From Phaeocystidibacter marisrubri (GTDB lineage: Bacteria > Bacteroidota > Bacteroidia > Flavobacteriales > Schleiferiaceae), in the NCBI RefSeq assembly GCF_008933165.1, contig NZ_WBVQ01000001.1, positions 620,001 through 684,000 on the forward strand: a stretch of 64,000 nucleotides of DNA, given 5' to 3'. This document shows positions 1-64,000 of this stretch, in pieces. Position numbers and translations under genes: made by a program. The stretch's first letter is position 1, and each line of letters begins with the position of its first letter. The notes under the pieces are model-generated. The model saw nothing but the letters and a program-made list of their open reading frames with translations, searched no databases and was not told where the DNA came from.

Positions 1-782
1 TCTAGTACATATTCGCGATCTCGTGTAGGCAATTGATTTAATCGCTCTTGCCCGTCTCTAAAGAAAGAAGTCCTTCTCATGGAGTTTCCGTACAGTCGGT
101 GAGCATTCCGAATAAAGTCAATTCCAAAGCCCAATCCACGTCGATTTGGATGGGCATACCATCGGTATTTTAGACCAATAGCCCAGTTCCATCCTGAATA
201 ATCTACCACAAACTGTTCGTATGCAGATGCTGTGTCTGGACTATTCGGATACGTTTTATAGTGATAGCCTCTGGACTTTGTTCCTGAAGTGAAACCAGCG
301 CCAACCACGAAGATTAAATTGCTATTTTTTCGAGCATTCCATTTCTCTCGTAAAAGGTTATATCCGATAGTAGCATTCGTGTGCCACAAACTGTAGGAGA
401 TTTTTTCCGCTAATTGGTATTCACCGTTGATGAGACCGTAATAAATCCAATCTGGAGAGGGATCGATCGTAGTGCTGTATCTGCCCCTAAGGCCCACAAA
501 GTATCCCTTTTCATGAAGCCCATCCATAGAAATAAACGGACCTGTTTGAATTCGGTATCCCTGATTTCCTAACCTGACAGGTGAAGGGAAAGAACTTGGG
601 TTGTTCAATCGATAGGGGACTATAATAAAATGCTCCCAATTGGGTTCTCTTGGATCATCCCCTAAAAACGACGTATGAATTCCCGTGGAGATATTCATCT
701 TCCAAGGGTTGTGAAGGAATTGCTGGCCCAATGTGGACGCTGAAATAAGTAGACCTGTAATGAGAGAGAAAACTTTGTACAT
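1..782 (-). CDS. Secreted outer-membrane-type protein of unknown function (C-terminus outside window)
   Basis: The frame is open from an ATG at 782 down to base 1, so about 260 residues are visible and the C-terminus is missing. The protein starts MYKVFSLITGLLISASTLGQ, a clear signal peptide ending in an A-x-x-x-Q type site common for Bacteroidota Sec cargo. The rest is rich in Tyr, Trp, Gly and alternating polar/hydrophobic residues (GYFVGLRGRYSTT, NLIFVVGAGFTSG, LGFGIDFIRN), which suggests beta-strands of a small outer-membrane barrel. I do not recognise a named family. It stands alone upstream of a terminator that belongs to the neighbouring genes. Confidence 0.7.
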   Translation of the reverse strand, partial: MYKVFSLITGLLISASTLGQQFLHNPWKMNISTGIHTSFLGDDPREPNWEHFIIVPYRLNNPSSFPSPVRLGNQGYRIQTGPFISMDGLHEKGYFVGLRGRYSTTIDPSPDWIYYGLINGEYQLAEKISYSLWHTNATIGYNLLREKWNARKNSNLIFVVGAGFTSGTKSRGYHYKTYPNSPDTASAYEQFVVDYSGWNWAIGLKYRWYAHPNRRGLGFGIDFIRNAHRLYGNSMRRTSFFRDGQERLNQLPTRDREYVL

Positions 783-902
783 GTTCAGAGGGAGAGAGAA
801 AACAGTGATTTTATCACGGGTTGATTTCGTAGAATAAGAGAAACATCCATTTGTAGGCAAAGCCTGAGATTGATGTAAGCCTATACGTATTGCGCGAAAA
901 TT

Positions 903-931
903 AAAGCCCCTGAAACTTCTTCAGGGGCTTT
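903..931 (-). terminator. Rho-independent terminator of the 2702-953 cluster
   Basis: Twelve-base perfect arms (AAAGCCCCTGAA and its complement) with a 5-nt loop lie 22 bases after the stop of the lipoprotein gene at 953. On the minus strand the stem is followed by TTTAATTTTC. Confidence 0.85.
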
Positions 932-952
932 CAAGTCTTCGTTGACGATTGA

Positions 953-1360
953 TCACATCGGATGGCAATGGAACAGTACAGAGTCGGACTGCATTTCACC
1001 AGTATGGCTGAACGCGGCCGTAACTCTCACTTTCATATCGCTGTGATCGGCCACATGGTTAACCCAGTATTCATCGAAATAAATGAGTGCGTCGTGCGCG
1101 TGAACATCTGTGGAGAAAACCACTGAGTCTGTGGTGAGATTGGTGATGACAACACGATAGCCGTGAAGTCCATCAGGGTACTCAATAGCCCCACGGACGA
1201 ATACGGTGTCGTTGAGCATGTAGGTATCTCCAGTACTTGGTTCGTCAAAAGTGATTTTTGCTGTCTCAGAAGGCGATGCAGGTTTGGGATCATCTACCTC
1301 ACAAGAATTAAGGGAGATAAGACCCGATAGCAGAAACAGTGTTGCGAAATTGAATTTCAT
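953..1360 (-). CDS. Small lipoprotein with His-rich C-terminus, possible metal handling
   Basis: A 135-residue protein with a lipoprotein signal (FLLSGLISLNSCEVDD, lipidated Cys at about 20), so it is probably anchored in the membrane and faces the periplasm or surface. The second half has several His residues (VHAHDALIYFD, NHVADHSDMKV, FSHTGE, LFHCHPM), a pattern that fits metal binding but is not a family I can name. It is the last gene of a three-gene cluster and begins 9 bases after the stop of the CDVCGC protein. Functional assignment is inference from composition and neighbours. Confidence 0.65.
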   Translation of the reverse strand: MKFNFATLFLLSGLISLNSCEVDDPKPASPSETAKITFDEPSTGDTYMLNDTVFVRGAIEYPDGLHGYRVVITNLTTDSVVFSTDVHAHDALIYFDEYWVNHVADHSDMKVRVTAAFSHTGEMQSDSVLFHCHPM

Positions 1361-1369
1361 CTTGTGTCT

Positions 1370-2278
1370 TTAAAAGTAAACTTGAAATTGTACGAAGGCC
1401 GTTGCGCTGGCTTCCACCAAGCCGCCACCAAAATTTTGAGCTAGTGGAATTTGCGTGTATGCGGCTAGGGAATACTCATTCCATTGGAAAATCAGTCCCG
1501 CCTTTGCCATGTGGAAAGTCCCACTGGTTTCCTCCTTCATGTTGATGGACGTCCCGTCAGAATCGGGTGCATCATAGGCGAAGCCATATCCTCCTTCAAA
1601 CCAGAACCCCGACATTTCCGAAGCACTGCTCCATAGTCGAATGAGTTCACTCGCTTCTGCATTCACTTGGTTGCCAAAGTGGTATGAGTCACCATTGGAG
1701 GTGTTCATTCGGTAGGCAATAGCCAGTCGAGTGGCAAAAGCGGGAGAATGTCGGTAGGTAAACCTCGAGCCTAAAAGGAAGTCGGTTGACCCCGTGCCCG
1801 GAAGCATGTTTGCTGGAATAGAGGTAGCCTGATCGTTCGACCAAGGTCCTGTAGGTAGCTTCACGGTTAGGCTGACATCGGCAACCCACGGAGATTCATC
1901 AGTGGCTACTTTCCAGATGTAAGCGCTGGAAAGAGCAACATCTCCTATGGCCGTTTGAACACTCTTATTGTCTGATAATTCGTAAGTGTTTAGGGCCATC
2001 GGAAGAGCGGCATACAAACTCCATCGATCATCAATGCTGTACTTGCCGGAAAGGGCAAGCGTTCTAAATACTTCCCGAGATACTTCGTATTCACTCGGAT
2101 TAAAAAGGCTTAGGTGTTTGCTGTGAAAGACGTTTTGCTGGAATGACAAACCAATGGAAGTCCGACTAAAATAAAGTGGATCTCCAGATAGCATTCCAGG
2201 TCTACATCCACAAACATCACAAGCCATGCTGCCCACCGATAGACCAAGGCCTACGGTAAGCGCAATTACTTTTTTCAT
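1370..2278 (-). CDS. Outer-membrane transporter-like beta-barrel protein with N-terminal CDVCGC motif
   Basis: A 302-residue exported protein. After a signal peptide (MKKVIALTVGLGLSVGSMA) the mature form starts with CDVCGC, a Cys cluster often seen at the N-terminus of Bacteroidota outer-membrane proteins encoded beside metal-related genes. The remainder shows repeated amphipathic strands and ends in an aromatic residue (TAFVQFQVYF), as expected for an outer-membrane barrel of the phenol-degradation MetA-like transporter type. It sits between a Cys-rich small membrane protein (2310-2702) and a His-rich lipoprotein. A role in metal, perhaps copper, handling is an inference from these motifs. 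Confidence 0.65.
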   Translation of the reverse strand: MKKVIALTVGLGLSVGSMACDVCGCRPGMLSGDPLYFSRTSIGLSFQQNVFHSKHLSLFNPSEYEVSREVFRTLALSGKYSIDDRWSLYAALPMALNTYELSDNKSVQTAIGDVALSSAYIWKVATDESPWVADVSLTVKLPTGPWSNDQATSIPANMLPGTGSTDFLLGSRFTYRHSPAFATRLAIAYRMNTSNGDSYHFGNQVNAEASELIRLWSSASEMSGFWFEGGYGFAYDAPDSDGTSINMKEETSGTFHMAKAGLIFQWNEYSLAAYTQIPLAQNFGGGLVEASATAFVQFQVYF

Positions 2279-2309
2279 GTTTTGGAAATTGACGTGTTGA
2301 ACAATAAAA

Positions 2310-2702
2310 TCAACAGGTCAATTGCGGGGGGGCGTGAGGAGGGGTGAGGTAAATGCGTTGAAGGGAACCACAGTTGAGTGGAATTCGTTGCTGTTCTGCC
2401 ACGGGTATGAGGGGAAATGACAATTCGGTAGAACGAATATTCGCGATGAACTCCAATGAGCGGTAAGCCGGTTTTTGAGGAGTCTTTTTAGCGGGATCAG
2501 GCTGCGCAGAAGTCTCTAGTTGGGTAAGCTCACTCTTGAGGTGACAGGTGCCATGACATTCCAATTCAGGTTTGTCCTTGTTTACACAGAATTGCTCTTC
2601 GATGGTTTTCATCTGAAGGACATAGTTCATCATAGTCCCCATTTGCAGGAGTTGTGGGAGAACTAAGGTGATGATCAAGAATGAAGCAGCTATGCGTTTC
2701 AC
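2310..2702 (-). CDS. Small exported protein with conserved Cys motif (C-x-N-K-x4-C-H-G-T-C-H)
   Basis: A 130-residue protein with an N-terminal hydrophobic segment (IAASFLIITLVLPQLLQMGTMM) followed by FCVNKDKPELECHGTCHL. This Cys/His motif is typical of a Bacteroidota family found beside copper or heavy-metal genes and TonB receptors; the biochemical role is not known to me. The start is GTG at 2702, only 4 bases after a -7 promoter box, so the mRNA may be leaderless. It is the first gene of a cluster that continues with the CDVCGC barrel protein 31 bases downstream. Confidence 0.65.
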   Translation of the reverse strand: MKRIAASFLIITLVLPQLLQMGTMMNYVLQMKTIEEQFCVNKDKPELECHGTCHLKSELTQLETSAQPDPAKKTPQKPAYRSLEFIANIRSTELSFPLIPVAEQQRIPLNCGSLQRIYLTPPHAPPQLTC

Positions 2703-2706
2703 ACCG

Positions 2707-2714
2707 CAAAGATA
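2707..2714 (-). promoter_or_regulatory. -7 promoter box TATCTTTG
   Basis: It matches the Bacteroidota -7 consensus TAnnTTTG exactly and lies 4 bases upstream of the GTG at 2702. A -33 TTG at normal distance is not clear; the nearest is about 24 bases away. Confidence 0.6.
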
Positions 2715-2781
2715 AATGTCGCTTCAATGAAACGAATGCAATTTGAGTCACATTTCTATTCGCTCCCGTCCTTTATACACT

Positions 2782-3237
2782 CTACCATTGCGACCTCGTC
2801 GGAATTTCTTTTAGAAAACCAACCTTACCTGTTGTAATGTCTACCGAAGCAACAATCACTTGAAGTCCGTTAAAGAGCACCGTTAAAGGGGCATTGATTT
2901 CCGTATTGTATCTACAGGCCTGATGGAACACCTCTTCGGTTAACGCCACATTGGGAGCCTTGCATTCAATAAGGATAGCGGGTTTTGATTGGACATATAC
3001 CAATGCGTCGAATCGCTTGGGCATTCCGTTTATCTCAATCACCTTCTCAATAGCAATGCTGCTGACGGCATAGTTTAAGACATGGTGTACATGAAGCAAG
3101 AGGTGTTGTCTGACCCATTCTTCGGGTGTTAGAACCAGCCACTTCTTTCGAAGAGAATCGTAAATGTAATCGGTACCTCTTTCCTTCTTCAGACGAATTT
3201 GGTCAGAGGGATAAAGAGTAGGAGGGTAGGAACTCAA
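2782..3237 (-). CDS. HSDR_N-type PD-(D/E)xK nuclease-fold protein
   Basis: A 151-residue protein matching the stand-alone form of the type I restriction enzyme R N-terminal domain. The core is visible as RFDALVY (Asp77), then ILIECKAP (Glu91, Lys93), the D...ExK arrangement of this fold, preceded by WVRQ. Stand-alone copies are common housekeeping-type genes in Bacteroidota and are not part of a restriction system; no HsdM or HsdS is nearby. The start is a TTG that overlaps the TGA of the acyltransferase gene upstream (TTGA), suggesting translational coupling. DNA cleavage activity is not shown by the sequence. Confidence 0.75.
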   Translation of the reverse strand: MSSYPPTLYPSDQIRLKKERGTDYIYDSLRKKWLVLTPEEWVRQHLLLHVHHVLNYAVSSIAIEKVIEINGMPKRFDALVYVQSKPAILIECKAPNVALTEEVFHQACRYNTEINAPLTVLFNGLQVIVASVDITTGKVGFLKEIPTRSQW

Positions 3238-3791
3238 TGGATCTGCGGATTGTAGTTCTCAGGATGCTTTGGATGAATAGGGCGATATTTCTCTTGAATG
3301 AAGTTGAAATCGCGTTCTTCATTACCAGAAAGGTCAAATACATCTAGCACACCACCAATTTTTTCTTTGTAATCGAGATAGCCCAAAGAAACGGGCACAT
3401 TCGCACCTAAAGCAATGTGATAGAACCCTTTTTTCCATTTATCGACATATTTGCGCGTTCCTTCAGCGGGAACGAGAATCACCATTTGTTCGTGTTGATT
3501 CAGGGTTTGGATGGAGTGTTCAACAAGGTTGTTGCGCGCCGATCGGTCTACTCCCATTGCTCCCGTCCATTTGAACAGGAAACCAAAGAGTGACTTCGTA
3601 TAGGTGTCTTTGATGAAATAACGAACGTCGAGCCCCATGATCCAAAAGCCTGCAATGGCAAATAGAAAATCCCAGTTACTAGTGTGGGGAGCAGCCAACA
3701 TCACTGACTTTTTCACCTTTTGCATGTCTGCTGAAGTCACCAGCTTCCATCCAAAAATGAAATAGACAAATTTTCCGAACAATCTCTTCAT
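3234..3791 (-). CDS. 1-acylglycerol-3-phosphate acyltransferase family protein (PlsC-like)
   Basis: A 185-residue acyltransferase. Motif I is HTSNWDF (His36-x4-Asp41) and motif III is PAEGTRK, both as expected for PlsC-type enzymes that move an acyl chain onto a lysophospholipid or related acceptor at the inner membrane. It is short for the family, as in many Bacteroidota homologues. It overlaps the next gene by 4 bases. It is divergent from dps; the shared upstream region carries three related TATAAAGG motifs. Confidence 0.85.
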   Translation of the reverse strand: MKRLFGKFVYFIFGWKLVTSADMQKVKKSVMLAAPHTSNWDFLFAIAGFWIMGLDVRYFIKDTYTKSLFGFLFKWTGAMGVDRSARNNLVEHSIQTLNQHEQMVILVPAEGTRKYVDKWKKGFYHIALGANVPVSLGYLDYKEKIGGVLDVFDLSGNEERDFNFIQEKYRPIHPKHPENYNPQIH

Positions 3792-3807
3792 AATGTCGTT
3801 GGCTATG

Positions 3808-3861
3808 TATAAAGGCTATGAGTTTATAAAGGCATTTTATAGAGTATTCACGACCTTTATA
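3808..3861. promoter_or_regulatory. Three TATAAAGG motifs between dps and the acyltransferase gene
   Basis: TATAAAGGC occurs at 3808-3816 and again at 3825-3833, 17 bases apart in the same orientation. A third copy in reverse orientation with one mismatch (ACCTTTATA) is at 3853-3861, 20 bases before the dps start. The arrangement suggests a binding site for a regulator or a pair of promoters; I cannot name the factor. Confidence 0.35.
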
Positions 3862-3881
3862 TCACAAATTAACTACAAAGT

Positions 3882-4370
3882 ATGACAACAGCGACAAATA
3901 TGATTGGTTTGAACGAAAGTGGAGTGAATCAACTTACTGAAAAGCTCAATACCCTTTTGGCAAATTACCAGATTCACTATCAAAATTTAAGATCGGTACA
4001 CTGGAATATTCGTGGTAAAGATTTCTTCCAGTTGCACGTTAAATTCGAAGAGTATTATACCGAAGCACAGGTTAATATTGACGAAATTGCAGAACGCATC
4101 TTGACACTAGGGACAGTTCCTCTTCACACCTTCCAAGATTACATCGACAACAGTTCCATTCCGGTTGTGAAGAATGTTTTCGACGCAGAAGGAACGGTTA
4201 ACGCTGTAGTAGATGGATTTCAGTCGCTCATTAAATTAGAGCGTGAAGTTGTTGAAGTAGCAGGACAAATGGGAGATGAAGGTACAATTGACCTTCTTAC
4301 TCCAATGGTTTCTGGTCAAGAGAAGCACGTTTGGATGTTAAACGCCTGGTTGGGCAAACCGAAAAAGTAA
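3882..4370 (+). CDS. dps: Dps family ferritin-like DNA-protection protein
   Basis: A 162-residue Dps protein. The ferroxidase ligands of the family are all present at the correct spacing: His40 and His52, then Asp67 and Glu71 (SVHWNIRG ... QLHVKFEEYY ... NIDEIAERI). Dps dodecamers oxidise Fe(II) with hydrogen peroxide and store the iron, which protects DNA under starvation and oxidative stress. The gene is followed without any gap by a Nudix hydrolase. Regulation could involve the repeated TATAAAGG motifs just upstream. Confidence 0.95.
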   Translation: MTTATNMIGLNESGVNQLTEKLNTLLANYQIHYQNLRSVHWNIRGKDFFQLHVKFEEYYTEAQVNIDEIAERILTLGTVPLHTFQDYIDNSSIPVVKNVFDAEGTVNAVVDGFQSLIKLEREVVEVAGQMGDEGTIDLLTPMVSGQEKHVWMLNAWLGKPKK

Positions 4371-5039
4371 TTGGACGTCATTACCGACATTTTCAATGAT
4401 CATAATCGCCTTGTACACGAGTTGCGCAAGGCGATTTCTCCTTCCTTACCCGGACAGGAAGCTCAGTATTTAGCCGTTCCTCCTAATAGAGAAAGAACCA
4501 ACATACAAGAGGCAAAAGCAAACGCCAATACGCGCAGAGCGGCTGTGATGGCGCTTCTTTATCCCAAAGAAAACATCACTCATATTGCGCTGATAAAGCG
4601 CAACGAATATCCAGGAGTTCACAGCGGACAAATTTCCTTTCCAGGAGGAAAAGAAGAGCGGTCAGATTCCGATTTATTGCAAACCGCCTATCGTGAAACT
4701 GTAGAAGAAATAGGTGTGCCCAAGCATTATTACAAAGTATGGCTCCCGCTTACCGAGGTGTATATTCCCCCGAGTCAGTTTCTCGTTCAACCCTATGTGG
4801 GGATTGCCGAAAAGCCCCTGCAGTTTGTTCCAGAGGCTCGAGAAGTAGTGGAGATTCTTCAAGTTCCTCTGCAGCGATTGTACGGTCGCAATGCCATGGA
4901 AAAACGAAAGATGCAGTTTGGCGATTTTACCGCCGACGTTCCTACTTTCCCCATTGATGACCATGTTATTTGGGGGGCAACCGCCATGATGATCAGTGAG
5001 TTAATGGTTCTTATTGATCGGATCTTAGACAGGGGGTAA
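4371..5039 (+). CDS. Nudix hydrolase, coenzyme A pyrophosphatase type (NudL-like)
   Basis: A 222-residue Nudix enzyme. The box at residues 92-116 (GGKEERSDSDLLQTAYRETV then EEIG) follows the spacing of the CoA-diphosphatase branch, and it is preceded by LIKRNEYPGVHSGQISFP, the region that characterises NudL/NUDT7-type enzymes. Such enzymes cleave CoA to phosphopantetheine and 3',5'-ADP. The only start consistent with the full domain is a TTG directly after the dps stop codon, so the two genes are probably co-transcribed. No ATG occurs until well inside the domain. Confidence 0.85.
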   Translation: MDVITDIFNDHNRLVHELRKAISPSLPGQEAQYLAVPPNRERTNIQEAKANANTRRAAVMALLYPKENITHIALIKRNEYPGVHSGQISFPGGKEERSDSDLLQTAYRETVEEIGVPKHYYKVWLPLTEVYIPPSQFLVQPYVGIAEKPLQFVPEAREVVEILQVPLQRLYGRNAMEKRKMQFGDFTADVPTFPIDDHVIWGATAMMISELMVLIDRILDRG

Positions 5040-5069
5040 TCGAGGTACAACGCACTGAGGTAAGAAGTG

Positions 5070-5077
5070 TATCTTTG
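5070..5077 (+). promoter_or_regulatory. -7 promoter box TATCTTTG
   Basis: An exact TAnnTTTG box 19 bases upstream of the ATG at 5097. It overlaps a possible GTG start at 5067, which argues for the ATG. No clear TTG at -33 was found. Confidence 0.6.
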
Positions 5078-5096
5078 CCCTGTTTATACGGAATCC

Positions 5097-5873
5097 ATGA
5101 GTTTGAACCCTTTTGCAAGAGACCCCTTTGGAAATAACCTTTTATTGAAGAGGTTGGTCATTTTCATTTTTGGATCTATTACTTGGTACCGATTTAACAT
5201 TGCCAATAAAACCAATGTTGAAGGAACAGAACACCTGATGGAACTTCCAGATACACGGGTTCTGTTTGTAAGCAATCACCAGACGTATTTTGCGGATGTG
5301 TCGGCTATGTATCAGACTTTCAACCATGTAAGATGGAAGAAAAAGAATAGGATCAATAGCTATTGGACCGTTTTCGCACCCAAGGTTAATGTGTACTTCA
5401 TTGCGGCGCTAGAGACTATGCGAGCGGGTATTCTGCCTCGCTTAATGGCCTACGCTGGATCGGTATCCATCAAACGCAGCTGGAGAGCGGCTGGAAAGTC
5501 GGTGGACAGAGGTGTAGATCCCAAAGACATCGACAAGATTCGAATGGCCATGAACAGTGGGTGGGTGATTACTTTTCCACAGGGGACTACGCGACCTTTC
5601 GTGAAGGGACGTAGGGGAACCGCACATTTGATCAAAGAAATTCAGCCCATTGTTATTCCCGTTGTTGTGGATGGTTTTAGAAGGGCATTCGATAAAAAAG
5701 GCCTCTTCTTGAAGAAGAAAGGCGTAACACTTAATGTTCGGTTTAAGGCTCCTCTAGATATTGACTACGACGCTTCCTCTCAACAGATCCTCATGCAAAT
5801 TATGGAGGCTATTGAGCAAAGCGAACAGTTCAACATTGTGAATCAGTTGAGCTGGGTGCCAGAAGATATTTGA
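5097..5873 (+). CDS. Lysophospholipid acyltransferase family protein with atypical motifs
   Basis: A 258-residue acyltransferase (start at the ATG after the -7 box). Motif I reads NHQTYFADVSA, giving His61 and Asp67 with five residues between them instead of the usual four. Motif III reads FPQGTTRPF, where the family normally has FPEGTR. The fold assignment is sound, since there is also a C-terminal IVIPVVVDGFRRAF block, but substrate and activity are uncertain. It is longer and not closely similar to the acyltransferase at 3234-3791. It stands alone between the Nudix gene and the MbnP-type operon. Confidence 0.8.
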   Translation: MSLNPFARDPFGNNLLLKRLVIFIFGSITWYRFNIANKTNVEGTEHLMELPDTRVLFVSNHQTYFADVSAMYQTFNHVRWKKKNRINSYWTVFAPKVNVYFIAALETMRAGILPRLMAYAGSVSIKRSWRAAGKSVDRGVDPKDIDKIRMAMNSGWVITFPQGTTRPFVKGRRGTAHLIKEIQPIVIPVVVDGFRRAFDKKGLFLKKKGVTLNVRFKAPLDIDYDASSQQILMQIMEAIEQSEQFNIVNQLSWVPEDI

Positions 5874-5983
5874 GCTAAATAGCCGAAACAACGTACTCAC
5901 TCATTCATATTCATCGTTGTGATTAGGGTCACAACAAGTGCACGTAGGATTTAATATCTTGCTGCTTGGATAAAAACGCCATC

Positions 5984-6745
5984 ATGAAGAAGAACGCACT
6001 ATTCTTTACGCTCGCATCACTTATGCTTCTTTCACTCACTTCATGTGAAGAGAAAAGCTTGATTCCGGATGATCAGAAACACCCGGATAGAAGAAATATT
6101 GAAGCCTATGTCTTCAATTACTGGAATGGAGGCTCGTTCTATTTCGATTCGGTATATGCTGTAGCTGGAGGAGAGATCCAAATCTCTGACATCACGATGG
6201 TATTCTCGGATTACGAGTTTTCACTTTCAACGGCCGATACGGTAGATGCCGATACCTCTTTTGGGGTGGCTAACCTGCGCAAATTACCAACGAAAATTGG
6301 TCTTCTGCCAGCCGGTACATACACAGGGGAACATCAGGTTACTATTGGCTATACAGAGTCTATGTTCAATACACCTCCTAGTATGGCTCCGAGCGAAATT
6401 AAGGCAGACGGACTCTTGCGTTCCGACGTAGGATACAACCACTTGTTGATTCGCGGTAAGTACAGAGTGGAGGGAGATACGATTAATTGGCTTCCAACCA
6501 TTCCTTTTGAATATCGCCTAGGTGGAACCGAGTTTAATGTTCACTTCGAACGCCCGATGAGCTTCTCGGTTACAGCCAACAACCCTGTTTCTATTTTCTT
6601 CAATCTTCAAGTGGATATGTTGTTCCAAGGGGGACTAACTCCTCCAAACATTCCATTGATTGTTTCCGATCCTAACGATAACGACGACTACACCGCTGCT
6701 ACTCTGCTCTTTAACAATTTAGATCAAGCATTGTCACTCGATTAG
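5984..6745 (+). CDS. MbnP-like lipoprotein lacking the Trp motif
   Basis: A 253-residue lipoprotein (MKKNALFFTLASLMLLSLTSC). The ATG at 5984 is preferred to the in-frame TTG at 5966 because the signal peptide begins there. The order of blocks resembles the MbnP protein encoded next: an early strand pair (IQISDITMVFSDYEF), a turn (LLPAGTYTGEHQVTIGYTES), a GY-x-x-L-x-I-x-G-K-Y block, and a late LQVDMLFQG. Where MbnP has MYWSW before the GY block, this protein has LLRSDV. It ends 2 bases before mbnP and is probably in one operon with it. The homology is my reading of the motif order and needs a profile search. Confidence 0.55.
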   Translation: MKKNALFFTLASLMLLSLTSCEEKSLIPDDQKHPDRRNIEAYVFNYWNGGSFYFDSVYAVAGGEIQISDITMVFSDYEFSLSTADTVDADTSFGVANLRKLPTKIGLLPAGTYTGEHQVTIGYTESMFNTPPSMAPSEIKADGLLRSDVGYNHLLIRGKYRVEGDTINWLPTIPFEYRLGGTEFNVHFERPMSFSVTANNPVSIFFNLQVDMLFQGGLTPPNIPLIVSDPNDNDDYTAATLLFNNLDQALSLD

Positions 6746-6747
6746 CC

Positions 6748-7488
6748 ATGAAAAGAGCATTCATTTTTTCGATTTTCATCATAACTGCAGCCACAGTCTT
6801 CGTGAGCTGTAAGGAGGATGATCCCGACCCAGGGAAACTTCAAATCACTTTCGAAATGGCCAAGGATGGCCAGACAGTGAATTTGAATGAAACTTTTGCA
6901 AACGATAGCGTTGCAGCTGTGCGAATTGAAAATTTGAAGTTCTATTTGTCGCATATCATTCTAGAAGATAAAGGCGAGTTACGCGATGTAGAGATTGTTG
7001 ACTTTGTTCAAGGTAGAATAGCGTTCACCTTTGATGACATTGATGCAAAAACCTATTCTGGTCTTTCCTTTGATGTAGGCTTGGACAACGATCAAAATGC
7101 ATCGTATCCCCCTGACTTTGAAACGGGAACTCCACTAAGCGCTTCTTGGGCGATGTACTGGAGTTGGGCGATGAAATACCGCTTCGTGATCATTGAGGGG
7201 AGAGGGGCTCCTGACGGTACCTTCGATGCGAGTCCAGATGATTTTAATCTCGTGATTCATCCCGGAATGGACGGATGGAATCGTGCGGTGAATTTGTCGG
7301 ATGACATCGTTATCAAAGAAGGAAGAACCACCTCATTGACGGTTCAAATTGATGTTGACGACATGTTCAATGGTCCGGCTGGATTCATGGATTTGCGACT
7401 GGAGAATACATCGCATACCACCCCCGCAGATAAGGACATTGCAGAGAAGTTCATGGTGAATTTCGCTGCGGCTATGTCGGCAAAATGA
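6748..7488 (+). CDS. mbnP: MbnP family copper-associated lipoprotein
   Basis: A 246-residue lipoprotein (signal ending FVSC, Cys21). It has the hallmark of MbnP proteins, SWAMYWSWAMKYRFVIIEG, with Trp134, Trp138 and Trp140. In the characterised MbnP/MbnH pair from a methanotroph, the di-heme enzyme MbnH oxidises a Trp of MbnP to kynurenine, and MbnP then binds copper. Here the partner gene follows with a 4-base overlap, so the pair is intact. No methanobactin precursor gene is visible, which agrees with the wide occurrence of this pair outside methanobactin clusters. Confidence 0.85.
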   Translation: MKRAFIFSIFIITAATVFVSCKEDDPDPGKLQITFEMAKDGQTVNLNETFANDSVAAVRIENLKFYLSHIILEDKGELRDVEIVDFVQGRIAFTFDDIDAKTYSGLSFDVGLDNDQNASYPPDFETGTPLSASWAMYWSWAMKYRFVIIEGRGAPDGTFDASPDDFNLVIHPGMDGWNRAVNLSDDIVIKEGRTTSLTVQIDVDDMFNGPAGFMDLRLENTSHTTPADKDIAEKFMVNFAAAMSAK

Positions 7489-8465
7489 AGCGTTTACTCT
7501 TCACTGCATTCGGAAGCGCGCTCTTGATAATCGGTTGTTCAGAACCTACACCAGACGCGTTTCAAGTTTCACTTCCAACTCATATTCCGCCTGTTCCATG
7601 GCCTGAAAGCGCGCCAACGGTTGCAGAGGTTGAATTAGGTGAAGCACTCTTTCATTCTACTCAATTGAGTTTGAATCGGGAGATATCCTGTGCATCCTGT
7701 CATCTTCCATCCCATGCTTTTTCAGATACGTCATCAGTAAGTCTTGGAATCCACCGTCAGTCGGGTTTTAGAAACACTCCCTCTATTTTCAATGTGGCTT
7801 GGAAAGAGCATTTTTTCATGGAAGGAGGCGTGGATCGACTGGAGCGTGCCACCTTAGGCCCCATGTTGGTGGAAGAGGAGATGAGTTTGCAAGCGCCTGA
7901 ATTGATGAAAAGATTGCGCGAGGATATCGTCTTTCATGAAAAATTCGTGGCGGTATATGGCGAATCTTATGATTATGCCAATGTCGTTGATGCCCTCTCT
8001 GCCTTTCAGCGGAGCGCGATTAGTGTAGACTCTAAGTGGGATGCGGTTCAAGAGGGAATTGAAGAGTTTTTGGATGATGAAGCCTTGGGGCTGGCTTTAT
8101 TTGAATCGGATTCTTTGGCTTGTAGTTCTTGTCATAAGCCTCCATTCTTTAAGGACGGAGATTTTCATGATGTGGGAATGCCAATAGGGGAAGACCCCGA
8201 TTTTGGAAGAGGACGATTCACTTTTGACACTACCGATTACTACAGCTTTAGTACACCATCCCTTCGAAATGTAGAGCTTACAGCACCTTACATGCACGAT
8301 GGGAGTATTTCTACACTAGACAGTGTGATTCGCTTTTACGAGGCAGGTGGTGTGCGAGAATCTGAAATCTCTGCGTTTACATTACAGGATGAACATCGAT
8401 CGGCATTGATCTCTTTCTTGAAAAGCCTATCTGGACGAGAAGCAAAGCGGGCTTATAAGGAATAA
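7485..8465 (+). CDS. mbnH: Di-heme MbnH/MauG-type cytochrome c peroxidase (lipoprotein)
   Basis: A 326-residue exported protein with a lipoprotein signal (LLIIGC, Cys18). Two c-type heme sites are present, CASCH at 69-73 and CSSCH at 213-217. The family blocks RNTPSIFNVAW-KEHFF and TAPYMHDGSISTLDSVIRFYEAGG are clear. MauG-like members perform long-range oxidation of a partner protein rather than peroxide detoxification; the adjacent MbnP gene (4-base overlap) points to that role here. It acts in the periplasm, attached to a membrane. It is the last gene of the 5984-8465 operon. Confidence 0.9.
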   Translation: MKRLLFTAFGSALLIIGCSEPTPDAFQVSLPTHIPPVPWPESAPTVAEVELGEALFHSTQLSLNREISCASCHLPSHAFSDTSSVSLGIHRQSGFRNTPSIFNVAWKEHFFMEGGVDRLERATLGPMLVEEEMSLQAPELMKRLREDIVFHEKFVAVYGESYDYANVVDALSAFQRSAISVDSKWDAVQEGIEEFLDDEALGLALFESDSLACSSCHKPPFFKDGDFHDVGMPIGEDPDFGRGRFTFDTTDYYSFSTPSLRNVELTAPYMHDGSISTLDSVIRFYEAGGVRESEISAFTLQDEHRSALISFLKSLSGREAKRAYKE

Positions 8466-8480
8466 GTGAACGGCGTCTCT

Positions 8481-8488
8481 TATCTTCG
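8481..8488 (+). promoter_or_regulatory. -7 promoter box TATCTTCG for mpl
   Basis: A TAnnTTCG variant of the -7 box lies 23 bases before the mpl ATG and 15 bases after the mbnH stop. Confidence 0.5.
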
Positions 8489-8511
8489 CACAAACGACTA
8501 ATTTTTCCAGT

Positions 8512-9867
8512 ATGCGTATCCATTTCATTGCCATTGGAGGCTCTGCCATGCACAATTTAGCCTTGGCACTTCATCAAAGAGGTGATGTGGTAACCGGTTC
8601 CGATGATGAAATCTTCGAACCTTCTAAGTCAAGGCTGGCCAAGTCTGGCTTACTTCCTGAAACGATGGGATGGGATGCCAATCGAATAACGGACGATTTA
8701 GATGCCGTGATTTTGGGCATGCATGCGAGAGAAGATAACCCAGAATTGCTAAGGGCAAAGGAATTGGGTTTGTCGATTTACAGCTATCCAGAGTACTTGT
8801 ACGAGCGCACCAAAGACAAAACACGTGTGGTGATCGCTGGGAGTCATGGCAAGACGACGATCACCAGCATGATTCTACATGTTCTCCACTATCATGAGAG
8901 AGTAGAAGATTTCATGGTGGGCGCACAATTGGATGGATATGATACCATGGTGTCGCTTGAGGACGATACCTATTTTGCAGTTTTGGAAGGTGATGAGTAT
9001 TTAAGTTCACCCATTGACCGCCGACCAAAGTTTCACCTGTATCATCCAAATATTGCTCTTATCAGCGGCATAGCCTGGGATCATATCAACGTATTCCCAA
9101 CTTTTGAGGACTACCTTGAACAGTTCAAGATCTTCTTGCAAACCATGGAAAGAGGAGGCGCATTGGTTTACAATGCCGATGATCCTGAAGTTCGTCGCCT
9201 TGTGGAAGCCGATCAAACTGAGATTAAGAAATTCCCATATCACAAGCCAGAGTATAGAGTAGAGGGAGGAAGAACTATTCTCTTGACTCCTTATGGTGAG
9301 GTTCCACTTCAAATAATCGGAGAGCACAACCTTCTAAATTTGGAAGGAGCTCGATGGATTTGTCTTGAAATGGGCATTCAAGAAGATGAGTTCTACGAAG
9401 CCATTGCTTCATTCTCTGGGGCTAGTAAGCGCCTGGAAAGATTGTCCGAATCTGATAATACTGTAGTCTATAAAGACTTTGCTCATGCGCCTAGTAAGGT
9501 GAAAGCAACGGTTTCTGCAGTGAAGGAAACTTACCCTGATTATAAGGTGGTAGCTTGTTTGGAACTCCACACGTTTTCCAGTTTGAATCCAGACTTTTTG
9601 CCAGCCTATAGCGGAGCAATGGAAGATGCGGATGAAGCTATCGTTTACTTCAGTCCAAAAGCGGTAGCCCATAAGAAGCTACCACCATTGGATGAGGATA
9701 TTGTAGCAAACTCCTTTGGCAGATCTGATCTGCGTGTGATTACACAAACTGAACTGATGTTAGATACACTTAAATCTGAAAAATCCGATAAGACCGTTTA
9801 CTTGATTATGAGTTCGGGTAATTTCGATGGAGCAGATTTACAGGAGTGGGCCAACGCGCTTGTGTAA
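8512..9867 (+). CDS. mpl: UDP-N-acetylmuramate:L-Ala-gamma-D-Glu-meso-DAP ligase
   Basis: A 451-residue Mur ligase of the Mpl type, which attaches recycled tripeptide to UDP-MurNAc in the cytoplasm. The N-terminal Rossmann motif is HFIAIGGSAMHNLA and the ATP loop is VVIAGSHGKTTITSM; the central domain contains EGDEYLSS and SGIAWDHINVFPTFEDY. The start MRIHFIAIGG is normal for Mpl, and the length fits the family. It has its own promoter box and a strong terminator, so it appears to be a single-gene unit. Confidence 0.95.
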   Translation: MRIHFIAIGGSAMHNLALALHQRGDVVTGSDDEIFEPSKSRLAKSGLLPETMGWDANRITDDLDAVILGMHAREDNPELLRAKELGLSIYSYPEYLYERTKDKTRVVIAGSHGKTTITSMILHVLHYHERVEDFMVGAQLDGYDTMVSLEDDTYFAVLEGDEYLSSPIDRRPKFHLYHPNIALISGIAWDHINVFPTFEDYLEQFKIFLQTMERGGALVYNADDPEVRRLVEADQTEIKKFPYHKPEYRVEGGRTILLTPYGEVPLQIIGEHNLLNLEGARWICLEMGIQEDEFYEAIASFSGASKRLERLSESDNTVVYKDFAHAPSKVKATVSAVKETYPDYKVVACLELHTFSSLNPDFLPAYSGAMEDADEAIVYFSPKAVAHKKLPPLDEDIVANSFGRSDLRVITQTELMLDTLKSEKSDKTVYLIMSSGNFDGADLQEWANALV

Positions 9868-9882
9868 GTTGAATCCGACCTA

Positions 9883-9922
9883 TAAAAGAAAAGCCTGACG
9901 ATTTCGTCAGGCTTTTCTTTTA
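9883..9922. terminator. Bidirectional terminator between mpl and the DUF3347 gene
   Basis: Eighteen-base perfect arms around the core AAGCCTGACG with loop ATTT. It has T-rich flanks on both strands and can serve both convergent genes. Confidence 0.9.
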
Positions 9923-9939
9923 TGAAGATAAACGTATGC

Positions 9940-10464
9940 TTACAGCGTTTCTTTCACGGCGCCACAGGTTGGCATTTCATCGCCGAAATAAGGATTTGCA
10001 ATCGCTTCTTGATCTGAAATCCAATAGGCTCCTTTAAAATCAAAGGCCATTGGACAGAATTGGCGATAAAGGCTTCTTCCCGTTCCACTTTGCTTGAGGT
10101 ACAAGTACATGTTATCAGAAATAACTTCAAAAGCAGAGCGCTGAAGATCTAGATTCTTTGATGCTGAAAGCGAATCAGAGGCCACTATAATCACTGAAAG
10201 TAGAGTGTCGGTTTCTTCTAATCCAGATAATTCTTCCTTGAGCTTACTGGCAGCTTGTGCGCTTTGTTCAGCATTGGAATTGAACAGAGCGTCTTTTAAG
10301 CTTAGATAGGCATCCACTGCACCTGCAGTAGCGTGATTATCCTGCGAGTTTACCGATTCCGTGCTGGTTACCTCAGTTGTTGATTCTGTAGAGGTATCCT
10401 CTCCAGATGGCGTACAAGCGAACATGATTAAAGAAGCAATGGAAAGGGTGATATAGGGTTTCAT
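9940..10464 (-). CDS. DUF3347 domain lipoprotein
   Basis: A 174-residue lipoprotein (MKPYITLSIASLIMFAC). The ATG at 10464 is used because the signal peptide starts there and a -7 box lies upstream. The C-terminus carries the DUF3347 signature CPMAFDFKGAYWISDQ and NPYFGDEMPTCGAV. This domain occurs in Bacteroidota alone or fused to CusB-like metal efflux adaptors, so a metal-related periplasmic role is plausible, but the molecular function is not known. A Ser/Thr-rich linker (TSTESTTEVTSTES) follows the lipidation site. Confidence 0.8.
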   Translation of the reverse strand: MKPYITLSIASLIMFACTPSGEDTSTESTTEVTSTESVNSQDNHATAGAVDAYLSLKDALFNSNAEQSAQAASKLKEELSGLEETDTLLSVIIVASDSLSASKNLDLQRSAFEVISDNMYLYLKQSGTGRSLYRQFCPMAFDFKGAYWISDQEAIANPYFGDEMPTCGAVKETL

Positions 10465-10479
10465 GGCGAATATTTTAAT

Positions 10480-10487
10480 CAAATATA
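10480..10487 (-). promoter_or_regulatory. -7 promoter box TATATTTG
   Basis: An exact TAnnTTTG box 15 bases upstream of the ATG at 10464, so the DUF3347 gene probably has its own promoter in the gap after the 10503 gene. Confidence 0.55.
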
Positions 10488-10502
10488 AGGTGAAAGATCA
10501 GA

Positions 10503-10781
10503 TTACACGCCACGAGGTGAAGTTGACTGTAATCCTCCCACATATACCAGTCGGTGACCTGAAGCAGGACTTACACTGGGAAAGCTCTCGTGCAGTTCAG
10601 GGGTAGAGTCTTGAGAAGGGGTTGGGATTTCTACACATTCACTTCCATTTGAGTCAATGGAAGGTGGTTGGAAGTTGGTTGGGCTATAGTCATCTTCCGC
10701 ACGATTGAAATTCCATATTCCGAAAACAATCGCTAGAAGGAAGAAAGCCAAGATCGGGTAGCGGATGGTTTGAGATTGCAT
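10503..10781 (-). CDS. Small membrane-anchored protein of unknown function
   Basis: A 92-residue protein with one N-terminal hydrophobic segment (ILAFFLLAIVFGIW) and a polar, Pro/Ser-rich tail (PPSIDSNGSECVEIPTPSQD). No family is recognised. It lies between the PAS sensor and the DUF3347 lipoprotein on the same strand. The N-terminal anchor and the absence of a Cys lipobox suggest an inner-membrane protein with a periplasmic tail. Confidence 0.5.
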   Translation of the reverse strand: MQSQTIRYPILAFFLLAIVFGIWNFNRAEDDYSPTNFQPPSIDSNGSECVEIPTPSQDSTPELHESFPSVSPASGHRLVYVGGLQSTSPRGV

Positions 10782-10865
10782 GTCACAAGTTTAATGATTG
10801 CTTGTGAGTCAAGGTGTTATAGAATATTTAAAACCCTGTTAAAATGTGTAAAAGCGATGAGGTGG

Positions 10866-13481
10866 TTATTCGTCGATGAGGGACGATTGCTTGATAATTT
10901 CGTGGATCATGTCGTCCAACTCACTTGTGGCTGTATGAAGGTATTTAATGATGTCCCCGTTCATGGTCGACTCAGGATTGTCTTTGTCGTACAAAGCGAG
11001 TAGTCCTAATATAGAACTAACCGGTTTGCGAAGGTCGTGTGACAGGATGAAGGCGATCTTTCTGAGGTTTTCGTTTTGTAATTGGAGGCGATTCGCAACT
11101 TGCTTATCCTTTGTGATGTCTGTTTCAATGGCGATAAAACGCTTCACTTGATCTCCTTCCCAAATTGGGGAAATGGTCATCCGAACCCAGTACTTCTTGC
11201 CGTTTTTATGATAATTGATCAATTCAACCGTAATGTCTTTATGTGCTTTAATGGCTTCTGACAGTCGGCTAATGGTTGCGGGATCAGATTCAGGGCCTTG
11301 AAGAATGGTTCCAGGCTTTTTACCTTCCATTTCATCAAGCTTGTAACCCGAAAGCTTCTCGAAAGCTTCATTACACCATTCAACTCTGCCCTCTACATTT
11401 GTAACGATCACTCCTGTAGAGGTGTGCTTGGCAATGTGTGAGAGATTTTCAATTTCGTCTCGGGTCTCTTTTAACAAGTTGATATCTTGAAGGGAACCTA
11501 GCATTCGCGTTGGAGCATTGTTTTCATCTCGATTAACGATCCCTCGATCAATCACCCGTAGATAATGACCTTCAGCATGTCTGAAGCGGTACTCACAATG
11601 CCAGCTTCGATTTCCACGCTTGATAGACTCATCTAAACTGTTCACCGTCTTCGTGCGGTCATCCTTATGAACTCGATCTGACCACCAGTCGAGATCCGTA
11701 GTGGTTACATCGTATCCAAACGTTTTCTGGATGCCCTCACTCCATTCGATTTGATTGGTTTTTAAGTCTAAGTCCCATATCGCATCCATAGTGACTTCAG
11801 AAAGAATGGTATAGCGTTCAACGGCCTTTTCCAGAGCCACACGTTGTTCTTCAGACTTGGAGATATCTCGAGCAAAGCACGCTGCACCTAGAATGGAATT
11901 CGTTTCATCGCGAATGGGCGACATGCGAATGTCTAGTCGGTTGGCTACGGTGTTTGAGTTCGAAAGATCCAGTACTGTCTGGATGTTTTCACCTCGTAGC
12001 GCTCGAGCATAGAGAGGGGCGAACAATTCCCTGATTTCAGGTTCTACACTTTCGGGGAATGCATGATCTCCTGCTTTTCCAGGTCGGTCTAAGTATTTAG
12101 CCAATAAATCTATGATGGAGTTGTTGGCAACGAGAATTCTGTAATGGTTATCAATGGACCAGATAAAATCTCGAGTTGTGTTGATGACAGAACGAAGATT
12201 GGCTTCATTCTTTTTGATTTCTAGTTCCTGTTTTTTGTTTTCAGTGATATCTCTGTAGAAGACGGTCAATCCATTTGGATAAGGATACGCACTGACAAAG
12301 AACCATTTGTCAAAATAGGGATTATAGGCCTCAAACGAGTTACTCCTTTGTTCCTTAATAGCTTTAGGTAGCTCCACAGAAGAACGCGTATGATTGAAAT
12401 TGGGAAGGACTTCCGATAAGTGCTGATTTTGGATATCCTCAATTTTTTTACCCACCAGTTTTGCAAACACGGAATTGGCGAGCTCAACATGTAGGTTTTG
12501 ATCCACCATAAAAAAGCCATCAATTACCGAATCGAGGATTACTTCCAATTGTGCTCTACTCTTTTGTCCTTCACCACGGAATTTTTCAATGGCCGAGCTA
12601 TCCATTCCCACTCCTTGAACTCCTGAAATGTTACCCTTTTCGTCTAGTGTGGTCATTAATTCCCACGAAGTGTGAATCCACTCGTTTTCAACTAAACTCG
12701 GACTGCGTAGGTCGATGGCCTTAATGGATCCGGGATGTTCGATACAAAATTCTACCGCTTTGATACACTTTTCAATATCTTCTGGATGGAGGGTTTTTGA
12801 AATGTGAACGCCTTCAAAACTAGAGGCTATATGGCTAAATCGCTTGTTGAACGCCTTATTGGTAAAAGCGTAGATGCCATCAAAAGTAACCCGAATCAGA
12901 AAGGTTGAATCTGAAATGGTAAGAGCGTCGAGAAGTCGTTCTCTTTGTCGCAAGGCGTTGTGAAGCTCTTCTTTTTCTGTGATGTCGCGCAGACTCACGA
13001 GAGTGGCTTTTCTTCCTTTGAAGGAAATTGGCCCTGCTTTGGTATCCACAAAAATGGTTGTATCCTTAGCTGTTCGGTGTTCTTCTGTTTGGTCCGATAA
13101 GTGCTCGAAAGGAGATATTCGCAGGTCGTTGAGCGTCATTTTTAATAACGACTCTCGTGTAAACCCATATTGGTCTATTGCGGCTGAATTACTATCTAGA
13201 ATGGAAAGGGTAGCGGGGTCGCAGATCAACATGGCTTCAGGATTACCTACGTACAGCGCCTTGTAGCTTGTTTCGGCTTGTAATAAGTTCCTTTCGCTTC
13301 TGCGAATGAGTAGGTAAACAACGAGAGAAATAACAGCTATAAAAAAACTACCCTTCAATGAAGCAGCCCATTCAAAGGGCCTATCAGCGTGACTTTGAAT
13401 GTGTAGGTAGTAATCACTACCCCAAATCCAAGCCCAACCAATAAGCAAGGTGATTAGAGCGGTTTTAGCGGCGGGTTTCAT
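10866..13481 (-). CDS. Membrane PAS-domain sensor ending after the dimerisation/phospho-acceptor helices (no ATPase domain)
   Basis: An 871-residue protein (start at the ATG 13481; the longer frame uses a TTG). Two N-terminal membrane helices are followed by about six PAS domains; five can be placed by their openings DAMLICD-type, GFFMVDQNLHVELAN, DFIWSIDNHYRILVAN, DAIWDLDLKTNQIEWSEG and GVIVTNVEGRVEWCNEAF. The last PAS has the KKPGTILQGPESD loop and a PAC segment. The C-terminus is a HisKA-like helix pair (AFILSHDLRKPVSSILGLL) and then stops at SSLIDE, with none of the N, G1 or G2 boxes of a HATPase domain. It therefore cannot autophosphorylate alone. Similar truncated forms occur in Bacteroidota. 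Confidence 0.8.
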   Translation of the reverse strand: MKPAAKTALITLLIGWAWIWGSDYYLHIQSHADRPFEWAASLKGSFFIAVISLVVYLLIRRSERNLLQAETSYKALYVGNPEAMLICDPATLSILDSNSAAIDQYGFTRESLLKMTLNDLRISPFEHLSDQTEEHRTAKDTTIFVDTKAGPISFKGRKATLVSLRDITEKEELHNALRQRERLLDALTISDSTFLIRVTFDGIYAFTNKAFNKRFSHIASSFEGVHISKTLHPEDIEKCIKAVEFCIEHPGSIKAIDLRSPSLVENEWIHTSWELMTTLDEKGNISGVQGVGMDSSAIEKFRGEGQKSRAQLEVILDSVIDGFFMVDQNLHVELANSVFAKLVGKKIEDIQNQHLSEVLPNFNHTRSSVELPKAIKEQRSNSFEAYNPYFDKWFFVSAYPYPNGLTVFYRDITENKKQELEIKKNEANLRSVINTTRDFIWSIDNHYRILVANNSIIDLLAKYLDRPGKAGDHAFPESVEPEIRELFAPLYARALRGENIQTVLDLSNSNTVANRLDIRMSPIRDETNSILGAACFARDISKSEEQRVALEKAVERYTILSEVTMDAIWDLDLKTNQIEWSEGIQKTFGYDVTTTDLDWWSDRVHKDDRTKTVNSLDESIKRGNRSWHCEYRFRHAEGHYLRVIDRGIVNRDENNAPTRMLGSLQDINLLKETRDEIENLSHIAKHTSTGVIVTNVEGRVEWCNEAFEKLSGYKLDEMEGKKPGTILQGPESDPATISRLSEAIKAHKDITVELINYHKNGKKYWVRMTISPIWEGDQVKRFIAIETDITKDKQVANRLQLQNENLRKIAFILSHDLRKPVSSILGLLALYDKDNPESTMNGDIIKYLHTATSELDDMIHEIIKQSSLIDE

Positions 13482-13586
13482 GTACGGGTTCTCTAGGTAG
13501 ACCAATGATACAGAAAAGTACGCCTTTTTATGCGGGATTAAGAATTGTCTTACAAAAAGTATGAAGGTGAAGGAAGTGTCTGGTGA

Positions 13587-14132
13587 TTAGAATCGGTACC
13601 CGAACCCGATGGCTAAAGAATTGAATGTTTGCGTGTTCGTCTCGATGGATGACTTGAATTCGAAGGTTACAAGCCAATCTCCAAGCCGTTGTTCATAACC
13701 GAGTCCAAGTACAGGACTGAAGCCACTTCTAGACGTTCCATCGTTTGCAGTGAAGCCACCGTTGCCATCCGGTTCAATGTGCGTGGACATGTTGGAACCG
13801 TAGCGAACACCAGCAAGAACCTTTACGTCATAAGGTGATTTTAATCCGTATAGACGTCCGATCAAATTTAATCCTATGCCGTATCGCGAAGCGTGATAAC
13901 CTTCATATGTATTGGCGTGATGAGCAGAAGCACTGAGGGTGGCCTCCGCAGCAAAATTATCCATGAACGCATATTCATACGAGGTGTTCATGTAGGGGCC
14001 AAACTTGTTTTCAATATCGCCAAAAATCAATCCACCGATATCCAATCGAATCGTTTGGCGAGAAGGTTCGTAGTTCTGCGCAAAAGAAAGAACAGAAGAG
14101 AACAGAAGTGCGATTAGAATTGACTTACGCAT
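13587..14132 (-). CDS. Outer-membrane beta-barrel protein (OmpW/OprF-type small porin fold)
   Basis: A 181-residue protein with a signal peptide ending SVLSFAQ. Alternating strands (TIRLDIGGLIFGDIEN, AEATLSASAHHAN, YGIGLNLIGRLYG) and a C-terminal aromatic (NSLAIGFGYRF) mark an eight-strand type barrel. No specific ligand is suggested. A promoter with -33 and -7 boxes precedes it, so it is probably transcribed alone. Confidence 0.7.
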   Translation of the reverse strand: MRKSILIALLFSSVLSFAQNYEPSRQTIRLDIGGLIFGDIENKFGPYMNTSYEYAFMDNFAAEATLSASAHHANTYEGYHASRYGIGLNLIGRLYGLKSPYDVKVLAGVRYGSNMSTHIEPDGNGGFTANDGTSRSGFSPVLGLGYEQRLGDWLVTFEFKSSIETNTQTFNSLAIGFGYRF

Positions 14133-14156
14133 GATGTTTGGGTTTCATTGATGGGA

Positions 14157-14183
14157 CGAAAGTAACGCGTTTTTTGATGCCAA
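14157..14183 (-). promoter_or_regulatory. Promoter TTG-N16-TACTTTCG of the 13587 barrel gene
   Basis: On the minus strand TTG (14181-14183) is separated by 16 bases from TACTTTCG (14157-14164); the ATG is 24 bases further. The -33 box overlaps the T-run of the terminator of the upstream gene. Confidence 0.55.
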
Positions 14184-14214
14184 AAAAAAGCCTAACCATC
14201 AAGGATGATCAGGC
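14182..14214 (-). terminator. Terminator of the 14239 lipoprotein gene
   Basis: Eleven-base arms (GCCTGATCATC and GATGGTTAGGC, two G-U pairs) with a 3-nt loop, followed on the minus strand by eight T. Confidence 0.75.
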
Positions 14215-14238
14215 CTAGATATACGAACGCAGGACAAC

Positions 14239-14637
14239 TTACTTTCGTACAGCCGTCTCTGTTTCTTGCATTTGACGAGTGCCTTCAGTGGAAAGGGCCT
14301 CTGTTTCTGTTTCTACTTCCTTTTGAATGGTTTCGTGCGTTCTACCTCCTTTTGACGCTTGGGTAAGGTGTCCACCTTGACCAGCAGTTGATTCTTCAGC
14401 AGGAGCTTCGGTAGCTGAAGAAGCGTCGTTTGCAGGTTCCTCCATTTCAGACTTGTCATCTGTTTCGTCCATCTCTACTTCATCCATCTCCATTGGAGCA
14501 GATTCATCCGTGCTTTCGTCGTTCATGGTTTCTTCCATTTGCATGTCAGCACCTTCTGAAGCATTTTCTGTCGATTCTCCACCGTTACAGGCAACTAGGC
14601 CCATAATGGCTACAGCAGCAATCCAAGTTCTTTTCAT
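14239..14637 (-). CDS. Acidic, low-complexity lipoprotein
   Basis: A 132-residue lipoprotein (AAVAIMGLVACNGG). After the Cys the chain is dominated by Glu, Asp, Met, Ser and Thr (MQMEETMNDESTDESAPMEM), with no predicted fold. Met- and acid-rich composition could bind cations, but this is speculative. Its leader resembles that of the DUF4920 lipoprotein at 32486 (both contain AIMGLVACN), which shows shared export signals rather than homology of the mature parts. It has its own terminator. Confidence 0.6.
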   Translation of the reverse strand: MKRTWIAAVAIMGLVACNGGESTENASEGADMQMEETMNDESTDESAPMEMDEVEMDETDDKSEMEEPANDASSATEAPAEESTAGQGGHLTQASKGGRTHETIQKEVETETEALSTEGTRQMQETETAVRK

Positions 14638-14748
14638 AATTGAGTTGTTAAGGGTTCTCTATTCTGTAAAGCTATTCAATTAATTACAGATGTGAATATG
14701 GGGAAGGATGAGACTGCGTATCATTTTTTCAGATTCTCCTGATCTCTG

Positions 14749-14781
14749 TTGTGCAGGGTGATACTACTTTCGCTATCTTCG
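14749..14781 (+). promoter_or_regulatory. Promoter TTG-N22-TATCTTCG of pyrRB
   Basis: TTG at 14749-14751 and TATCTTCG at 14774-14781. The pyrR ATG at 14793 follows 11 bases after the -7 box, so the 5' leader is only a few bases long. Confidence 0.65.
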
Positions 14782-14792
14782 CCGCTGAAAGT

Positions 14793-15344
14793 ATGGTAAT
14801 CAAGACTCTCATCGGCCCCGTAGAAATTGACGTCATTCTTAAGCGTTTGGCTTGTCAATTGGTTGAAAATCACAATGATTTTAAGAACACAGTGTTAATT
14901 GGACTTCAACCCAGAGGTATTCCTCTGCTCGAAAGATTGACCTCCATTTTACAAAGCGACTACGGGGTTTCAAATATCCCTGTAGGGCGTTTGGACACTA
15001 CGTTTTATCGCGATGATTTTCGCCGAAGAGATGAGCCGTTAAAAGCCAATCAAACTCGTATTGATTTCTTGGTGGAAGGCAAGCGTGTGGTATTTGTAGA
15101 CGATGTATTGTTTACGGGAAGATCCATCCGTGCAGCCCTTGATGCTATCTTGTCTTTTGGTCGCCCACACGAGATTGAATTGATGGTGCTTATCGACCGC
15201 AGATTCAGTCGAGAGTTACCCATTCAACCGGATTACGTAGGTAGACAAGTAGATTCTATCGCCTCAGAAAGAGTGAAGGTAGAGTGGGATACCGAAGGAG
15301 CTGAAAATAAAGTATCTATCGTGCAAATTGAAGGCGATGAATGA
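14793..15344 (+). CDS. pyrR: PyrR family phosphoribosyltransferase / pyr regulator
   Basis: A 183-residue PRTase. The PRPP loop VVFVDDVLFTGRSIRAAL is at about residues 99-116. The LQPRGIPLLERL segment and YRDDFRRR flexible loop are also typical of PyrR. PyrR proteins convert uracil and PRPP to UMP, and in Bacillus they attenuate pyr transcription by binding RNA. The ATG at 14793 is chosen because the longer GTG frame starts inside the promoter. It overlaps pyrB by 8 bases. The very short leader leaves no room for a classic PyrR-controlled attenuator. Confidence 0.9.
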   Translation: MVIKTLIGPVEIDVILKRLACQLVENHNDFKNTVLIGLQPRGIPLLERLTSILQSDYGVSNIPVGRLDTTFYRDDFRRRDEPLKANQTRIDFLVEGKRVVFVDDVLFTGRSIRAALDAILSFGRPHEIELMVLIDRRFSRELPIQPDYVGRQVDSIASERVKVEWDTEGAENKVSIVQIEGDE

Positions 15345-16278
15345 GTTAAGTGTAGATCACTTACTGGGGATCAAAGATGTAACGGAGAACGATATCCGTC
15401 TCATTTTTCAAACAGCCGACCAATTTAAAGAGGTGATTAACCGTCCTATTAAAAAGGTTCCATCTCTTCGCGATATTACCATTGCCAATCTCTTTTTTGA
15501 AAACAGTACGCGAACCCGACTCAGTTTTGAGTTGGCCGAGAAGCGCTTATCTGCCGATGTTGTCAATTTTTCTGCATCGTCATCTTCTGTTTCTAAAGGG
15601 GAAACGCTGATTGATACGGTGAATAACATCCTATCCATGAAAGTGGATATGGTAGTAATGCGCCACCCGAATCCCGGAGCAGCTCAATTCTTGAGTAAGC
15701 ATATTGATGCTCGAATTGTGAATGCTGGAGATGGAACACATGAACATCCAACACAAGCTTTGTTAGATGCGTATTCCATTCGTGAAAAGCTCGGTGATTT
15801 AAGTGGAAAGAAAGTGGTGATTGTTGGAGATATCCTTCACTCACGAGTAGCTCTTTCCAATATCTTTTGCTTGCAAAAACTCGGAGCAGAAGTAATGGTT
15901 TGTGGACCTACAACCTTGATTCCAAAGTTCATTCACACCTTGGGTGTGAGAGTGGAATATAACCTTGATAAGGCACTTGCTTGGTGTGATGTTGCAAATA
16001 TGCTTCGCGTTCAACACGAGCGAATGGATATCAAATACTTCCCAAGCATTCGTGAATACACCATGCAATACGGTGTAAACATGGAGCGCTTGAATCGACT
16101 GGATAAGGAGATTACGATTATGCACCCTGGTCCAATTAATCGCGGGGTGGAAATTACAAGCGAAGTTGCGGATTCCGACCAAGCACTTATCTTGCAGCAG
16201 GTTGAGAACGGTGTTGCAATACGAATGTCGGTTCTCTATTTGTTGGCCAACCGAGGTTTGGTATCTTCAGGCGATTAA
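15337..16278 (+). CDS. pyrB: Aspartate carbamoyltransferase catalytic subunit
   Basis: A 313-residue ATCase, the committed step of pyrimidine synthesis (carbamoyl phosphate plus aspartate). The carbamoyl-phosphate site STRTR lies at residues 57-61 (FFENSTRTRLSFE), followed by HPTQALLDAY and, near the end, HPGPINRGVEI. The ATG at 15337 overlaps the end of pyrR; a TTG at 15328 in the same frame is less likely. No pyrI regulatory subunit is present. The two genes form a pyrRB unit. Confidence 0.95.
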   Translation: MNELSVDHLLGIKDVTENDIRLIFQTADQFKEVINRPIKKVPSLRDITIANLFFENSTRTRLSFELAEKRLSADVVNFSASSSSVSKGETLIDTVNNILSMKVDMVVMRHPNPGAAQFLSKHIDARIVNAGDGTHEHPTQALLDAYSIREKLGDLSGKKVVIVGDILHSRVALSNIFCLQKLGAEVMVCGPTTLIPKFIHTLGVRVEYNLDKALAWCDVANMLRVQHERMDIKYFPSIREYTMQYGVNMERLNRLDKEITIMHPGPINRGVEITSEVADSDQALILQQVENGVAIRMSVLYLLANRGLVSSGD

Positions 16279-16291
16279 CTGATTATCTAAT

Positions 16292-16609
16292 ATGTCCTTC
16301 AAGTTTGAAATCAAAGATTCCGTACTCTCCATTCGCTTTGGCGGAGATGAGTTCGGTTCAGGCGATGCCGCACAGCTCGCAGCTCTCTTAAAAAAGCAGC
16401 AACCTCAAGATTGTATTGTCAATCTGATGAAACCCGAAGTGATTGAGGCTCCCGAAGATTTGGAGGCTGTTCAAGATCAATGGTTTGAAGAGGGGTTTGC
16501 CATGGTTTTCATCTTACGTCCCGCTCACTATTTTCTGTTTTCAGAGAACTGTGTGATGGTTGAGTCGCACCAAGAGGCGCTGGATTGGTTAGAGGAGAAT
16601 CAAGAATAA
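16292..16609 (+). CDS. Small conserved protein upstream of rnz, STAS-like
   Basis: A 105-residue cytosolic protein with no signal peptide. The pattern of short strands and helices (DCIVNLMKPEVIEAPEDLEAVQD, FAMVFILRPAH, HQEALDWLEENQE) recalls a small STAS-type alpha/beta domain. Homologues in Flavobacteria usually sit upstream of ribonuclease Z and are often misnamed after it; this one has no metallo-beta-lactamase motif. It begins 13 bases after pyrB and may be co-transcribed with it. Confidence 0.65.
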   Translation: MSFKFEIKDSVLSIRFGGDEFGSGDAAQLAALLKKQQPQDCIVNLMKPEVIEAPEDLEAVQDQWFEEGFAMVFILRPAHYFLFSENCVMVESHQEALDWLEENQE

Positions 16610-16700
16610 ACTCTTTGTTCATTTTGCTGTTGAAATTCTATGGAGTGTAGTTGACTACCCTCGGTAGAATTACTTATCTTTCTTTGCATAAACACATTAC

Positions 16701-17465
16701 ATGAAAAAGCTTTACACTACTTTTCTTGCTTTGCTTATCGCCGGAGGAGTGTATGCTCAATGCACACCCAATGGTACGTATACCAGTCCGGGTATTTATC
16801 CACCTGCAGGTAGTTCCATAAAACACGATTCGATATACGTTTTGCCTGGAGCTTCTATTGGTGTGAATTACAGCGAAACGATTAATCTGGTTGTTCCAGA
16901 GGATACCACCATTATGTTTGGTGCAACCACCATTACTGCTGATATCGATTCGATGCGCGTGCTTCAAGTAAACAATATGCCAGCTTGGTTGAGTTATGCT
17001 TGTAACAGCAGATGTTCATGGGTAGGAGGTGATAATGGATGTATGAATTTCTCTGGATTGGTTCCGAATTCAACCAATACCTACCTCATGGAAGCTAAAT
17101 TGGAAGTATTTGCCAATTTGGGCGCTTTTGGTCAAGTTTCTGACACTTTTTCTATTTGGATTGAAGTGTCAACAGGAAATAGCATTGGTTTGGCAACCGT
17201 TCAAAAGAGCGTGCCTACTATTGGACCAAATCCAATGTCTAATCGCCTACAAATTGTTTACACTTCTGCTAGGGCCGAATCTTGGTCATTCGAGTTGATG
17301 GATGTAACAGGTCGCGTGGTCCACAATGAGCGCGGTCAGTTCAGAACGGGAAACAACCGTGTATCGATTTCTAGAAATAACTGGCCAGAAGGGATGTACC
17401 TGTATCGTTTCCGCGTGGGAGACGATCTTCACACAGGCCGCCTGATTGTCCGCGATGGCTTATAA
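16701..17465 (+). CDS. Secreted protein with type IX secretion C-terminal domain (type A)
   Basis: A 254-residue protein with a signal peptide (KLYTTFLALLIAGGVYAQ). The mature part has Cys residues and an Ig-like or jelly-roll pattern (LVVPEDTTIMFG, YACNSRCSWVGGDNGCMNF). The last 80 residues form a T9SS type A sorting domain: IGPNPMSNRLQIVY, FELMDVTGRVVHNE, WPEGMYLYRFRVGDDLHTGRLIV. It is therefore exported across the outer membrane and probably anchored to the surface. Its 3' end overlaps rnz by 11 bases. Confidence 0.85.
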   Translation: MKKLYTTFLALLIAGGVYAQCTPNGTYTSPGIYPPAGSSIKHDSIYVLPGASIGVNYSETINLVVPEDTTIMFGATTITADIDSMRVLQVNNMPAWLSYACNSRCSWVGGDNGCMNFSGLVPNSTNTYLMEAKLEVFANLGAFGQVSDTFSIWIEVSTGNSIGLATVQKSVPTIGPNPMSNRLQIVYTSARAESWSFELMDVTGRVVHNERGQFRTGNNRVSISRNNWPEGMYLYRFRVGDDLHTGRLIVRDGL

Positions 17466-18396
17466 GCTGCTCATTCTCGGAGCCGCTTCGGCTACTCCTA
17501 CGTCTACGCAGTACACAACTTCACAGCTGCTCACCATGCGTGAGCAGCTGTTTTTAATTGATTGTGGTGAGGGATGTCAACAACAGCTCCGCAGAAATAG
17601 AGCGAAGATGTCTCGCATTCATCACATTTTTATCAGTCACCTTCATGGAGATCATTACTTTGGATTGATTGGATTGATCTCTAGTTTCCATTTACAAAGG
17701 CGCACAAAGACTTTGCACGTATATGGTCCACCCGCCCTTGAAAATATCATTCAAGTGCAACTCAAAGCCTCTAAAACGTGGCTTTCTTATCCTCTGGAAT
17801 TTCATCCTACCCAAGCTGACAAGGTTGAACATATCTTAGATGGAGAAAAGGTGGATGTGTATTCTATTCCACTAGTACATGGAATTGCAAGTACGGGTTT
17901 CAAGTTTGTAGAAAAGCCGAGCTTGCGCAAACTCAATGTAGAAGCGGTTGAGAAATACGGTGTGGAAGAATCGGATCGACGTAACCTACAATTGGGACAA
18001 GATTGGGTAAGCAGTCAAGGTGAAACGATACCGAATACAGCACTGACTCAAGATCCCATACCTCCATTGAGCTATGCGTTTTGTTCCGATACACAATACT
18101 CCGAAGCCGTGATTCCCGCTGTAAGTGGAGTGGACTTGCTCTATCATGAATCCACTTTTACGAAGCGAGAAAGAAGTCTTGCTGAAATTACGAAGCACAG
18201 CACGGCGGGAGATGCCGCACAAATTGCTGCACAGGCAAATGTTAGAACATTAGTTTTGGGACATTATTCCTCTCGATATAAGACACGTGACGTACATTTG
18301 CGGGAAGCGCGGGAGTACTTTCCCGAGGTGATTGCAGGAACCGAAAACCTGTGTATACACGTAGATCACGACTCTATTCATGCTGTTCAAGAATAA
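17455..18396 (+). CDS. rnz: Ribonuclease Z (tRNA 3' endonuclease)
   Basis: A 313-residue metallo-beta-lactamase fold protein. The zinc motif HLHGDH is at residues 62-67, preceded by LIDCGEGCQQQLRR, and later ligands appear in CSDTQY, ...HSTAGDAAQIA and LVLGHYSSRY. RNase Z removes the 3' trailer of tRNA precursors. The ATG at 17455 (MAYKLLILG) overlaps the end of the T9SS gene, and the TTG at 17446 is less likely. The following MFS gene overlaps it by 17 bases. Confidence 0.93.
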   Translation: MAYKLLILGAASATPTSTQYTTSQLLTMREQLFLIDCGEGCQQQLRRNRAKMSRIHHIFISHLHGDHYFGLIGLISSFHLQRRTKTLHVYGPPALENIIQVQLKASKTWLSYPLEFHPTQADKVEHILDGEKVDVYSIPLVHGIASTGFKFVEKPSLRKLNVEAVEKYGVEESDRRNLQLGQDWVSSQGETIPNTALTQDPIPPLSYAFCSDTQYSEAVIPAVSGVDLLYHESTFTKRERSLAEITKHSTAGDAAQIAAQANVRTLVLGHYSSRYKTRDVHLREAREYFPEVIAGTENLCIHVDHDSIHAVQE

Positions 18397-19579
18397 GGCG
18401 ATTCTAGTTATCATATTCACGGTTTTTATCGATCTCGTGGGTGTGGGACTTATCATTCCGATTTTACCCAATTACGCGAAAGGCGAACTTCAATTGACGG
18501 AGACTGTCGTCGGAATCATCATTGGTATTTTTTCCTTGATGCAATTTGTCTTTGGTCCCATACTAGGTAGTTGGAGCGATCGTGTAGGTAGACGTCCCAT
18601 TATTTTGATTACATCAACAATAACCGGGATAAGTTACTTGGTCTTTAGTCAGGCAGATACCTTAGCTCTCTTGCTTTTGGCTAGAGCTTTAGGAGGAATA
18701 GGGGGTGCCAATATCGGAGTGGCCCAAGCCTATATTTCGGATGTGGTAGAACCTGCTAATAGGGCTAGGGCTTTCGCTTACATTGGTGCTGCTTTTGGGT
18801 TGGGCTTTGTAATTGGTCCGTTCCTCGGTGGTATAGTTTACGAATATCTCGGCTTTTCATGGGTGGGGTATGTTGCAGCCATCATCTCTTTTGCCAATGT
18901 TGGCCTGGCATATCGTTTATTGACGGAGTCTGTAAAGGAGAAATCTTCCAGAGCGGGCAAGTCTAGAAATCCTTTTGCCGACTTTATACGAATTCGCAAG
19001 TATCCAGCTGTAGCCGGACTTATGACCATCACCTTGATTTTCATGGCGGCCTTTGCCATGATGCAATCCATGTCGGCCATCATGTGGAAGGAAGAATATT
19101 TGCTCACAGAGAAGCAAGTGGGGCTTATGTTTGCCTTTATTGGTGCCATGGCATTTATCATCCAAGGTGGATTGATTGGATGGTTTCAAAAGCGCATTTC
19201 GGAGCGTCTGCTCTTGGTGTATGGGAATATCTTGGTAGGGATAGGATTGCTGGGACTTTCTTTTGTTCCCGTTCATCATCTCTTTCCATTCGAGTTTCTA
19301 TTCATCATCTGCATGTCGCTCGGTATGGCCTTTTTTACACCAACGATGTCCAACCTACTCTCCAAACTCGTTTCAGAAAAAGAGCAGGGGAGTGTGTTGA
19401 GTGTCAATCAGAGTATGTCTTCGTTGGCTCGAGTAATCGGCCCAATCATTGGTGGAGCGCTGTATCATCAGTTTAACTACCACACTCCGTTTGTTACTGG
19501 AGGGGCCATTGTTGCGGTGCTCGCTGTCTATTCTTTCTTCTACTTGAAAGGAGCAGAAAAGGAAGAGCCCCTCAACTAA
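18380..19579 (+). CDS. MFS drug/metabolite exporter, TetA-like
   Basis: A 399-residue transporter with 12 predicted helices. Motif A, GSWSDRVGRRPII, lies after helix 2, and the N-terminus (VFIDLVGVGLIIPILPNYA) matches the DHA1 group that includes TetA. Export of drugs or metabolites by proton antiport is expected, substrate unknown. There is no TetR-type regulator next to it, and it overlaps rnz by 17 bases, so it is likely a housekeeping member and not an acquired resistance gene. Confidence 0.85.
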   Translation: MLFKNKAILVIIFTVFIDLVGVGLIIPILPNYAKGELQLTETVVGIIIGIFSLMQFVFGPILGSWSDRVGRRPIILITSTITGISYLVFSQADTLALLLLARALGGIGGANIGVAQAYISDVVEPANRARAFAYIGAAFGLGFVIGPFLGGIVYEYLGFSWVGYVAAIISFANVGLAYRLLTESVKEKSSRAGKSRNPFADFIRIRKYPAVAGLMTITLIFMAAFAMMQSMSAIMWKEEYLLTEKQVGLMFAFIGAMAFIIQGGLIGWFQKRISERLLLVYGNILVGIGLLGLSFVPVHHLFPFEFLFIICMSLGMAFFTPTMSNLLSKLVSEKEQGSVLSVNQSMSSLARVIGPIIGGALYHQFNYHTPFVTGGAIVAVLAVYSFFYLKGAEKEEPLN

Positions 19580-19595
19580 GTAGCTGAGAGGCTCT
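19564..19595. terminator. Probable terminator between the MFS and azurin genes
   Basis: Arms AGAGCCCCTCA and TGAGAGGCTCT pair with one mismatch around a 10-nt loop that contains the MFS stop codon. The T-run is weak, so efficiency is uncertain. Confidence 0.5.
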
Positions 19596-19621
19596 ATTTG
19601 CGTCCGAGAATACTTTCTCGA

Positions 19622-20161
19622 TTACTCTCCTTTTACCAAGAAGGTCCCTTTCATCAATGCATAGTGACCTGGGAACGTACATACGTATTTGTAAATTCCC
19701 TTTTCTGGAGCTGTAAAAGTGATGGTTTCTTCTTCACCTGGACCAAGAATTCGAGTGTGTACAAGTACTTGATCCATCATATCGGGTACTTGATAACCAT
19801 CTTCTTTGTGATCGATGGCTTTAGTAGCATAAGTGCTGATATCTGCATCTTTCACAAAAAGTGTCCAGTTGTGTCCCATACTTTCAACCGGCATAGTGCC
19901 GATATTCTTGAAAGTTAGACGAACGGTTTGCCCTTCGATCACTTCCATTTTGCTGAGATCAAACTGCATCTGATCATTCCCAGTAATGGTGAATTCTACC
20001 ATCTCTGGAGTGGTTTCGGCGGGTGTTTCCGCAGGAGTTTCTGTAGAGGGTTCGGTTGAGCTCACTGGCTCAGTAGATTTCTCTGATTCACCTCCACCAC
20101 AAGAGATCATCATTGCGCCCATCACAGCGAAACTAAAGAGTTTCAATGCATGCGTTTTCAT
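19622..20161 (-). CDS. Azurin-like blue copper lipoprotein
   Basis: A 179-residue lipoprotein (MGAMMISCGGG). A Thr/Pro/Glu-rich linker precedes a cupredoxin domain of azurin type. The copper ligands are visible: His in ESMGHNW, then Cys, His and Met in YVCTFPGHYALMKG. It also has the azurin block VRLTFKNIGTMPVESMGHNW. Such proteins shuttle electrons to or from oxidases and peroxidases in the periplasm. The ATG at 20161 is chosen over an upstream start because the signal peptide starts there and a promoter box lies between the two. Confidence 0.9.
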   Translation of the reverse strand: MKTHALKLFSFAVMGAMMISCGGGESEKSTEPVSSTEPSTETPAETPAETTPEMVEFTITGNDQMQFDLSKMEVIEGQTVRLTFKNIGTMPVESMGHNWTLFVKDADISTYATKAIDHKEDGYQVPDMMDQVLVHTRILGPGEEETITFTAPEKGIYKYVCTFPGHYALMKGTFLVKGE

Positions 20162-20197
20162 ATGTCGGATAATTGAATTGATAGTTAAATGACGAAT

Positions 20198-20205
20198 CAA
20201 ATGTA
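20198..20205 (-). promoter_or_regulatory. -7 promoter box TACATTTG of the azurin gene
   Basis: An exact TAnnTTTG box, 36 bases upstream of the ATG at 20161. No good TTG at -33 was found because the rho terminator occupies that region. Confidence 0.5.
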
Positions 20206-20225
20206 GCATGCATACGCATAAAAAA

Positions 20226-20250
20226 AGCGCGAATTGATTCAATTCGCGCT
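20226..20250 (-). terminator. Rho-independent terminator of rho
   Basis: Perfect 12-base arms (AGCGCGAATTGA and its complement) separated by a single base (a real loop forms by opening the inner pairs), followed on the minus strand by six to seven T. It lies 30 bases after the rho stop. Confidence 0.88.
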
Positions 20251-20280
20251 ATGGGATTATGGAGATAATAGATTCTAGAA

Positions 20281-22014
20281 CTACCCGTTCATGCTAATCA
20301 AAAACTCTTCATTATTTACCGTTTTACTCATGCGATCGTGCATGAATTCCATGGCTTCAACGGCCGTCATATCGGCTAGGTGTCTGCGTAGGATGTACAT
20401 TCTTGCAAGAACATCTTTATTGAGCAACATATCCTCTTTACGAGTACCCGAAGCCATGAGATCAATGGCAGGGTAGATACGACGGTTAGAGATGCGACGA
20501 TCAAGTTGCATTTCCATGTTACCCGTACCCTTGAATTCTTCGAAGATCACTTCATCCATTTTGGAGCCTGTATCGATCAACGCTGTGGCGAGAATGGTTA
20601 GAGACCCTCCACCTTCGATGTTACGTGCTGCACCGAAGAAACGCTTCGGTTTGTGAAGTGCGTTTGCATCAACACCCCCAGAAAGTACTTTACCCGATGC
20701 AGGGGATACCGTGTTGTATGCTCGAGCCAATCGAGTAATAGAGTCCAAAAGGATGATGACATCATGTCCACATTCTACCATTCGCTTGGCCTTCTCTAAT
20801 ACAATGTTGGCAACGCGTACGTGACGGTCAGCTGGTTCGTCAAATGTAGAAGCAACAACTTCCGCATTTACACTTCTAGCCATGTCCGTTACTTCCTCTG
20901 GACGTTCATCAATCAACAAAATGATCATGTAAGCCTCTGGGTGGTTCGCTGCAATAGCGTTGGCCACTTCCTTTAACAAGGTGGTTTTACCTGTTTTAGG
21001 TTGTGATACAATCAATCCACGCTGGCCCTTACCAATAGGAGAGAAGAGGTCGATGACACGAGTGCTGAGTGTAGATTTTCTATCGGTGATATTGAACTTT
21101 TCATTCGGGAAAAGTGGAGTGAGGTGTTCAAAGGCAACGCGATCGCGAACGTAGTCTGGTTCACGTCCGTTGATTTTATCAATTTGAGTAAGTGGGAAGT
21201 ACTTCTCACCTTCTTTCGGTGGACGCACTTGTCCACGTACGGTATCTCCAGTTTTAAGTCCGAACAACTTAATCTGACTCTGACTTACGTAAACGTCGTC
21301 TGGAGAGTTGAGATAGTTGTAGTCGGATGATCGCAAGAAACCATAGCCATCGGGCATAATTTCCAAAACGCCCTCAGTTGTGATGATGCCGTCAAATTCG
21401 AATTCTGGCTTCTTCGGACGTCTTTCGTTTTGATTGTTATCGCGATTTTGACCGCTGTTTTGGTTGCGGTTTTGATTGCGATTCTGGTTTTGGTTTTGAT
21501 TGCGATTGTTATCGCGGCTTTCGCGGTTGCTATTGTCGCGATTGTTGTTGTCGCGATTCGTATTCTCGCGACTATTTCTTCTTTCGTTCGATCTGTCGTT
21601 TCTGTCGCCGCGATCAGAGCGATCTCCTCTGTCACTGCGCTCATTGCGCTCGTTGCGTTGATCGTTGCTGCGTTCAGTTCGTTCGGTTCGTTCAGCGCGT
21701 GGTCTGCGCTCTACAGGGCGACCTTCTTTGCGTTCTTCTTTTGGAGAATCGTTGGATGAAGAATCGGTGTTTTCACTTTTTTCTTCTGAAGAAACTCTCG
21801 ATCTGCGCGGTTTTTCTGTGCGAGTGTCCCCAGCTGGAGCTGCTGATTCAGCAGGCGCCTTACTTGGGGTTGAATCCCCTGAATTAGGTCCATTTACAAT
21901 GGCATCGATAAGTTCGGGTTTGCGCATGTAACGCGCTTTTGGAATGTCGAGAGCGATGCCAATCTCTTTGAGTTCGGGCAATTTCTTCTCGGCTAAATCA
22001 GCTTTTGTGTACAT
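20281..22014 (-). CDS. rho: Transcription termination factor Rho with Arg/Asn-rich insertion
   Basis: A 577-residue Rho helicase. Residues 1-42 are the Rho_N helical domain ([15 protein letters not shown]), residues 204-280 the RNA-binding cold-shock fold ([15 protein letters not shown]), and the ATPase follows with the P-loop QPKTGKTT at 338-345 and [14 protein letters not shown]. Between them, residues 43-203 form a disordered insertion dominated by Arg, Asn, Glu and Gln. Such insertions are typical for Bacteroidota Rho; in Bacteroides thetaiotaomicron one has been linked to phase separation. The gene is transcribed alone and ends at a strong terminator. Confidence 0.97.
21415..21693. repeat. 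Low-complexity repeat encoding the Rho insertion
   Basis: Degenerate short repeats of the type GATTGCGATT/GGTTTTGATT (plus strand) encode [10 protein letters not shown] and [12 protein letters not shown] stretches. Such DNA is prone to length change by slippage. Confidence 0.7.
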
Positions 22015-22230
22015 CTGTTAATCCTACTTGAAAAGTAATAGGTAAGTGGGGATCGATATCATTCAACTCCTCAGACGAATGTCTTTGAATTACGTAAGGA
22101 GATGATATATGAGTTTAGTGGAATAGGTGTATCGCGATGGATACATTGCAATTATACAACAAAATCAATCTGTGAAGACCATGTAGGGATTTTTTTTGAC
22201 AACTTTGTGGCTGTAAACCCAATGAATATC

Positions 22231-22635
22231 ATGATTCAAAGAATTCAATCCGTATATCTTCTTCTTTCTGCGATAGTTATGTCGGCAGGAATCTTCCTAT
22301 CTCCACTTTTTATGGTGAACGGAGAAGCCATCGTTCTATCGTCTTCAGGCTTTTATGTGGCCCTTGCTGGTGGTGCAGCGGGTATTTCTCTAGCGAATAT
22401 TTTCGCGTATAGAAATCGCAGATCACAAGTGGTTCTCAACCGTTTGAACATCATTGCATCCTTTGTATTGAGTGGATTTATTGTGGTTGATTTCATCAAT
22501 CAGCCAGAAGGAGCCATTGTAGAAGTGGGCTTGGGTATGATGATGCCACTGATCAACGTGATATTACTCGTTTTAGCCAATCGCGGTATCATGAAGGACG
22601 AGATGTTGGTAAAGGCAGCTGATCGATTGAGATAA
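22231..22635 (+). CDS. DUF4293 family membrane protein
   Basis: A 134-residue protein with four predicted membrane helices. The start MIQRIQSVYLLLSAI is the normal N-terminus of the DUF4293 family, which is confined to Bacteroidota and usually lies beside rho, as here. An in-frame ATG three codons upstream (22222) is possible. Function unknown. It ends directly against the stop codon of the convergent phosphodiesterase gene, with no space for a terminator. Confidence 0.8.
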   Translation: MIQRIQSVYLLLSAIVMSAGIFLSPLFMVNGEAIVLSSSGFYVALAGGAAGISLANIFAYRNRRSQVVLNRLNIIASFVLSGFIVVDFINQPEGAIVEVGLGMMMPLINVILLVLANRGIMKDEMLVKAADRLR

Positions 22636-23142
22636 TTACTTTATTGAGCCGCGTTTGCCAAGTTCAATTACTTCGAGGTTTTCCACCTTGCCTTTATGCA
22701 CTTCAAAGCGAAGCATGGTCCGCATACTGTGAAAACCATGAATTCCTGCTGCGCCCGGATTCATATGAATCAAATTGAGGTCTTTGTCGAATTTAACTTT
22801 TAGAATATGAGAATGCCCGGATATAAAGAGTCCGGGTTTTTCTTTTGCGAGCTGGTCCTTAACCCCAGGAGCATATCTTCCTGGATAGCCTCCAATATGG
22901 GTGATGAACACTTTTAGTCCCTCTACCACAAAGCAATTCACCAGTGGGTATTCTGCGCGAGCCTTGTGATTGTCAATATTGCCATACACAGCGCGTAACG
23001 TCACTTTTTCGGCGATGCGATCGGTCACGCTTAAATCGCCAATGTCGCCCGCATGCCAAACTTCATCAGCTGCTTCTACGAAATTCATGATTCGGTCATC
23101 TATGTGACTATGTGTATCGGATAAAAGAAGAATGCGTTTCAC
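22636..23142 (-). CDS. YfcE/MJ0936-type metallophosphoesterase
   Basis: A 168-residue calcineurin-like phosphoesterase. All metal-binding blocks are present in order: LLSDTHSH, WHAGDIGD, VYGNIDNH, FITHIGG and ISGHSHI. Members hydrolyse small phosphodiesters with Mn(II); the natural substrate is unclear. The start codon is GTG (23142). It is divergent from truA, with about 27 bases between the two starts. Confidence 0.87.
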   Translation of the reverse strand: MKRILLLSDTHSHIDDRIMNFVEAADEVWHAGDIGDLSVTDRIAEKVTLRAVYGNIDNHKARAEYPLVNCFVVEGLKVFITHIGGYPGRYAPGVKDQLAKEKPGLFISGHSHILKVKFDKDLNLIHMNPGAAGIHGFHSMRTMLRFEVHKGKVENLEVIELGKRGSIK

Positions 23143-23155
23143 GTGGTGCTTTATG

Positions 23156-23163
23156 TACTTTTG
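23156..23163 (+). promoter_or_regulatory. -7 promoter box TACTTTTG of truA
   Basis: An exact TAnnTTTG box only 6 bases before the truA ATG, suggesting a leaderless transcript. No clear -33 TTG was found. Confidence 0.55.
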
Positions 23164-23169
23164 CTATTC

Positions 23170-23955
23170 ATGTCCGAAACTACAAACAAACCAACAGCTC
23201 ATCGTTACTTTGTTGAGCTTTCCTATGATGGAACTGCATTTCACGGCTGGCAGGTGCAGCCCAATGCGCGTTCTGTGCAGGGAGAATTGATCGATGCATT
23301 CTCTACCTTTTTCCGGGAAGAGGTCTATGTGGTAGGAGCTGGTCGAACCGATACCGGCGTTCACGCTTCACACATGGTGGCGCACTTTGAATTGCACAAC
23401 CCCATTGAATCTCCAGAAGATGCGGTTTACAAGTTGAATCGCTTTTTGTCGGAAGAAATCGCCCTGCAAGAAATCTACGAGGTGAAGGTGGAAGCGCATG
23501 CTCGTTTCAGTGCGACAGAAAGAGCCTATGAATACGTGCTCTCTCGCGTGAAGAATCCCTTTGCTACCAAGTATGCATGGCAGTTTCAACGTGAATTAAA
23601 TTTCGCGCAGATGAACCAAGCTGCTTCCTTGTTGTTGGAGCATAATGACTTTGCCTGTTTCTGCAAGGCTGATTCCGATGTAAATACGACGCTTTGTGAT
23701 GTGCGAACTGCACATTGGGAAAGAGATGGAGATACATGGATCTTTCACATTGCGGCCGATCGCTTCTTGCGCAATATGGTTCGAGCGATTGTGGGTACAT
23801 TGGTTGAAGTAGGAGAAGGCAAACACACTATTGAGGAATTTAAATCGATATTGGAATCGGGAAGTCGGTCAAAAGCAGGAACTTCGGCACCAGCTGGGGG
23901 ATTATTTTTGTCTAAAGTGAGTTACCCATCTGATATTCGGACTACACATACGTAA
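23170..23955 (+). CDS. truA: tRNA pseudouridine(38-40) synthase TruA
   Basis: A 261-residue enzyme that converts uridines 38-40 in the tRNA anticodon arm to pseudouridine. The catalytic Asp is residue 61 in VGAGRTDTGVHA. Other family blocks are YDGTAFHGWQVQPN and FLRNMVRAIVGTLVEVG. The ATG at 23170 is chosen because the longer GTG frame starts upstream of the -7 box. It is followed 3 bases later by the ABC exporter gene. Confidence 0.95.
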   Translation: MSETTNKPTAHRYFVELSYDGTAFHGWQVQPNARSVQGELIDAFSTFFREEVYVVGAGRTDTGVHASHMVAHFELHNPIESPEDAVYKLNRFLSEEIALQEIYEVKVEAHARFSATERAYEYVLSRVKNPFATKYAWQFQRELNFAQMNQAASLLLEHNDFACFCKADSDVNTTLCDVRTAHWERDGDTWIFHIAADRFLRNMVRAIVGTLVEVGEGKHTIEEFKSILESGSRSKAGTSAPAGGLFLSKVSYPSDIRTTHT

Positions 23956-23958
23956 TTT

Positions 23959-25791
23959 ATGGCATCAAACGTAAGCGGTAAAGCTTTCGATAGATCTCTG
24001 TTGAAGAGAATGCTTCGCTACATCGCTCCCTATAAGGGGGTGTTTTGGGGGGCATTTGCAATTACCATTTTGCTCGGGTCGCTGGGAACCGCTCGCCCTA
24101 TTCTTACCCAGCGAGCAATCGACAATTATATTCTAAAAGGGGATGCGCCGGGATTGCTCAACATCACCTTGCTCATTCTCGGGGTGCTTCTCGTGGAATC
24201 CATCTTTCAGTTCCTGTTTACCTATGCAGCAAACTACTTAGGGCAGAGTATTATTCGGGATATTCGACTCCAGCTTTATAAGAAGATCACTCATTTTAAA
24301 CTGAGCTTTTTTGATAAAACGCCCATCGGAACTTTGGTTACACGTGCGGTAAGCGATATCGAAACCATTGCCAGTATTTTCGCCGAAGGTATATTGGTGA
24401 TTTTCGGCGATCTCTTCAAGATCGTGGTGATGGTTGGCGCCATGTTCTGGTTTTTCGATTTCAAATTGGTGGTTATTTCCCTGTCGGTGGTTCCCATTCT
24501 CTTTATCGCTACACGCTGGTTCCAGAAGGCCATTAAAAAGACTTTCTCGGATGTCAGAAATGAAGTAGCTGCTTTGAATGCCTTCGTACAGGAGCATCTT
24601 TCGGGGATGAACATCGTGCAGATGTTTAACCGGGAAAAGGCGGAGATGGATAAGTTCAAGGTGATTAACAATCGACACCGAAAGGCGAATATTCGTTCCA
24701 TCTGGTATTTCTCCATTTTTCTTCCTCTTATTGAAATCTTGTCGGCCATCAGTATTGGTTTGGCTATGGGGTATGGAGGATATGCGGCGATTAACAGTTT
24801 CGACTCTCAAACCCTCCAAATGTTCTTCTATGAAGTTATGGGATGGAGTACAGCGGAGATGGAACAGCAGATTACCATTGGTACGTTGCTCGCTTTTGTA
24901 ATGTTCATCAATGCTTTGTATCGCCCATTGCGTCAGCTTGCCGACCGATTCAATACGCTTCAAATGGGCATGGTGGCCAGTGATCGTGTATTGAAATTGC
25001 TAGATAACAACGATGCGGTAGAACCCGAAGGAAGTGCTCAACTTACTGAAGCTTCTGGTAAGATTGAATTCAGTGATGTTCACTTTGCTTATGTTGAGTC
25101 AGAGCCCGTTTTACGCGGTGTAAGCTTCGATGTAAATCCCGGTGAAACGCTAGCGATTGTGGGGGCCACGGGTGCAGGAAAGAGTACCATCATTAGTCTT
25201 TTGATGGGATTCTACCCCTATCAAAGCGGCAGTGTTAAGTTGGATGGAATTGAGATTACCGACCTTTCACTGGGAGAATTGCGGAAGCAGTTTGCACTGG
25301 TACTGCAGGATGTTTTCCTTTTCAGTGATTCGATCTTCAATAACATTTCCCTCAAAGCCGATATTCCGAAAGAGGAGATTGTAAAGGCGGCCGAGCAAAT
25401 TGGGGTGGATGAATTCGTGAAGGAATTGCCAGAAGGTTACGATTACAATGTGAAGGAGCGAGGACAAATGCTTTCTGCAGGACAACGTCAGCTTCTCGCA
25501 TTCTTGCGAGCCTATGTAACAAATCCTCCCATTTTGATCTTGGATGAAGCGACAAGTAGCATTGACAGTCATACCGAGCAGCTCATTCAACGCGCAACCG
25601 ATGTAATTACAGAAGGTAGGACTTCTATTATTATTGCACACCGATTGGCTACCATTCAAAAAGCCGATAAGATCTTGGTAATGGATAAAGGCCAAGTGGT
25701 AGAATCGGGTACGCACGAGACTCTTTTAGCGGAGAATGGCTATTACACCAAGCTTTACGAGATGCAGTTTAAGGAACGCGAAGCCATTTAA
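23959..25791 (+). CDS. ABC exporter, fused membrane and ATPase domains (MsbA-like)
   Basis: A 610-residue half-transporter. Six membrane helices (residues about 30-340) precede the ATPase: Walker A VGATGAGKST near residue 400, signature LSAGQRQLLAF near 505, Walker B PILILDEATSSID near 525, and the switch His in IIIAHRL. MsbA-like homodimers export lipids or hydrophobic compounds. Flavobacteria commonly encode this gene next to truA. A strong terminator follows. Confidence 0.92.
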   Translation: MASNVSGKAFDRSLLKRMLRYIAPYKGVFWGAFAITILLGSLGTARPILTQRAIDNYILKGDAPGLLNITLLILGVLLVESIFQFLFTYAANYLGQSIIRDIRLQLYKKITHFKLSFFDKTPIGTLVTRAVSDIETIASIFAEGILVIFGDLFKIVVMVGAMFWFFDFKLVVISLSVVPILFIATRWFQKAIKKTFSDVRNEVAALNAFVQEHLSGMNIVQMFNREKAEMDKFKVINNRHRKANIRSIWYFSIFLPLIEILSAISIGLAMGYGGYAAINSFDSQTLQMFFYEVMGWSTAEMEQQITIGTLLAFVMFINALYRPLRQLADRFNTLQMGMVASDRVLKLLDNNDAVEPEGSAQLTEASGKIEFSDVHFAYVESEPVLRGVSFDVNPGETLAIVGATGAGKSTIISLLMGFYPYQSGSVKLDGIEITDLSLGELRKQFALVLQDVFLFSDSIFNNISLKADIPKEEIVKAAEQIGVDEFVKELPEGYDYNVKERGQMLSAGQRQLLAFLRAYVTNPPILILDEATSSIDSHTEQLIQRATDVITEGRTSIIIAHRLATIQKADKILVMDKGQVVESGTHETLLAENGYYTKLYEMQFKEREAI

Positions 25792-25799
25792 ATACTAGT

Positions 25800-25833
25800 A
25801 AAACCTGATGTTCAAGCGATTGCATCAGGTTTT
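25800..25833 (+). terminator. Terminator of truA-ABC operon
   Basis: Eleven-base perfect arms (AAAACCTGATG) with a 12-nt loop, followed by CTTTTTA. It begins 8 bases after the stop. Confidence 0.85.
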
Positions 25834-25846
25834 CTTTTTACAAATC

Positions 25847-25878
25847 TTGTTTATATCATAAACTAGTCTATATATTTG
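25847..25878 (+). promoter_or_regulatory. Promoter TTG-N21-TATATTTG
   Basis: TTG at 25847-25849 and TATATTTG at 25871-25878, 25 bases before the ATG at 25904. Both boxes match the Bacteroidota consensus. Confidence 0.75.
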
Positions 25879-25903
25879 CAAAGTAATCAGAAACAACTAA
25901 CCG

Positions 25904-26506
25904 ATGGAAAAAGTATTAGATCACGAAGGCAGTTTGGCCGTCATCCATGAGATGATTCAAAAGACTAGGAAGAATATTACGGAAGGTTCATTCTACTATT
26001 TGGTATGGGGATGGTTGACATTAGCTGCAGCTTCAACCCAGTACATTTTGCTAACCGTGGCAAATTCAGAATGGCATGCTATTGTCTGGCCCGTCATGGG
26101 AGTGGTAGGTGGTATAGCAAGTGCGATTTATGGAAGAAAGAGCAGCGCAAGGAAAGGTCACACCACATTTGTAGATAAATCGATGGGCTACGTTTGGATT
26201 GCCTTTGGAGCAATGATGGCGCTAGCGCTCATCATTGGTGGAACCCAGTCGTGGAGAGTAGGATACAGCATCATCATTGCGCTTTATGGAATGGGAACCT
26301 TTGTTTCTGGTGGATTGCTGCGCTTTAAGCCCCTCATTTATGGAGGTGTTGCTTCATGGGGCATTTCCGCATTTGCTCTGTTGGCAGAGGAATGGACACA
26401 AGAGTTTCCAAATATGATTGTGCTTTTGGTGGTGAGTATCATTGTGAGTTATCTCATTCCGGGATATGCGTTGAAGTCTGCAGAGAAGAAGAACAATGCT
26501 GCCTGA
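25904..26506 (+). CDS. Integral membrane protein of unknown function
   Basis: A 200-residue protein. A soluble N-terminal helix (VIHEMIQKTRKNITEGSFYYLVWGW) leads into about six membrane segments ending LVVSIIVSYLIPGYAL. Families of this shape occur in Bacteroidota operons with a small winged-helix regulator, exactly as here: the regulator gene overlaps by 11 bases. A role in membrane sensing or transport is possible but not shown. Confidence 0.7.
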   Translation: MEKVLDHEGSLAVIHEMIQKTRKNITEGSFYYLVWGWLTLAAASTQYILLTVANSEWHAIVWPVMGVVGGIASAIYGRKSSARKGHTTFVDKSMGYVWIAFGAMMALALIIGGTQSWRVGYSIIIALYGMGTFVSGGLLRFKPLIYGGVASWGISAFALLAEEWTQEFPNMIVLLVVSIIVSYLIPGYALKSAEKKNNAA

Positions 26507-26789
26507 TTTAGACCCCTTATTACACACACAACTGCGCTTGCAGATTGTAACGCTATTGGCAGGAGTAGAGGAAGGTGACTTCAACTGGCTGTTGGAGAAT
26601 ACGGGAGCTACTCGAGGCAATTTGAGCGTACAGATCAACAAGCTTAAGGCTGCGGAATACATTGAGGTTAAGAAGGGGTACAAAGACAATTACCCTCATA
26701 CCTTGTGTGTGATAACTAAAAAGGGAAGAGCAGCTTTTGAAGCCTATGTAGCGGCCATTTCAAAATACATTCAACACAAAAACAAATGA
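26496..26789 (+). CDS. Winged-helix transcriptional regulator (HTH_27 / transcriptional regulator of ArsR-MarR fold)
   Basis: A 97-residue DNA-binding protein. It shows the winged-helix sequence QIVTLLAGVEEGDFNWLLENTGATRGNLSVQINKLKAAEYIEVKKGYK, followed by a wing and a C-terminal helix (AFEAYVAAISKYIQ) for dimerisation. No metal or ligand motif is visible. It is encoded between a membrane protein and an exported barrel protein in one operon, so it probably controls this operon. Confidence 0.85.
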   Translation: MLPDLDPLLHTQLRLQIVTLLAGVEEGDFNWLLENTGATRGNLSVQINKLKAAEYIEVKKGYKDNYPHTLCVITKKGRAAFEAYVAAISKYIQHKNK

Positions 26790-27313
26790 AAAGAATAACC
26801 ATACTTGCACTGATGCTCCTCTCCATAGGAGTCATTGCACAAGAGCGCACTTCAAAAGGGTGGGGAGTAGGATTCCAACTCAACGAATGGGGCAACGACT
26901 TCGGCATGGGGATATCGGCATTTTCTCCTGAGTTCTTTGGGGCGTTGACCATCGACGTATCGTACGTCAATCAATTTCGTTCCTCTATTACTATTTCGGG
27001 CGAGGCATGGCAGCCCTATGGCATGGCCACTTTAGGTGTCCGCGGTAAAGCGGGACAAATTACACCATGGTTCCACATGTATGGTTTTGGTCGTGTTTCG
27101 TTTATGACGAACGGTCCATCAGATTGGAATACCGATAAAATCACCGGTAGCGGGGGATTCGGCTTTGAGTTTAATACCCAAGGAGCTGGTCTTTCTCCTG
27201 TGAGTTACTACATCGAAATGGGAGGTTATGGTGGATTTTCGAATGTTCATCCTCTACATCAGTCGGTGGCAGGTGGATTTGGAACGACAGTTGGACTTCG
27301 CGTCTACTTCTAG
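26786..27313 (+). CDS. Small exported beta-barrel protein
   Basis: A 175-residue protein with a signal peptide (ITILALMLLSIGVIAQ). Gly- and aromatic-rich strands (GVGFQLNEWGNDFGMGISAF, WFHMYGFGRVSFM, SGGFGFEFNTQG) and the final FGTTVGLRVYF fit an outer-membrane barrel. It overlaps the regulator gene by 4 bases. Function unknown. The operon ends at a strong terminator. Confidence 0.7.
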   Translation: MKRITILALMLLSIGVIAQERTSKGWGVGFQLNEWGNDFGMGISAFSPEFFGALTIDVSYVNQFRSSITISGEAWQPYGMATLGVRGKAGQITPWFHMYGFGRVSFMTNGPSDWNTDKITGSGGFGFEFNTQGAGLSPVSYYIEMGGYGGFSNVHPLHQSVAGGFGTTVGLRVYF

Positions 27314-27337
27314 AGATATCAATGCACTGTAAAAACG

Positions 27338-27364
27338 AAGAGCTGTACTATCGGTACAGCTCTT
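27338..27364. terminator. Bidirectional terminator between two operons
   Basis: Eleven-base perfect arms (AAGAGCTGTAC) with a 5-nt loop, then TTTTT. It can end the plus-strand operon at 27313 and the minus-strand SPFH operon, whose last stop is at 27368. Confidence 0.85.
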
Positions 27365-27367
27365 TTT

Positions 27368-27529
27368 TTATGATTCTGATTTCGGCAATCGGCCTGATTC
27401 CTTAAGTGCTTTGTGAAGCAGGTATTCTATTTGTCCATTCGCACTGCGAAATTCATCCGCTGCCCATTTCTCTAATGCGGCGTGGACATCGGGATCTAGT
27501 CGGAGTGCAAATGCTTTTTTCTTAGCCAT
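27368..27529 (-). CDS. Arc-type ribbon-helix-helix DNA-binding protein
   Basis: A 53-residue protein, MAKKKAFALRLDPDVHAALEKWAADEFRSANGQIEYLLHKALKE in essence. The pattern (basic strand FALRLD, helix, loop, SANGQIEYLLHKAL helix) is that of Arc/MetJ-type repressors. It is the last gene of an operon with the PH-like and SPFH genes; the gap to the PH-like gene is 8 bases. Since RHH proteins are usually repressors binding palindromes, the perfect inverted repeat at the operon promoter (28924-28944) is a plausible target. That link is inference. Confidence 0.8.
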   Translation of the reverse strand: MAKKKAFALRLDPDVHAALEKWAADEFRSANGQIEYLLHKALKESGRLPKSES

Positions 27530-27537
27530 GTGAACGA

Positions 27538-28059
27538 TTATTCACTCGGTTTGTAATACTGATCTATGGCCTTTTTGGCCATGGCCCCATCTGTAATCGT
27601 AAGGAAGTACGGTGTTTTATGGGCAGAAGAAACAATTCGCAAGGCAGAACCTCCACGCATAATGATTCCCCTTTTCACTTTAGGAACAATCCGATATCCC
27701 CATCCTCCAAATTCACTCAAAGGTTCTACGGTTACCGTATTGATTTCTGCAATTTCCCTCCACTTTATCGTCTTCAGCGTTCGAACATAAGGAAAGGCCT
27801 TATAATGTACTCCTTCAAAGTCGATTCGCACATATAAAGGATACCGGAATAGAAGGAGATACATCAGCAAAAATACGCCTACAACAAAACCGAGCGAAGT
27901 AAGCACCTCGGCTCCTTTTTCGGCATTGGGTCCGTCTTGAAAATACTCCAGGATTGGACCATGGCCCACTGCCAATATGATGACTACAGCAAAGGAGAAG
28001 GAGCTTCCCAATAGAAATAGGACCCAAGTGGGATATTTCTGTCTTGACTCAAATTTCAT
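27538..28059 (-). CDS. Two-helix membrane protein with PH-like domain
   Basis: A 173-residue protein. Two membrane helices (FLLGSSFSFAVVIILAVG, VLTSLGFVVGVFLLMYLLLF) are followed by a cytosolic domain of strands (LYVRIDFEGVHYKAFPYVR, IKWREIAEINTVTVEP, PYFLTITDGAMAKKAI) similar to bacterial PH domains. The start codon overlaps the SPFH stop (ATGA). Function unknown; the context suggests a membrane-domain complex with the SPFH protein. Confidence 0.7.
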   Translation of the reverse strand: MKFESRQKYPTWVLFLLGSSFSFAVVIILAVGHGPILEYFQDGPNAEKGAEVLTSLGFVVGVFLLMYLLLFRYPLYVRIDFEGVHYKAFPYVRTLKTIKWREIAEINTVTVEPLSEFGGWGYRIVPKVKRGIIMRGGSALRIVSSAHKTPYFLTITDGAMAKKAIDQYYKPSE

Positions 28060-28907
28060 CAGTACAAGGATCCAGTGTTTACAACAGGAGAGGCCGATTT
28101 ATCAGAACATAACACGACCATGAGATTACTCACCATGGCGGCTTTGCGTTCATCGTCCAAATTGACAATTTCTTTCTGTCCCAACTCATCCAATGCCAAT
28201 TCTACCATACCCACGGCACCCTCAACAATACGACGACGAGCAGCGACAATTGCGGTGGCCTGTTGACGCTGCAACATGGCTCCAGCAATTTCGGAAGCAT
28301 AAGCGAGGTGAGAGATTCTCGCCTCAATCACTTCAATACCGGCCATGTCTAAACGTTCGGTGAGCTCTTTCTCCAACATTTCATTTACTTCTTCAATGTC
28401 GCTTCTCAAACAGATCTCAGCTTCTTCATCATCAAAGTTATCGTACGGATAAGAAGTGGCAAGTTTTCTAATGGCTGCATCGGTTTGAACAAATACGAAC
28501 TCGATGAAATTGTCAACTTCAAATCGAGCCTTAAAGGTGTCCTTTACCCTCCAAACCAAGACAACTCCAATCATAATAGGATTGCCCAGGGCGTCATTCA
28601 CTTTGATAGGATCACTGTCGAGGTTACGCGCTCTCAATGAGATCTTCTTTTTACTCATGAAAGGATTCACCCAAAACAAACCATTCGCTTTGATGGTCCC
28701 CTTATATGCACCAAAGAAGGTTAAAACTGATGATTCATTGGGATTCAGAACCAGAAAGCCGGGTAGTATGAAGATGATTACAGGAATCAGAAAGAGTCCG
28801 GCGAGAATTTTATTCACTATTGAAAATACAACGAAGCCAATGAGTACCAGCTCTAGGACGACCATTAACCAGCCTACTCCCGTATTCGCCTTTTTGTGTT
28901 TTTCCAT
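28059..28907 (-). CDS. SPFH/Band 7 domain membrane protein (slipin-like)
   Basis: A 282-residue protein. N-terminal hydrophobic segments (GWLMVVLELVLIGFVVFSIV, LAGLFLIPVIIFILPGFLVL) anchor it; the SPFH domain follows (VVWRVKDTFKARFEVDNF, RLDMAGIEVIEARISHLAYASEIAGAMLQRQQA) and ends in an oligomerisation helix. Proteins of this group form membrane scaffolds. It is first in an operon with a PH-like protein and an RHH regulator, and has a full promoter with an overlapping palindrome. Confidence 0.87.
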   Translation of the reverse strand: MEKHKKANTGVGWLMVVLELVLIGFVVFSIVNKILAGLFLIPVIIFILPGFLVLNPNESSVLTFFGAYKGTIKANGLFWVNPFMSKKKISLRARNLDSDPIKVNDALGNPIMIGVVLVWRVKDTFKARFEVDNFIEFVFVQTDAAIRKLATSYPYDNFDDEEAEICLRSDIEEVNEMLEKELTERLDMAGIEVIEARISHLAYASEIAGAMLQRQQATAIVAARRRIVEGAVGMVELALDELGQKEIVNLDDERKAAMVSNLMVVLCSDKSASPVVNTGSLY

Positions 28908-28923
28908 TGTTTCAGGTTTTATA

Positions 28924-28944
28924 TTGATATTAATATGATATCAA
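28924..28944. promoter_or_regulatory. Palindrome TTGATAT-N7-ATATCAA at the SPFH promoter
   Basis: Perfect 7-base arms. The right arm shares three bases with the -7 box of the SPFH promoter, so a bound protein would block initiation. Candidate binder: the RHH protein encoded at the end of the operon (inference). Confidence 0.5.
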
Positions 28945-28971
28945 AAATAATACAAAAATTGACATTTGCAA
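28942..28971 (-). promoter_or_regulatory. Promoter TTG-N19-TATTTTTG of the SPFH operon
   Basis: On the minus strand TTG (28969-28971) and TATTTTTG (28942-28949) are separated by 19 bases, an ideal Bacteroidota promoter. The ATG is 34 bases downstream. Confidence 0.75.
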
Positions 28972-29024
28972 GTTTTTCGATGTTGAAACACAGTTAGTTG
29001 CAAATATTTATTAATGTTGTAACA

Positions 29025-29051
29025 TTGAAAAGAGATAATATTGTAGATTTG
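29025..29051 (+). promoter_or_regulatory. Promoter TTG-N16-TAGATTTG of the YceI gene
   Basis: TTG at 29025-29027, TAGATTTG at 29044-29051, ATG at 29083. It leaves a leader of roughly 27 bases. Confidence 0.7.
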
Positions 29052-29082
29052 TCCTGTCTAATCCTAATTAATATAGATAAGA

Positions 29083-29745
29083 ATGAAAACAGCACGTTTC
29101 TTCACCATCGCTGCATTGGCAACTTCACTTGTTGCATGTAACGACGCGGCTGAGTCGGAAGCTGCCACTGGTGCAGCACAGGAAGTTAAAGAAGTAGCAG
29201 AAGCGGTAACATACCCAGTATCTGCTCAGAGCGGTCACGTTGCGTGGATCGGCTTCAAAACCAACGTAGATTGGAGCCACAACGGAACTATCCAAGTTAA
29301 AGACGGTGAGTTCAAAGTAAAAGACGGTGAGCTTGTAGGTGGTAACTTCACTATCGACATGAAGACGATTCGTCCATTGGACCTTGAAGAAGGTACAGAG
29401 AACTACACCAACCTTGTAGGTCACTTGGAATCTCCAGACTTCTTTGAAACTTCTGCTTACCCAACCGCTACTTTTGAAATCACAAATGTTTCTAAGGTTC
29501 AAGGTGGTGCAGCTTCACACGAGGTTCAAGGTAACCTTACTATGAAAGACACTACAAACAACATTACTTTCCCAGCTAACATTCAAGTTACTGACGGTGT
29601 TGTTTCTTTCAAAACTCCAGAATTCTCAATCAACCGTACGAAGTGGAATGTAATGTTCCGTTCTTCTGGTATTGAAGGAGTAATGAAAGATGACTTGATC
29701 GACGATTACATCAAATTGTCTGTTGATCTCACTGCTCAAAAGTGA
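29083..29745 (+). CDS. YceI family lipoprotein
   Basis: A 220-residue lipoprotein (TSLVACND). The YceI domain starts at SGHVAWIGFKTNVDWSHNG and has the usual blocks GNFTIDMKTI, HLESPDFFETSAYPTATFEITNV and FSINRTKWNVMFRS. YceI proteins form a lipocalin-like barrel that binds a long polyisoprenoid or other lipid chain in the periplasm. Codon use here favours C-ending, abundant codons (ttc, aac, cgt) compared with neighbours, suggesting high expression. It is monocistronic, with its own promoter and a strong terminator. Confidence 0.92.
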   Translation: MKTARFFTIAALATSLVACNDAAESEAATGAAQEVKEVAEAVTYPVSAQSGHVAWIGFKTNVDWSHNGTIQVKDGEFKVKDGELVGGNFTIDMKTIRPLDLEEGTENYTNLVGHLESPDFFETSAYPTATFEITNVSKVQGGAASHEVQGNLTMKDTTNNITFPANIQVTDGVVSFKTPEFSINRTKWNVMFRSSGIEGVMKDDLIDDYIKLSVDLTAQK

Positions 29746-29773
29746 GTTAAGCTCAGGTCACTTTTGACTAAGG

Positions 29774-29799
29774 AGTCCCGCTAATGCGGGACTTTTTTC
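29774..29799 (+). terminator. Terminator of the YceI gene
   Basis: Eight-base GC-rich arms (AGTCCCGC) with loop TAAT, followed by six T. Confidence 0.9.
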
Positions 29800-29801
29800 G
29801 T

Positions 29802-30701
29802 TTATAGAGTATCCTTTAAAGCAGGTTCTAGTTCATTCCACTTCCACTCAAAACCCGTTTGAGCGAGTTTATTGGTAGACACCCTATTGCTATCTAGTGC
29901 AATTTGAGCCATACTACCCATGGCTAGTTTGAGGGCGAAAGTGGGAACGGCAGGCATAAAGTGAGGCTTGCCTAGTGCATTCGCGAGGGCCTTGCTAAAC
30001 TCGGCGTTTTGGACAGGATTTGGAGCAGCTGTATTGTAGGCGCCGCTCATATTATCGTGTGTAGCTGCATGTAGAAAAATACGGGCTACATCTTCTAAAT
30101 GAATCCATGGCATCCACTGCTTGCCAGAACCCAGGGGAGAGCCAAGTCCCATTTTGTAGATGGGAAGCATTTTGCCCAAAGCACCACCGTCCTCGGATAA
30201 AACTACTCCAATTCTGAGTCGGACGGTACGAATACCATACTTCTCCACTTGCTTCACTGCATTCTCCCACTGAACCACTACATCATTCAAAAAACCATTG
30301 CCCGGTTGATCGTCTTCGTGCATGGTTTTAGTGAAGTTGGACGGATAATAACCCACCGCGCTAGAACTGATAAAGGTGTTGGGCTTGTGTGCGCCTTCTT
30401 CCCAAGCGCGTATAAAGGTGAGTGTGCTTTCAACGCGACTGTTCACAATGGTCTTTTTATTCTCTGCATTCCATCGCATAGCCACATTGGCGCCGGCAAG
30501 ATGGAAGACCGTATCCACATCTTTTAAGGCCTCTGTATCGATATCATGGCGCATGGGATCCCATTCAAAGACCTTAACGCCGGGATAGGAGGTGGAAGCA
30601 CTTCTGCTCAACCATCTAACTTCAATTCCCCTCTCGATAAGTTGCTTTGTAAGTTCCGTGCCTATTGTTCCGGAGCCGCCTGATATCAGTACTTTCTTCA
30701 T
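29802..30701 (-). CDS. TIGR01777 family SDR epimerase (YfcH/SulA-like)
   Basis: A 299-residue extended SDR protein. The NAD(P) motif is ISGGSGTIGTELTKQL, followed by family blocks VFHLAGANVAMRWNAENKK, FISSSAVGYYP and the C-terminal DUF1731-like block ANALGKPHFMPAVPTFALKLAMG. Members are often annotated as nucleoside-diphosphate sugar epimerases, but the reaction is unknown. The gene starts within about 70 bases of the divergent 30769 gene. Confidence 0.88.
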   Translation of the reverse strand: MKKVLISGGSGTIGTELTKQLIERGIEVRWLSRSASTSYPGVKVFEWDPMRHDIDTEALKDVDTVFHLAGANVAMRWNAENKKTIVNSRVESTLTFIRAWEEGAHKPNTFISSSAVGYYPSNFTKTMHEDDQPGNGFLNDVVVQWENAVKQVEKYGIRTVRLRIGVVLSEDGGALGKMLPIYKMGLGSPLGSGKQWMPWIHLEDVARIFLHAATHDNMSGAYNTAAPNPVQNAEFSKALANALGKPHFMPAVPTFALKLAMGSMAQIALDSNRVSTNKLAQTGFEWKWNELEPALKDTL

Positions 30702-30768
30702 AAGTTCGCGCTTTGTCTATTTTTCACACTTACCAAAACAACAGAATCTCAAAATCGTTCCGATAGGT

Positions 30769-31338
30769 ATGCAAGATATAGAACCATACTACAATTGGAG
30801 ACACCTTTATATCGCAAGCGAAGATGATCGTTCACCGCTCTATGGTTACTTCAATTCTGAGGTTTATTACACCGATGTGATGTACGACTTCGTCATTCAT
30901 CCACAATGGGATAACATTGGATGCGAGACACTGTTCATTAAGATATTATACGCCGATTACGAAGAGGGCTTTGCGATCATTGAGCTTTTTGGAGAATGGA
31001 ATGATGTGCTTCACAATGATATCATGACATTGAAGCGAGAGATCATAGATATGATGCTCGATCAGGGAATAGACAAGTACATCCTCATTGCTGAGAACGT
31101 GCTTAATTTTCACGCAGATATTACGGATTACTACGATGAGTGGTTGGAGGAGGTTCCCGATGGTTGGATTGCCTTCCTCAATGCTCGAGAGCATGTGGCT
31201 CGAGAGTTGGCCGATTATCACATCGACCAATATTTATTGTTGGGAGGGAAGATGAGTGACATTGCTTGGAGAACAAAGTCCCCACTAAAACTTTACCGTG
31301 AAATAAAAAGCCTAGCCGAAAAACGGCTAGGCATGTAG
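30769..31338 (+). CDS. Conserved cytosolic protein of unknown function
   Basis: A 189-residue soluble protein starting MQDIEPYYNWRHLY. The longer frame reaches into the opposing epimerase gene and is rejected. It is rich in Asp, Tyr and Trp, with an alpha/beta pattern (FAIIELFGEWNDVLHNDIMTLKREIIDMMLD, YILIAENVLNFHADITDYYDEW). I recognise no catalytic motif. Its last codons (SLAEKRLGM) are encoded by DNA that also forms the ilvE terminator on the other strand. Confidence 0.7.
   Translation: MQDIEPYYNWRHLYIASEDDRSPLYGYFNSEVYYTDVMYDFVIHPQWDNIGCETLFIKILYADYEEGFAIIELFGEWNDVLHNDIMTLKREIIDMMLDQGIDKYILIAENVLNFHADITDYYDEWLEEVPDGWIAFLNAREHVARELADYHIDQYLLLGGKMSDIAWRTKSPLKLYREIKSLAEKRLGM
31310..31332 (-). 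terminator. ilvE terminator embedded in the coding end of the convergent gene
   Basis: Nine-base arms (GCCTAGCCG) with a 5-A/T loop. On the minus strand it is followed by TTTTTATTTC and lies 10 bases after the ilvE stop. It sits wholly inside codons of the 30769-31338 gene. Confidence 0.85.
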
Positions 31339-31342
31339 AGTA

Positions 31343-32389
31343 TTACTTCACTTTGGTCATCCAGTTGAAGCGATCTTCAACTCGACCTAATCGTATGTCG
31401 TTGAGTCCGGCTCTAATTTTAGAAGCCATACCATCGGTTGGCGTAGGAATATCGAAGCGTTCGTTTTTAAATCCGATTTGTTCGATAACACTTACCACAG
31501 CTGCGGTTCCCATACCAAAAGCCTCCATGAGCTCACCATTTCTAGCGGCTGCAATCACTTCGGTAACGGTGATTGGACGTTCTTCTACATCTGCACCCCA
31601 GTCGCGAAGAAGGGTGAGGATGGAGTCGCGTGTGATTCCTGCAAGAATGCGATCGGTTAATGGAGGAGTGATCATCTTGTCGCCAATGCGCAACATGATG
31701 TTCATAGTGCCGCTCTCTTCAATGAGTTCGTGGTTCGCGTGATCGGTCCAGATCACTTGATTATATCCCTCTTGAATGGCTTTGGCAGTTGGATAGAATG
31801 CGCCACCGTAGTTACCAGCTGCTTTTGTGTATCCAATTCCTCCGCTTGCGGCACGGGTGTATGTATCTTCAATCTTCACCTTTACGGCACCTGCATAATA
31901 AGGGCCAACAGGAGAACAGATTATAGCAAAAGTGTATCGTTCACTAGGGCGAGCGGCAATAAACTCACTACTTGAGAACAAGAACGGGCGGATGTAAAGT
32001 GATTTCACTTCATCTTGAGGTACCCATGCTGCATCGAGTTCGATAAGCTTGTTTAGGCCATCTAAAAAAACTTCTCTTGGAACTTCAGGCATGTACAAGC
32101 GTTCAGCAGAACGATTCAAGCGTTCCCAGTTCTTTTCAGGACGGAACAATTGAACTTCACCACTTTGGTTTCGGTAAGCCTTCATTCCTTCAAATGCAGC
32201 CTGACCATAATGGAGGGCGTGTAGAGCATAGGTCGATTTCAATTCACCATAAGGGAGAATTTCAGGCTCGCTCCAAGCTCCATTCTCATGATGACAAACC
32301 AGCATGTGATCCGTAAAGTATTTTCCAAACGGAAGGTTGTCGAAATCGATCTGATCGATCTTCGATTTGGTTACAGTCGTAATTTTCAT
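31343..32389 (-). CDS. ilvE: Branched-chain amino acid aminotransferase
   Basis: A 348-residue class IV PLP aminotransferase. It contains FGKYFTDHMLVCHHENG, HYGQAAFEGMKAYR, and the PLP-Lys region GIGYTKAAGNYGGAFYPTAKA, as in the long (type II) BCAT form. It interconverts Val, Leu and Ile with their 2-oxo acids. The ATG at 32389 (MKITTVTKSKI) is used because the -7 box lies 17 bases upstream and the longer frame begins inside the divergent promoter region. Confidence 0.95.
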   Translation of the reverse strand: MKITTVTKSKIDQIDFDNLPFGKYFTDHMLVCHHENGAWSEPEILPYGELKSTYALHALHYGQAAFEGMKAYRNQSGEVQLFRPEKNWERLNRSAERLYMPEVPREVFLDGLNKLIELDAAWVPQDEVKSLYIRPFLFSSSEFIAARPSERYTFAIICSPVGPYYAGAVKVKIEDTYTRAASGGIGYTKAAGNYGGAFYPTAKAIQEGYNQVIWTDHANHELIEESGTMNIMLRIGDKMITPPLTDRILAGITRDSILTLLRDWGADVEERPITVTEVIAAARNGELMEAFGMGTAAVVSVIEQIGFKNERFDIPTPTDGMASKIRAGLNDIRLGRVEDRFNWMTKVK

Positions 32390-32406
32390 GAGCCTTGAAT
32401 TTGGCG

Positions 32407-32414
32407 CAAAAATA
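32407..32414 (-). promoter_or_regulatory. -7 promoter box TATTTTTG of ilvE
   Basis: An exact TAnnTTTG box 17 bases upstream of the ATG; no clear -33 TTG. Confidence 0.55.
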
Positions 32415-32463
32415 GGTAATTGAATTGAGAGATTCATCCTGCACACTACTTGCCTCAATATCT

Positions 32464-32471
32464 TATCTTTG
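32464..32471 (+). promoter_or_regulatory. -7 promoter box TATCTTTG of the DUF4920 operon
   Basis: An exact TAnnTTTG box 14 bases before the ATG at 32486, back to back with the ilvE promoter. Confidence 0.6.
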
Positions 32472-32485
32472 GGGTTCAAAAACTT

Positions 32486-33025
32486 ATGATGATGAAGAAA
32501 TACTGGATGTTTGTCCCTGCCATTATGGGACTAGTGGCTTGCAATTCTGGAGGAGCAGAAGAAGCGAATGCAGATAATGCAGAAACTACATCAACTGAAG
32601 TTGCTCAAAGTGAGGACGCTATGTCGACAGGCGAGCTGATGTACTTTGGTGATACGGTAACTTTTGAGAATGCAGTTAGCACGGAAGAAATGATGGCTGT
32701 TCTCAATGAGAACGATTCTGCGCAGCTGAAGGTGAAAGGCGAAATTTCTGCGGTTTGTACAAAGAAGGGATGTTGGATGAGCATGCCATTGCCACAAGGA
32801 GGCGATATGCACGTTTCTTACAACTACGAGTTTCTACTTCCAACTGGAGGAATTGAAGGTAAAGAAGTAGTGGTTGAAGGGCAGGTGAAAAAAGTAGTTC
32901 ACTCGGTGGAGTACTTGCGTCACTTGGCTGAAGATGCAGGCAAGTCACCTGAAGAAATTCAAGCGATCGTTGAGCCTAAAACCAAAGTTAGCTTCCTAGC
33001 TACAGGAGTAACTATTAAGTCATAA
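32486..33025 (+). CDS. DUF4920 family lipoprotein
   Basis: A 179-residue lipoprotein (FVPAIMGLVACNSG); any of three consecutive ATG codons (32486, 32489, 32492) could start it. The domain has SAQLKVKGEISAVCTKKGCWMSMPL, the DUF4920 hallmark with two Cys separated by four residues, then VVVEGQVKKVVHSVEYLRHLAEDAG. The fold resembles an OB-type domain and the Cys pair may bind a metal or be redox-active. It heads an operon with a c-type cytochrome 2 bases downstream, which would fit a periplasmic redox role. Confidence 0.8.
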   Translation: MMMKKYWMFVPAIMGLVACNSGGAEEANADNAETTSTEVAQSEDAMSTGELMYFGDTVTFENAVSTEEMMAVLNENDSAQLKVKGEISAVCTKKGCWMSMPLPQGGDMHVSYNYEFLLPTGGIEGKEVVVEGQVKKVVHSVEYLRHLAEDAGKSPEEIQAIVEPKTKVSFLATGVTIKS

Positions 33026-33027
33026 TC

Positions 33028-33501
33028 ATGAAGAAGCTATCTGTAATTGCAGGTATTCTTTCATTGGTTTTCTTTGCGATAGCGTGTAACGAACCGGCAC
33101 CAGCTGAAGAACCAGCAGCCGAGGAGCAAAGCGCGGTTAAGGAGGAGATAATAATGCCAGAATCATCAGAACTAGCGCTACTTATGCGCAAGATGTTTGA
33201 TGAGAATATGGCGATTAAGCAGGGAATTTTGAATGGGGAGTTACCTACTGCTTTCCCTGAAGAGTTTTTAGCTATCCACTCTTCCAATGCAACTGAACCA
33301 GAAAAGATTACAGAAGCGTATCACGCTATGGCGGATGCCTACTTGGAAGCGGTGAAGAATATGGTAGCTGCAGACAAGGATCACTCGGTGACTGCATTTA
33401 ATCATATGGTTACGACCTGCATCAACTGTCATAAAACAGTTGCTTGTATGGGACCCATTCCCAAAATCAAGCAATTGAGAATTAAGCCAGATGAAGCGTG
33501 A
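33028..33501 (+). CDS. Class II-like cytochrome c lipoprotein
   Basis: A 157-residue lipoprotein (LVFFAIACNEP). One c-type heme site, CINCH, lies near the C-terminus (about residue 131), preceded by helical segments (LALLMRKMFDENMAIKQGIL, ITEAYHAMADAYLEAVKNM), as in the four-helix class II cytochromes c'. The tail (ACMGPIPKIKQLRI) follows the heme. It is probably a membrane-attached periplasmic electron carrier. It overlaps mnmD by 11 bases, a surprising coupling of an exported heme protein with a tRNA enzyme. Confidence 0.8.
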   Translation: MKKLSVIAGILSLVFFAIACNEPAPAEEPAAEEQSAVKEEIIMPESSELALLMRKMFDENMAIKQGILNGELPTAFPEEFLAIHSSNATEPEKITEAYHAMADAYLEAVKNMVAADKDHSVTAFNHMVTTCINCHKTVACMGPIPKIKQLRIKPDEA

Positions 33502-34150
33502 ATTAAAAGTCACATCTGACGGTTCCAAAACTCTCTACATGGAGAATTGGGACGAATGTTATCACAGCGTGCATGGTGCTCTTAATGAGTCCATGCACGT
33601 TTTCATTAAGAACGGTCTGAATGAAGTTGAAGCGGATTCACTTCACATTTTGGAGTTTGGTTTTGGAACAGGATTGAACGCCTTACTAACGCTCTCTGAA
33701 CGAGGTGGAAGGTCGATTCAATACACGGCTTTGGAGAAGTATCCGCTCAGTGAGGAGGAATGGAATGCCGTTGCTTACGGCAGAACATCAGAAGAAAGGG
33801 TTGCATTTGCTTCCATTCATCTGGCTGATTGGAACGCACCAGTTGAAATTGAATCAGGCTTCGTTCTAAAGAAGGTGGAAACAGGGTTCGAAGAGGTGGA
33901 ATTCGAACCGAATTCTGTAGATCTAATTTATTATGATGCTTTTGCGCCTAGTGCACAGCCAGAATTGTGGACCACGGAACTCTTTACAAAGTGTTTTCAG
34001 ACTCTAAAGCCCGGGGGCTTCTTAGTGACCTATTGCGCGAAAGGTCAGGTGAAGCGAAATATGAAAGAGGTTGGATTTGAGGTAATGGCCTTGCCTGGAC
34101 CACCCATGAAACGCGAAATGACCAAAGCCACAAAACCTTCAAATGTCTAG
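33491..34150 (+). CDS. mnmD: tRNA (mnm5s2U34)-methyltransferase, MnmD type
   Basis: A 219-residue stand-alone methyltransferase matching the N-terminal domain of MnmC. Visible motifs are ILEFGFGTGLNALLTL (SAM site), IYYDAFAPSAQPELWTTELF, and the C-terminal VMALPGPPMKREMTKA. It adds the last methyl group of mnm5s2U at the tRNA wobble position. The oxidoreductase half of MnmC is absent, as is usual in Bacteroidota. It overlaps the genes on both sides. Confidence 0.9.
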   Translation: MKRELKVTSDGSKTLYMENWDECYHSVHGALNESMHVFIKNGLNEVEADSLHILEFGFGTGLNALLTLSERGGRSIQYTALEKYPLSEEEWNAVAYGRTSEERVAFASIHLADWNAPVEIESGFVLKKVETGFEEVEFEPNSVDLIYYDAFAPSAQPELWTTELFTKCFQTLKPGGFLVTYCAKGQVKRNMKEVGFEVMALPGPPMKREMTKATKPSNV

Positions 34151-34589
34151 TACAAAATATACTCTTCGCGTGTACGGTTTTTTAGTCAAAGACGATAAAG
34201 TCTTGATCAGTTCAGAGCATTTTAAAGGAAAGCACCTCTTTAAATTTCCTGGAGGCGGAATGGAAGAGGGGGAAGGAACGAAGGATGCCTTGATTCGAGA
34301 ATTTGACGAAGAGTTGGGATTAGCGGTTGAGGTTTCACAACATGTGTATACCACTGATTTTTACCTGAACTCTTTTTTCGATCCTGCGTATCAAGTGATG
34401 TCTATCTACTATCGAGTAGAAGCAAAAGAATCTCTCAGTTTTGAAACTCACCCCAAAGGAGAGATTCCAAAACCTGGAGATTCTGAATCTTTTCAATGGT
34501 GGGAAATCTCAGACTTGAACAGCGAGATGTTTACCTTCCCAACCGAAGCGAAGGCCTTTGAAGCCTTTCGTACTCTCTTTAACTATTGA
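34143..34589 (+). CDS. Nudix hydrolase
   Basis: A 148-residue Nudix protein with a perfect box, GGGMEEGEGTKDALIREFDE followed by ELGL (G-x5-E-x7-RE-x2-EE-x-G). The substrate is unknown. It overlaps mnmD by 8 bases and its 3' end overlaps the convergent 34579 gene by 11 bases, so no terminator separates them. Confidence 0.88.
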   Translation: MSSTKYTLRVYGFLVKDDKVLISSEHFKGKHLFKFPGGGMEEGEGTKDALIREFDEELGLAVEVSQHVYTTDFYLNSFFDPAYQVMSIYYRVEAKESLSFETHPKGEIPKPGDSESFQWWEISDLNSEMFTFPTEAKAFEAFRTLFNY

Positions 34590-35079
34590 CTTTAGCAAAG
34601 TACTTGCTGTGCCATGAGTCCTTGGCAGGCACTTCCCACTTTGTTCTAAACTCACCGAGGTTCGATACAAGGTTGTTGAACACCATGGTCTCTTCATCAA
34701 TTTCGCCTTCTACGGCCATTGTTTTGAATGAAGACATATCGGTGCTCACCACCAAGTTGTTCTCGCTGCGGAATGCAATCTGCATTCTGTCCATCAAATC
34801 TAGGTTGATTTGATCTTGAATCTTGCGAATAACGGCTACACTGTCATCAATGCTACAACCAGTGGCCGGTTGAACCGATTCATCTACTGCCAGTATAATA
34901 AATCTGCGATGGAGGAGTGCATAACCGGCAAACAATTCCTTGCCGTGAGCTTTCCAATCGGAGACAAAGTTCTCTAATTCAGCGGCGATCACTTCTCGCT
35001 CTTCAACAGTGAGAGGGCGAGGCGCCTGATAGATCCAAATACGTGAATGGTTCGGTAGCTTTTCTAAACCAACATTCAT
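34579..35079 (-). CDS. Conserved cytosolic protein of the envelope/Fe-S cluster (not a true ABC ATPase)
   Basis: A 166-residue protein often labelled ABC transporter ATPase in Bacteroidota genomes, but it has no Walker A, signature or Walker B motif. It starts MNVGLEKLPNHSRIWIYQAPRPLTVEERE and shows a plain alpha/beta pattern (GYALLHRRFIILAVDESVQPATGCSIDDSVAVIRKI). The GCSIDDSV segment is the most distinctive. It lies 18 bases after the HdrB-like gene, in the usual order of this conserved cluster. Function unknown. Confidence 0.75.
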   Translation of the reverse strand: MNVGLEKLPNHSRIWIYQAPRPLTVEEREVIAAELENFVSDWKAHGKELFAGYALLHRRFIILAVDESVQPATGCSIDDSVAVIRKIQDQINLDLMDRMQIAFRSENNLVVSTDMSSFKTMAVEGEIDEETMVFNNLVSNLGEFRTKWEVPAKDSWHSKYFAKVNS

Positions 35080-35097
35080 ACTCTCTAGTTTTTGTGA

Positions 35098-35883
35098 TTA
35101 GCCTTCGGCTTGAGCGAGCAATTCGGCCACGTCGTACACTTTCACATTGGCTTGCTCTTTAATCTTAACACCATCCGTCATCATAGTGTTGCAAAAAGGA
35201 CAACCTGTGGCGATAATTTCTGGTTGAGTTTCGAGAGCTTGCTCGGTGCGTTCAATATTGATGTCTTTGTTGCCCTTTTCAGGTTCTTTAAACATCTGAG
35301 CTCCACCGGCGCCACAACAAAGTCCGCGTTGTTTGCAAGACTTCATTTCAGAGAGATCGGCTTCTAGTTGGGCTAGAACTTCTCGAGGTGCTTCGTATTC
35401 ATTATTCGCACGACCTAAATAACAAGGATCGTGGAAGGTGATACGCTTTCCTTTGTAGGATCCGCCTTGAACTTTCAGGCGACCATCATTGAGAAGCTTT
35501 TTCAAGAATTGGGTATGATGCATAACATCGTATTTCCCTCCCAATTCTGGATATTCATTTTTGAGCGTATTGAAACAATGCGGACAAGTGGTAACGATGT
35601 TTTGAACTTCGTATCCGTTGAGGACTTGAATGTTCATCATTGCCTGCATTTGGAATAGGAATTCATTTCCGGCCCGTTTGGCAGGGTCGCCAGTACACGA
35701 TTCTTCTGTTCCCAGAACGGCGAAAGAGACACCAGCTTTGTTCAGTAGCTGAACAAAAGCACGAGTGATTTTCTTTGCTCTATCATCAAAACTTCCTGCA
35801 CATCCTACCCAGAAGAGTACTTCAGGCTTTTCTCCTGAAGCCATCATTTCTGCCATCGTAGGTACTTTCAACGCATCGCTCAT
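35098..35883 (-). CDS. CCG-domain Fe-S oxidoreductase subunit (HdrB/GlpC-like)
   Basis: A 261-residue protein with two CCG-type Cys-rich domains: VGCAGSFDDRAKKI with ESCTGDPAKRAGNE and VTTCPHCFNTLKNEYP, then HDPCYLGRANN, CCGAGGAQMF and ATGCPFCNTMM. In heterodisulfide reductase and glycerol-3-phosphate dehydrogenase C such domains bind a non-cubane or 4Fe-4S cluster. It is encoded with a membrane 4Fe-4S protein (36342-37658), so the two probably form a membrane electron-transfer complex, partners unknown. Confidence 0.88.
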   Translation of the reverse strand: MSDALKVPTMAEMMASGEKPEVLFWVGCAGSFDDRAKKITRAFVQLLNKAGVSFAVLGTEESCTGDPAKRAGNEFLFQMQAMMNIQVLNGYEVQNIVTTCPHCFNTLKNEYPELGGKYDVMHHTQFLKKLLNDGRLKVQGGSYKGKRITFHDPCYLGRANNEYEAPREVLAQLEADLSEMKSCKQRGLCCGAGGAQMFKEPEKGNKDINIERTEQALETQPEIIATGCPFCNTMMTDGVKIKEQANVKVYDVAELLAQAEG

Positions 35884-35904
35884 ATCGATCTGGACTTTAG
35901 AGTC

Positions 35905-36342
35905 TTATTCTTCGTCTTTAAAAACTTGGATTGTCATGGTTTTATCCACCAAATCAGAGAACGTTCCTTTGTAGCGCGTTGCTCTCACCAAGTGATTGTC
36001 AATCCAATGGTAATTACCTCCTCTAGGTTTCCCCATGAGTAGGCCATGGTACTTAAATCCGTGCTTATTCAGCCAAGTCTCGGTCACTTCTCTATGTTCT
36101 TCCACTCGTGAAGTGAAGAAGGTGATAATATGACCTTCATTGTACCATTTGTTCAAAGTTTCGAGTGCATCCGGGTACAATTTAGCAGTAGCCATTCGCT
36201 CGGGTTCCTCGTTGGGAATATCGTCGCAAATTGTGCCATCAATATCGATGAGATAATTCTTGACGTCTTCCGGGAGCAGTGGACTTACATGCTGTCCGTC
36301 AACAATCTTTTCCTCTAATTTGAGGTCTTTTTTTTCGTTCAT
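35905..36342 (-). CDS. HAD-superfamily phosphatase-like protein
   Basis: A 145-residue protein. Motif I is YLIDIDGTICDD (two Asp as in HAD phosphatases), motif II is FFTSR, and the later IDNHLVRATRYKG takes the place of motif IV. The substrate is unknown. The ATG at 36342 overlaps the TGA of the membrane Fe-S gene (ATGA), so translation is coupled. It sits between two Fe-S subunits, a position that is odd for a phosphatase but conserved in synteny as far as I recall. Confidence 0.82.
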   Translation of the reverse strand: MNEKKDLKLEEKIVDGQHVSPLLPEDVKNYLIDIDGTICDDIPNEEPERMATAKLYPDALETLNKWYNEGHIITFFTSRVEEHREVTETWLNKHGFKYHGLLMGKPRGGNYHWIDNHLVRATRYKGTFSDLVDKTMTIQVFKDEE

Positions 36343-37658
36343 CAAGCTTCGTCTTTCCAGTTGAGTCGGTCGGCTTGGCCGTATTGCCAAGGTGCGCCAT
36401 TGTTTTCAACATTCGACATCATGATGTTCAACTCTTGGGGAGCAGCGGATTCTTCCATAACGAGGAAGTTTCTCATCTGCACAATAATGCTCAATGGGTC
36501 GATGTTCACTGGACAAGCCTGAGTACAGGCGTTACAGCTGGTACATGCCCAAAGCTCCTCGCGCGTGATGTAATCGCCCAACAAGCTCTTTCCATCGTCT
36601 TGGAAGGTACCATTGTTCGCATCAATGATGGCACCAACCTCGGTTAAGCGGTCGCGGGTGTCCATCATGATTTTACGAGGAGATAATTTTTTACCGGTGA
36701 TATTAGCAGGGCATTCAGATGTACAACGGCCACACTCTGTGCAAGAGTAGGCGTTCATCAAGTTAACCCAATTCAAATCGGTTACGTCTTTCGCTCCAAA
36801 GCGTTCAGGTTCTGCGTTGGCATCACCTTCAGCTGGTGCTGCAAATGGATCGGCATTTGGATCCATCATCATTTGAACCTCCTTCGTAACAGAAGCCATA
36901 TTTGGGAACCTTCCTTTCGCATCTAGGTTGGAGAACCATGTGTTTGGAAAGGCCAAAATGATGTGGAAGTGCTTTGAAACAGGGAGGTAATTTAAGAATG
37001 CGAGAATTCCTAAAATGTGGAACCACCATGCGAATCGCTCTACAAAGTGCAACGTAGACTGGGTGAATCCATCGAAAAGTGGAGCCAAATACTGTGAAAC
37101 GGCAAAAGGTCCAGCACCTTCTATGGCAAAGTTGGCTTCTGCTGCGTTCATGGTGAGCAAAGCCGTCATCAACACAATCTCAATAACGAGTATGTTGTTG
37201 GCATCTCTAAAGGCCCAGCCTTTCATTTCTGGACTATGGAAACGCTTTACTTTCGTTACGTTTCTGCGAATCAAGAATATCACGCAAGCTACAATGACAA
37301 GCACCGCAAGGATTTCAAAGAATCCAATCACTACATCATAGAAAGAACCCAAGAACTCGTGGAAAATACGGTGAGTACCTAGCAATCCATCAATGAGAAT
37401 TTCAAGGACTTCAATATTGATAAGAAGAAAGCCAGCGTAAACAATGAAGTGAAGGATTCCGGGAATAGGGCGAGCTTGCATTTTACTCTGCCCAAAGGCC
37501 ACCCGGAGCATGGTAGACCAACGCTCAGATTTGCGATCGGTTCTGTCGATGTCCTTTCCTAGGTTGATATTTCTTCGAATGGTTCCAACCTGCTTGGCGA
37601 ACCAATATCCTGCTCCGATTAATACGAGGGCAAAAACAATATTATCAACGTACTGCAT
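36342..37658 (-). CDS. Membrane-bound 4Fe-4S oxidoreductase (HdrC/HmeC-like)
   Basis: A 438-residue protein. Five membrane helices occupy about residues 1-230 (for example VDNIVFALVLIGAGYWF and FAWWFHILGILAFLNYLPV). Two 4Fe-4S motifs follow, CTECGRCTSECPANI and CTSCNACTQACPVNI. It could pass electrons between the quinone pool and the soluble CCG-domain subunit. The ATG at 37658 is used, 4 bases after the mlaD-like gene stop; the longer frame overlaps that gene by nearly 100 bases. Confidence 0.9.
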   Translation of the reverse strand: MQYVDNIVFALVLIGAGYWFAKQVGTIRRNINLGKDIDRTDRKSERWSTMLRVAFGQSKMQARPIPGILHFIVYAGFLLINIEVLEILIDGLLGTHRIFHEFLGSFYDVVIGFFEILAVLVIVACVIFLIRRNVTKVKRFHSPEMKGWAFRDANNILVIEIVLMTALLTMNAAEANFAIEGAGPFAVSQYLAPLFDGFTQSTLHFVERFAWWFHILGILAFLNYLPVSKHFHIILAFPNTWFSNLDAKGRFPNMASVTKEVQMMMDPNADPFAAPAEGDANAEPERFGAKDVTDLNWVNLMNAYSCTECGRCTSECPANITGKKLSPRKIMMDTRDRLTEVGAIIDANNGTFQDDGKSLLGDYITREELWACTSCNACTQACPVNIDPLSIIVQMRNFLVMEESAAPQELNIMMSNVENNGAPWQYGQADRLNWKDEA

Positions 37659-37662
37659 GCGG

Positions 37663-38703
37663 TTAGTTTTCTTGAGTAGCGGCTTCTCTTTCCTTAAGTC
37701 GTTGCTCTTCCAATTGGTCGATTTCTTCTTGAGAATATCGAGGGCTAGATCCAAAGATGCTAAATTCTACGTAACGATTCGGATTGTATCTCAAATCGAG
37801 AAGTAGGCGATCCAGTGCGGCTGTTGCACTCGTCAGGTTGTGGTAGAGCTCAGGGTCATTGAGTAACTGACCCAAGGTCCCTTCGCCGTTGTTAACTTTC
37901 AGCAAGATTTCATTGGCCTGCTTGCTGGCTACGGCCAACTGAGACATGGTTTCAGCAATTCTCGCTTTTGCCAACGTATCCGAGAGAGAAGCGAGGTTAC
38001 TAAAGATGGTATCTAGTCGGCCTCTATTAGCATTCAGTGTAGAGGTAAGATTGTCGAGGTTTGACGTGATGTTCTGCAACTTTGGTCGACTACTGACGAG
38101 GTACACATTAGCTTCATGAGTGATGCTTCTCAAGTTTTCAAAACTCTCGTTCAGGTTCGCGAAAGAGTTGCGGAAATCGCTCTGAGTTTCTTTCGTGAGG
38201 AACCCTTGGAATACAGCGAGGGCAGTATCTAATGAACCTAGTAGTTTCTCTGTTTTCGCTTTGAGAGGAGCTAATTGCTCATTCACGGCTTCGGTTAATC
38301 CCGGTTGAATGAAAGTTGGAAGTGTATCACCAGACACAGCAGCATCACCTAAATAATCTAGGCCATTGATGTTGAGTTCAACGGTTTTGTTCCCTAAAAC
38401 ATCGCTGACAATAGTGGCTTTGGCGTTATTGGGAATGGGATAATCTGTCGTGATCTGGAAGGTCACCAATAGTGTTCCCGAATAATCAGGGGTGAAATCA
38501 ATGCTATTGACGATTCCCACATTATTTCCATTGATCGTAACGGGTCTACCAGGATTTAGACCTTGTGTATTGTCATATACACCATAGAGTACGGTATGCG
38601 ATGTAAATACATCGCTCCCTTTGAGGAAATTCACGCCCCAATAGAGGACTACCGCGCTCAGGACGAATAATACGCCCACCTTAATCTTCTTATTTACCTT
38701 CAA
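37663..38703 (-). CDS. MlaD family lipid-transport protein (MCE domain)
   Basis: A 346-residue protein with an N-terminal membrane anchor (IKVGVLFVLSAVVLYWGVNFLKG), an MCE domain (YDNTQGLNPGRPVTINGNNVGIVNSIDF) and a long C-terminal helical region (LNESFENLRSITHEANVYL). MlaD hexamers bridge the inner membrane to periplasmic partners and move phospholipids. No MlaE or MlaF gene is nearby. The start is taken as TTG at 38703 (followed by KVNKKIKVG), with another TTG at 38733 possible. Confidence 0.87.
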   Translation of the reverse strand: MKVNKKIKVGVLFVLSAVVLYWGVNFLKGSDVFTSHTVLYGVYDNTQGLNPGRPVTINGNNVGIVNSIDFTPDYSGTLLVTFQITTDYPIPNNAKATIVSDVLGNKTVELNINGLDYLGDAAVSGDTLPTFIQPGLTEAVNEQLAPLKAKTEKLLGSLDTALAVFQGFLTKETQSDFRNSFANLNESFENLRSITHEANVYLVSSRPKLQNITSNLDNLTSTLNANRGRLDTIFSNLASLSDTLAKARIAETMSQLAVASKQANEILLKVNNGEGTLGQLLNDPELYHNLTSATAALDRLLLDLRYNPNRYVEFSIFGSSPRYSQEEIDQLEEQRLKEREAATQEN

Positions 38704-38741
38704 AGTACTGCAAATACTGGGTTTACACCACAATAATACGA

Positions 38742-39914
38742 CTATTGGAGCAGACGTTCAGCCTCGCTAACTGAAATCTTCTCTTCTCCGAGAAATGCGA
38801 TGATGTAGGCGTCTTCAAAACCCGCTTCACGAGCTTCGTTTTTAGCCACTTCGGCATCCTTTAAAGAACTGTATTCACCGTAAGTGTATTTGTAGAGTCT
38901 TCCTTCCTTATAGTAGGATACACCATCTAGTCCTCTAAAATTCTGGGGCACGAGTTCCTTCAGGGAGGAAGAAACGGCAATTTGAACAGTGAAAGAAGGA
39001 ACAGAAGGCTCTGGTTCTTCGATGGTTGATTGATCAACCGCAATCACTTCTTCGATGGTTTGTTGAGGTTGGTCAACTTTGATGCCATCAGAAACGGCGT
39101 CGCGGTGATTCTTATAATCGCGGAATGCACGGAACATAGCGGAGGCCATAAGCTCTTGACCATTGGTTGTGATCAAGAAATCTTCTTCACTTCTATTGGT
39201 AAGGAAGCCCAATTCCACTAGAACACTTGGCATGAAAGTGTAGTCCAACACGTAAAGCACACTTTGTTTCACTCCTCGGTCTCTTCGTTGAACTCGACCT
39301 TTAAATTGATTCTGAACGAGCGTGGCATATTCTATACTCTGATCTAGATAGGCGCGCTGCGCGATGGTGTTGGCCATGTTGGATACGGGAGAATTCGGGT
39401 CGAAACCCTCGTAATTCTGTTCGTAGTTGTCTTCCAAGAAGATTACCGAGTTCTCTCTTTTAGATACTTCGAGGTTGGCATCTTCTCGGGCTAGTCCCAT
39501 CACGAACGTTTCTGCTCCGTAGGCACTTCGAGGACCAGAATTACAGTGGATACTGATAAAGAGATCGGCATGTTCACGGTTGGCAATGGCCGTACGTTCA
39601 TACAATTCCAAGAAACGATCGTCTGTTCGAGTGTAAATTACTTTCACTCCTTCGATGTTTTCAGAAATATATTTTCCCAAGAGAAGAGCAGTAGCCAAGG
39701 CAACATCCTTTTCTTTTTTAGAGTATCGTCCCGTACCTAAGTTGCCTGGATCATGACCACCATGACCAGCATCTATCACTACTACATCTATTTTTCCATT
39801 GTCAGTTTGCCGAGGCACAATCATTGCGATGTTCGGCAAAATGAGACCGAAGAATACGAGAAGTATCCATCGTTTCGTTGGACGTGTGTAAATACCGTGC
39901 ACTTGTTTCGACAC
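38742..39914 (-). CDS. N-acetylmuramoyl-L-alanine amidase with C-terminal SPOR-like domain
   Basis: About 390 residues. After a signal anchor (RWILLVFFGLILPNIAM) comes the Amidase_3 domain: VVVIDAGHGGHDPGNLG (zinc His), KEKDVALATALLLG, LFISIHCNSG (zinc His) and VLVELGFLTNRSEEDF (catalytic Glu). The C-terminal part (FTVQIAVSSSLKELVPQNF, KYTYGEYSSLKDAEVAKNEAREAG) looks like SPOR, which targets denuded glycan at the septum. The start is GTG at 39914 or 39902; the longest frame overlaps lptD and is rejected. Confidence 0.9.
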   Translation of the reverse strand: MSKQVHGIYTRPTKRWILLVFFGLILPNIAMIVPRQTDNGKIDVVVIDAGHGGHDPGNLGTGRYSKKEKDVALATALLLGKYISENIEGVKVIYTRTDDRFLELYERTAIANREHADLFISIHCNSGPRSAYGAETFVMGLAREDANLEVSKRENSVIFLEDNYEQNYEGFDPNSPVSNMANTIAQRAYLDQSIEYATLVQNQFKGRVQRRDRGVKQSVLYVLDYTFMPSVLVELGFLTNRSEEDFLITTNGQELMASAMFRAFRDYKNHRDAVSDGIKVDQPQQTIEEVIAVDQSTIEEPEPSVPSFTVQIAVSSSLKELVPQNFRGLDGVSYYKEGRLYKYTYGEYSSLKDAEVAKNEAREAGFEDAYIIAFLGEEKISVSEAERLLQ

Positions 39915-39978
39915 GTTCGCGTGTTTTTTAAGTAGTTTTGACCCGATTTTTTCGGGTATTACAAAAGTAAAATTTCCG

Positions 39979-42561
39979 TTGCGGCGCGTACTAGCCCTCA
40001 TACCTAAGTTATTAACGCTACTTGTTGGCTTCCAATTGTCGGCTCAAGTCCACAATTCTGGAGACACAACAGGCGTATATCTATCCGATTCACTGGAAGT
40101 GCCGGGTGATACACTCATTGATTCTACCGTAGCATTAACAGATACCATGCCTAAGGGAGGCAGTGATGCCCTTCGCGATAAAGTTAATTACAATGCGGAA
40201 GATTCCATCTCATACGACGTGCACGGTGGAACTGCTTATCTTTTCAATAAGGCGCATGTAGATTACGGCGACATCACCTTGGAAGCGGGATTCATTGCCA
40301 TCAATTTTGAAACGGGCGTGGTTACGGCTTCGGGAATACGAGACAGTTCTGGAATCATCCAGCAGAAACCGATTTTCACCGAAAAGGGAAAGCAGTACGC
40401 TTCGGATACCATTCGATACAACTTCAATACTCGACGGGCAAGAATACAAACTATTACCACCCAAGAAGGGGAGGGGTATATACACGGCTCACGAGTAAAG
40501 ATGGTTGATCAGAGCACATTCTTTATTGAAGACGTGAGTTTTACTACCTGTAATCTCGAGCATCCTCACTTTGATATAGTAGCTAGGAAGGCTAAAGTAG
40601 TGGCAGGTGAGAAAGTGGTAACTGGACCGGCCTTTTTACGTGTGGCGGATGTAACCACACCGCTCTTTGTGCCCTTTGGGTTTTTCCCTATGCAAGAGCG
40701 AAGAGCAAGCGGTATCATTATTCCCTCTTATACGGATCAAATTGATAGAGGATTCGGTTTGTTGGGAGGTGGGTACTATTGGGCCGTGAACGATTATGTG
40801 GATCTCATTTTTACTGGTGATATCTATACCAAGGGCACGTATGCCTTGAATTTGGGGTCGAATTATCGCGTGAAATATGCGTACAGCGGTAATATTTCAG
40901 CGGGTTTCTCTAGATTGAGAACGGGGGATCCACGCTACTCTGAAGCTGGTAACTATGGCGAGCAAAGGGACTTCAATATTCGTTGGACCCACAAGCAAGA
41001 TCCTAAGGCTCGTCCAGATTTGCGATTAAATGCGAATGTGAATTTTGCGACGAGTTCATACTATAGAAACAACTCTACCAATCCTGAAGACATCCTTCAG
41101 AACAGTTTTCAGAGTTCTATCAACCTCGCTAAGACTTGGCAAGGGACGCCGTTTACTTTAAACATGGCACTTCGTCATCAACAGAATAACGGTACACAAA
41201 TCTTTACTATGGATTTGCCTGAAATAGCATTTGCTATGAACCGTATCCAACCTTTTGAAGGAGATGGAATAGGAGCGAAGAAGTGGTACGAGAACATCGG
41301 TTTGGTGTACAATCTCAATGCGAAAACAGAAATTCGAGATAGCATAGCGGCATATAGTGATATAAGCAGACTCACTCAGCAGAATCGATTGAGATATGGC
41401 GCCCAGAATGTTGTAGGTATGACTTGGAATACCAAGATATTTAAGTTCGCCACTTTAACTCCGACTGTAAATTATTCCGCTTCACTCTTACCCAAGAGAT
41501 ATTCCTACGCTTACGATGATGTGAGTCAGTCGGTAGTGACCGATACCATTGATGGTTTCAACCTCTTGCAACGCGTAAGTGCCAATGCCAACTTCACCAC
41601 GAAGCTTTATGGTATCTTTAATTTCAAGGGGAGATTTAGCGGTCTTCAACACATCATTACACCGACCATTGGAATTAGTTACACACCAGATTTCACAAGT
41701 GATTTCTGGAACTACTATCAAACTGTTCAAATTGATTCGGCGGGTAATACGGAAGATCGATTTGTTTATCAAGGCCTATTGTATGCGCCTACACCAGGAC
41801 AAGGTGGTGGTCAGATCAACTTCAACCTCTTGAATAACTTCAATGGTAAGTGGAGATCTAGAAACGATTCCATAGGAGAGAAAAAATTCGCCTTACTCGA
41901 ACGATTAAATATTTCAACGGCTTATAATTTTCAAGCGGATCGCTTTAAGATGCAGCCTTTGAATATCAATACCAATAACACCTTCTTTGACGGTAAATTG
42001 GGATTCAATTACCAAGGGGTTTTTGATTTCTATGGGATTGATACAGCTGGGAACAGAGTGGATGTTTCTGCATTGGATCAGAATGGAAAACTACTCCGAA
42101 ACACGCAGAACACCCTTTCGTTTGATTTGCGATTGAGCGGTGGAGAAAAAGGGGAGAATAAGAGAGCGACGGGTCCTCTTGGGTTGATGCAAAACGACCC
42201 CAACTACTACATGATTTACGATTACATGAATGTAAGTGCACTGTGGACGTTGAACTTCTCTTATTCCTATCAAACTCGAGTTAATCGACTAAAAACCAAT
42301 GTGACGCAAACCTTGCAATTTTCTGGATCAATAGAGCCTACTCCGAATTGGCGACTCGGCTTTAGCTCGGGGTATGATATTGAGAATGGAGGATTGAGCT
42401 ATACAACCATCGATCTAAAACGAGATTTGCACTGTTGGGAATTGAGCGTACGTTGGGTACCGTTCGGCACACTCAGAAGTTACACCTTTGCGATCCAAGC
42501 AAAAGCTGCGATGTTCCGGGATATTAAGTACGAGCAGAATCGCAGACAGGGGCAGTTGTAA
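39979..42561 (+). CDS. lptD: LptD-like LPS assembly outer-membrane protein
   Basis: An 860-residue protein with a signal peptide (LALIPKLLTLLVGFQLSAQ). The N-terminal OstA-like region (SISYDVHGGTAYLFNKAHVDYGD) is followed by a large LptD barrel (PLFVPFGFFPMQERRASGIIIPSYTD, then many strands to the end). It inserts LPS into the outer leaflet with LptE. The start is TTG at 39979, unusual for an essential gene, but the signal peptide begins there. It is divergent from the amidase gene and its 3' end overlaps the trpG/pabA gene by 38 bases. Confidence 0.9.
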   Translation: MRRVLALIPKLLTLLVGFQLSAQVHNSGDTTGVYLSDSLEVPGDTLIDSTVALTDTMPKGGSDALRDKVNYNAEDSISYDVHGGTAYLFNKAHVDYGDITLEAGFIAINFETGVVTASGIRDSSGIIQQKPIFTEKGKQYASDTIRYNFNTRRARIQTITTQEGEGYIHGSRVKMVDQSTFFIEDVSFTTCNLEHPHFDIVARKAKVVAGEKVVTGPAFLRVADVTTPLFVPFGFFPMQERRASGIIIPSYTDQIDRGFGLLGGGYYWAVNDYVDLIFTGDIYTKGTYALNLGSNYRVKYAYSGNISAGFSRLRTGDPRYSEAGNYGEQRDFNIRWTHKQDPKARPDLRLNANVNFATSSYYRNNSTNPEDILQNSFQSSINLAKTWQGTPFTLNMALRHQQNNGTQIFTMDLPEIAFAMNRIQPFEGDGIGAKKWYENIGLVYNLNAKTEIRDSIAAYSDISRLTQQNRLRYGAQNVVGMTWNTKIFKFATLTPTVNYSASLLPKRYSYAYDDVSQSVVTDTIDGFNLLQRVSANANFTTKLYGIFNFKGRFSGLQHIITPTIGISYTPDFTSDFWNYYQTVQIDSAGNTEDRFVYQGLLYAPTPGQGGGQINFNLLNNFNGKWRSRNDSIGEKKFALLERLNISTAYNFQADRFKMQPLNINTNNTFFDGKLGFNYQGVFDFYGIDTAGNRVDVSALDQNGKLLRNTQNTLSFDLRLSGGEKGENKRATGPLGLMQNDPNYYMIYDYMNVSALWTLNFSYSYQTRVNRLKTNVTQTLQFSGSIEPTPNWRLGFSSGYDIENGGLSYTTIDLKRDLHCWELSVRWVPFGTLRSYTFAIQAKAAMFRDIKYEQNRRQGQL

Positions 42562-43120
42562 CCCAGTTAGAAAGAAATACTCTTCCGAATTTAGTCAAGA
42601 TACTCTCTGGGTGAAACTGGAATGCCACCCAAGGCAATGTGGTGTGTTGAATCGCCATGATTACCCCTTCTTCGGATCGTCCTAAGACCTTCCAATCCGC
42701 AGGTAGCTCAGATTCTACTGCAGCCCAACTGTGATACAATCCGACTTCCGTTTTATGAGGGATTTCGGCAAACAGGTTGCTATCGGACAGTTCAACGGTG
42801 AATGGAACTCCGTGGCGAACGGACTTGAGGTTGTAGAGTCGGCCACCCGTGATTTCGACCATGGCTTGAAGTCCGAGACAAATACCTAGAACTGGAATTT
42901 TTAGATTTCGAATCTCTTCCAATGCAGACATCAATGCTCCAGATTCAGAAGGGAGTCCAGGCCCCGGGGAGAGCACAATTCTATCGAACATTGTGAAATC
43001 AACTCCTTCTAATGCATCATTGCGAAGTACCTGTACCGACACTTCGGTGGAAACGCGTTCTAGGTCGTGGACCAAGTTGAATGTGAAACTGTCGTAATTA
43101 TCAATGAGGAGCATCTTCAT
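42524..43120 (-). CDS. Anthranilate/aminodeoxychorismate synthase glutamine amidotransferase subunit
   Basis: A 198-residue class I glutamine amidotransferase of the TrpG/PabA group. It opens with LLIDNYDSFTFNLVHDLE; the catalytic Cys is in VLGICLGLQAM and the His-Glu pair in FQFHPESIL. It supplies ammonia for anthranilate or 4-amino-4-deoxychorismate synthesis. No trpE or pabB lies beside it, which favours the PabA or dual-use role. It ends with a tail (NWVTTAPVCDSART) that is encoded opposite the lptD C-terminus. Confidence 0.9.
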   Translation of the reverse strand: MKMLLIDNYDSFTFNLVHDLERVSTEVSVQVLRNDALEGVDFTMFDRIVLSPGPGLPSESGALMSALEEIRNLKIPVLGICLGLQAMVEITGGRLYNLKSVRHGVPFTVELSDSNLFAEIPHKTEVGLYHSWAAVESELPADWKVLGRSEEGVIMAIQHTTLPWVAFQFHPESILTKFGRVFLSNWVTTAPVCDSART

Positions 43121-43126
43121 GGAGAG

Positions 43127-43158
43127 CGAAATTACCTAAGTTTGGTCAAAACTCTCAA
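43127..43158 (-). promoter_or_regulatory. Promoter TTG-N21-TAATTTCG of trpG/pabA
   Basis: On the minus strand TTG at 43156-43158 and TAATTTCG at 43127-43134, 21 bases apart. The ATG at 43120 is only 6 bases after the -7 box. It overlaps the ridA promoter on the other strand. Confidence 0.65.
43137..43144 (+). promoter_or_regulatory. -7 promoter box TAAGTTTG of ridA
   Basis: An exact TAnnTTTG box 17 bases before the ridA ATG. It lies within the spacer of the opposing promoter. Confidence 0.55.
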
Positions 43159-43161
43159 GAA

Positions 43162-43542
43162 ATGAAAGAAGTCATTACAACTGATGAAGCACCAGCCCCT
43201 ATTGGTCCATATAATCAAGCGATTAAGAGCGGGAACACTATTTATGTATCCGGGCAAATTGCCATCAATCCAGCAACGGGAGAATTAGAAATGGGTGATA
43301 TTCAGATTGAAACCACTCGAGTTTTGGAGAATTTGAAAGCCGTATTGAAGGCCGGAGGGTTTCAATTGTCTGATGTAGTTAAATGCAGCATTTTCATTTC
43401 TGACATGGGCCAGTTTTCTCAGATCAATGACGTGTACTCCAAGTATTTTGATGGACACGAAGCACCTGCACGAGAGACCGTACAGGTTTCGTGTTTACCA
43501 AAAAATGTGAATGTTGAAATCAGCTGTATCGCTGTTCAATAG
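43162..43542 (+). CDS. ridA: RidA family enamine/imine deaminase
   Basis: A 126-residue RidA protein, which hydrolyses reactive 2-aminoacrylate and related imines from PLP enzymes. It has APAPIGPYNQAIKSGNTIYVSGQ, the Arg in PARETVQVSCLPKNVNVEIS that binds the carboxylate, and the terminal EISCIAVQ. It is monocistronic, with its own promoter. Its stop codon overlaps the end of the convergent membrane-protein gene by 7 bases. Confidence 0.95.
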   Translation: MKEVITTDEAPAPIGPYNQAIKSGNTIYVSGQIAINPATGELEMGDIQIETTRVLENLKAVLKAGGFQLSDVVKCSIFISDMGQFSQINDVYSKYFDGHEAPARETVQVSCLPKNVNVEISCIAVQ

Positions 43543-44036
43543 TTCGTTGCGGCCATGGCAGTGAGCATTGCAATGAAGAAAGTGACAATGATGAAGGCCA
43601 AATAGATAATGAGAAGAATTCCGTAGAATTTAACGGCTTGGGTTAGTTTTTCCAATGCGTAAATTCCCTCTGCCACAGATGCTGAACGAATCGCTCTTGC
43701 ACCAGAAGTACAAGATTGGTGAAATCTGAAGATGGGGTATATGGCAACAACTGAGATTACCACATAGATAAAACCAACCAAAACTATTGATCCACCACTG
43801 GAGCGGTTTAAGAAAGTGCCATATGCATTTCGATGATCGGAGTAGGTAGATGCGGATATCCCACTCATGATAAGGTACAGTCCTACAAGCAATAGTAGTC
43901 CCAACAGAATATAGGATGTGATGGAGATGAACTTACCCCATTTAGAATAGGTGGTAATCGTTTTAGTAAGCGAAGAATTCAACAAAAAGTCATTGGAACC
44001 TTCATTGTGTACGTCGTCGTCTAATGTGTCAATCAT
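43536..44036 (-). CDS. DUF5362-like membrane protein
   Basis: A 166-residue protein with three membrane segments (FISITSYILLGLLLLVGLYLIMSG, IVLVGFIYVVISVVAIYPIF, ILLIIYLAFIIVTFFIAML). The middle region FHQSCTSGARAIRSASVAEGIYALEKLTQAVKFYG matches the DUF5362 type, common in Bacteroidota and of unknown function. The ATG at 44036 (MIDTLDDDVHN) is used because the longer frame crosses the lpdA promoter and start. Confidence 0.7.
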   Translation of the reverse strand: MIDTLDDDVHNEGSNDFLLNSSLTKTITTYSKWGKFISITSYILLGLLLLVGLYLIMSGISASTYSDHRNAYGTFLNRSSGGSIVLVGFIYVVISVVAIYPIFRFHQSCTSGARAIRSASVAEGIYALEKLTQAVKFYGILLIIYLAFIIVTFFIAMLTAMAATNY

Positions 44037-44065
44037 GAGAGATAGAATGAAATTTTTACGGACGT

Positions 44066-44073
44066 CGAATATA
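44066..44073 (-). promoter_or_regulatory. -7 promoter box TATATTCG
   Basis: A TAnnTTCG variant 29 bases upstream of the ATG at 44036; no clear -33 element. Confidence 0.4.
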
Positions 44074-44131
44074 GATTCAAATCTCATGAAACGCGAATGT
44101 GCTTGTGGAAGGATATTCAGACAATAAGACT

Positions 44132-44139
44132 TACCTTCG
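44132..44139 (+). promoter_or_regulatory. -7 promoter box TACCTTCG of lpdA
   Basis: A TAnnTTCG variant 25 bases upstream of the lpdA ATG; the nearest TTG is 26 bases further up, slightly far. Confidence 0.45.
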
Positions 44140-44164
44140 CATACCGATATAAAAATGTACTCCC

Positions 44165-45553
44165 ATGGATTTTGATTTGATCGTTCTCGGTAGTGGTCCC
44201 GGCGGTTATGTAGCCGCAATTCGCGCAGCTCAACTAGGGCTTAAAACAGCTATCGTTGAAAAGGAGAACTTGGGTGGTGTCTGTCTTAACTGGGGTTGTA
44301 TCCCTACAAAGGCATTGATCAAAAGCGCTCAAGTATTCGAATACATGAATCACGCAGAAGACTACGGTCTATCTGTAAAAGATGCTTCTCACGATTTCTC
44401 GAAAGTAGTGGCTCGCAGCCGCGACGTTGCCAACGGAATGAGCAACGGTATTCAATTCTTGATGAAGAAGAATAAAATCGAGGTAATCAAGGGAACCGGT
44501 GTTGTGATGCCGGGCAAGAAAATTGAAGTTACGGATGAAAAGGGTGGTAAGAAAACCTACGCAGCCAAGAGCATTGTAATTGCTACAGGTGGTCGTTCAC
44601 GTGAGCTTCCAAACCTTCCACAAGACGGGAAGAAAATCATTGGCTACCGCGAGGCTATGACCTTGGCTAATCAGCCTAAGAGCATGGTGATTGTTGGTTC
44701 TGGTGCGATTGGCGTTGAGTTCGCCTATGTATACAGCGCATTGGGAACGAAAGTGACCATCGTTGAATATATGCCGCGTATTGTTCCTGTTGAGGACGAG
44801 GAGGTATCAAAAGAACTCGAACGTACCTTCAAGAAAGCAGGTATGGATATCAAAACCGGAGCAGAAGTAACCCATGTGGATACCTCTGGTGAAGGTTGTG
44901 TGGTAACTTACAAGGACAAGAAAGGCGAGCAGAAGATTGAATGCGACGTGGTTCTTTCTGCAGTTGGTGTTACAGCAAATATCGAGAACATTGGACTCGA
45001 GAAAACTGGAATCAAAACAGAGAAAGGAAAAATCGTTGTTGACGAATTCTACCGTACTAACGTAGATGGTTTCTATGCGATCGGTGACGTAGTTCCTGGT
45101 CAGGCGCTTGCTCACGTTGCTTCCGCTGAAGGAATTATTTGTGTAGAGAAGATCGCAGGTCATTCTCCTGAGCCATTGGATTATGGTAATATCCCTGGAT
45201 GTACTTATTGTTCTCCAGAGATTAGCTCTGTAGGTTACACCGAATCAGCAGCCAAAGAAGCCGGTTACGAAGTTAAAGTAGGTAAGTTCCCATTCAGTGC
45301 GTCAGGTAAGGCTTCTGCCGCTGGTGCTAAAGGTGGATTCGTAAAAATGATCTACGATGCAAAATACGGTGAACTTCTAGGTGCCCATATGATCGGCGCA
45401 AACGTAACTGAAATGATCGCTGAGATTGTGGTTGCGCGTAAGCTCGAAACTACAGGTCATGAAATTTTGAAAGCTGTTCATCCACACCCGACAATGTCGG
45501 AAGCTGTAATGGAAGCTACTGCTGCTGCTTACGATGAAGTGATTCACTTGTAA
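44165..45553 (+). CDS. lpdA: Dihydrolipoyl dehydrogenase
   Basis: A 462-residue flavoprotein, the E3 subunit of 2-oxoacid dehydrogenase complexes. The redox disulfide is in GGVCLNWGCIPTK (Cys40, Cys45), FAD binds through LGSGPGGYVAAIRAAQ, NAD through VIVGSGAIGVEFAYV, and the catalytic dyad is in HPHPTMSE near residues 439-446. Length and order are standard. Codon use is biased towards abundant codons, as for a highly expressed gene. No E1 or E2 genes are adjacent; a strong terminator follows. Confidence 0.97.
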   Translation: MDFDLIVLGSGPGGYVAAIRAAQLGLKTAIVEKENLGGVCLNWGCIPTKALIKSAQVFEYMNHAEDYGLSVKDASHDFSKVVARSRDVANGMSNGIQFLMKKNKIEVIKGTGVVMPGKKIEVTDEKGGKKTYAAKSIVIATGGRSRELPNLPQDGKKIIGYREAMTLANQPKSMVIVGSGAIGVEFAYVYSALGTKVTIVEYMPRIVPVEDEEVSKELERTFKKAGMDIKTGAEVTHVDTSGEGCVVTYKDKKGEQKIECDVVLSAVGVTANIENIGLEKTGIKTEKGKIVVDEFYRTNVDGFYAIGDVVPGQALAHVASAEGIICVEKIAGHSPEPLDYGNIPGCTYCSPEISSVGYTESAAKEAGYEVKVGKFPFSASGKASAAGAKGGFVKMIYDAKYGELLGAHMIGANVTEMIAEIVVARKLETTGHEILKAVHPHPTMSEAVMEATAAAYDEVIHL

Positions 45554-45573
45554 GAAGTACGGATAAATAGATG

Positions 45574-45605
45574 AAAGCCGACTCGCATTGAGTCGGCTTT
45601 TTTTA
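45574..45605 (+). terminator. Terminator of lpdA
   Basis: Eleven-base perfect arms (AAAGCCGACTC) with a 5-nt loop and a run of T. Confidence 0.92.
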
Positions 45606-45815
45606 TGCACATTTCTCTGATTATTACTGCCCCCAGATCAGGGGCCACCAAGCCTCCTCCCCGAATTAAGGTACAAAACAGTCAACTATTAGTCGTATGA
45701 TAAACGTTTACAATCAACTAGTTTTGAACTGTTTAAGCGAGGATTTTCTGCCTTGAGATTTGCTTTACTTTTCTTCGTAATCCTTAACTTGAGACCGGGT
45801 GGGCGGAGGAACTCC
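45606..45815. other. Intergenic stretch with GC-rich block and inverted repeat, unassigned
   Basis: No open frame is supported. It holds a GC-rich block with a small hairpin (GCCCC/GGGGC, 45629-45645), then an AT-rich part with arms AAACAGT (45676-45682) and ACTGTTT (45728-45734) that enclose two copies of CAACTA. This could be a small structured RNA or just the 3' end of the minus-strand gene; nothing decisive is visible. Confidence 0.3.
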
Positions 45816-46559
45816 CTACCATCCAGAGTCGTACAGAATGACGACTTTTTCAGTGTCCAGCATTCTCAAGAATGCCTCCACCATGGGGTAGTAAGCATTT
45901 ATAAACTCTATATATTCGGGTGACGACTTGCTTTTGTATTCGTACAAGTTTTTGAGTTGATTCTCTCTTTTTGCGTGTAAGGCTGCCATGCTTCTCAAGG
46001 TGGCAATGACTTCCTCTGTGCGCTCTGAGTGCTCATGAATGAGTAGGTAGAAAGTAGGATATAGGATATCAATGCAGTCTTCACGCCCACACATGTTGAA
46101 AGGTACAGTGAAGAACGCCGTGTCAATTACAGCTGAGGTCATCCATTCCGCATCATCCGGACTGAGAGTACTGAATATACCATCCAACGTAGAACCTTGA
46201 TAACTCTCAATTAAGTTCACTGTGATAATCTGATTAATCTGAATGCGAACCGTATCGCTGAGTGCGTAATGATCACCAAATGAATAACCAGAGCTTATCA
46301 TTTTTGGGGAGTATACCACGAGGTTGTAAAAGAAGATGGCCACACTGTCAGATTCACGGTTGTACGCGAATAGCTCTATCCATTTTTGGAGACTAAATGA
46401 AGAATTGGGACGGTCAAATCCGTAGTGATATACTTGGTATTCACTTAATGTACCCTGTTCATCTTGCGTTACGATATCAACTTTAGTGTAGTAATCATTA
46501 TATTCGGAATATGCCGTCAGACTGGTGAGTATGATGGCGATGGTCATCAATTTCTTCAT
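45816..46559 (-). CDS. Exported protein of unknown function
   Basis: A 247-residue protein with a signal peptide (KKLMTIAIILTSLTAYS). The chain is rich in Tyr, Asp and Ser, with an Ala/Leu-rich helical C-terminal part (RSMAALHAKRENQLKNLYEYKSK). No family is recognised. The ATG at 46559 is used; the longer frame enters the promoter region of the divergent barrel gene at 46601. The short divergent spacing of 41 bases suggests common control of the two exported proteins. Confidence 0.6.
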   Translation of the reverse strand: MKKLMTIAIILTSLTAYSEYNDYYTKVDIVTQDEQGTLSEYQVYHYGFDRPNSSFSLQKWIELFAYNRESDSVAIFFYNLVVYSPKMISSGYSFGDHYALSDTVRIQINQIITVNLIESYQGSTLDGIFSTLSPDDAEWMTSAVIDTAFFTVPFNMCGREDCIDILYPTFYLLIHEHSERTEEVIATLRSMAALHAKRENQLKNLYEYKSKSSPEYIEFINAYYPMVEAFLRMLDTEKVVILYDSGW

Positions 46560-46600
46560 TTCGGAACGTGTATTGTTTTCAAGATAGCGAACTTCGCAAC

Positions 46601-47236
46601 ATGCGGTATCTACTCTCTTTTTTTGTCTTACTTTTTTCACTTTCAACAACCGCTCAAAGGGATACAGCTCGCGCTTTTCAACAAGTGAGGATCAGTTTGA
46701 ATGTTCCTTTTGCTGTTTCTGGTGAAGCCCGGCCAGGCTTCGGCGTTGAGTTTATGCATTACGGCGTTCAGTGGGAACGCAGCGCATTGTATTTGTTGGG
46801 CGGAATTCATGTGGTGAATACCTCCAACTTAGACTCGAATGTGGTTTACGACTTTGAGAATGCAGGACGTACGATCATGTACAATCATAAGGTTCAATTT
46901 TGGGAAGTTCAATTGGGACTAGGTTATAGATCTCTGATTTATGGAGATCGTTTTGGATATGAAATAAATGCACATGTTGGATTGGGGGCAAGCCGACTTC
47001 ACGGAGCATTGATTCAGCCCAATCCGCGAGATTATACCTATTGGAATAATGCCGGTTTTACAGGAGGAGGCAGTGTCGGATTGTTCTATGTGTGCCATTG
47101 GAATGAGCATTTAATTCCCCTATCCATAGGCTATGACTGGAACCATACGCTGGGTAAAACTCGTCGTCGAACTGCCTATTCACACACGGGGCCTCTTCCT
47201 TCCATCCGATTTTCTATAGGATGGCTTTTTTGTTGA
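46601..47236 (+). CDS. Exported outer-membrane-type protein of unknown function
   Basis: A 211-residue protein with a signal peptide (RYLLSFFVLLFSLSTTAQ). Strands such as VRISLNVPFAVSGEARPGFGVEFMHYG and IRFSIGWLFC at the end suggest a small barrel or lipocalin-like fold. The second half of the downstream DNA runs into the promoter of the 47282 gene. It is divergent from the exported protein at 45816-46559. Confidence 0.65.
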   Translation: MRYLLSFFVLLFSLSTTAQRDTARAFQQVRISLNVPFAVSGEARPGFGVEFMHYGVQWERSALYLLGGIHVVNTSNLDSNVVYDFENAGRTIMYNHKVQFWEVQLGLGYRSLIYGDRFGYEINAHVGLGASRLHGALIQPNPRDYTYWNNAGFTGGGSVGLFYVCHWNEHLIPLSIGYDWNHTLGKTRRRTAYSHTGPLPSIRFSIGWLFC

Positions 47237-47245
47237 TGTGAGATC

Positions 47246-47277
47246 TTGGTGAGAACAAACCAAAGGTCGTATCTTCA
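47246..47277 (+). promoter_or_regulatory. Promoter TTG-N21-TATCTTCA
   Basis: TTG at 47246-47248 and TATCTTCA at 47270-47277. The ATG at 47282 follows 4 bases later, which suggests a leaderless mRNA. Confidence 0.5.
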
Positions 47278-47281
47278 ACAT

Positions 47282-47737
47282 ATGACTGATGAATTCTTGA
47301 TGGAAGAAGTTCCGGCGTTGTTGCGCAAGTTGAACGAGGATAGAGAGCCCCTCTGGGGAAGTATGAATGCGCTCCAAATGGTGGATCACGTCTACAACGC
47401 GTTTGTGTTGAGCCAGAATAAAACCCATTGGGCAGTTCGTGCCCCAGAAGATAAATTGGAGGCGGCCAAGCATTTCCTGCACAGTGAAAAGCCCTTGCCT
47501 CGAAATGTCCCTCTTCCGGAAGGCTTTGTTAAGGCCCCCGTAGAACCTTCAGCAAACCTTAAGGAAGCTTCTGAACGTTTATTAAATGAGATACCTTCTT
47601 TTCTCAAAGCGATCGATCAGCCAAATTATGTGGCTTATCATCCTGATTTTGGGAAGATGAATGCGAAGGATATTCTCATCCTGATGCGCAAACACACTCG
47701 CCATCATTTCGCACAATTCGGACTTATAGAAAGATGA
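47282..47737 (+). CDS. DinB/DUF1569-like protein
   Basis: A 151-residue helical protein. WGSMNALQMVDHVYNAF near the N-terminus and MRKHTRHHFAQFGLIER at the C-terminus supply the His residues typical of the DinB-like four-helix metal-binding fold, DUF1569 branch. Members are thought to be metal-dependent thiol-transfer or related enzymes, but the reaction is unknown here. It overlaps the patatin gene by 4 bases. Confidence 0.75.
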   Translation: MTDEFLMEEVPALLRKLNEDREPLWGSMNALQMVDHVYNAFVLSQNKTHWAVRAPEDKLEAAKHFLHSEKPLPRNVPLPEGFVKAPVEPSANLKEASERLLNEIPSFLKAIDQPNYVAYHPDFGKMNAKDILILMRKHTRHHFAQFGLIER

Positions 47738-49989
47738 CAGAAGACCAACGGAAATTATGGGTGAAGCTAAGGCTGTACGCTCTAGCTATGGCTCATTTTT
47801 TTCCAATTCAACTGCTTCTGATTCATTTTAAAAGAAGTTGGCTTTTCCTTGCCTTTTGGCTGTTGCTCTTTGGGATGGCTGGTGGAGTTTTCTTCAATAC
47901 GTTGGGAATTCCATATTTGTTTATCACCCCTGAATATTTGGAGGAGGTAAATCCGCTCTCTTATTTTATCATTGGTATCGTGCTCGGACTCTTTACGATG
48001 TCGTTTCACATTACATCGTATATTTTCTATTCTCACAAGTTTCCATTTTTAGCGACCTTATCCCGACCGCTCTATCGATTTAGCTTCAACAATAGCATTA
48101 TACCGGTATCCTTCTATCTGTTTTATACCTATGAGATTGCCGTAGAACTTTATGCAGAGCATTTGAGTGTTGCATGGATTGCAGCCAATATTGCAGGTCT
48201 GTTTATAGGTGCAATTATTAGTGTGACATTCTCTTTTAGCTGGTTTTTTAGCACGATTCGCCCCAGAGTTTTTGAAAAGATTGGTGAAACTCTCGATAAG
48301 ACTCTGAGTAAAATTATTGTGGAGGAAAAATCAACCGATAAACTCGATATGCAAGAACATTATCGAGTGGTAACCTACCTCAAGAATTTTTATTCGGTTC
48401 GATGGGCAAGAGATACAACTCACTATCCCAAAAGAGATCTTCTCGGCATTCTGCAACAACACCATAGTAATGCAGCTTTGTTTCTATTGATTCTGACCAT
48501 CATCATGCTGAGTCTTAATTGGTTTGTAGATCAACCCTTTTTGATGATTCCTGCCGGTGCTAGTATTGTCTTGATGATGACCTTCTTCCTGATGATTGTC
48601 GGTGCATTGTACTCGCGATTCAAGGGATGGACTTTCTTATTTTTCCTACTGGCTGGACTGTCGATTAACTATGTGTCGGGGTTGCCTGAATTCCAACGTA
48701 CGCATTCGGCATTTGGACTTGACTATGATGGAGAGCCTGCCGAATATTCCATTAGCCGACTTCAGAAGTTGAGCACAGATGAAATCATGGCGCGGGATAA
48801 GGCGGAAACACTCCGAGCATTGGAGGCCTGGAAGGAGAAAACAGGAAAGCGGAAACCCAAATTGATTATCATTAATTCTTCAGGAGGTGGTTTGCGTTCT
48901 TCGCTTTGGAGTATGGCCATGATGCAGAGGTTGGATTCTTCAACCCACAGTGAGTTCTGGAAGAGTACTTTTTTAGTAACAGGTTCCTCTGGGGGAATGG
49001 TAGGGACTGCTTATTATAGAGAGCTACAGAGGAGGCTGCACACGGTTCCAAGTGTTGACCCAAATAGTCCACTTGCGTACGAGAAAATGGGAAAGGATCT
49101 TCTGAATCCCATTGGTTTTACCATGGTCTCTACCGATGCATTCTTTTCTTTTAAGAAGTTTGAAGATGCAGGCAGTACGTACAGCTATGATCGGGGGTGG
49201 TCGTTTGAGAATCAACTGGATTTGAATACAGGTGATGTGCTTCCGGCTCGTTGGCAAGCATATCGCGCTGAGGAGCAAAGTGCCAGCATTCCTTGGATGA
49301 TTCTTTCTCCTACGGTCATCAATGAAGGTAGACGTCTTTTGATCTCTAACCTTGGGGTGAGCTATTTAACTAGGAATGACAATCCATGGAGCAAAACGCC
49401 TTCCCTGGAAATAGATGGGGTTGATTTTTATAGATTCTTCAAGGAGCAAAGAGGAGATTCTATTCGTACGACGACAGCTCTTCGATTGAGCGCTACATTC
49501 CCGTACATCACACCACTAGCTAGCTTGCCATCTAATCCCAGAATGGAAGTGATTGATGCCGGTGCGCGAGATAACAACGGATTCGAATTGTCGCTTCGCT
49601 TTGTGTACACCTTTAAATCGTGGATTGAAGAGAATACTTCCGGTGTTGTGTTTGTCCAACTCCTAGCGAATGACCCACCAAGTGATACTATTGCTGGATC
49701 ACCGTACAAGAGTCGATTTGATGCCTTGATTAAACCCATCGGAGGTGTGGTAAATTCTTTCACGCATCTTCAAGGATTTTCGGCTACAGAACACCTTCAT
49801 TTTGCCCGTTCTTGGGTTGATTTTCCGTTGGATGTGGTTTCTTTTCAGCTCCTTTCGGATAGGAAGCAAGAAATTGCGCTATCGTGGCACTTGACAGAAC
49901 GTGAAAAAGCATTTATCAGTGAAAGCGCAAAGAGCAATCGAATTACTGAGGGAGTAAATGAACTCCGTTCTGCCATGGAAGAGCAGTAG
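47734..49989 (+). CDS. Membrane-embedded patatin-like phospholipase
   Basis: A 751-residue protein. The first 330 residues contain about eight membrane helices (for example PLSYFIIGIVLGLFTMSFHIT, WIAANIAGLFIGAIISVTFSFSWFF and GWTFLFFLLAGLSINYVSG). A cytosolic or periplasmic patatin domain follows: oxyanion hole NSSGGGLRSS, nucleophile elbow VTGSSGGMVG near residue 415, and the Asp in VIDAGARDNNGFEL. The Ser-Asp dyad is intact, so lipid acyl hydrolysis is expected. The substrate and the role of the membrane part are unknown. Confidence 0.85.
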   Translation: MTEDQRKLWVKLRLYALAMAHFFPIQLLLIHFKRSWLFLAFWLLLFGMAGGVFFNTLGIPYLFITPEYLEEVNPLSYFIIGIVLGLFTMSFHITSYIFYSHKFPFLATLSRPLYRFSFNNSIIPVSFYLFYTYEIAVELYAEHLSVAWIAANIAGLFIGAIISVTFSFSWFFSTIRPRVFEKIGETLDKTLSKIIVEEKSTDKLDMQEHYRVVTYLKNFYSVRWARDTTHYPKRDLLGILQQHHSNAALFLLILTIIMLSLNWFVDQPFLMIPAGASIVLMMTFFLMIVGALYSRFKGWTFLFFLLAGLSINYVSGLPEFQRTHSAFGLDYDGEPAEYSISRLQKLSTDEIMARDKAETLRALEAWKEKTGKRKPKLIIINSSGGGLRSSLWSMAMMQRLDSSTHSEFWKSTFLVTGSSGGMVGTAYYRELQRRLHTVPSVDPNSPLAYEKMGKDLLNPIGFTMVSTDAFFSFKKFEDAGSTYSYDRGWSFENQLDLNTGDVLPARWQAYRAEEQSASIPWMILSPTVINEGRRLLISNLGVSYLTRNDNPWSKTPSLEIDGVDFYRFFKEQRGDSIRTTTALRLSATFPYITPLASLPSNPRMEVIDAGARDNNGFELSLRFVYTFKSWIEENTSGVVFVQLLANDPPSDTIAGSPYKSRFDALIKPIGGVVNSFTHLQGFSATEHLHFARSWVDFPLDVVSFQLLSDRKQEIALSWHLTEREKAFISESAKSNRITEGVNELRSAMEEQ

Positions 49990-50019
49990 GAGTTCCGTCT
50001 ATGCTGTACGCATGTTGAT

Positions 50020-50027
50020 TATCTTCG
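50020..50027 (+). promoter_or_regulatory. -7 promoter box TATCTTCG
   Basis: A TAnnTTCG box 4 bases before the ATG at 50032; no good -33 TTG was seen. Probably a leaderless start. Confidence 0.45.
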
Positions 50028-50031
50028 CCAC

Positions 50032-50955
50032 ATGTTAGTTGTCCAGAATCTCACATATGCCTATACATCGTCAGAATCCTTTCAATTGGATGTGCCTGAA
50101 TGGGAGTGTCCAGAAGGGAGGCGTGTTGCAATTGTAGGGAAATCAGGCAGTGGAAAAACGACCTTTCTCAAGTGCTTAGCTGGACTTCTTCAACCAGATT
50201 CGGGAACGATTCGTTGGAAGGATGAACGGGTGAAAGGTGCCGATGAACGCTTGGTTCCTGGCAATGATCGCATCAAGTTGGTCCACCAAGATTTTGGTCA
50301 AGATCCCCATATGAAGGTGGTTGAGAATCTTCGTAAATACATTCTTCAACACGATGATGAAGCCCGTGCCGATCGCATTCAGAAATGGTTGAATGAATTG
50401 GCCATCGAGGAACTCGGTTCTCGGAAGACGGTTCAACTCAGCGGAGGACAATTGCAACGTGTTGCTCTTGCACAAACGCTGTTGGCAGAACCTGAAGTGA
50501 TGTTGATGGATGAACCATTCTCCAATTTAGATCCCATACACAAACAAGAGTTTATTCCATCTCTCCGTCGTTTGTTCGATAGAGAATCAACTACTTTGAT
50601 CAGCGTCATGCACGATCCTATGGATGCCCTACAAATGGCAGAAAGAGTCGTGGTTTTTTCCGATGGTAGAATTCTAGAAGAAGGTACACCTGAAGAGTTG
50701 CTCAATGCTCCAAAATTCCTTGAAACCGTTCGCTTGTTTGGTGCGGTCAATGTGCTTCCTGAAGCTGAATACACAGCATTGTTCGGAGAGCAGGCTGTGC
50801 ATCCTACCATTGATGGTTTCAGGTGGTTCCGTCCTAACGAGATGAAGTTGGACAACCTCGTTAAAGATTACCATCTAATCCGCCGAATACCTATGCCAGG
50901 TGAAACTTGGCTTGAACTGGAAGTGGACGAGACTATTCTAGTTGTATCAGAATAG
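50032..50955 (+). CDS. ABC transporter ATP-binding protein, orphan
   Basis: A 307-residue ATPase. Walker A is GKSGSGKTT at 36-44, signature LSGGQLQRVALAQ near 136, Walker B VMLMDEPFSNLDP near 156, and the H-loop VMHDP. The C-terminal 75 residues (GFRWFRPNEMKLDNLVKDYHLI) look like a TOBE-type regulatory domain, as in importers for iron, sulfate or polyamines. No permease or binding protein is nearby. The 3' end overlaps the convergent sigma-associated gene by 9 bases. Confidence 0.87.
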   Translation: MLVVQNLTYAYTSSESFQLDVPEWECPEGRRVAIVGKSGSGKTTFLKCLAGLLQPDSGTIRWKDERVKGADERLVPGNDRIKLVHQDFGQDPHMKVVENLRKYILQHDDEARADRIQKWLNELAIEELGSRKTVQLSGGQLQRVALAQTLLAEPEVMLMDEPFSNLDPIHKQEFIPSLRRLFDRESTTLISVMHDPMDALQMAERVVVFSDGRILEEGTPEELLNAPKFLETVRLFGAVNVLPEAEYTALFGEQAVHPTIDGFRWFRPNEMKLDNLVKDYHLIRRIPMPGETWLELEVDETILVVSE

Positions 50956-52266
50956 GTAAAGAATCGACACCCCATAGCTTTGCCATTCAACCTCTCCTTG
51001 TCCAATTCCTTTGATTGGCATCTGATAGAAAGGCTGAATTTCTAGTTGCTTGCCGTACACGGGAACATTGAATCCCAAGCTAAACACCGCATGAGAAACC
51101 CAAGAGAAGGCATTGGTTTTATTGACGTAATTGTTGGTGTAATCCTCGTTGTAGCGAGATTCATAGTGAAAGTTGTATTCTTCTTGCTGAACATAATAGG
51201 ATCGTATTCCAGCTCCAATATTCATCCATTTCACAGGATGATATCTCACTTCTAGAGGAATTTCTATCATATTGCAACTTCCATCGGTCCATGCCAATTC
51301 ATCACCATATGGAAGTTCATAGTCTTTTAAATCGTACTCTTCTTCCCAAGCGGTGTAGCCTAGCTGACTGAAGTTGATTCCGGTATTGATACTCAAGGAG
51401 GAGAGAGGTGAATATCGAACCCCAAACCCTGCGCGCCATCCAAATCGAGTGAGTCGGTTAAGTTGAGTTCCACCCTTTTCAGCTCCAGCGAGTACGAAGA
51501 AATTCCATCTTCTTCTCGTAGAAGTTTGTGGAGAAATAATTTCGTTGGAAAGACTGTCGGATTCACTATTAAGTGCTGGACTTTCAGCAATGGGTTCAGA
51601 TTCATAATTCACAACGTACTCATCCTCATTAGCCTCTAGTCGCTCATTTTCTAGCTTCGAGAAAGCGGAATCAGTAGTGGGGAGATACTCACCGGATAAT
51701 TGTTCTGGATCCTCATTGTTTCCGCTTGCATCCACTACGTTTGGTTCATTCACAGAAATAGTAGATGCCTTTGGAGAGGTAGGCTCAGTATTCACCTCTT
51801 GCTGCGGATTCATTTCCAATTTCTTCGGTGCATCGATTGAAGACGGCACTCCTGAAGGTGTAGATTTAGGATTACTAGCTGTGATGGTCTTTGGTTCAGA
51901 GACGGCTGGACTTACGTCCATTGTGCTCCTTTCTACCTCCATTTCTGGAGTAGCGTGTTCTTCAAATGTAGGATTGGCAATCGCGTTATCATTTGATGAA
52001 TTGGGCATAGAACTCTCCTCTATGTCCGAATTTGAATCTTCCCAACGTTGTTGCGTAGAAGGGCTGGAATTGATGCTCCATGGCCAGAATGGAAGGCTTA
52101 TCAACAGAAAACCAATCAATAGATATCCAATAAAATTACCTCCTCTTTGAGGCATTTCATAGTCTAATCGGGCTTCAAGTGCTTCCCAATCCTTTTCTTC
52201 AAAAGGATAATCATACTTCTCCGCGCGATCGCGGAAGAGTTCTTCCATTGGATCGTGCTTACTCAT
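50947..52266 (-). CDS. ECF-sigma partner: membrane-anchored protein with C-terminal beta-barrel
   Basis: A 439-residue protein. Residues 1-43 are cytosolic (MEELFRDRAEKYDYPFEEKDWEALEARLD), as in Bacteroidota anti-sigma-like proteins. A membrane helix (GYLLIGFLLISLPFWPW) follows, then about 190 residues of Ser/Pro/Glu-rich linker, and a C-terminal barrel-like domain (WRAGFGVRYSPLSSLSINTGINFSQLG ... YGVSILYLF). The gene overlaps the sigma gene by 4 bases, so it may tether or sense for that sigma factor across the envelope. Confidence 0.75.
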   Translation of the reverse strand: MSKHDPMEELFRDRAEKYDYPFEEKDWEALEARLDYEMPQRGGNFIGYLLIGFLLISLPFWPWSINSSPSTQQRWEDSNSDIEESSMPNSSNDNAIANPTFEEHATPEMEVERSTMDVSPAVSEPKTITASNPKSTPSGVPSSIDAPKKLEMNPQQEVNTEPTSPKASTISVNEPNVVDASGNNEDPEQLSGEYLPTTDSAFSKLENERLEANEDEYVVNYESEPIAESPALNSESDSLSNEIISPQTSTRRRWNFFVLAGAEKGGTQLNRLTRFGWRAGFGVRYSPLSSLSINTGINFSQLGYTAWEEEYDLKDYELPYGDELAWTDGSCNMIEIPLEVRYHPVKWMNIGAGIRSYYVQQEEYNFHYESRYNEDYTNNYVNKTNAFSWVSHAVFSLGFNVPVYGKQLEIQPFYQMPIKGIGQGEVEWQSYGVSILYLF

Positions 52267-52811
52267 TTCGTCTCAAGTTTCTCCAAAGCAGTGCGTAGGT
52301 GAGCTTTTGCTTTGAATAGGTTAGACTTCGACGTTCCCACAGAGATTTGCAGCATGTCTGCAATCTCTTCGTGCTTATATCCTTCTATCACAAATAAATT
52401 GAATACTGTTCTGTACGACGGACTCAAGTTTTGAATCAGTTTGAGAATTTCTTCATAAGCTAGGTTCCCCGTGATAGTTTCTTCGTGTCCAGGTTCATGA
52501 ACCATGTCAATGTCACCATTGTCCATTATCCGCTTTCTTACGCGTAAATGATCAATGGCGGTGTTGACCAATATTCGTCTCAACCAAGGCTTGAATGGCT
52601 TGTCGAGATCATAACTTGAAAGGTTCTTGAAAACTTTGACGAAAGAAGTGTTCAATATCTCCACAGCATCTTCTCTATCAGATACATAGCGGAATGAAAC
52701 GCTCATGCTATAACCGTAGAAGTGTTCGTACAACTCCTTCTGTGCTAAACGGTCGTTGGCACGGCATGCTTCGATTACACGTATGAAATCTGTTGGTGAA
52801 TGCAATGGCAC
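52263..52811 (-). CDS. ECF-type RNA polymerase sigma factor
   Basis: A 182-residue sigma-70 family protein. Region 2 is visible as YSMSVSFRYVSDREDAVEILNTSFVKVF and KPFKPWLRRILVNTAIDHLR; region 4 as LSPSYRTVFNLFVIEGYKHEEIADMLQISVGTSKSNLFKAKAHL. The start is GTG at 52811. It is co-encoded with the anchored barrel protein that may regulate it. Its targets are unknown. Confidence 0.92.
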   Translation of the reverse strand: MPLHSPTDFIRVIEACRANDRLAQKELYEHFYGYSMSVSFRYVSDREDAVEILNTSFVKVFKNLSSYDLDKPFKPWLRRILVNTAIDHLRVRKRIMDNGDIDMVHEPGHEETITGNLAYEEILKLIQNLSPSYRTVFNLFVIEGYKHEEIADMLQISVGTSKSNLFKAKAHLRTALEKLETK

Positions 52812-52948
52812 TATGTTCGATTTGATTCCCTATACGAGGGTTGGGTAAATAAGGTTGCAGGGATGTGAAGATAATTCACAATTTATATTCCTTATATAGA
52901 AACACGAAATATAGAATACTGATAAATAAGGAGTTGGGTAGGGGAGGT

Positions 52949-53524
52949 TTATTCTGAAAAAGTCCAAACACCCAGTCCAACAAAGATAGGGAAGTACTCC
53001 GAATCAATGTTCTCCACATAGCGAAGATGTCTCAAACTAAAGCTACTCCGGATGCTTGACGATACATTAATCTCTTTGGTAATGAAATACCGAAGCGTAA
53101 TATCATCGTACAATTGTCCCAAGATTTCATAGTTATCCATCACTTTTCCTGGCGAATCAACTTGATAGGAAACATAACACAATCCCCATCCTAGATTGAC
53201 ATCCAAGGCGAGTTTTTCGAGAAGGAAAAATCGGTATCCAGGAAGAATGGATACAGAGTACTCAGCTATTTGCTCAGGAAAACCAATGTAGTCGAAGTTT
53301 AAGGAAGCATTCCAGCCATGATCTCTACCGTGGAATATCTCTCTCGCTTGAGCCTAGAACCCACTAGATCTGCGAATGAACTCTGAACTGATACCATTAG
53401 AATACTGAAGATTCACTTCATCCGTGAAAATGGGCTTTTGCCCAAATCCACTCAGCGAAATCAATGCAAAAAGAACAAAGAGTGACCACTTCACCTTGAG
53501 TACATTCAAAAGGAAATGACTCAT
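52949..53524 (-). pseudogene. Exported barrel protein gene interrupted by one amber codon
   Basis: Reading from the ATG at 53524 gives a signal peptide (WSLFVLFALISLSGFGQ) and 56 residues up to SSGF, then TAG at 53356-53354, and the same frame continues for 135 residues (AQAREIFHGRDHGWN ... FVGLGVWTFSE) to a stop at 52949. Strands such as SVSILPGYRFFLLEKLALDVNLGWGLCYVSY and a final aromatic-rich GLGVWTF suggest a small outer-membrane barrel. A single in-frame stop with no other decay suggests a recent loss, a sequencing error or readthrough. Confidence 0.7.
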
Positions 53525-53533
53525 TTTCTAAAT

Positions 53534-54085
53534 TTATTTGTTGGTGACGCCGCCCATTTCTGTCAATACTTCATCTACAGGTTCCCATAGCTCTATCTTG
53601 TTGCCGTCGCGGTCGAGAATGTGAACAAACTTTCCATATTCATACGAGGCGATACTGTCCAATACGTTGACTCCTGAAGCGCGCATTTTGCGAACTAATC
53701 CTTCTATGTTTTGAACTCTATAGTTGATCATAAAGTCACTTTGGGAAGGATCTAAGTACGATGTACTATCGTTAAAAACACTCCATTGAAGATAGTTGGT
53801 TTCCGAAGGACGTAGGGCGTTTCGGAATTCAAAACTAGATCCCCAATCGTTCATCTTCATTCCCAAGTGTTGAGCATACCATTCTTTGGTAGCTACAGGA
53901 TCGTTTGATTTGTAGAAAATACCACCAATACCTGTTATTCGTGGAGTTGTATCACGCACTGGTGTGGAGTCTAATTGAAATTCTACATCGCTAATGGAGG
54001 TCTCATTGGCGATTTTTTCTGCGCTGTTCGAATCACAACCGATGAGGAGTGTGCTGAAGGCGATAATGGAAAGAAGTGTTTTCAT
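53534..54085 (-). CDS. VOC/glyoxalase-fold lipoprotein
   Basis: A 183-residue lipoprotein (AFSTLLIGCDSN). The domain RITGIGGIFYKSNDPVATKEWYAQHLGMK ... KFVHILDRDGNKIELWEP is a vicinal-oxygen-chelate (glyoxalase/bleomycin resistance) fold, with a probable metal-site Glu in the final ELWEP. VOC proteins are normally cytosolic, so the lipoprotein signal is unusual. The ATG at 54085 is used because the signal peptide starts there. Substrate unknown. Confidence 0.82.
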   Translation of the reverse strand: MKTLLSIIAFSTLLIGCDSNSAEKIANETSISDVEFQLDSTPVRDTTPRITGIGGIFYKSNDPVATKEWYAQHLGMKMNDWGSSFEFRNALRPSETNYLQWSVFNDSTSYLDPSQSDFMINYRVQNIEGLVRKMRASGVNVLDSIASYEYGKFVHILDRDGNKIELWEPVDEVLTEMGGVTNK

Positions 54086-54143
54086 AGCTCGAGGTAAGAG
54101 TTGTTCTATAAGATATAACAAACATACTTTTACCCAGCTGAAT

Positions 54144-54740
54144 TCACTCCTCTAAATACTGTTTTAGTCCTGTTAAAGCATTGAAAGGTATATCGGTAGA
54201 GGCGGAGTTCGCCAACCAACCGGGAACCGATCCGCCGGGTTCGGCATGGAGTTGATAGGTGATGCGAGTTTGATTATCGGCCAACTTTTCAAGTAGGTAA
54301 TAGCCTTTCGATTCAGTCACACGAACATAGTCTTCCTTCTTCGGACCATATTCGGGAACGGCTTCTATGTCAATCCTTACCCGATTTGCAGATTCAGTGT
54401 AAGTGAATTTGACATAGGAATCCCTATCGTCAATAGGGAAGGGTGCGTCGCTGATGGAATATCGATATTGAACATTGTCTTTGGCCTCAACCACTTCACA
54501 ATGAGAGGTGTTTTTGGACCATTCAGACAGGACACTTGCATCTTTTAGCGTCTCAAAAACTTTGCTCAACGGAAAATTTAGCGTGGTGATGGCCTTGAAC
54601 TCGTCCATGCTTGATCCTTCAACCTCTCGAGTGTACACTTTGATATTTTCCTTATCAACTTCTAGGGACCAATCTTGAGCTTGTGAGTGGAATGAAGAGA
54701 AGGCCAGTAGCGCGATGGCATATGTGTGTATTCTTTTCAT
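54144..54740 (-). CDS. START/SRPBCC domain exported protein
   Basis: A 198-residue protein with a signal peptide (IHTYAIALLAFSSFHSQAQ). The START-like fold is shown by WSLEVDKENIKVYTREVEGSSMDEFKAIT, SDAPFPIDDRDSYVKFTYTES and LTGLKQYLEE. Such domains bind lipids or hydrophobic ligands, here in the periplasm. It stands apart, with about 60 bases to each neighbour. Confidence 0.85.
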   Translation of the reverse strand: MKRIHTYAIALLAFSSFHSQAQDWSLEVDKENIKVYTREVEGSSMDEFKAITTLNFPLSKVFETLKDASVLSEWSKNTSHCEVVEAKDNVQYRYSISDAPFPIDDRDSYVKFTYTESANRVRIDIEAVPEYGPKKEDYVRVTESKGYYLLEKLADNQTRITYQLHAEPGGSVPGWLANSASTDIPFNALTGLKQYLEE

Positions 54741-54806
54741 GAGAGATGTGTTTTGTTGAAAGTTCTGCTGATTATCAACGACAACATAGGCTACATAGTA
54801 TCACCT

Positions 54807-55193
54807 TTATCCCATCCTGTCTAATTCCATCTTGCGATAGAGAACCATTCGCTGAATGAGTTTAATGGGCAATGGCTTGTTTAGCGGAAACTGTACAGAT
54901 CCTTTTCCCTTTTTGTAGTCAGATAATTCTTCGGCGAACGCCTTTATAGTTGTGGGGAAAGGGTAGAAACCTACAAACTTTGCATATCCTGCCATCATTA
55001 TCTGTTGGTCGCGTTTGCCTCCAGGTACCAAAGTGAAGGAAGGCACTTTGTAATTGAGTACTTCAATGGCATTTGGAATTACCTCGAGTATTGCTTTTCG
55101 CAACTCCATCAGTACTTTTTGAACTTCTACAGGTTGATGGGCAATGTAGTCATCAATAGTTTCGAAGTTGGGCATAGGACCTCGTTTAGCCAT
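54807..55193 (-). CDS. DUF1801 family protein
   Basis: A 128-residue cytosolic protein. The block FETIDDYIAHQPVEVQKVLMELRKAILEVIPNAIEVLNYKVPSF and the later FPLNKPLPIKLIQRMVLYR are typical of DUF1801 (YdhG/YjhX-like, TATA-box-binding-like fold). Function unknown. The ATG at 55193 (MAKRGPMPNFE) is chosen as the family start; the longer frame adds 28 residues with no match to the family. Confidence 0.8.
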   Translation of the reverse strand: MAKRGPMPNFETIDDYIAHQPVEVQKVLMELRKAILEVIPNAIEVLNYKVPSFTLVPGGKRDQQIMMAGYAKFVGFYPFPTTIKAFAEELSDYKKGKGSVQFPLNKPLPIKLIQRMVLYRKMELDRMG

Positions 55194-55296
55194 AATACAT
55201 AGTATTTCGATTGTACTTTTTGTGAATTTAGGGCTTCTGTAGATTTTTGCCATCAATTGTACAAACGCCTCACACACGTCGAATCATAACTTAATT

Positions 55297-55647
55297 CTAC
55301 GATTGTACGTTGAAAACCCCACTGCGCATCGCTTGGTCAGACATACAGTAGGACATGTCATAGAAGTTTCCATCACTATTGAATGCAATTTTCGCCATAC
55401 AGCAATCACATGCAAGGTGAAGGCTACAGGAATCCGTCATGAGATGTGGACGGCCAACTTCATATACCTTGCCTTGCATGTTCCATTCCAACGTTACGTC
55501 GCTGTAGGTAACGACATTCTGAGTCGCCGTGTCGGTTGATGTAGGCGCATTCTTGGCCGATGGAGATGCGTCATTGCAGCTTACTAAAGTCAGGGCTATG
55601 AGTAGAATCAAACTTTGGAGCGGAGAGAGGAGGCTTTTGAAGAGCAT
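55297..55647 (-). CDS. Small Cys-rich lipoprotein
   Basis: A 116-residue lipoprotein (LLIALTLVSCND). The mature part holds six or so Cys residues, most in DSCSLHLACDCCMAKIAF and SYCMSD. A CDCC cluster may bind a metal or form disulfides. I recognise no family. It is followed 9 bases downstream by nothing on the same strand closer than the DUF1801 gene, and lies 9 bases after the DUF2200 stop. Confidence 0.6.
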   Translation of the reverse strand: MLFKSLLSPLQSLILLIALTLVSCNDASPSAKNAPTSTDTATQNVVTYSDVTLEWNMQGKVYEVGRPHLMTDSCSLHLACDCCMAKIAFNSDGNFYDMSYCMSDQAMRSGVFNVQS

Positions 55648-55656
55648 GGTTGCAGC

Positions 55657-56019
55657 TTAAATACGTAAGATTTTTTCCATTTTTCGTCCTTTGGCTAACT
55701 CATCTACAAGCTTGTCCAAGTAGCGCACTTGCTGAGTCAAAGGAGTTTCAATATTTTCAATTCGATATCCGCAAATAACACCTTTAATCAAGTGAGCATT
55801 GGGGTGTAATGTGGCACGCTGAAAGAAGGTTTCAAAGTTCACTTTCTCTTCCATTAGCGCATCTAAATCCGATTTTGAGAAGCCGGTCAACCACTCAATA
55901 ACCTCATGCAATTCTTCCACGGTTCGCCCTTTGCGTTCTACTTTCGTTACATAATGGGGGTATACGGAAGCAAAGGTCATCTCTGCAATTTTGCGGTCGT
56001 GTTCTGGTGTGGTTGTCAT
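55657..56019 (-). CDS. DUF2200 family protein
   Basis: A 120-residue cytosolic protein matching DUF2200 throughout: IAEMTFASVYPHYVTKVERKGRTVEELHEVIEWLTGFS and VICGYRIENIETPLTQQVRYLDKLVDELAKGRKMEKILR. Function unknown. It has its own -7 box in the 37-base gap after the preceding gene and may continue into the Cys-rich lipoprotein gene 9 bases downstream. Confidence 0.88.
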   Translation of the reverse strand: MTTTPEHDRKIAEMTFASVYPHYVTKVERKGRTVEELHEVIEWLTGFSKSDLDALMEEKVNFETFFQRATLHPNAHLIKGVICGYRIENIETPLTQQVRYLDKLVDELAKGRKMEKILRI

Positions 56020-56039
56020 GGTGAAATTAGCTTGAAGTG

Positions 56040-56047
56040 CGAAGATA
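56040..56047 (-). promoter_or_regulatory. -7 promoter box TATCTTCG of the DUF2200 gene
   Basis: A TAnnTTCG box 20 bases upstream of the ATG at 56019. The nearest TTG is 15 bases further up. Confidence 0.45.
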
Positions 56048-56056
56048 GGTCAATGT

Positions 56057-56551
56057 CTATTTCAAGACATTTCCAAGTGTTGCATTCTTCTCAAACTCTG
56101 CTTTCGCAAATGGACAAAGTGGAATAATATAGAGGCCGTTATCTTTGGCGTAATTGACAGCGGCATAGACCATTTTCTTGCCGTATCCCTTTCGTTCAAA
56201 ACCAGGCTCAACGCCAGTGTGATCAATGATAAATTTCTTTTCACCTGCCCAGGTGTAGGTCATTTCCCCAGCCAATATGCCGTTCTCGTAAATGGCGAAG
56301 CGCCCTTTTTTGCCATCGTCCTCTCTGGCAATTTTCGTAGGTTGATTTCCTTTGATACTCAGCGCTCCTGATGGACAGGCAAAAACTTGATCGATGATTG
56401 CTTGGGTACTGGCCTTCTCAGCTTTGATCCACGGTCTTTCGGAAGGATTGTAAACACTAGGCAATTTCTGAACACAAATTCCCGCATGTAGACATTTAGA
56501 GGCTTCCCATACGATGGTGACTTCTCCGTTGGAATATTCTTTTACTGACAT
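56057..56551 (-). CDS. Fused YjdI-type Fe-S domain and YjdJ-type GNAT acetyltransferase
   Basis: A 164-residue two-domain protein. Residues 1-70 form the YjdI/Fer4_19 domain, with Cys20-x-His-x3-Cys26, LPSVYNPSERPWI and the last Cys59 in VFACPSGALSI. Residues 75-164 form a short GNAT domain like YjdJ (AIYENGILAGEMTYTWAG, IDHTGVEPGFERKGYGKKMVYAAVNYAKDN with the acetyl-CoA loop ERKGYGK). In enteric bacteria these are two adjacent genes. The biochemical role of the pair is unknown. Confidence 0.85.
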   Translation of the reverse strand: MSVKEYSNGEVTIVWEASKCLHAGICVQKLPSVYNPSERPWIKAEKASTQAIIDQVFACPSGALSIKGNQPTKIAREDDGKKGRFAIYENGILAGEMTYTWAGEKKFIIDHTGVEPGFERKGYGKKMVYAAVNYAKDNGLYIIPLCPFAKAEFEKNATLGNVLK

Positions 56552-56639
56552 AGTTCTTGGGCGAGATTATAAATTAATGTGCACGGTACATCAAGCAGAG
56601 TGTCCTGAGATGCTTGCCGCATTTGAAATGTAGTAAAAA

Positions 56640-56969
56640 TCAAATCCTATAGGAGAGGGGCAGTAGGGCTATGAGTAAGAATATTCCATTTCCAATCATA
56701 CCAATCATCAACTGATAATTCATTGTTTCCTTTTTGTACAAGGCCAAGATGGAAGTGACAATACCTGCCACCAGTAGTAGATTGGCTAAGATGTTTATCA
56801 GAAATATTTTCTCTGAAAATTCAACAATAGCTTCTTCTGAAAACGCAGAAAAGTTAGCGACCAGATAGTAAAGACTAATTTGGATGATGACTTGGTAAAT
56901 GAAGATGCGTAAGGACCACTTTCTGTATTCGGAAGTACTCTTCTTATCCACTTCAAGGGTGTTGCTCAT
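56640..56969 (-). CDS. Small membrane protein with three helices
   Basis: A 109-residue protein starting MSNTLEVDKKSTSEYRKW. Three hydrophobic segments follow (IFIYQVIIQISLYYLVANF, FLINILANLLLVAGIVTSILAL, LMIGMIGNGIFLLIALLPL). No family is recognised. The longer frame overlaps the TerB-like gene and is rejected. It lies 13 bases after that gene and is probably co-transcribed with it. Confidence 0.65.
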   Translation of the reverse strand: MSNTLEVDKKSTSEYRKWSLRIFIYQVIIQISLYYLVANFSAFSEEAIVEFSEKIFLINILANLLLVAGIVTSILALYKKETMNYQLMIGMIGNGIFLLIALLPLSYRI

Positions 56970-56982
56970 TGCACACGTTGTA

Positions 56983-57615
56983 TTAGTTCTGCTGGGCCTT
57001 TTTGAACGGCGCCTCCATGATAGCACGCAAATGGGTCTTGGACATCTGCATGGCAACTCCCATTTCGAAAATGAGTCGCAATTCAGAATCGTCAATTTCA
57101 CCATCAGATGCAGCCACGGACAAGGCGCTTGAAATAACGATCTCTTTGCCGTGTTCATTCAGCATGGGGCCGATTTTAGAAAGGTAGTTGCTCACGCTCA
57201 AATTCTCTTCTTGAACCTTCTTGATATGGGCTTCTAGCTGAGCGGGCGTCGCTTCATACTTGCCAATACCATTCAGAATGGTGAGTATCTGTGTTTTTTC
57301 ATTATCATTAATTACCCCATCTGCCAACATGATCATGATTAGTGAATTGCGAACAGCAATTTCATATTGAGCTTGAACTTGTTCTTCTGACGGATTCAAT
57401 TGGGCGGTGAGTACGCGTGGGACAAACGTTCCTTTACATTGATTACATTCCACATACTCTCCAACCCGGCTCAAAGGAATGAGTGGTATAAAGTAAAGTG
57501 TGAAAAATTGGGTGACTTTTCTGTGGCGGTAAGCCTTTTGTTCGGCGCATTGCGGACAATTAAACTCACCTGTGTTGATGGTTGATTTTACACCACGGGT
57601 TCCGAAAATGATCAT
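56983..57615 (-). CDS. Zinc-ribbon and TerB-like domain protein
   Basis: A 210-residue protein. The N-terminus carries a zinc ribbon (CPQC ... ECNQC) with a hydrophobic turn between (QFFTLYFIPLIPLSRVG). From about residue 90 a TerB-like helical domain follows (LIMIMLADGVINDNEKTQILTILNGI, SSALSVAASDGEIDDSELRLIFEMGVAM), with two acidic helix starts as in TerB. Despite the family name, tellurite resistance is not implied. The ATG at 57615 (MIIFGTRGVKST) is the normal start of this family. Confidence 0.82.
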   Translation of the reverse strand: MIIFGTRGVKSTINTGEFNCPQCAEQKAYRHRKVTQFFTLYFIPLIPLSRVGEYVECNQCKGTFVPRVLTAQLNPSEEQVQAQYEIAVRNSLIMIMLADGVINDNEKTQILTILNGIGKYEATPAQLEAHIKKVQEENLSVSNYLSKIGPMLNEHGKEIVISSALSVAASDGEIDDSELRLIFEMGVAMQMSKTHLRAIMEAPFKKAQQN

Positions 57616-57758
57616 TGCATCTGTTGTTGAGAACAACGGCCAAGGCCATAGATGCGAGAACATGAGTTATGCGAATGCATCACTTGCCGAGAGAGTTGTT
57701 GAGTTTCCTCCTAAAGATAGCGAGATTAGTGAATTCTACAAATCGAAATGAATCAGCA

Positions 57759-58700
57759 CTATAGGCTCTGAAAACTCGCTATCATTTCAGAGATGCCACG
57801 CTCTGTTGAGGTCGTTTGAAACGCTGGAAATCGCTTGTGGAATTTCTCCCAAGACATCACATAAGGCTGATCGAATTGATAGCGCATTTCAGCAACTTCT
57901 CGAATAGGAGTTGAGAAGAAGGAGAGAAGGGATAGGGCGAATTTTGGGACTTGAGAGAGGGAGTAGTGGGTTCCTAATTGACGGTTGAAAACGTCGAGTA
58001 CCTGACGATAGGTAATGGGTTCTCCAACCGGTAAATGCCAGACTTCCCCATGACAATCTTCGTGAATGGCTATGTCTACGAGGGCTCTGGCATTGTCGTT
58101 TACATTGGCCCAAGTGTGCGGTATGGAGGTGTTTGATAATGCGATAGGGCGCTTCCCAGCGAGCATGTTTTGAAGAAAGGAAACATAGAGCATGCTGTTG
58201 GTTGTCCCCGGACCGTAAAAGTCAGCTGACCTTCCAATTACTCCTTGAACTTTTCCACTTTCGATGGCGGAGGTGAGCAATGTAGCCGTTCTCTTGCGAA
58301 TCGCTCCCTTTTTTGAGCTCGGGTTTTGTGGGGTTTCTTCGCTAAAGTTTAAGGGCAAAGGAGGAGCATACATATAAATGTTATCCAAGAAGATCACCAC
58401 GGCACGAATGGTAGCACACGCTTCAATGACGTTGCTCATGATGATTTCCCATTCTGCACTCCACACTTTGATGTCGTAGGGCAAACCAATGCACAGATAA
58501 ACGTGAGAGCTGCCTCGAACGGCTTCTAAAGTGGAAGAAGCAGAGAGTAGGTCCGCATGGGTAGTTTCTACATTGGGAATGCTACTCGATTTAGTCACGG
58601 CTCTAGTTGGCAGATTTCGTGCGTGTAATTCGTTTAAAACCGCTCTACCAGAAGCGCCTCGCGCGCCCAATACGGTGTGAAGTTGACTTTCCATAATCAT
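57759..58700 (-). CDS. NAD(P)-dependent sugar-epimerase-type SDR
   Basis: A 313-residue extended SDR protein (start 58700 or 58694). The cofactor loop is TVLGARGASGRAVLNEL; the middle has FLDNIYMYAPP, where the usual Tyr-x3-Lys is replaced by NIYMY and a later KKGAIRKRTA. FYGPGTTNSML and HTWANVNDNARALVDIA are standard for the epimerase group. Substrate unknown. A perfect 16-base palindrome sits 5 bases upstream of the start and the Crp-like gene lies just upstream. Confidence 0.82.
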   Translation of the reverse strand: MIMESQLHTVLGARGASGRAVLNELHARNLPTRAVTKSSSIPNVETTHADLLSASSTLEAVRGSSHVYLCIGLPYDIKVWSAEWEIIMSNVIEACATIRAVVIFLDNIYMYAPPLPLNFSEETPQNPSSKKGAIRKRTATLLTSAIESGKVQGVIGRSADFYGPGTTNSMLYVSFLQNMLAGKRPIALSNTSIPHTWANVNDNARALVDIAIHEDCHGEVWHLPVGEPITYRQVLDVFNRQLGTHYSLSQVPKFALSLLSFFSTPIREVAEMRYQFDQPYVMSWEKFHKRFPAFQTTSTERGISEMIASFQSL

Positions 58701-58704
58701 GTTT

Positions 58705-58720
58705 TTTTACACGTGTAAAA
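58705..58720. promoter_or_regulatory. Perfect palindrome TTTTACACGTGTAAAA
   Basis: A 16-base perfect palindrome 4-5 bases before the SDR start and 35 bases after the Crp-like gene stop. It is likely an operator; the Crp-like protein encoded upstream is one candidate binder. Confidence 0.5.
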
Positions 58721-58755
58721 TTCGGAAGGTCAAGCCTATATGTACTGAACAAATG

Positions 58756-59325
58756 TTAAGAAATTTGCTTTCGGAGACGGCTGAGATGCTGCGGTGTGAT
58801 GCCCAGAAAAGAGGCCGTGTACTGCAGGGGGACGTTTAAAATGATATCCGGATTTTCACGAATCATGGTCTCGTAACGTTTCTGTGCCGATTGGTTCCTC
58901 ATCATCGATAATCTTCGTTCCATCATGATGTAGATATTCTCCACGAGAACTCGACGCCAGATATGTAATTGAGGGATGTCTTCACAAAGTTGATCCATTG
59001 CATCTCTTTCAATAATCAACAGTTTTGTATTCTCTAAGGCCACGAAGTTATCCTTGCTCGGAGCTCTGGTTAGCATGCTCGTAAGTGAAGAAGTAAACTC
59101 GTGCTTTCCGGCGAAGTGGCAGGTGGTTTCATCTCCCGACTCATCGCTGTAATACACGCGAATTTGGCCGTGTTCAACAAAGGCAATGCGGTTACACACT
59201 TCCCCAGATTGAATGAAGTAATCTCCCTTCTTGAGTAGATGTGGATGGAAAGCAGCTTCAATCTTGGACTGCTCTTCTGGCGCAAGATCAACTACGGCTG
59301 TAATACTTTCTATCAACTGGCTCAT
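58756..59325 (-). CDS. Crp/Fnr family transcriptional regulator
   Basis: A 189-residue regulator. The cyclic-nucleotide-binding fold is visible (HLLKKGDYFIQSGEVCNRIAFVEHGQIRVYY ... ETTCHFAGKHEFTSSLTSML), then the dimerisation helix and a short C-terminal HTH (IILNVPLQYTASFLGITPQHLSRLRKQI). The ligand pocket Arg/Ser pair for cAMP is not clear, as in most Bacteroidota members of this type. It has a promoter covered by an inverted repeat, suggesting autoregulation. Confidence 0.9.
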   Translation of the reverse strand: MSQLIESITAVVDLAPEEQSKIEAAFHPHLLKKGDYFIQSGEVCNRIAFVEHGQIRVYYSDESGDETTCHFAGKHEFTSSLTSMLTRAPSKDNFVALENTKLLIIERDAMDQLCEDIPQLHIWRRVLVENIYIMMERRLSMMRNQSAQKRYETMIRENPDIILNVPLQYTASFLGITPQHLSRLRKQIS

Positions 59326-59340
59326 AATAATGCGTTTCTA

Positions 59341-59372
59341 CCGTCAAAGTTCGGTATTATTTGACGGATCAA
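59341..59372 (-). promoter_or_regulatory. Promoter of the Crp-like gene with overlapping inverted repeat
   Basis: On the minus strand TTG (59370-59372), 17 bases, then GAACTTTG (59345-59352), one base from consensus. CCGTCAAA-N11-TTTGACGG (59341-59367) is a perfect inverted repeat that covers the -7 box and spacer. Confidence 0.55.
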
Positions 59373-59395
59373 TTCATTTTGTGGTTGAACGGATG

Positions 59396-60193
59396 TTAAT
59401 GAGATAAAACCCTAGGAGTAGCTCCCATGAAGGAGTATGAAATAGATCCTATAGGGTCCTCTTTTACCTGTCTAGCTAAAGAAGAGCTGTCCCGCAATTC
59501 AAATTGCTGTTCGTTTATGTAACCTTCAAAACCTTTGGTAACGAATATGTTCTCTCCTATTTGCAGTCGCAATCGCATGGAGGTTTTGCAATCACCGTGG
59601 TATTTTCTCACCAAAGCCAAAATGAATTGTCCAGGTTGGAGGACTTGATAAAAGCGTCCATTTCCACAAAAATCGAATGGACGATGTTCAATGGGAAACC
59701 AATGCCCATATCTGCCATTGGTTGAATCCACAGCTTCCTGAATTCCCAAGATATAGGTGTCTTTGGCTTGGAATAACTTGTTCGTATTGGTCGTGTTGAT
59801 AATGAATATGGGGTAATACGAATACATCATTCGTGAAGCAGAAGGGTAGTGGGCATACCAAATAGTTTGATCATAATCGGGAACAATGGTGAGACCTACT
59901 ATATCCATACTATCCGCCATCCTATCGGAGGTAGGGTAGCGATCAGCAAAGTTTTCATCGCCCAGTTTGTCTGAATAAATGTCGATTTCTCTTTTCCAGT
60001 TGTGTCTTCCCATGTAGATGATATCACTGGATCGCATCTCATTCAAGGCGGAGGTGTCTGGTACCTGTTTATCCAGTGGTTGAGAGTTGACAATTTTCGG
60101 AGCTACAAAAGCGCGATCTGTGATGGAAGATGTGGTTGTTGTGCATGCGATGCCGCCGACTCCAAGGAATGCGAAGAGAATGTACGTTTTCAT
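59396..60193 (-). CDS. Lipoprotein of unknown function
   Basis: A 265-residue lipoprotein (LFAFLGVGGIACTTTT). The mature part is globular, rich in Tyr, Ser and Asp (DIIYMGRHNWKREIDIYSDK, YPIFIINTTNTNKLFQAKDTYILGIQEAVD, QPGQFILALVRKYHGDCKTSMRLRLQIG). The last blocks look like a beta-sandwich. I recognise no family. It lies between the Crp-like gene and the divergent Rrf2 gene, with a 161-base divergent intergenic region. Confidence 0.6.
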   Translation of the reverse strand: MKTYILFAFLGVGGIACTTTTSSITDRAFVAPKIVNSQPLDKQVPDTSALNEMRSSDIIYMGRHNWKREIDIYSDKLGDENFADRYPTSDRMADSMDIVGLTIVPDYDQTIWYAHYPSASRMMYSYYPIFIINTTNTNKLFQAKDTYILGIQEAVDSTNGRYGHWFPIEHRPFDFCGNGRFYQVLQPGQFILALVRKYHGDCKTSMRLRLQIGENIFVTKGFEGYINEQQFELRDSSSLARQVKEDPIGSISYSFMGATPRVLSH

Positions 60194-60305
60194 AGTCGGT
60201 GGTTGAAGCAGTAATAACGCAAAATGTTACCATATCTGATTGGTGATGAATCACAATGGGCTCCTATTCTGCTCTTCTATGAAGTAAGAGGGCTTCGTGA
60301 TTTAT

Positions 60306-60347
60306 ATGTAACAAAACTTGTTACATTAATAAAATATCGTACATTTG
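60306..60347 (+). promoter_or_regulatory. Rrf2 promoter with palindromic operator on the -33 box
   Basis: TTG (60318-60320), 19 bases, TACATTTG (60340-60347), then 7 bases to the ATG. The -33 TTG is inside the perfect inverted repeat ATGTAACAA-AAC-TTGTTACAT at 60306-60326. Confidence 0.85.
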
Positions 60348-60354
60348 TCCCGTT

Positions 60355-60765
60355 ATGAACAACACAAGGTTTGCCACTGCATTACATATTCTAACTCTTT
60401 TGGCCCATGGGGAAGAGGAGTGGATGAGTTCCGATTGGATTGCGGGCAGCATCAATGTGAACCCTGTGGTTGTGCGTAAGGAGTTAGCCGTTCTTATTCA
60501 AGCCGGACTTGTAATCAGCAAGAAAGGGAAGGAAGGTGGATCCGCATTGGCGAAGAGCAGTTCAGACATCACACTGGATCAAATTTATTTGGCCGTGAAA
60601 AATTCTGATGTGCTTGGAAAGAGAAACACGCATACCAATCCAAAATGTCCCATTGGTAAAGACATTAATTCCAAATTGGATGGACTGTTTGCAACTGTGG
60701 ATCACTCTGTTTTGAATGAGTTGAAAGGCAAGACATTAAGTAGTTTCGTGGAAGAGTTCCACTGA
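60355..60765 (+). CDS. Rrf2 family transcriptional regulator (YwnA-like, single Cys)
   Basis: A 136-residue Rrf2 protein. The winged helix is ATALHILTLLAHGEEEWMSSDWIAGSINVNPVVVRKELAVLIQAGLVISKKG, with the wing GKEGGSALAK. The protein has one Cys only, Cys98 in NPKCPIGKDI, so it cannot hold an Fe-S cluster alone like IscR or NsrR; a thiol switch is more likely. A palindrome covers its own -33 box and a near-copy lies before the next gene, an SDR that may reduce quinones. Confidence 0.88.
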   Translation: MNNTRFATALHILTLLAHGEEEWMSSDWIAGSINVNPVVVRKELAVLIQAGLVISKKGKEGGSALAKSSSDITLDQIYLAVKNSDVLGKRNTHTNPKCPIGKDINSKLDGLFATVDHSVLNELKGKTLSSFVEEFH

Positions 60766-60784
60766 CTATTTTTTTAACCAAAAA

Positions 60785-60803
60785 TGTAACAAGTTTTATT
60801 ACA
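60785..60803. promoter_or_regulatory. Second Rrf2-type operator TGTAACAA-GTT-TTATTACA
   Basis: Same arms and 3-base spacer as the operator at 60306-60326, with one mismatch in the right arm. It ends 15 bases before the SDR start. Confidence 0.75.
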
Positions 60804-60818
60804 GTTAAAGTTCAGATT

Positions 60819-61658
60819 ATGAAAATTGGAATTACTGGAGCCACCGGACAATTGGGATCTCTCGTAGTAGAGCATCTAAAGAACAGAGTCGATGCAAGCA
60901 ACTTGGTAGCCTTGGTTCGTTCGCCTGAGAAGGTAGAGGGAATTGAAGCTCGTGCCTTTGATTACGAAAAGCCTGAAGCGCTAGTAGATGCTTTGAAGGG
61001 TATTGATACACTACTGTTGATTTCCGGGAACGAAATCGGTAAACGCACAACTCAGCATACCAACGTGATTAACGCTGCTGTAGAAGCTGGGGTAGGAAGA
61101 GTGGTTTACACCAGTATTTTGAAGGCCGATACCACCTCTATCAGTTTGGCAGGTGAGCATGTGGAGACGGAGAAACTTCTGGAAAAATCAGGAATCAATT
61201 ATACCATTTTGAGAAATGGATGGTATACGGAGAACTATACTGCAAACTTGGCTGGATCTGTACAGGCGGGTGCATTGGTAGGTAGCGCAGGTGAGGGTAA
61301 AATCTCTTCTGCAACCCGTAACGACTTTGCGGAAGCTGCGGCTGTGGTGCTTACCCAGAACGAGTCAGGCCAGAAGGTATACGAGCTTTCTGGTGATGAA
61401 GCTTACACTCTTTCTGATTTGGCAGCAGAGGTTTCTAAGCAAACGGGAAAGAACATCCCATATCAGAATCTACCAGAAGAGAAGTACAGCGAAATTCTCA
61501 AAGGCTTAGGTATTCCAGATCTATATGCTGAAGGAATTGCCAGTTGGGATGTAAGTGCGTCAAAAGGCGATTTGTACGATGACGGCACTACACTTTCAAC
61601 CTTGATTGGTCGCCCAACCACTCCGCTTTCTGAAGCCGTTAAGGTAGCCCTGAGTTAA
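60819..61658 (+). CDS. NmrA/QOR2-type NAD(P)H-binding oxidoreductase (SDR)
   Basis: A 279-residue atypical SDR of the YtfG/QOR2 group. The cofactor loop is IGITGATGQLGSLVVEHL; ALVRSPEKVEGIEARAFDYEKPE, LLISGNEIGKRTTQHTNVINAAVEAGVGRVVYTSIL and TILRNGWYTENYT are characteristic. QOR2 reduces quinones with NADPH. It lies 53 bases after the Rrf2 gene with its own operator copy, so control by that regulator is probable. A strong terminator follows. Confidence 0.9.
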   Translation: MKIGITGATGQLGSLVVEHLKNRVDASNLVALVRSPEKVEGIEARAFDYEKPEALVDALKGIDTLLLISGNEIGKRTTQHTNVINAAVEAGVGRVVYTSILKADTTSISLAGEHVETEKLLEKSGINYTILRNGWYTENYTANLAGSVQAGALVGSAGEGKISSATRNDFAEAAAVVLTQNESGQKVYELSGDEAYTLSDLAAEVSKQTGKNIPYQNLPEEKYSEILKGLGIPDLYAEGIASWDVSASKGDLYDDGTTLSTLIGRPTTPLSEAVKVALS

Positions 61659-61678
61659 GATTTCAAGACGATAGCAAT

Positions 61679-61710
61679 AAGCCGCTGTGGGTAATCTGCA
61701 GCGGCTTTTT
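61679..61710 (+). terminator. Terminator of the Rrf2-SDR pair
   Basis: Nine-base arms (AAGCCGCTG) with an 11-nt loop and five T. Its T-run abuts the stop codon of the convergent amidohydrolase. Confidence 0.85.
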
Positions 61711-63430
61711 AATTAGAGTATACTGTATTGCCTTCTTTGATGGACTCAACTATTTGGATGTTGTGGATTTCCAAAAGATCAATTTTGAGTGGATTTTTAT
61801 CTAGGATGACAAAATCTGCAAGTTTGCCTACGGTTAAGGTTCCTTTAGAGTTTTCTTCGAAATATTGAAAGGCAGCCCAGTCGGTTAAAGTTTTAAGTCC
61901 TTGATAAGGCGTAACTCGCTGATCAGGTCCCAACACAAAACCAGAACGTGTAACTCTGTTGACCGTAGCATCTAACACACGCATAGAATTGGGAAAAGTC
62001 ACAGGAGCGTCATGATGAGAAGTTATAGTTAGTCCAGCATTAATGGCGTCCTTACATGGAGAGATATATTCTGCGCGTTCTTCACCTAATACCGATTCAC
62101 GATGCCAATCACCCCAATAATAAGTATGCATAGGGAAGAGGGAAGGAAGGATATTCAATTCAACGAGAGATGGAATTTGATTCTTTCTCAAGGTTTGTCC
62201 GTGAATCATGACCGTTCTATGATCCTTATAGCCATAGTTAGACTGTGCTGATTCAATGGCTTGAATGTATTGATCAATTGCGGCGTCCCCATTGGTGTGA
62301 GCAAGGAGTTGCCAATGGTTTTTAAAAGCAGTCTCTACATAACCTATAGCCGTGTTATCATCCATGATAGGGTAGCCAGTGTAGCAACCATCTCTTCCTT
62401 CTGGATTCACGTGATAGCATTTTGTAATCCATGCAGTCTTTCCTTGTGGTGAGCCATCCAGGGTTAGTTTAACTCCGCCAATTCTGAATTTACCTTGATA
62501 TATTTTAGAAGGGGTATACTTTCCTTGGGTGAGGTGCTCAGTTCCTAAAGTGATGTCTGGATAAGCCACTACATCAATAAAGTACATACTGCTATCTGCT
62601 GCCATTCGAAGAGATGCCAGTTGCTCGATAGTGGTTCTACCATCTTGAGCAGTCAAGTATCCATTTTTGGCATATTCTTCTTGCCCTTTAAGGATACACT
62701 TCATCGCCATATCCTCATCAATCTTTCCTAAAAGAGGGAACAAAACCTGGAACAGGGCACCTTCCTCTAGAACACCCGTAGGATTGCCATTCTCATCTCT
62801 TCGGATTACTCCACCTTCTGGATTTGAGGTTTCGGAATCAATGCCCAACAGTTCTAAAGCAACTGTATTGATTGCCCCCAAATGCCCTGATTGATGAATG
62901 ATGATAACAGGATATTCCGTACTTATACCGTCGAGTGTTTTCGCATTTGGGTGATTCTTTTCTTCTAATTGAGAATCATCATACCCATTGCCCATAATCC
63001 ATCCAAGTTTTTGAAGCACATACTGTCCATCTTCTGATTGAATATAGGTGCGCATGGTTTCAACGATGGATTTGTAGTTGTCGCCAGGACCATCAGGCGG
63101 TGGAAGTAAATTAGCGCAAAGCGCTGTAAATCCTACATTGTAGAAATGACCGTGCCCATCGAGAAAGGCAGGGAGCATTGTCTTCCCGTTGAGGTCAACT
63201 CGATTCGCATTCCCGAATTTTTCATTGGCCTCTTCAAGCGTCCCTACAAAGACGATCATTCCATTTTCTTCAACAACGGCTTCTGCATAGATGGCAGAAT
63301 CGGATTCCATTGTAATAATATCACCGTTGAAGTACAAAGTTGAAAAATTACCTTTTTCTGTCGTGTTGTTATTGCATGAAACAGCTGAGAGTGAAACGAG
63401 TATTATCAAAAAAAAGGTGAAATTTTTCAT
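61709..63430 (-). CDS. YtcJ-like amidohydrolase lipoprotein
   Basis: A 573-residue lipoprotein (LIILVSLSAVSCNN) of the amidohydrolase_3 group. The metal sites are visible: DGHGHFYNVG (usually D-x-H-x-H), QDGRTTIEQL, LLAHTNGDAAIDQYIQAIE, VMIHGQTL and TSHHDAPVTFP. The C-terminal LADFVILDKNPLKID is typical. The substrate is unknown; the lipid anchor suggests hydrolysis of an extracytoplasmic amide. It is convergent with the SDR gene. Confidence 0.9.
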   Translation of the reverse strand: MKNFTFFLIILVSLSAVSCNNNTTEKGNFSTLYFNGDIITMESDSAIYAEAVVEENGMIVFVGTLEEANEKFGNANRVDLNGKTMLPAFLDGHGHFYNVGFTALCANLLPPPDGPGDNYKSIVETMRTYIQSEDGQYVLQKLGWIMGNGYDDSQLEEKNHPNAKTLDGISTEYPVIIIHQSGHLGAINTVALELLGIDSETSNPEGGVIRRDENGNPTGVLEEGALFQVLFPLLGKIDEDMAMKCILKGQEEYAKNGYLTAQDGRTTIEQLASLRMAADSSMYFIDVVAYPDITLGTEHLTQGKYTPSKIYQGKFRIGGVKLTLDGSPQGKTAWITKCYHVNPEGRDGCYTGYPIMDDNTAIGYVETAFKNHWQLLAHTNGDAAIDQYIQAIESAQSNYGYKDHRTVMIHGQTLRKNQIPSLVELNILPSLFPMHTYYWGDWHRESVLGEERAEYISPCKDAINAGLTITSHHDAPVTFPNSMRVLDATVNRVTRSGFVLGPDQRVTPYQGLKTLTDWAAFQYFEENSKGTLTVGKLADFVILDKNPLKIDLLEIHNIQIVESIKEGNTVYSN

Positions 63431-63486
63431 GATGATGGAGTTGATTTAGAAATTAAAAGTTACGATTCTTTTACAAAAAGAATTGT

Positions 63487-64000
63487 CTATTGAACGATTT
63501 CTAAAGGCTTCCAAAGAAAGTATCGAGAAGGATACTTTTTGATAAGTATCCAGTAATCTCCAGGTTCTAAAGAAGAAAGGTCATGGATTGATTTTTCCTT
63601 CGCTAGACTGGATTCAAGAAGCACCTGTGTTTGGGTCTCATCGTAAATGGAGAGTTCAGATTCCTCAGCCGTTCGGTAATAACAGAGTGATGTACCATTT
63701 ATTTGAAGTGGCTCCTCAGAATTGAAATCCTCCGAGGTAATGTGGTAGCCGAATGATTCGAATGTGAACTCAATGGGAACTTCCCAATATAAAACGGTGG
63801 CCGCCTGACGTTGTGATTCTTCTAAAACTCCCAATTTGAAGACGATTACGGTCGTATCCTTTGGCGCAATTGTTTGACCAGATACGACGCGAAAATTAGA
63901 AGGTATCTCAGTTCGAAGTGAAATGGGACTATCGCTATAGGAGACAAAGGAGGACTGAAATAGGACGGAATCTCCAATCGGTTCAGTGAGGTAAAAGACT
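63487..64000 (-). CDS. Beta-rich protein of unknown function (N-terminus outside window)
   Basis: The frame is open from the window edge to a stop at 63487, about 170 residues. No start is needed at the TTG near 63834, since the same frame continues upstream (DSVLFQSSFVSYSDSPISLR, IPSNFRVVSGQTIAPKDTTVIVFK). The alternating pattern and the C-terminal LSSLEPGDYWILIKKYPSRYFLWKPLEIV suggest beta-sandwich domains. No sorting signal or catalytic motif is seen. A weak hairpin (ATTCTTTT/AAAAGAAT, 63465-63483) separates it from the amidohydrolase gene, which it may precede in one operon. Confidence 0.6.
   Translation of the reverse strand, partial: VFYLTEPIGDSVLFQSSFVSYSDSPISLRTEIPSNFRVVSGQTIAPKDTTVIVFKLGVLEESQRQAATVLYWEVPIEFTFESFGYHITSEDFNSEEPLQINGTSLCYYRTAEESELSIYDETQTQVLLESSLAKEKSIHDLSSLEPGDYWILIKKYPSRYFLWKPLEIVQ

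Follow-up and report, generated by a model that had tools for sequence, protein, structure and literature searches.

A predicted copper-site-free MbnP paralogue encoded beside a putative MbnP/MbnH pair in Phaeocystidibacter marisrubri

The locus described here lies in a 64 kb stretch of the 3.35 Mb genome of Phaeocystidibacter marisrubri (hereafter the window), a member of a genus that NCBI places in the Phaeocystidibacteraceae, Flavobacteriales (family code f1 in the genome grouping used). Three genes follow one another on the plus strand, namely gene 1 (positions 5984–6745; protein P0001), gene 2 (6748–7488; P0002), and gene 3 (7485–8465; P0003), with a gap of 2 bases between the first two and an overlap of 4 bases between the last two; they are presumably co-expressed. 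Each product carries a lipobox-type signal peptide, as judged by eye (LTSC-E, FVSC-K, and IIGC-S, respectively), and the claim of the initial annotation that three lipoproteins are encoded in a single unit was confirmed in its coordinates, spacing, and signals. On profile, fold, site, and tree evidence, gene 1 is assigned to lipoproteins with a predicted MbnP fold and no kynurenine-copper site, while gene 2 encodes an MbnP lipoprotein and gene 3 a di-heme MauG/MbnH-type lipoprotein. For gene 1, an in-frame TTG at 5966 is likewise open as an alternative start. A search of the whole genome for the methanobactin MbnB-type enzyme (PF05114) found none.

Upstream of gene 1 lies a perfect Crp/Fnr-type palindrome, TTGTGA-N6-TCACAA (5917–5934, plus strand), which is a candidate operator and the sole zero-mismatch match in the window; with up to two mismatches allowed, the window holds 7 matches against a shuffled mean of 4.87, and 17 of 100 shuffles reach 7, which is chance level. 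The palindrome is partly kept in congeners, TGTGAT and ACA being retained at the aligned place in two of them. The candidate promoter element TTTAATATCTTGC (5950–5962, plus strand) is part of a block of 14 bases that all 3 congeners compared share without a difference, and the block TTTAATATCTTGCT together with TGTGAT...ACA is conserved before gene 1 in three congeners whose gene-1 proteins share merely 55–66% identity. The palindrome centre would lie 41.5 bases upstream of a proposed start point near 5967, the geometry of a Crp/Fnr-class activator. For a shared regulon there are leads only: a small-protein-MbnP-MbnH unit of P. luteus is preceded by an 11/12 match to a Crp/Fnr-type site and the corresponding unit of the own genome by a 9/12 match, and the roughly 100 kb of own-genome sequence covered contain just one other match of at least 11, inside a MauG-like gene. 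Outside the genus, Crp/Fnr-like sites of at least 9/12 occur in 12 of 58 upstream regions, at inconsistent positions.

Gene 3 matches the Pfam model CCP_MauG (8.6e-46), and the two CxxCH sites previously read from its sequence are present as CASCH and CSSCH, a feature shared with 6e1c, TIGR04039, and MauG. TIGR04039 (the MbnH family) is its top NCBIfam model, with a score of 198.5 bits that lies under the cut-off of 362.85. The best PDB match is 6e1c (‘Di-heme enzyme’, 8e-39), which we take to be the MbnH of M. trichosporium and relative to which gene 3 is shorter (326 versus 388 amino acids); MauG chains were matched too. Gene 2 reaches 84.8 bits with PF20243, above the curated cut-off of 27 (E = 9.2e-24), and 38.1 bits with TIGR04052 (MbnP_like_WxW), under the NCBIfam equivalog cut-off of 140. 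PDB searches by single sequence (P0002 and an own-genome MbnP) gave chance-like matches only. When the AlphaFold2 model of gene 2 (pLDDT 93.5) was searched with Foldseek at E < 1e-3, solely six chains of 7l6g (M. trichosporium MbnP) were returned, and VIA-align matched the model to that entry with Z = 16.9 over 199 residues (rmsd 3.1), the next entry scoring 4.9. Judged by Pfam and best match, genes 2 and 3 are MbnP/MbnH-like, while they stay under the NCBIfam cut-offs; their earlier description as an MbnP/MbnH-type pair stands on the Pfam, best NCBIfam model, and PDB matches. As for the motif reported in gene 2, MYWSW is present, but the residues that follow are AMKY rather than GY.

Three residues of gene 2 are predicted to form a copper site. 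Trp138 (codon 7159–7161, plus strand), which aligns with the WNW Trp of 7l6g, is the first Trp of the WxW motif, the residue that is converted to kynurenine in MbnP, and is predicted to share this fate; His171 (7258–7260, plus strand), within an HPG motif and aligned with a His of 7l6g, is a predicted copper ligand, and His223 (7414–7416, plus strand) is, by its conservation, the predicted second one. All three are invariant in 31 of 31 Trp-bearing MbnPs (29 gene-2 proteins and two unlinked MbnPs of the own genome), every one of which matches PF20243 at E < 0.01. Where gene 2 is linked to gene 1, the first two columns hold Trp and His in 43 of 43 rows and the third holds His in 42 of 43, the remaining row being a gap. 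Other MbnP rows keep Trp138 and His171 in 44 of 45 cases, the exception being a fragment, and their His223 column (n = 45) contains 36 His, 7 Met, 1 Arg, and 1 gap; being mostly His and sometimes Met, this column fits a second copper ligand. The copper ligands of MbnP are His and Met, the solved MbnP using Met where the predicted second ligand of gene 2 is His. The alignment to 7l6g, which covers Trp138 and His171 only of the site positions, comes from a profile of 25 diverse MbnPs (chain E 1e-3); the Trp alignment was seen also in a second, weaker match. Conservation in gene 2 peaks at residues 121–160 (2.61 bits, its mean being 2.00). By analogy with known relatives, gene 2 would form kynurenine and bind Cu(I).

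The relationship of gene 1 to MbnP becomes visible through its orthologues. P0001 alone matches no Pfam or NCBIfam model at E < 1 and stays below the Pfam MbnP cut-off, but among the 36 proteins in the alignment of its orthologues, 25 have a PF20243 match of their own at E < 0.01 (the strongest at 9.6e-16), and the gene-1 and gene-2 profiles align in hhalign with a probability of 99.9 and an E value of 9.4e-31 over 244 columns. The AlphaFold2 model of gene 1 (pLDDT 90.8) matched six 7l6g chains and no other solved structure in Foldseek at E < 1e-3, with a VIA-align Z of 14.5 over 195 residues (rmsd 3.4) and the next entry at 5.3. A PDB search with the gene-1 profile gave nothing beyond chance-like matches, and a scan of named genomes with P0001 gave 45 pattern matches, none of them confirmed as a relative. 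Sequence profiles and the predicted structure concur in making gene 1 an MbnP paralogue with the MbnP fold but without the kynurenine Trp and both His. The initial annotation had proposed an MbnP homologue without Trp, and profile alignment, member matches, fold, and site columns agree with it; both the profile comparison and the model of gene 1 alone led to MbnP, not to an unrelated family or fold. The candidate explanation of gene 1 as an unrelated lipoprotein was rejected on the hhalign result, the PF20243 matches of the alignment members, and the fold match.

At the place of MYWSW, the window gene 1 reads GLLRSDVGYN, without Trp, and Arg occupies both the Trp138 and the His171 columns. Across 62 gene-1 rows, in which each identical protein was entered once or via its aligned twin, Trp is found at the first column in none, His at the second in two, and His or Met at the third in none, gaps having been scored as absence of the residue (4, 2, and 2 of 62, one X included); Arg is the commonest residue at the first two columns (38 and 24 of 62). 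Loss of both His had been overlooked earlier. A Trp lies a few columns from the Trp138 place, mostly in the preceding column, in 22 of 62 gene-1 rows, so an oxidisable Trp is possible in those lineages; the window protein has none there. Residues 121–160 of gene 1 show no conservation peak (1.91 bits against a mean of 1.82), and its conserved stretch is found at and after the lipid-bearing Cys (residues 21–27, 2.26 bits, versus 1.83 in gene 2). Positions conserved specifically in gene 1 are N38, G122, G158, D85, D229, and D235, and the top conserved positions include no His, no Cys besides that of the lipobox, and no Met besides the start. Hard-metal sites of Asp/Glu would be compatible with this pattern.

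A tree was built from 77 proteins of the MbnP family, among them 31 of 58 gene-1 rows and 25 gene-2 rows hand-picked for diversity; by a quick search without bootstrap, the gene-1 rows group as a single clan (SH-aLRT 100). Outside the family, only one copy was found in the order and phylum samples, that of G063, which belongs to a different family within the order. This copy branches next to the split of gene 1 from the remaining proteins and keeps one His (SYHIG); from its sequence it looks intermediate. Parsimony on the gene-1 tree, drawn without L070 and L075, requires at least two changes for the presence of gene 2 (56 rows) and at least five for MbnH linkage (40 rows, without L039 and L086, whose contigs end after gene 2).

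Gene 1 is under purifying selection. Its dN/dS is 0.03–0.06 in three pairs with dS under 1, the same genome pairs giving 0.06–0.12 for gene 2 at dS 0.81–1.14, and 0.02–0.07 in 11 pairs that are more than 80% identical and have finite dS (L075 was excluded from the selection analysis). Two distant pairs give 0.21–0.22 at dS above 2, where the estimate is unreliable. In genomes without gene 2, the values are 0.03–0.05 for four pairs with dS under 1.5, and 0.09 and 0.13 for two pairs with dS near 2, again unreliable. Over all 861 pairs, gene-1 proteins average 30% identity and gene-2 proteins 35%; gene 1 thus evolves more slowly within some genera, yet not overall. The word ‘degenerate’, used of gene 1 in the initial annotation, is thus true of its metal site and false of the gene: as a statement about decay it conflicts with family-wide conservation and with the dN/dS of the 11 closer pairs. 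The status of gene 1 as a pseudogene or decaying copy was ruled out by the single clan and by dN/dS far below 1.

Searches recovered gene 1 from 58 of 60 f1 genomes, 55 by single sequence and 3 more by profile; four of the 55 matches were weak (7e-5 to 2e-4) and were later confirmed by the profile. An assembly gap probably explains the two exceptions (G021, 70% complete; G036, 91%), since neither gives a strong match to Mpl, the usual neighbouring gene, either. In samples of 296 genomes each, with at most nine candidates scored per genome, matches better than 1e-23 were confined to f1 and G063 for the order, and G000 gave the only match better than 1e-20 for the phylum. All 19 inspected loci with weaker matches (one identical to another row) have Trp at the Trp138 place.

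Neighbours were surveyed at 58 loci whose gene 1 encodes more than 200 amino acids. These include the locus of G063, two from f1 genomes outside the initial set of 60 (G288, G305), one locus with gene 1 at a contig end and gene 2 on another contig (L070), and one with an N run inside gene 1 (L075); two genomes with a cut gene 1 (G008, G031) were left uncounted, the former nonetheless having gene 2 and MbnH. At 43 of the 58 the gene after gene 1 is gene 2, and in 41 of these 43 the spacing lies within −23 to +29 bases or, in one case, is an overlap of 52, so that the chance adjacency raised as a possible refutation did not materialize. An MbnH-type gene adjoins gene 2 in 9 loci and is unlinked in 49; linked MbnH is therefore the exception, as became apparent only through comparison with other genomes. 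The tandem of genes 1 and 2 is retained with Mpl on another contig in G003, G004, G015, G022, G030, and G038, among others; the candidate explanation that gene 1 is kept merely through acyltransferase-Mpl gene order was rejected for this reason.

Gene 2 is missing at 15 loci, one of which (L070) is truncated where its contig stops, leaving 14 genomes in which the locus has gene 1 alone. Twelve of these 14 have an MbnP-profile match elsewhere in the genome, in four of which (G012, G013, G014, G035) the Trp was examined. In the other two genomes (G052, 95% complete, and G058, 88%), neither an MbnP nor a MauG-like match was found, the absence of MbnP being weak evidence in G058 because of its completeness. 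A MauG-like match to gene 3 is missing only in G009, G052, and G058 of 61 genomes, and G009 has gene 2. In 34 loci without a linked MbnH (two of them ending at a contig edge), gene 2 keeps its Trp/His/His site; since most genomes have a MauG-like match, oxidation in trans is possible.

The reading we favour, with moderate confidence, places gene 1 in an old branch of MbnP that lacks the copper site and plays its own part in the envelope, beside a kynurenine-copper MbnP/MbnH module. For genes 2 and 3, the module is extrapolated from known relatives: MbnH (gene 3) would oxidise Trp138 of MbnP (gene 2) to kynurenine, and MbnP, situated in the outer envelope, would then hold one Cu(I) through His171 and His223. 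Gene 1 would be a lipid-anchored paralogue that neither serves as a substrate of MbnH nor binds copper at that place, an envelope lipoprotein with a copper-independent role, selected family-wide and co-encoded with MbnP where MbnP is present. Its role would most likely be that of a scaffold or docking lipoprotein of the outer envelope, alone where MbnP is missing and beside MbnP where both occur. Because gene 1 outlasts MbnP and MbnH at the locus, it is not simply their helper. Chances are about even that a branch of the MbnP superfamily independent of copper begins with gene 1, which would then be a pseudo-metalloprotein, often with Arg at the former kynurenine and His positions, that is a core envelope lipoprotein of f1 and able to outlive the copper module of its origin. 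Surface-export signals, as defined in PMC5080379, do not separate the gene-1 from the gene-2 proteins (14 versus 20 of 42).

Another explanation would make gene 1 a dedicated hetero-partner that pairs with MbnP at the envelope, hands it on to either MbnH or some copper receptor, and is useless alone. The close succession of the two genes at 43 loci, kept in several genomes even with Mpl on another contig, speaks for such a partnership, but the 14 genomes with gene 1 and no adjacent gene 2, in which close pairs have low dN/dS, and the two genomes without any MbnP or MauG-like match speak against it, and we consider it possible but doubtful. It is still more improbable that the MbnP scaffold of gene 1 offers another, lineage-specific site at which a metal or small ligand is bound, as the conserved fold and gene-1-specific positions might suggest, given that the best conserved positions lack His, non-lipobox Cys, and non-start Met. 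That gene 1 serves MbnH as a decoy or as another substrate, a view for which the shared unit at 9 of 58 loci and the nearby Trp in about a third of gene-1 rows could be cited, is very unlikely: the window protein has no Trp near that place, MbnH is unlinked at most loci, and three carriers of gene 1 (G009, G052, G058) yield no MauG-like match. ‘Decoy’ and ‘assembly partner’, both suggested earlier, are unlikely to be the whole role of gene 1 in view of the genomes without an adjacent MbnP and the two in which none was found. That gene 1 is a chance neighbour or decaying duplicate is hardly credible; P0001 alone has no family model and the copper-site residues are gone, but the tandem, the single clan, and dN/dS far below 1 are at odds with it.

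Among known systems, M. trichosporium MbnP (7l6g; PF20243; TIGR04052) has the fold common to the models of gene 1 and gene 2; it has the WxW Trp and one His in common with gene 2, whereas gene 1 has none of its site residues. The residue set predicted for gene 2 is also that of the MopE/CorA proteins of methanotrophs, which occur with SACCP/CorB. The copper site of CorA consists of two His, a water, and kynurenine, and CorA is co-transcribed with a di-heme enzyme (PMC3912023), while another paper notes no marked sequence similarity between MopE/CorA and MbnP and describes MbnP/MbnH-type kynurenine-copper pairs as extending well beyond methanobactin producers (PMC3621798). MopE/CorA entries were absent from the sequence matches and the fold matches (VIA-align 2) of either model, kinship still being possible. 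To our knowledge, MbnP/MbnH-type pairs outside methanobactin producers are little studied, and titles and abstract beginnings in the openly licensed literature yielded no paper on MbnP/MbnH in the f1 family or on a site-less MbnP.

On the preferred reading of gene 1 as a copper-site-free branch, a conserved site-less MbnP encoded beside a site-bearing one, and evolutionarily separable from it, would provide a built-in control for copper-free functions of the fold. The intact site of gene 2 without a linked MbnH likewise opens to test the question of its oxidation by an unlinked MauG-like enzyme. For annotation, an MbnP label on gene-1 copies above the PF20243 cut-off would wrongly imply copper binding, and the label is misleading because several copies exceed that cut-off without a copper site: at least seven do so (G013, G018, G028, G037, G056, G059, and G063), with G063 giving the strongest among the matches listed.

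Members of a family of small exported proteins that share the motif CxNKxxPxxxCxGxCxL are encoded in the window (2310-2702, minus strand), elsewhere in the same genome and in the congener Phaeocystidibacter luteus, with the latter copies at 9100-9474 of locus L192 and 7695-8096 of locus L194. These small proteins had no match in a Pfam search, and they may be a copper-handling part. The window member lies 3.3 kb from the gene 1-MbnP-MbnH operon, and in both its own genome and P. luteus, another MbnP-MbnH pair is directly preceded by a gene of this family; the P. luteus small-protein gene is itself preceded by a gene for a TonB-dependent receptor. In the window and two congeners, the small-protein gene adjoins one for an exported protein (1370-2278, minus strand) whose signal peptide is followed by CDVCGCRPG and which weakly matches the Pfam family Phenol_MetA_deg.

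Upstream of gene 1, a perfect Crp/Fnr-type palindrome (5917-5934) constitutes a candidate operator and is kept in part in two congeners, and an 11/12 match is found upstream of the P. luteus small-protein-MbnP-MbnH unit. Judging from these sites, the gene 1 operon and the small-protein-MbnP-MbnH unit could possibly form a shared regulon.

A second kind of MbnP unit, present in the same genome and P. luteus (L193 6347-9415 and L195 7284-10363), consists of a gene for an MbnP of approximately 320 aa followed by two consecutive MauG-like genes. In G063, a genome from another family of the order, three MbnP-fold genes precede an MbnH-type gene (L064 4259-6563), in the order Trp-bearing, intermediate gene 1 type with one His kept, Trp-bearing and MbnH-type. 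In one genome (G018), gene 1 is followed by two gene 2 type MbnPs without a linked MbnH (L059 3317-5839).
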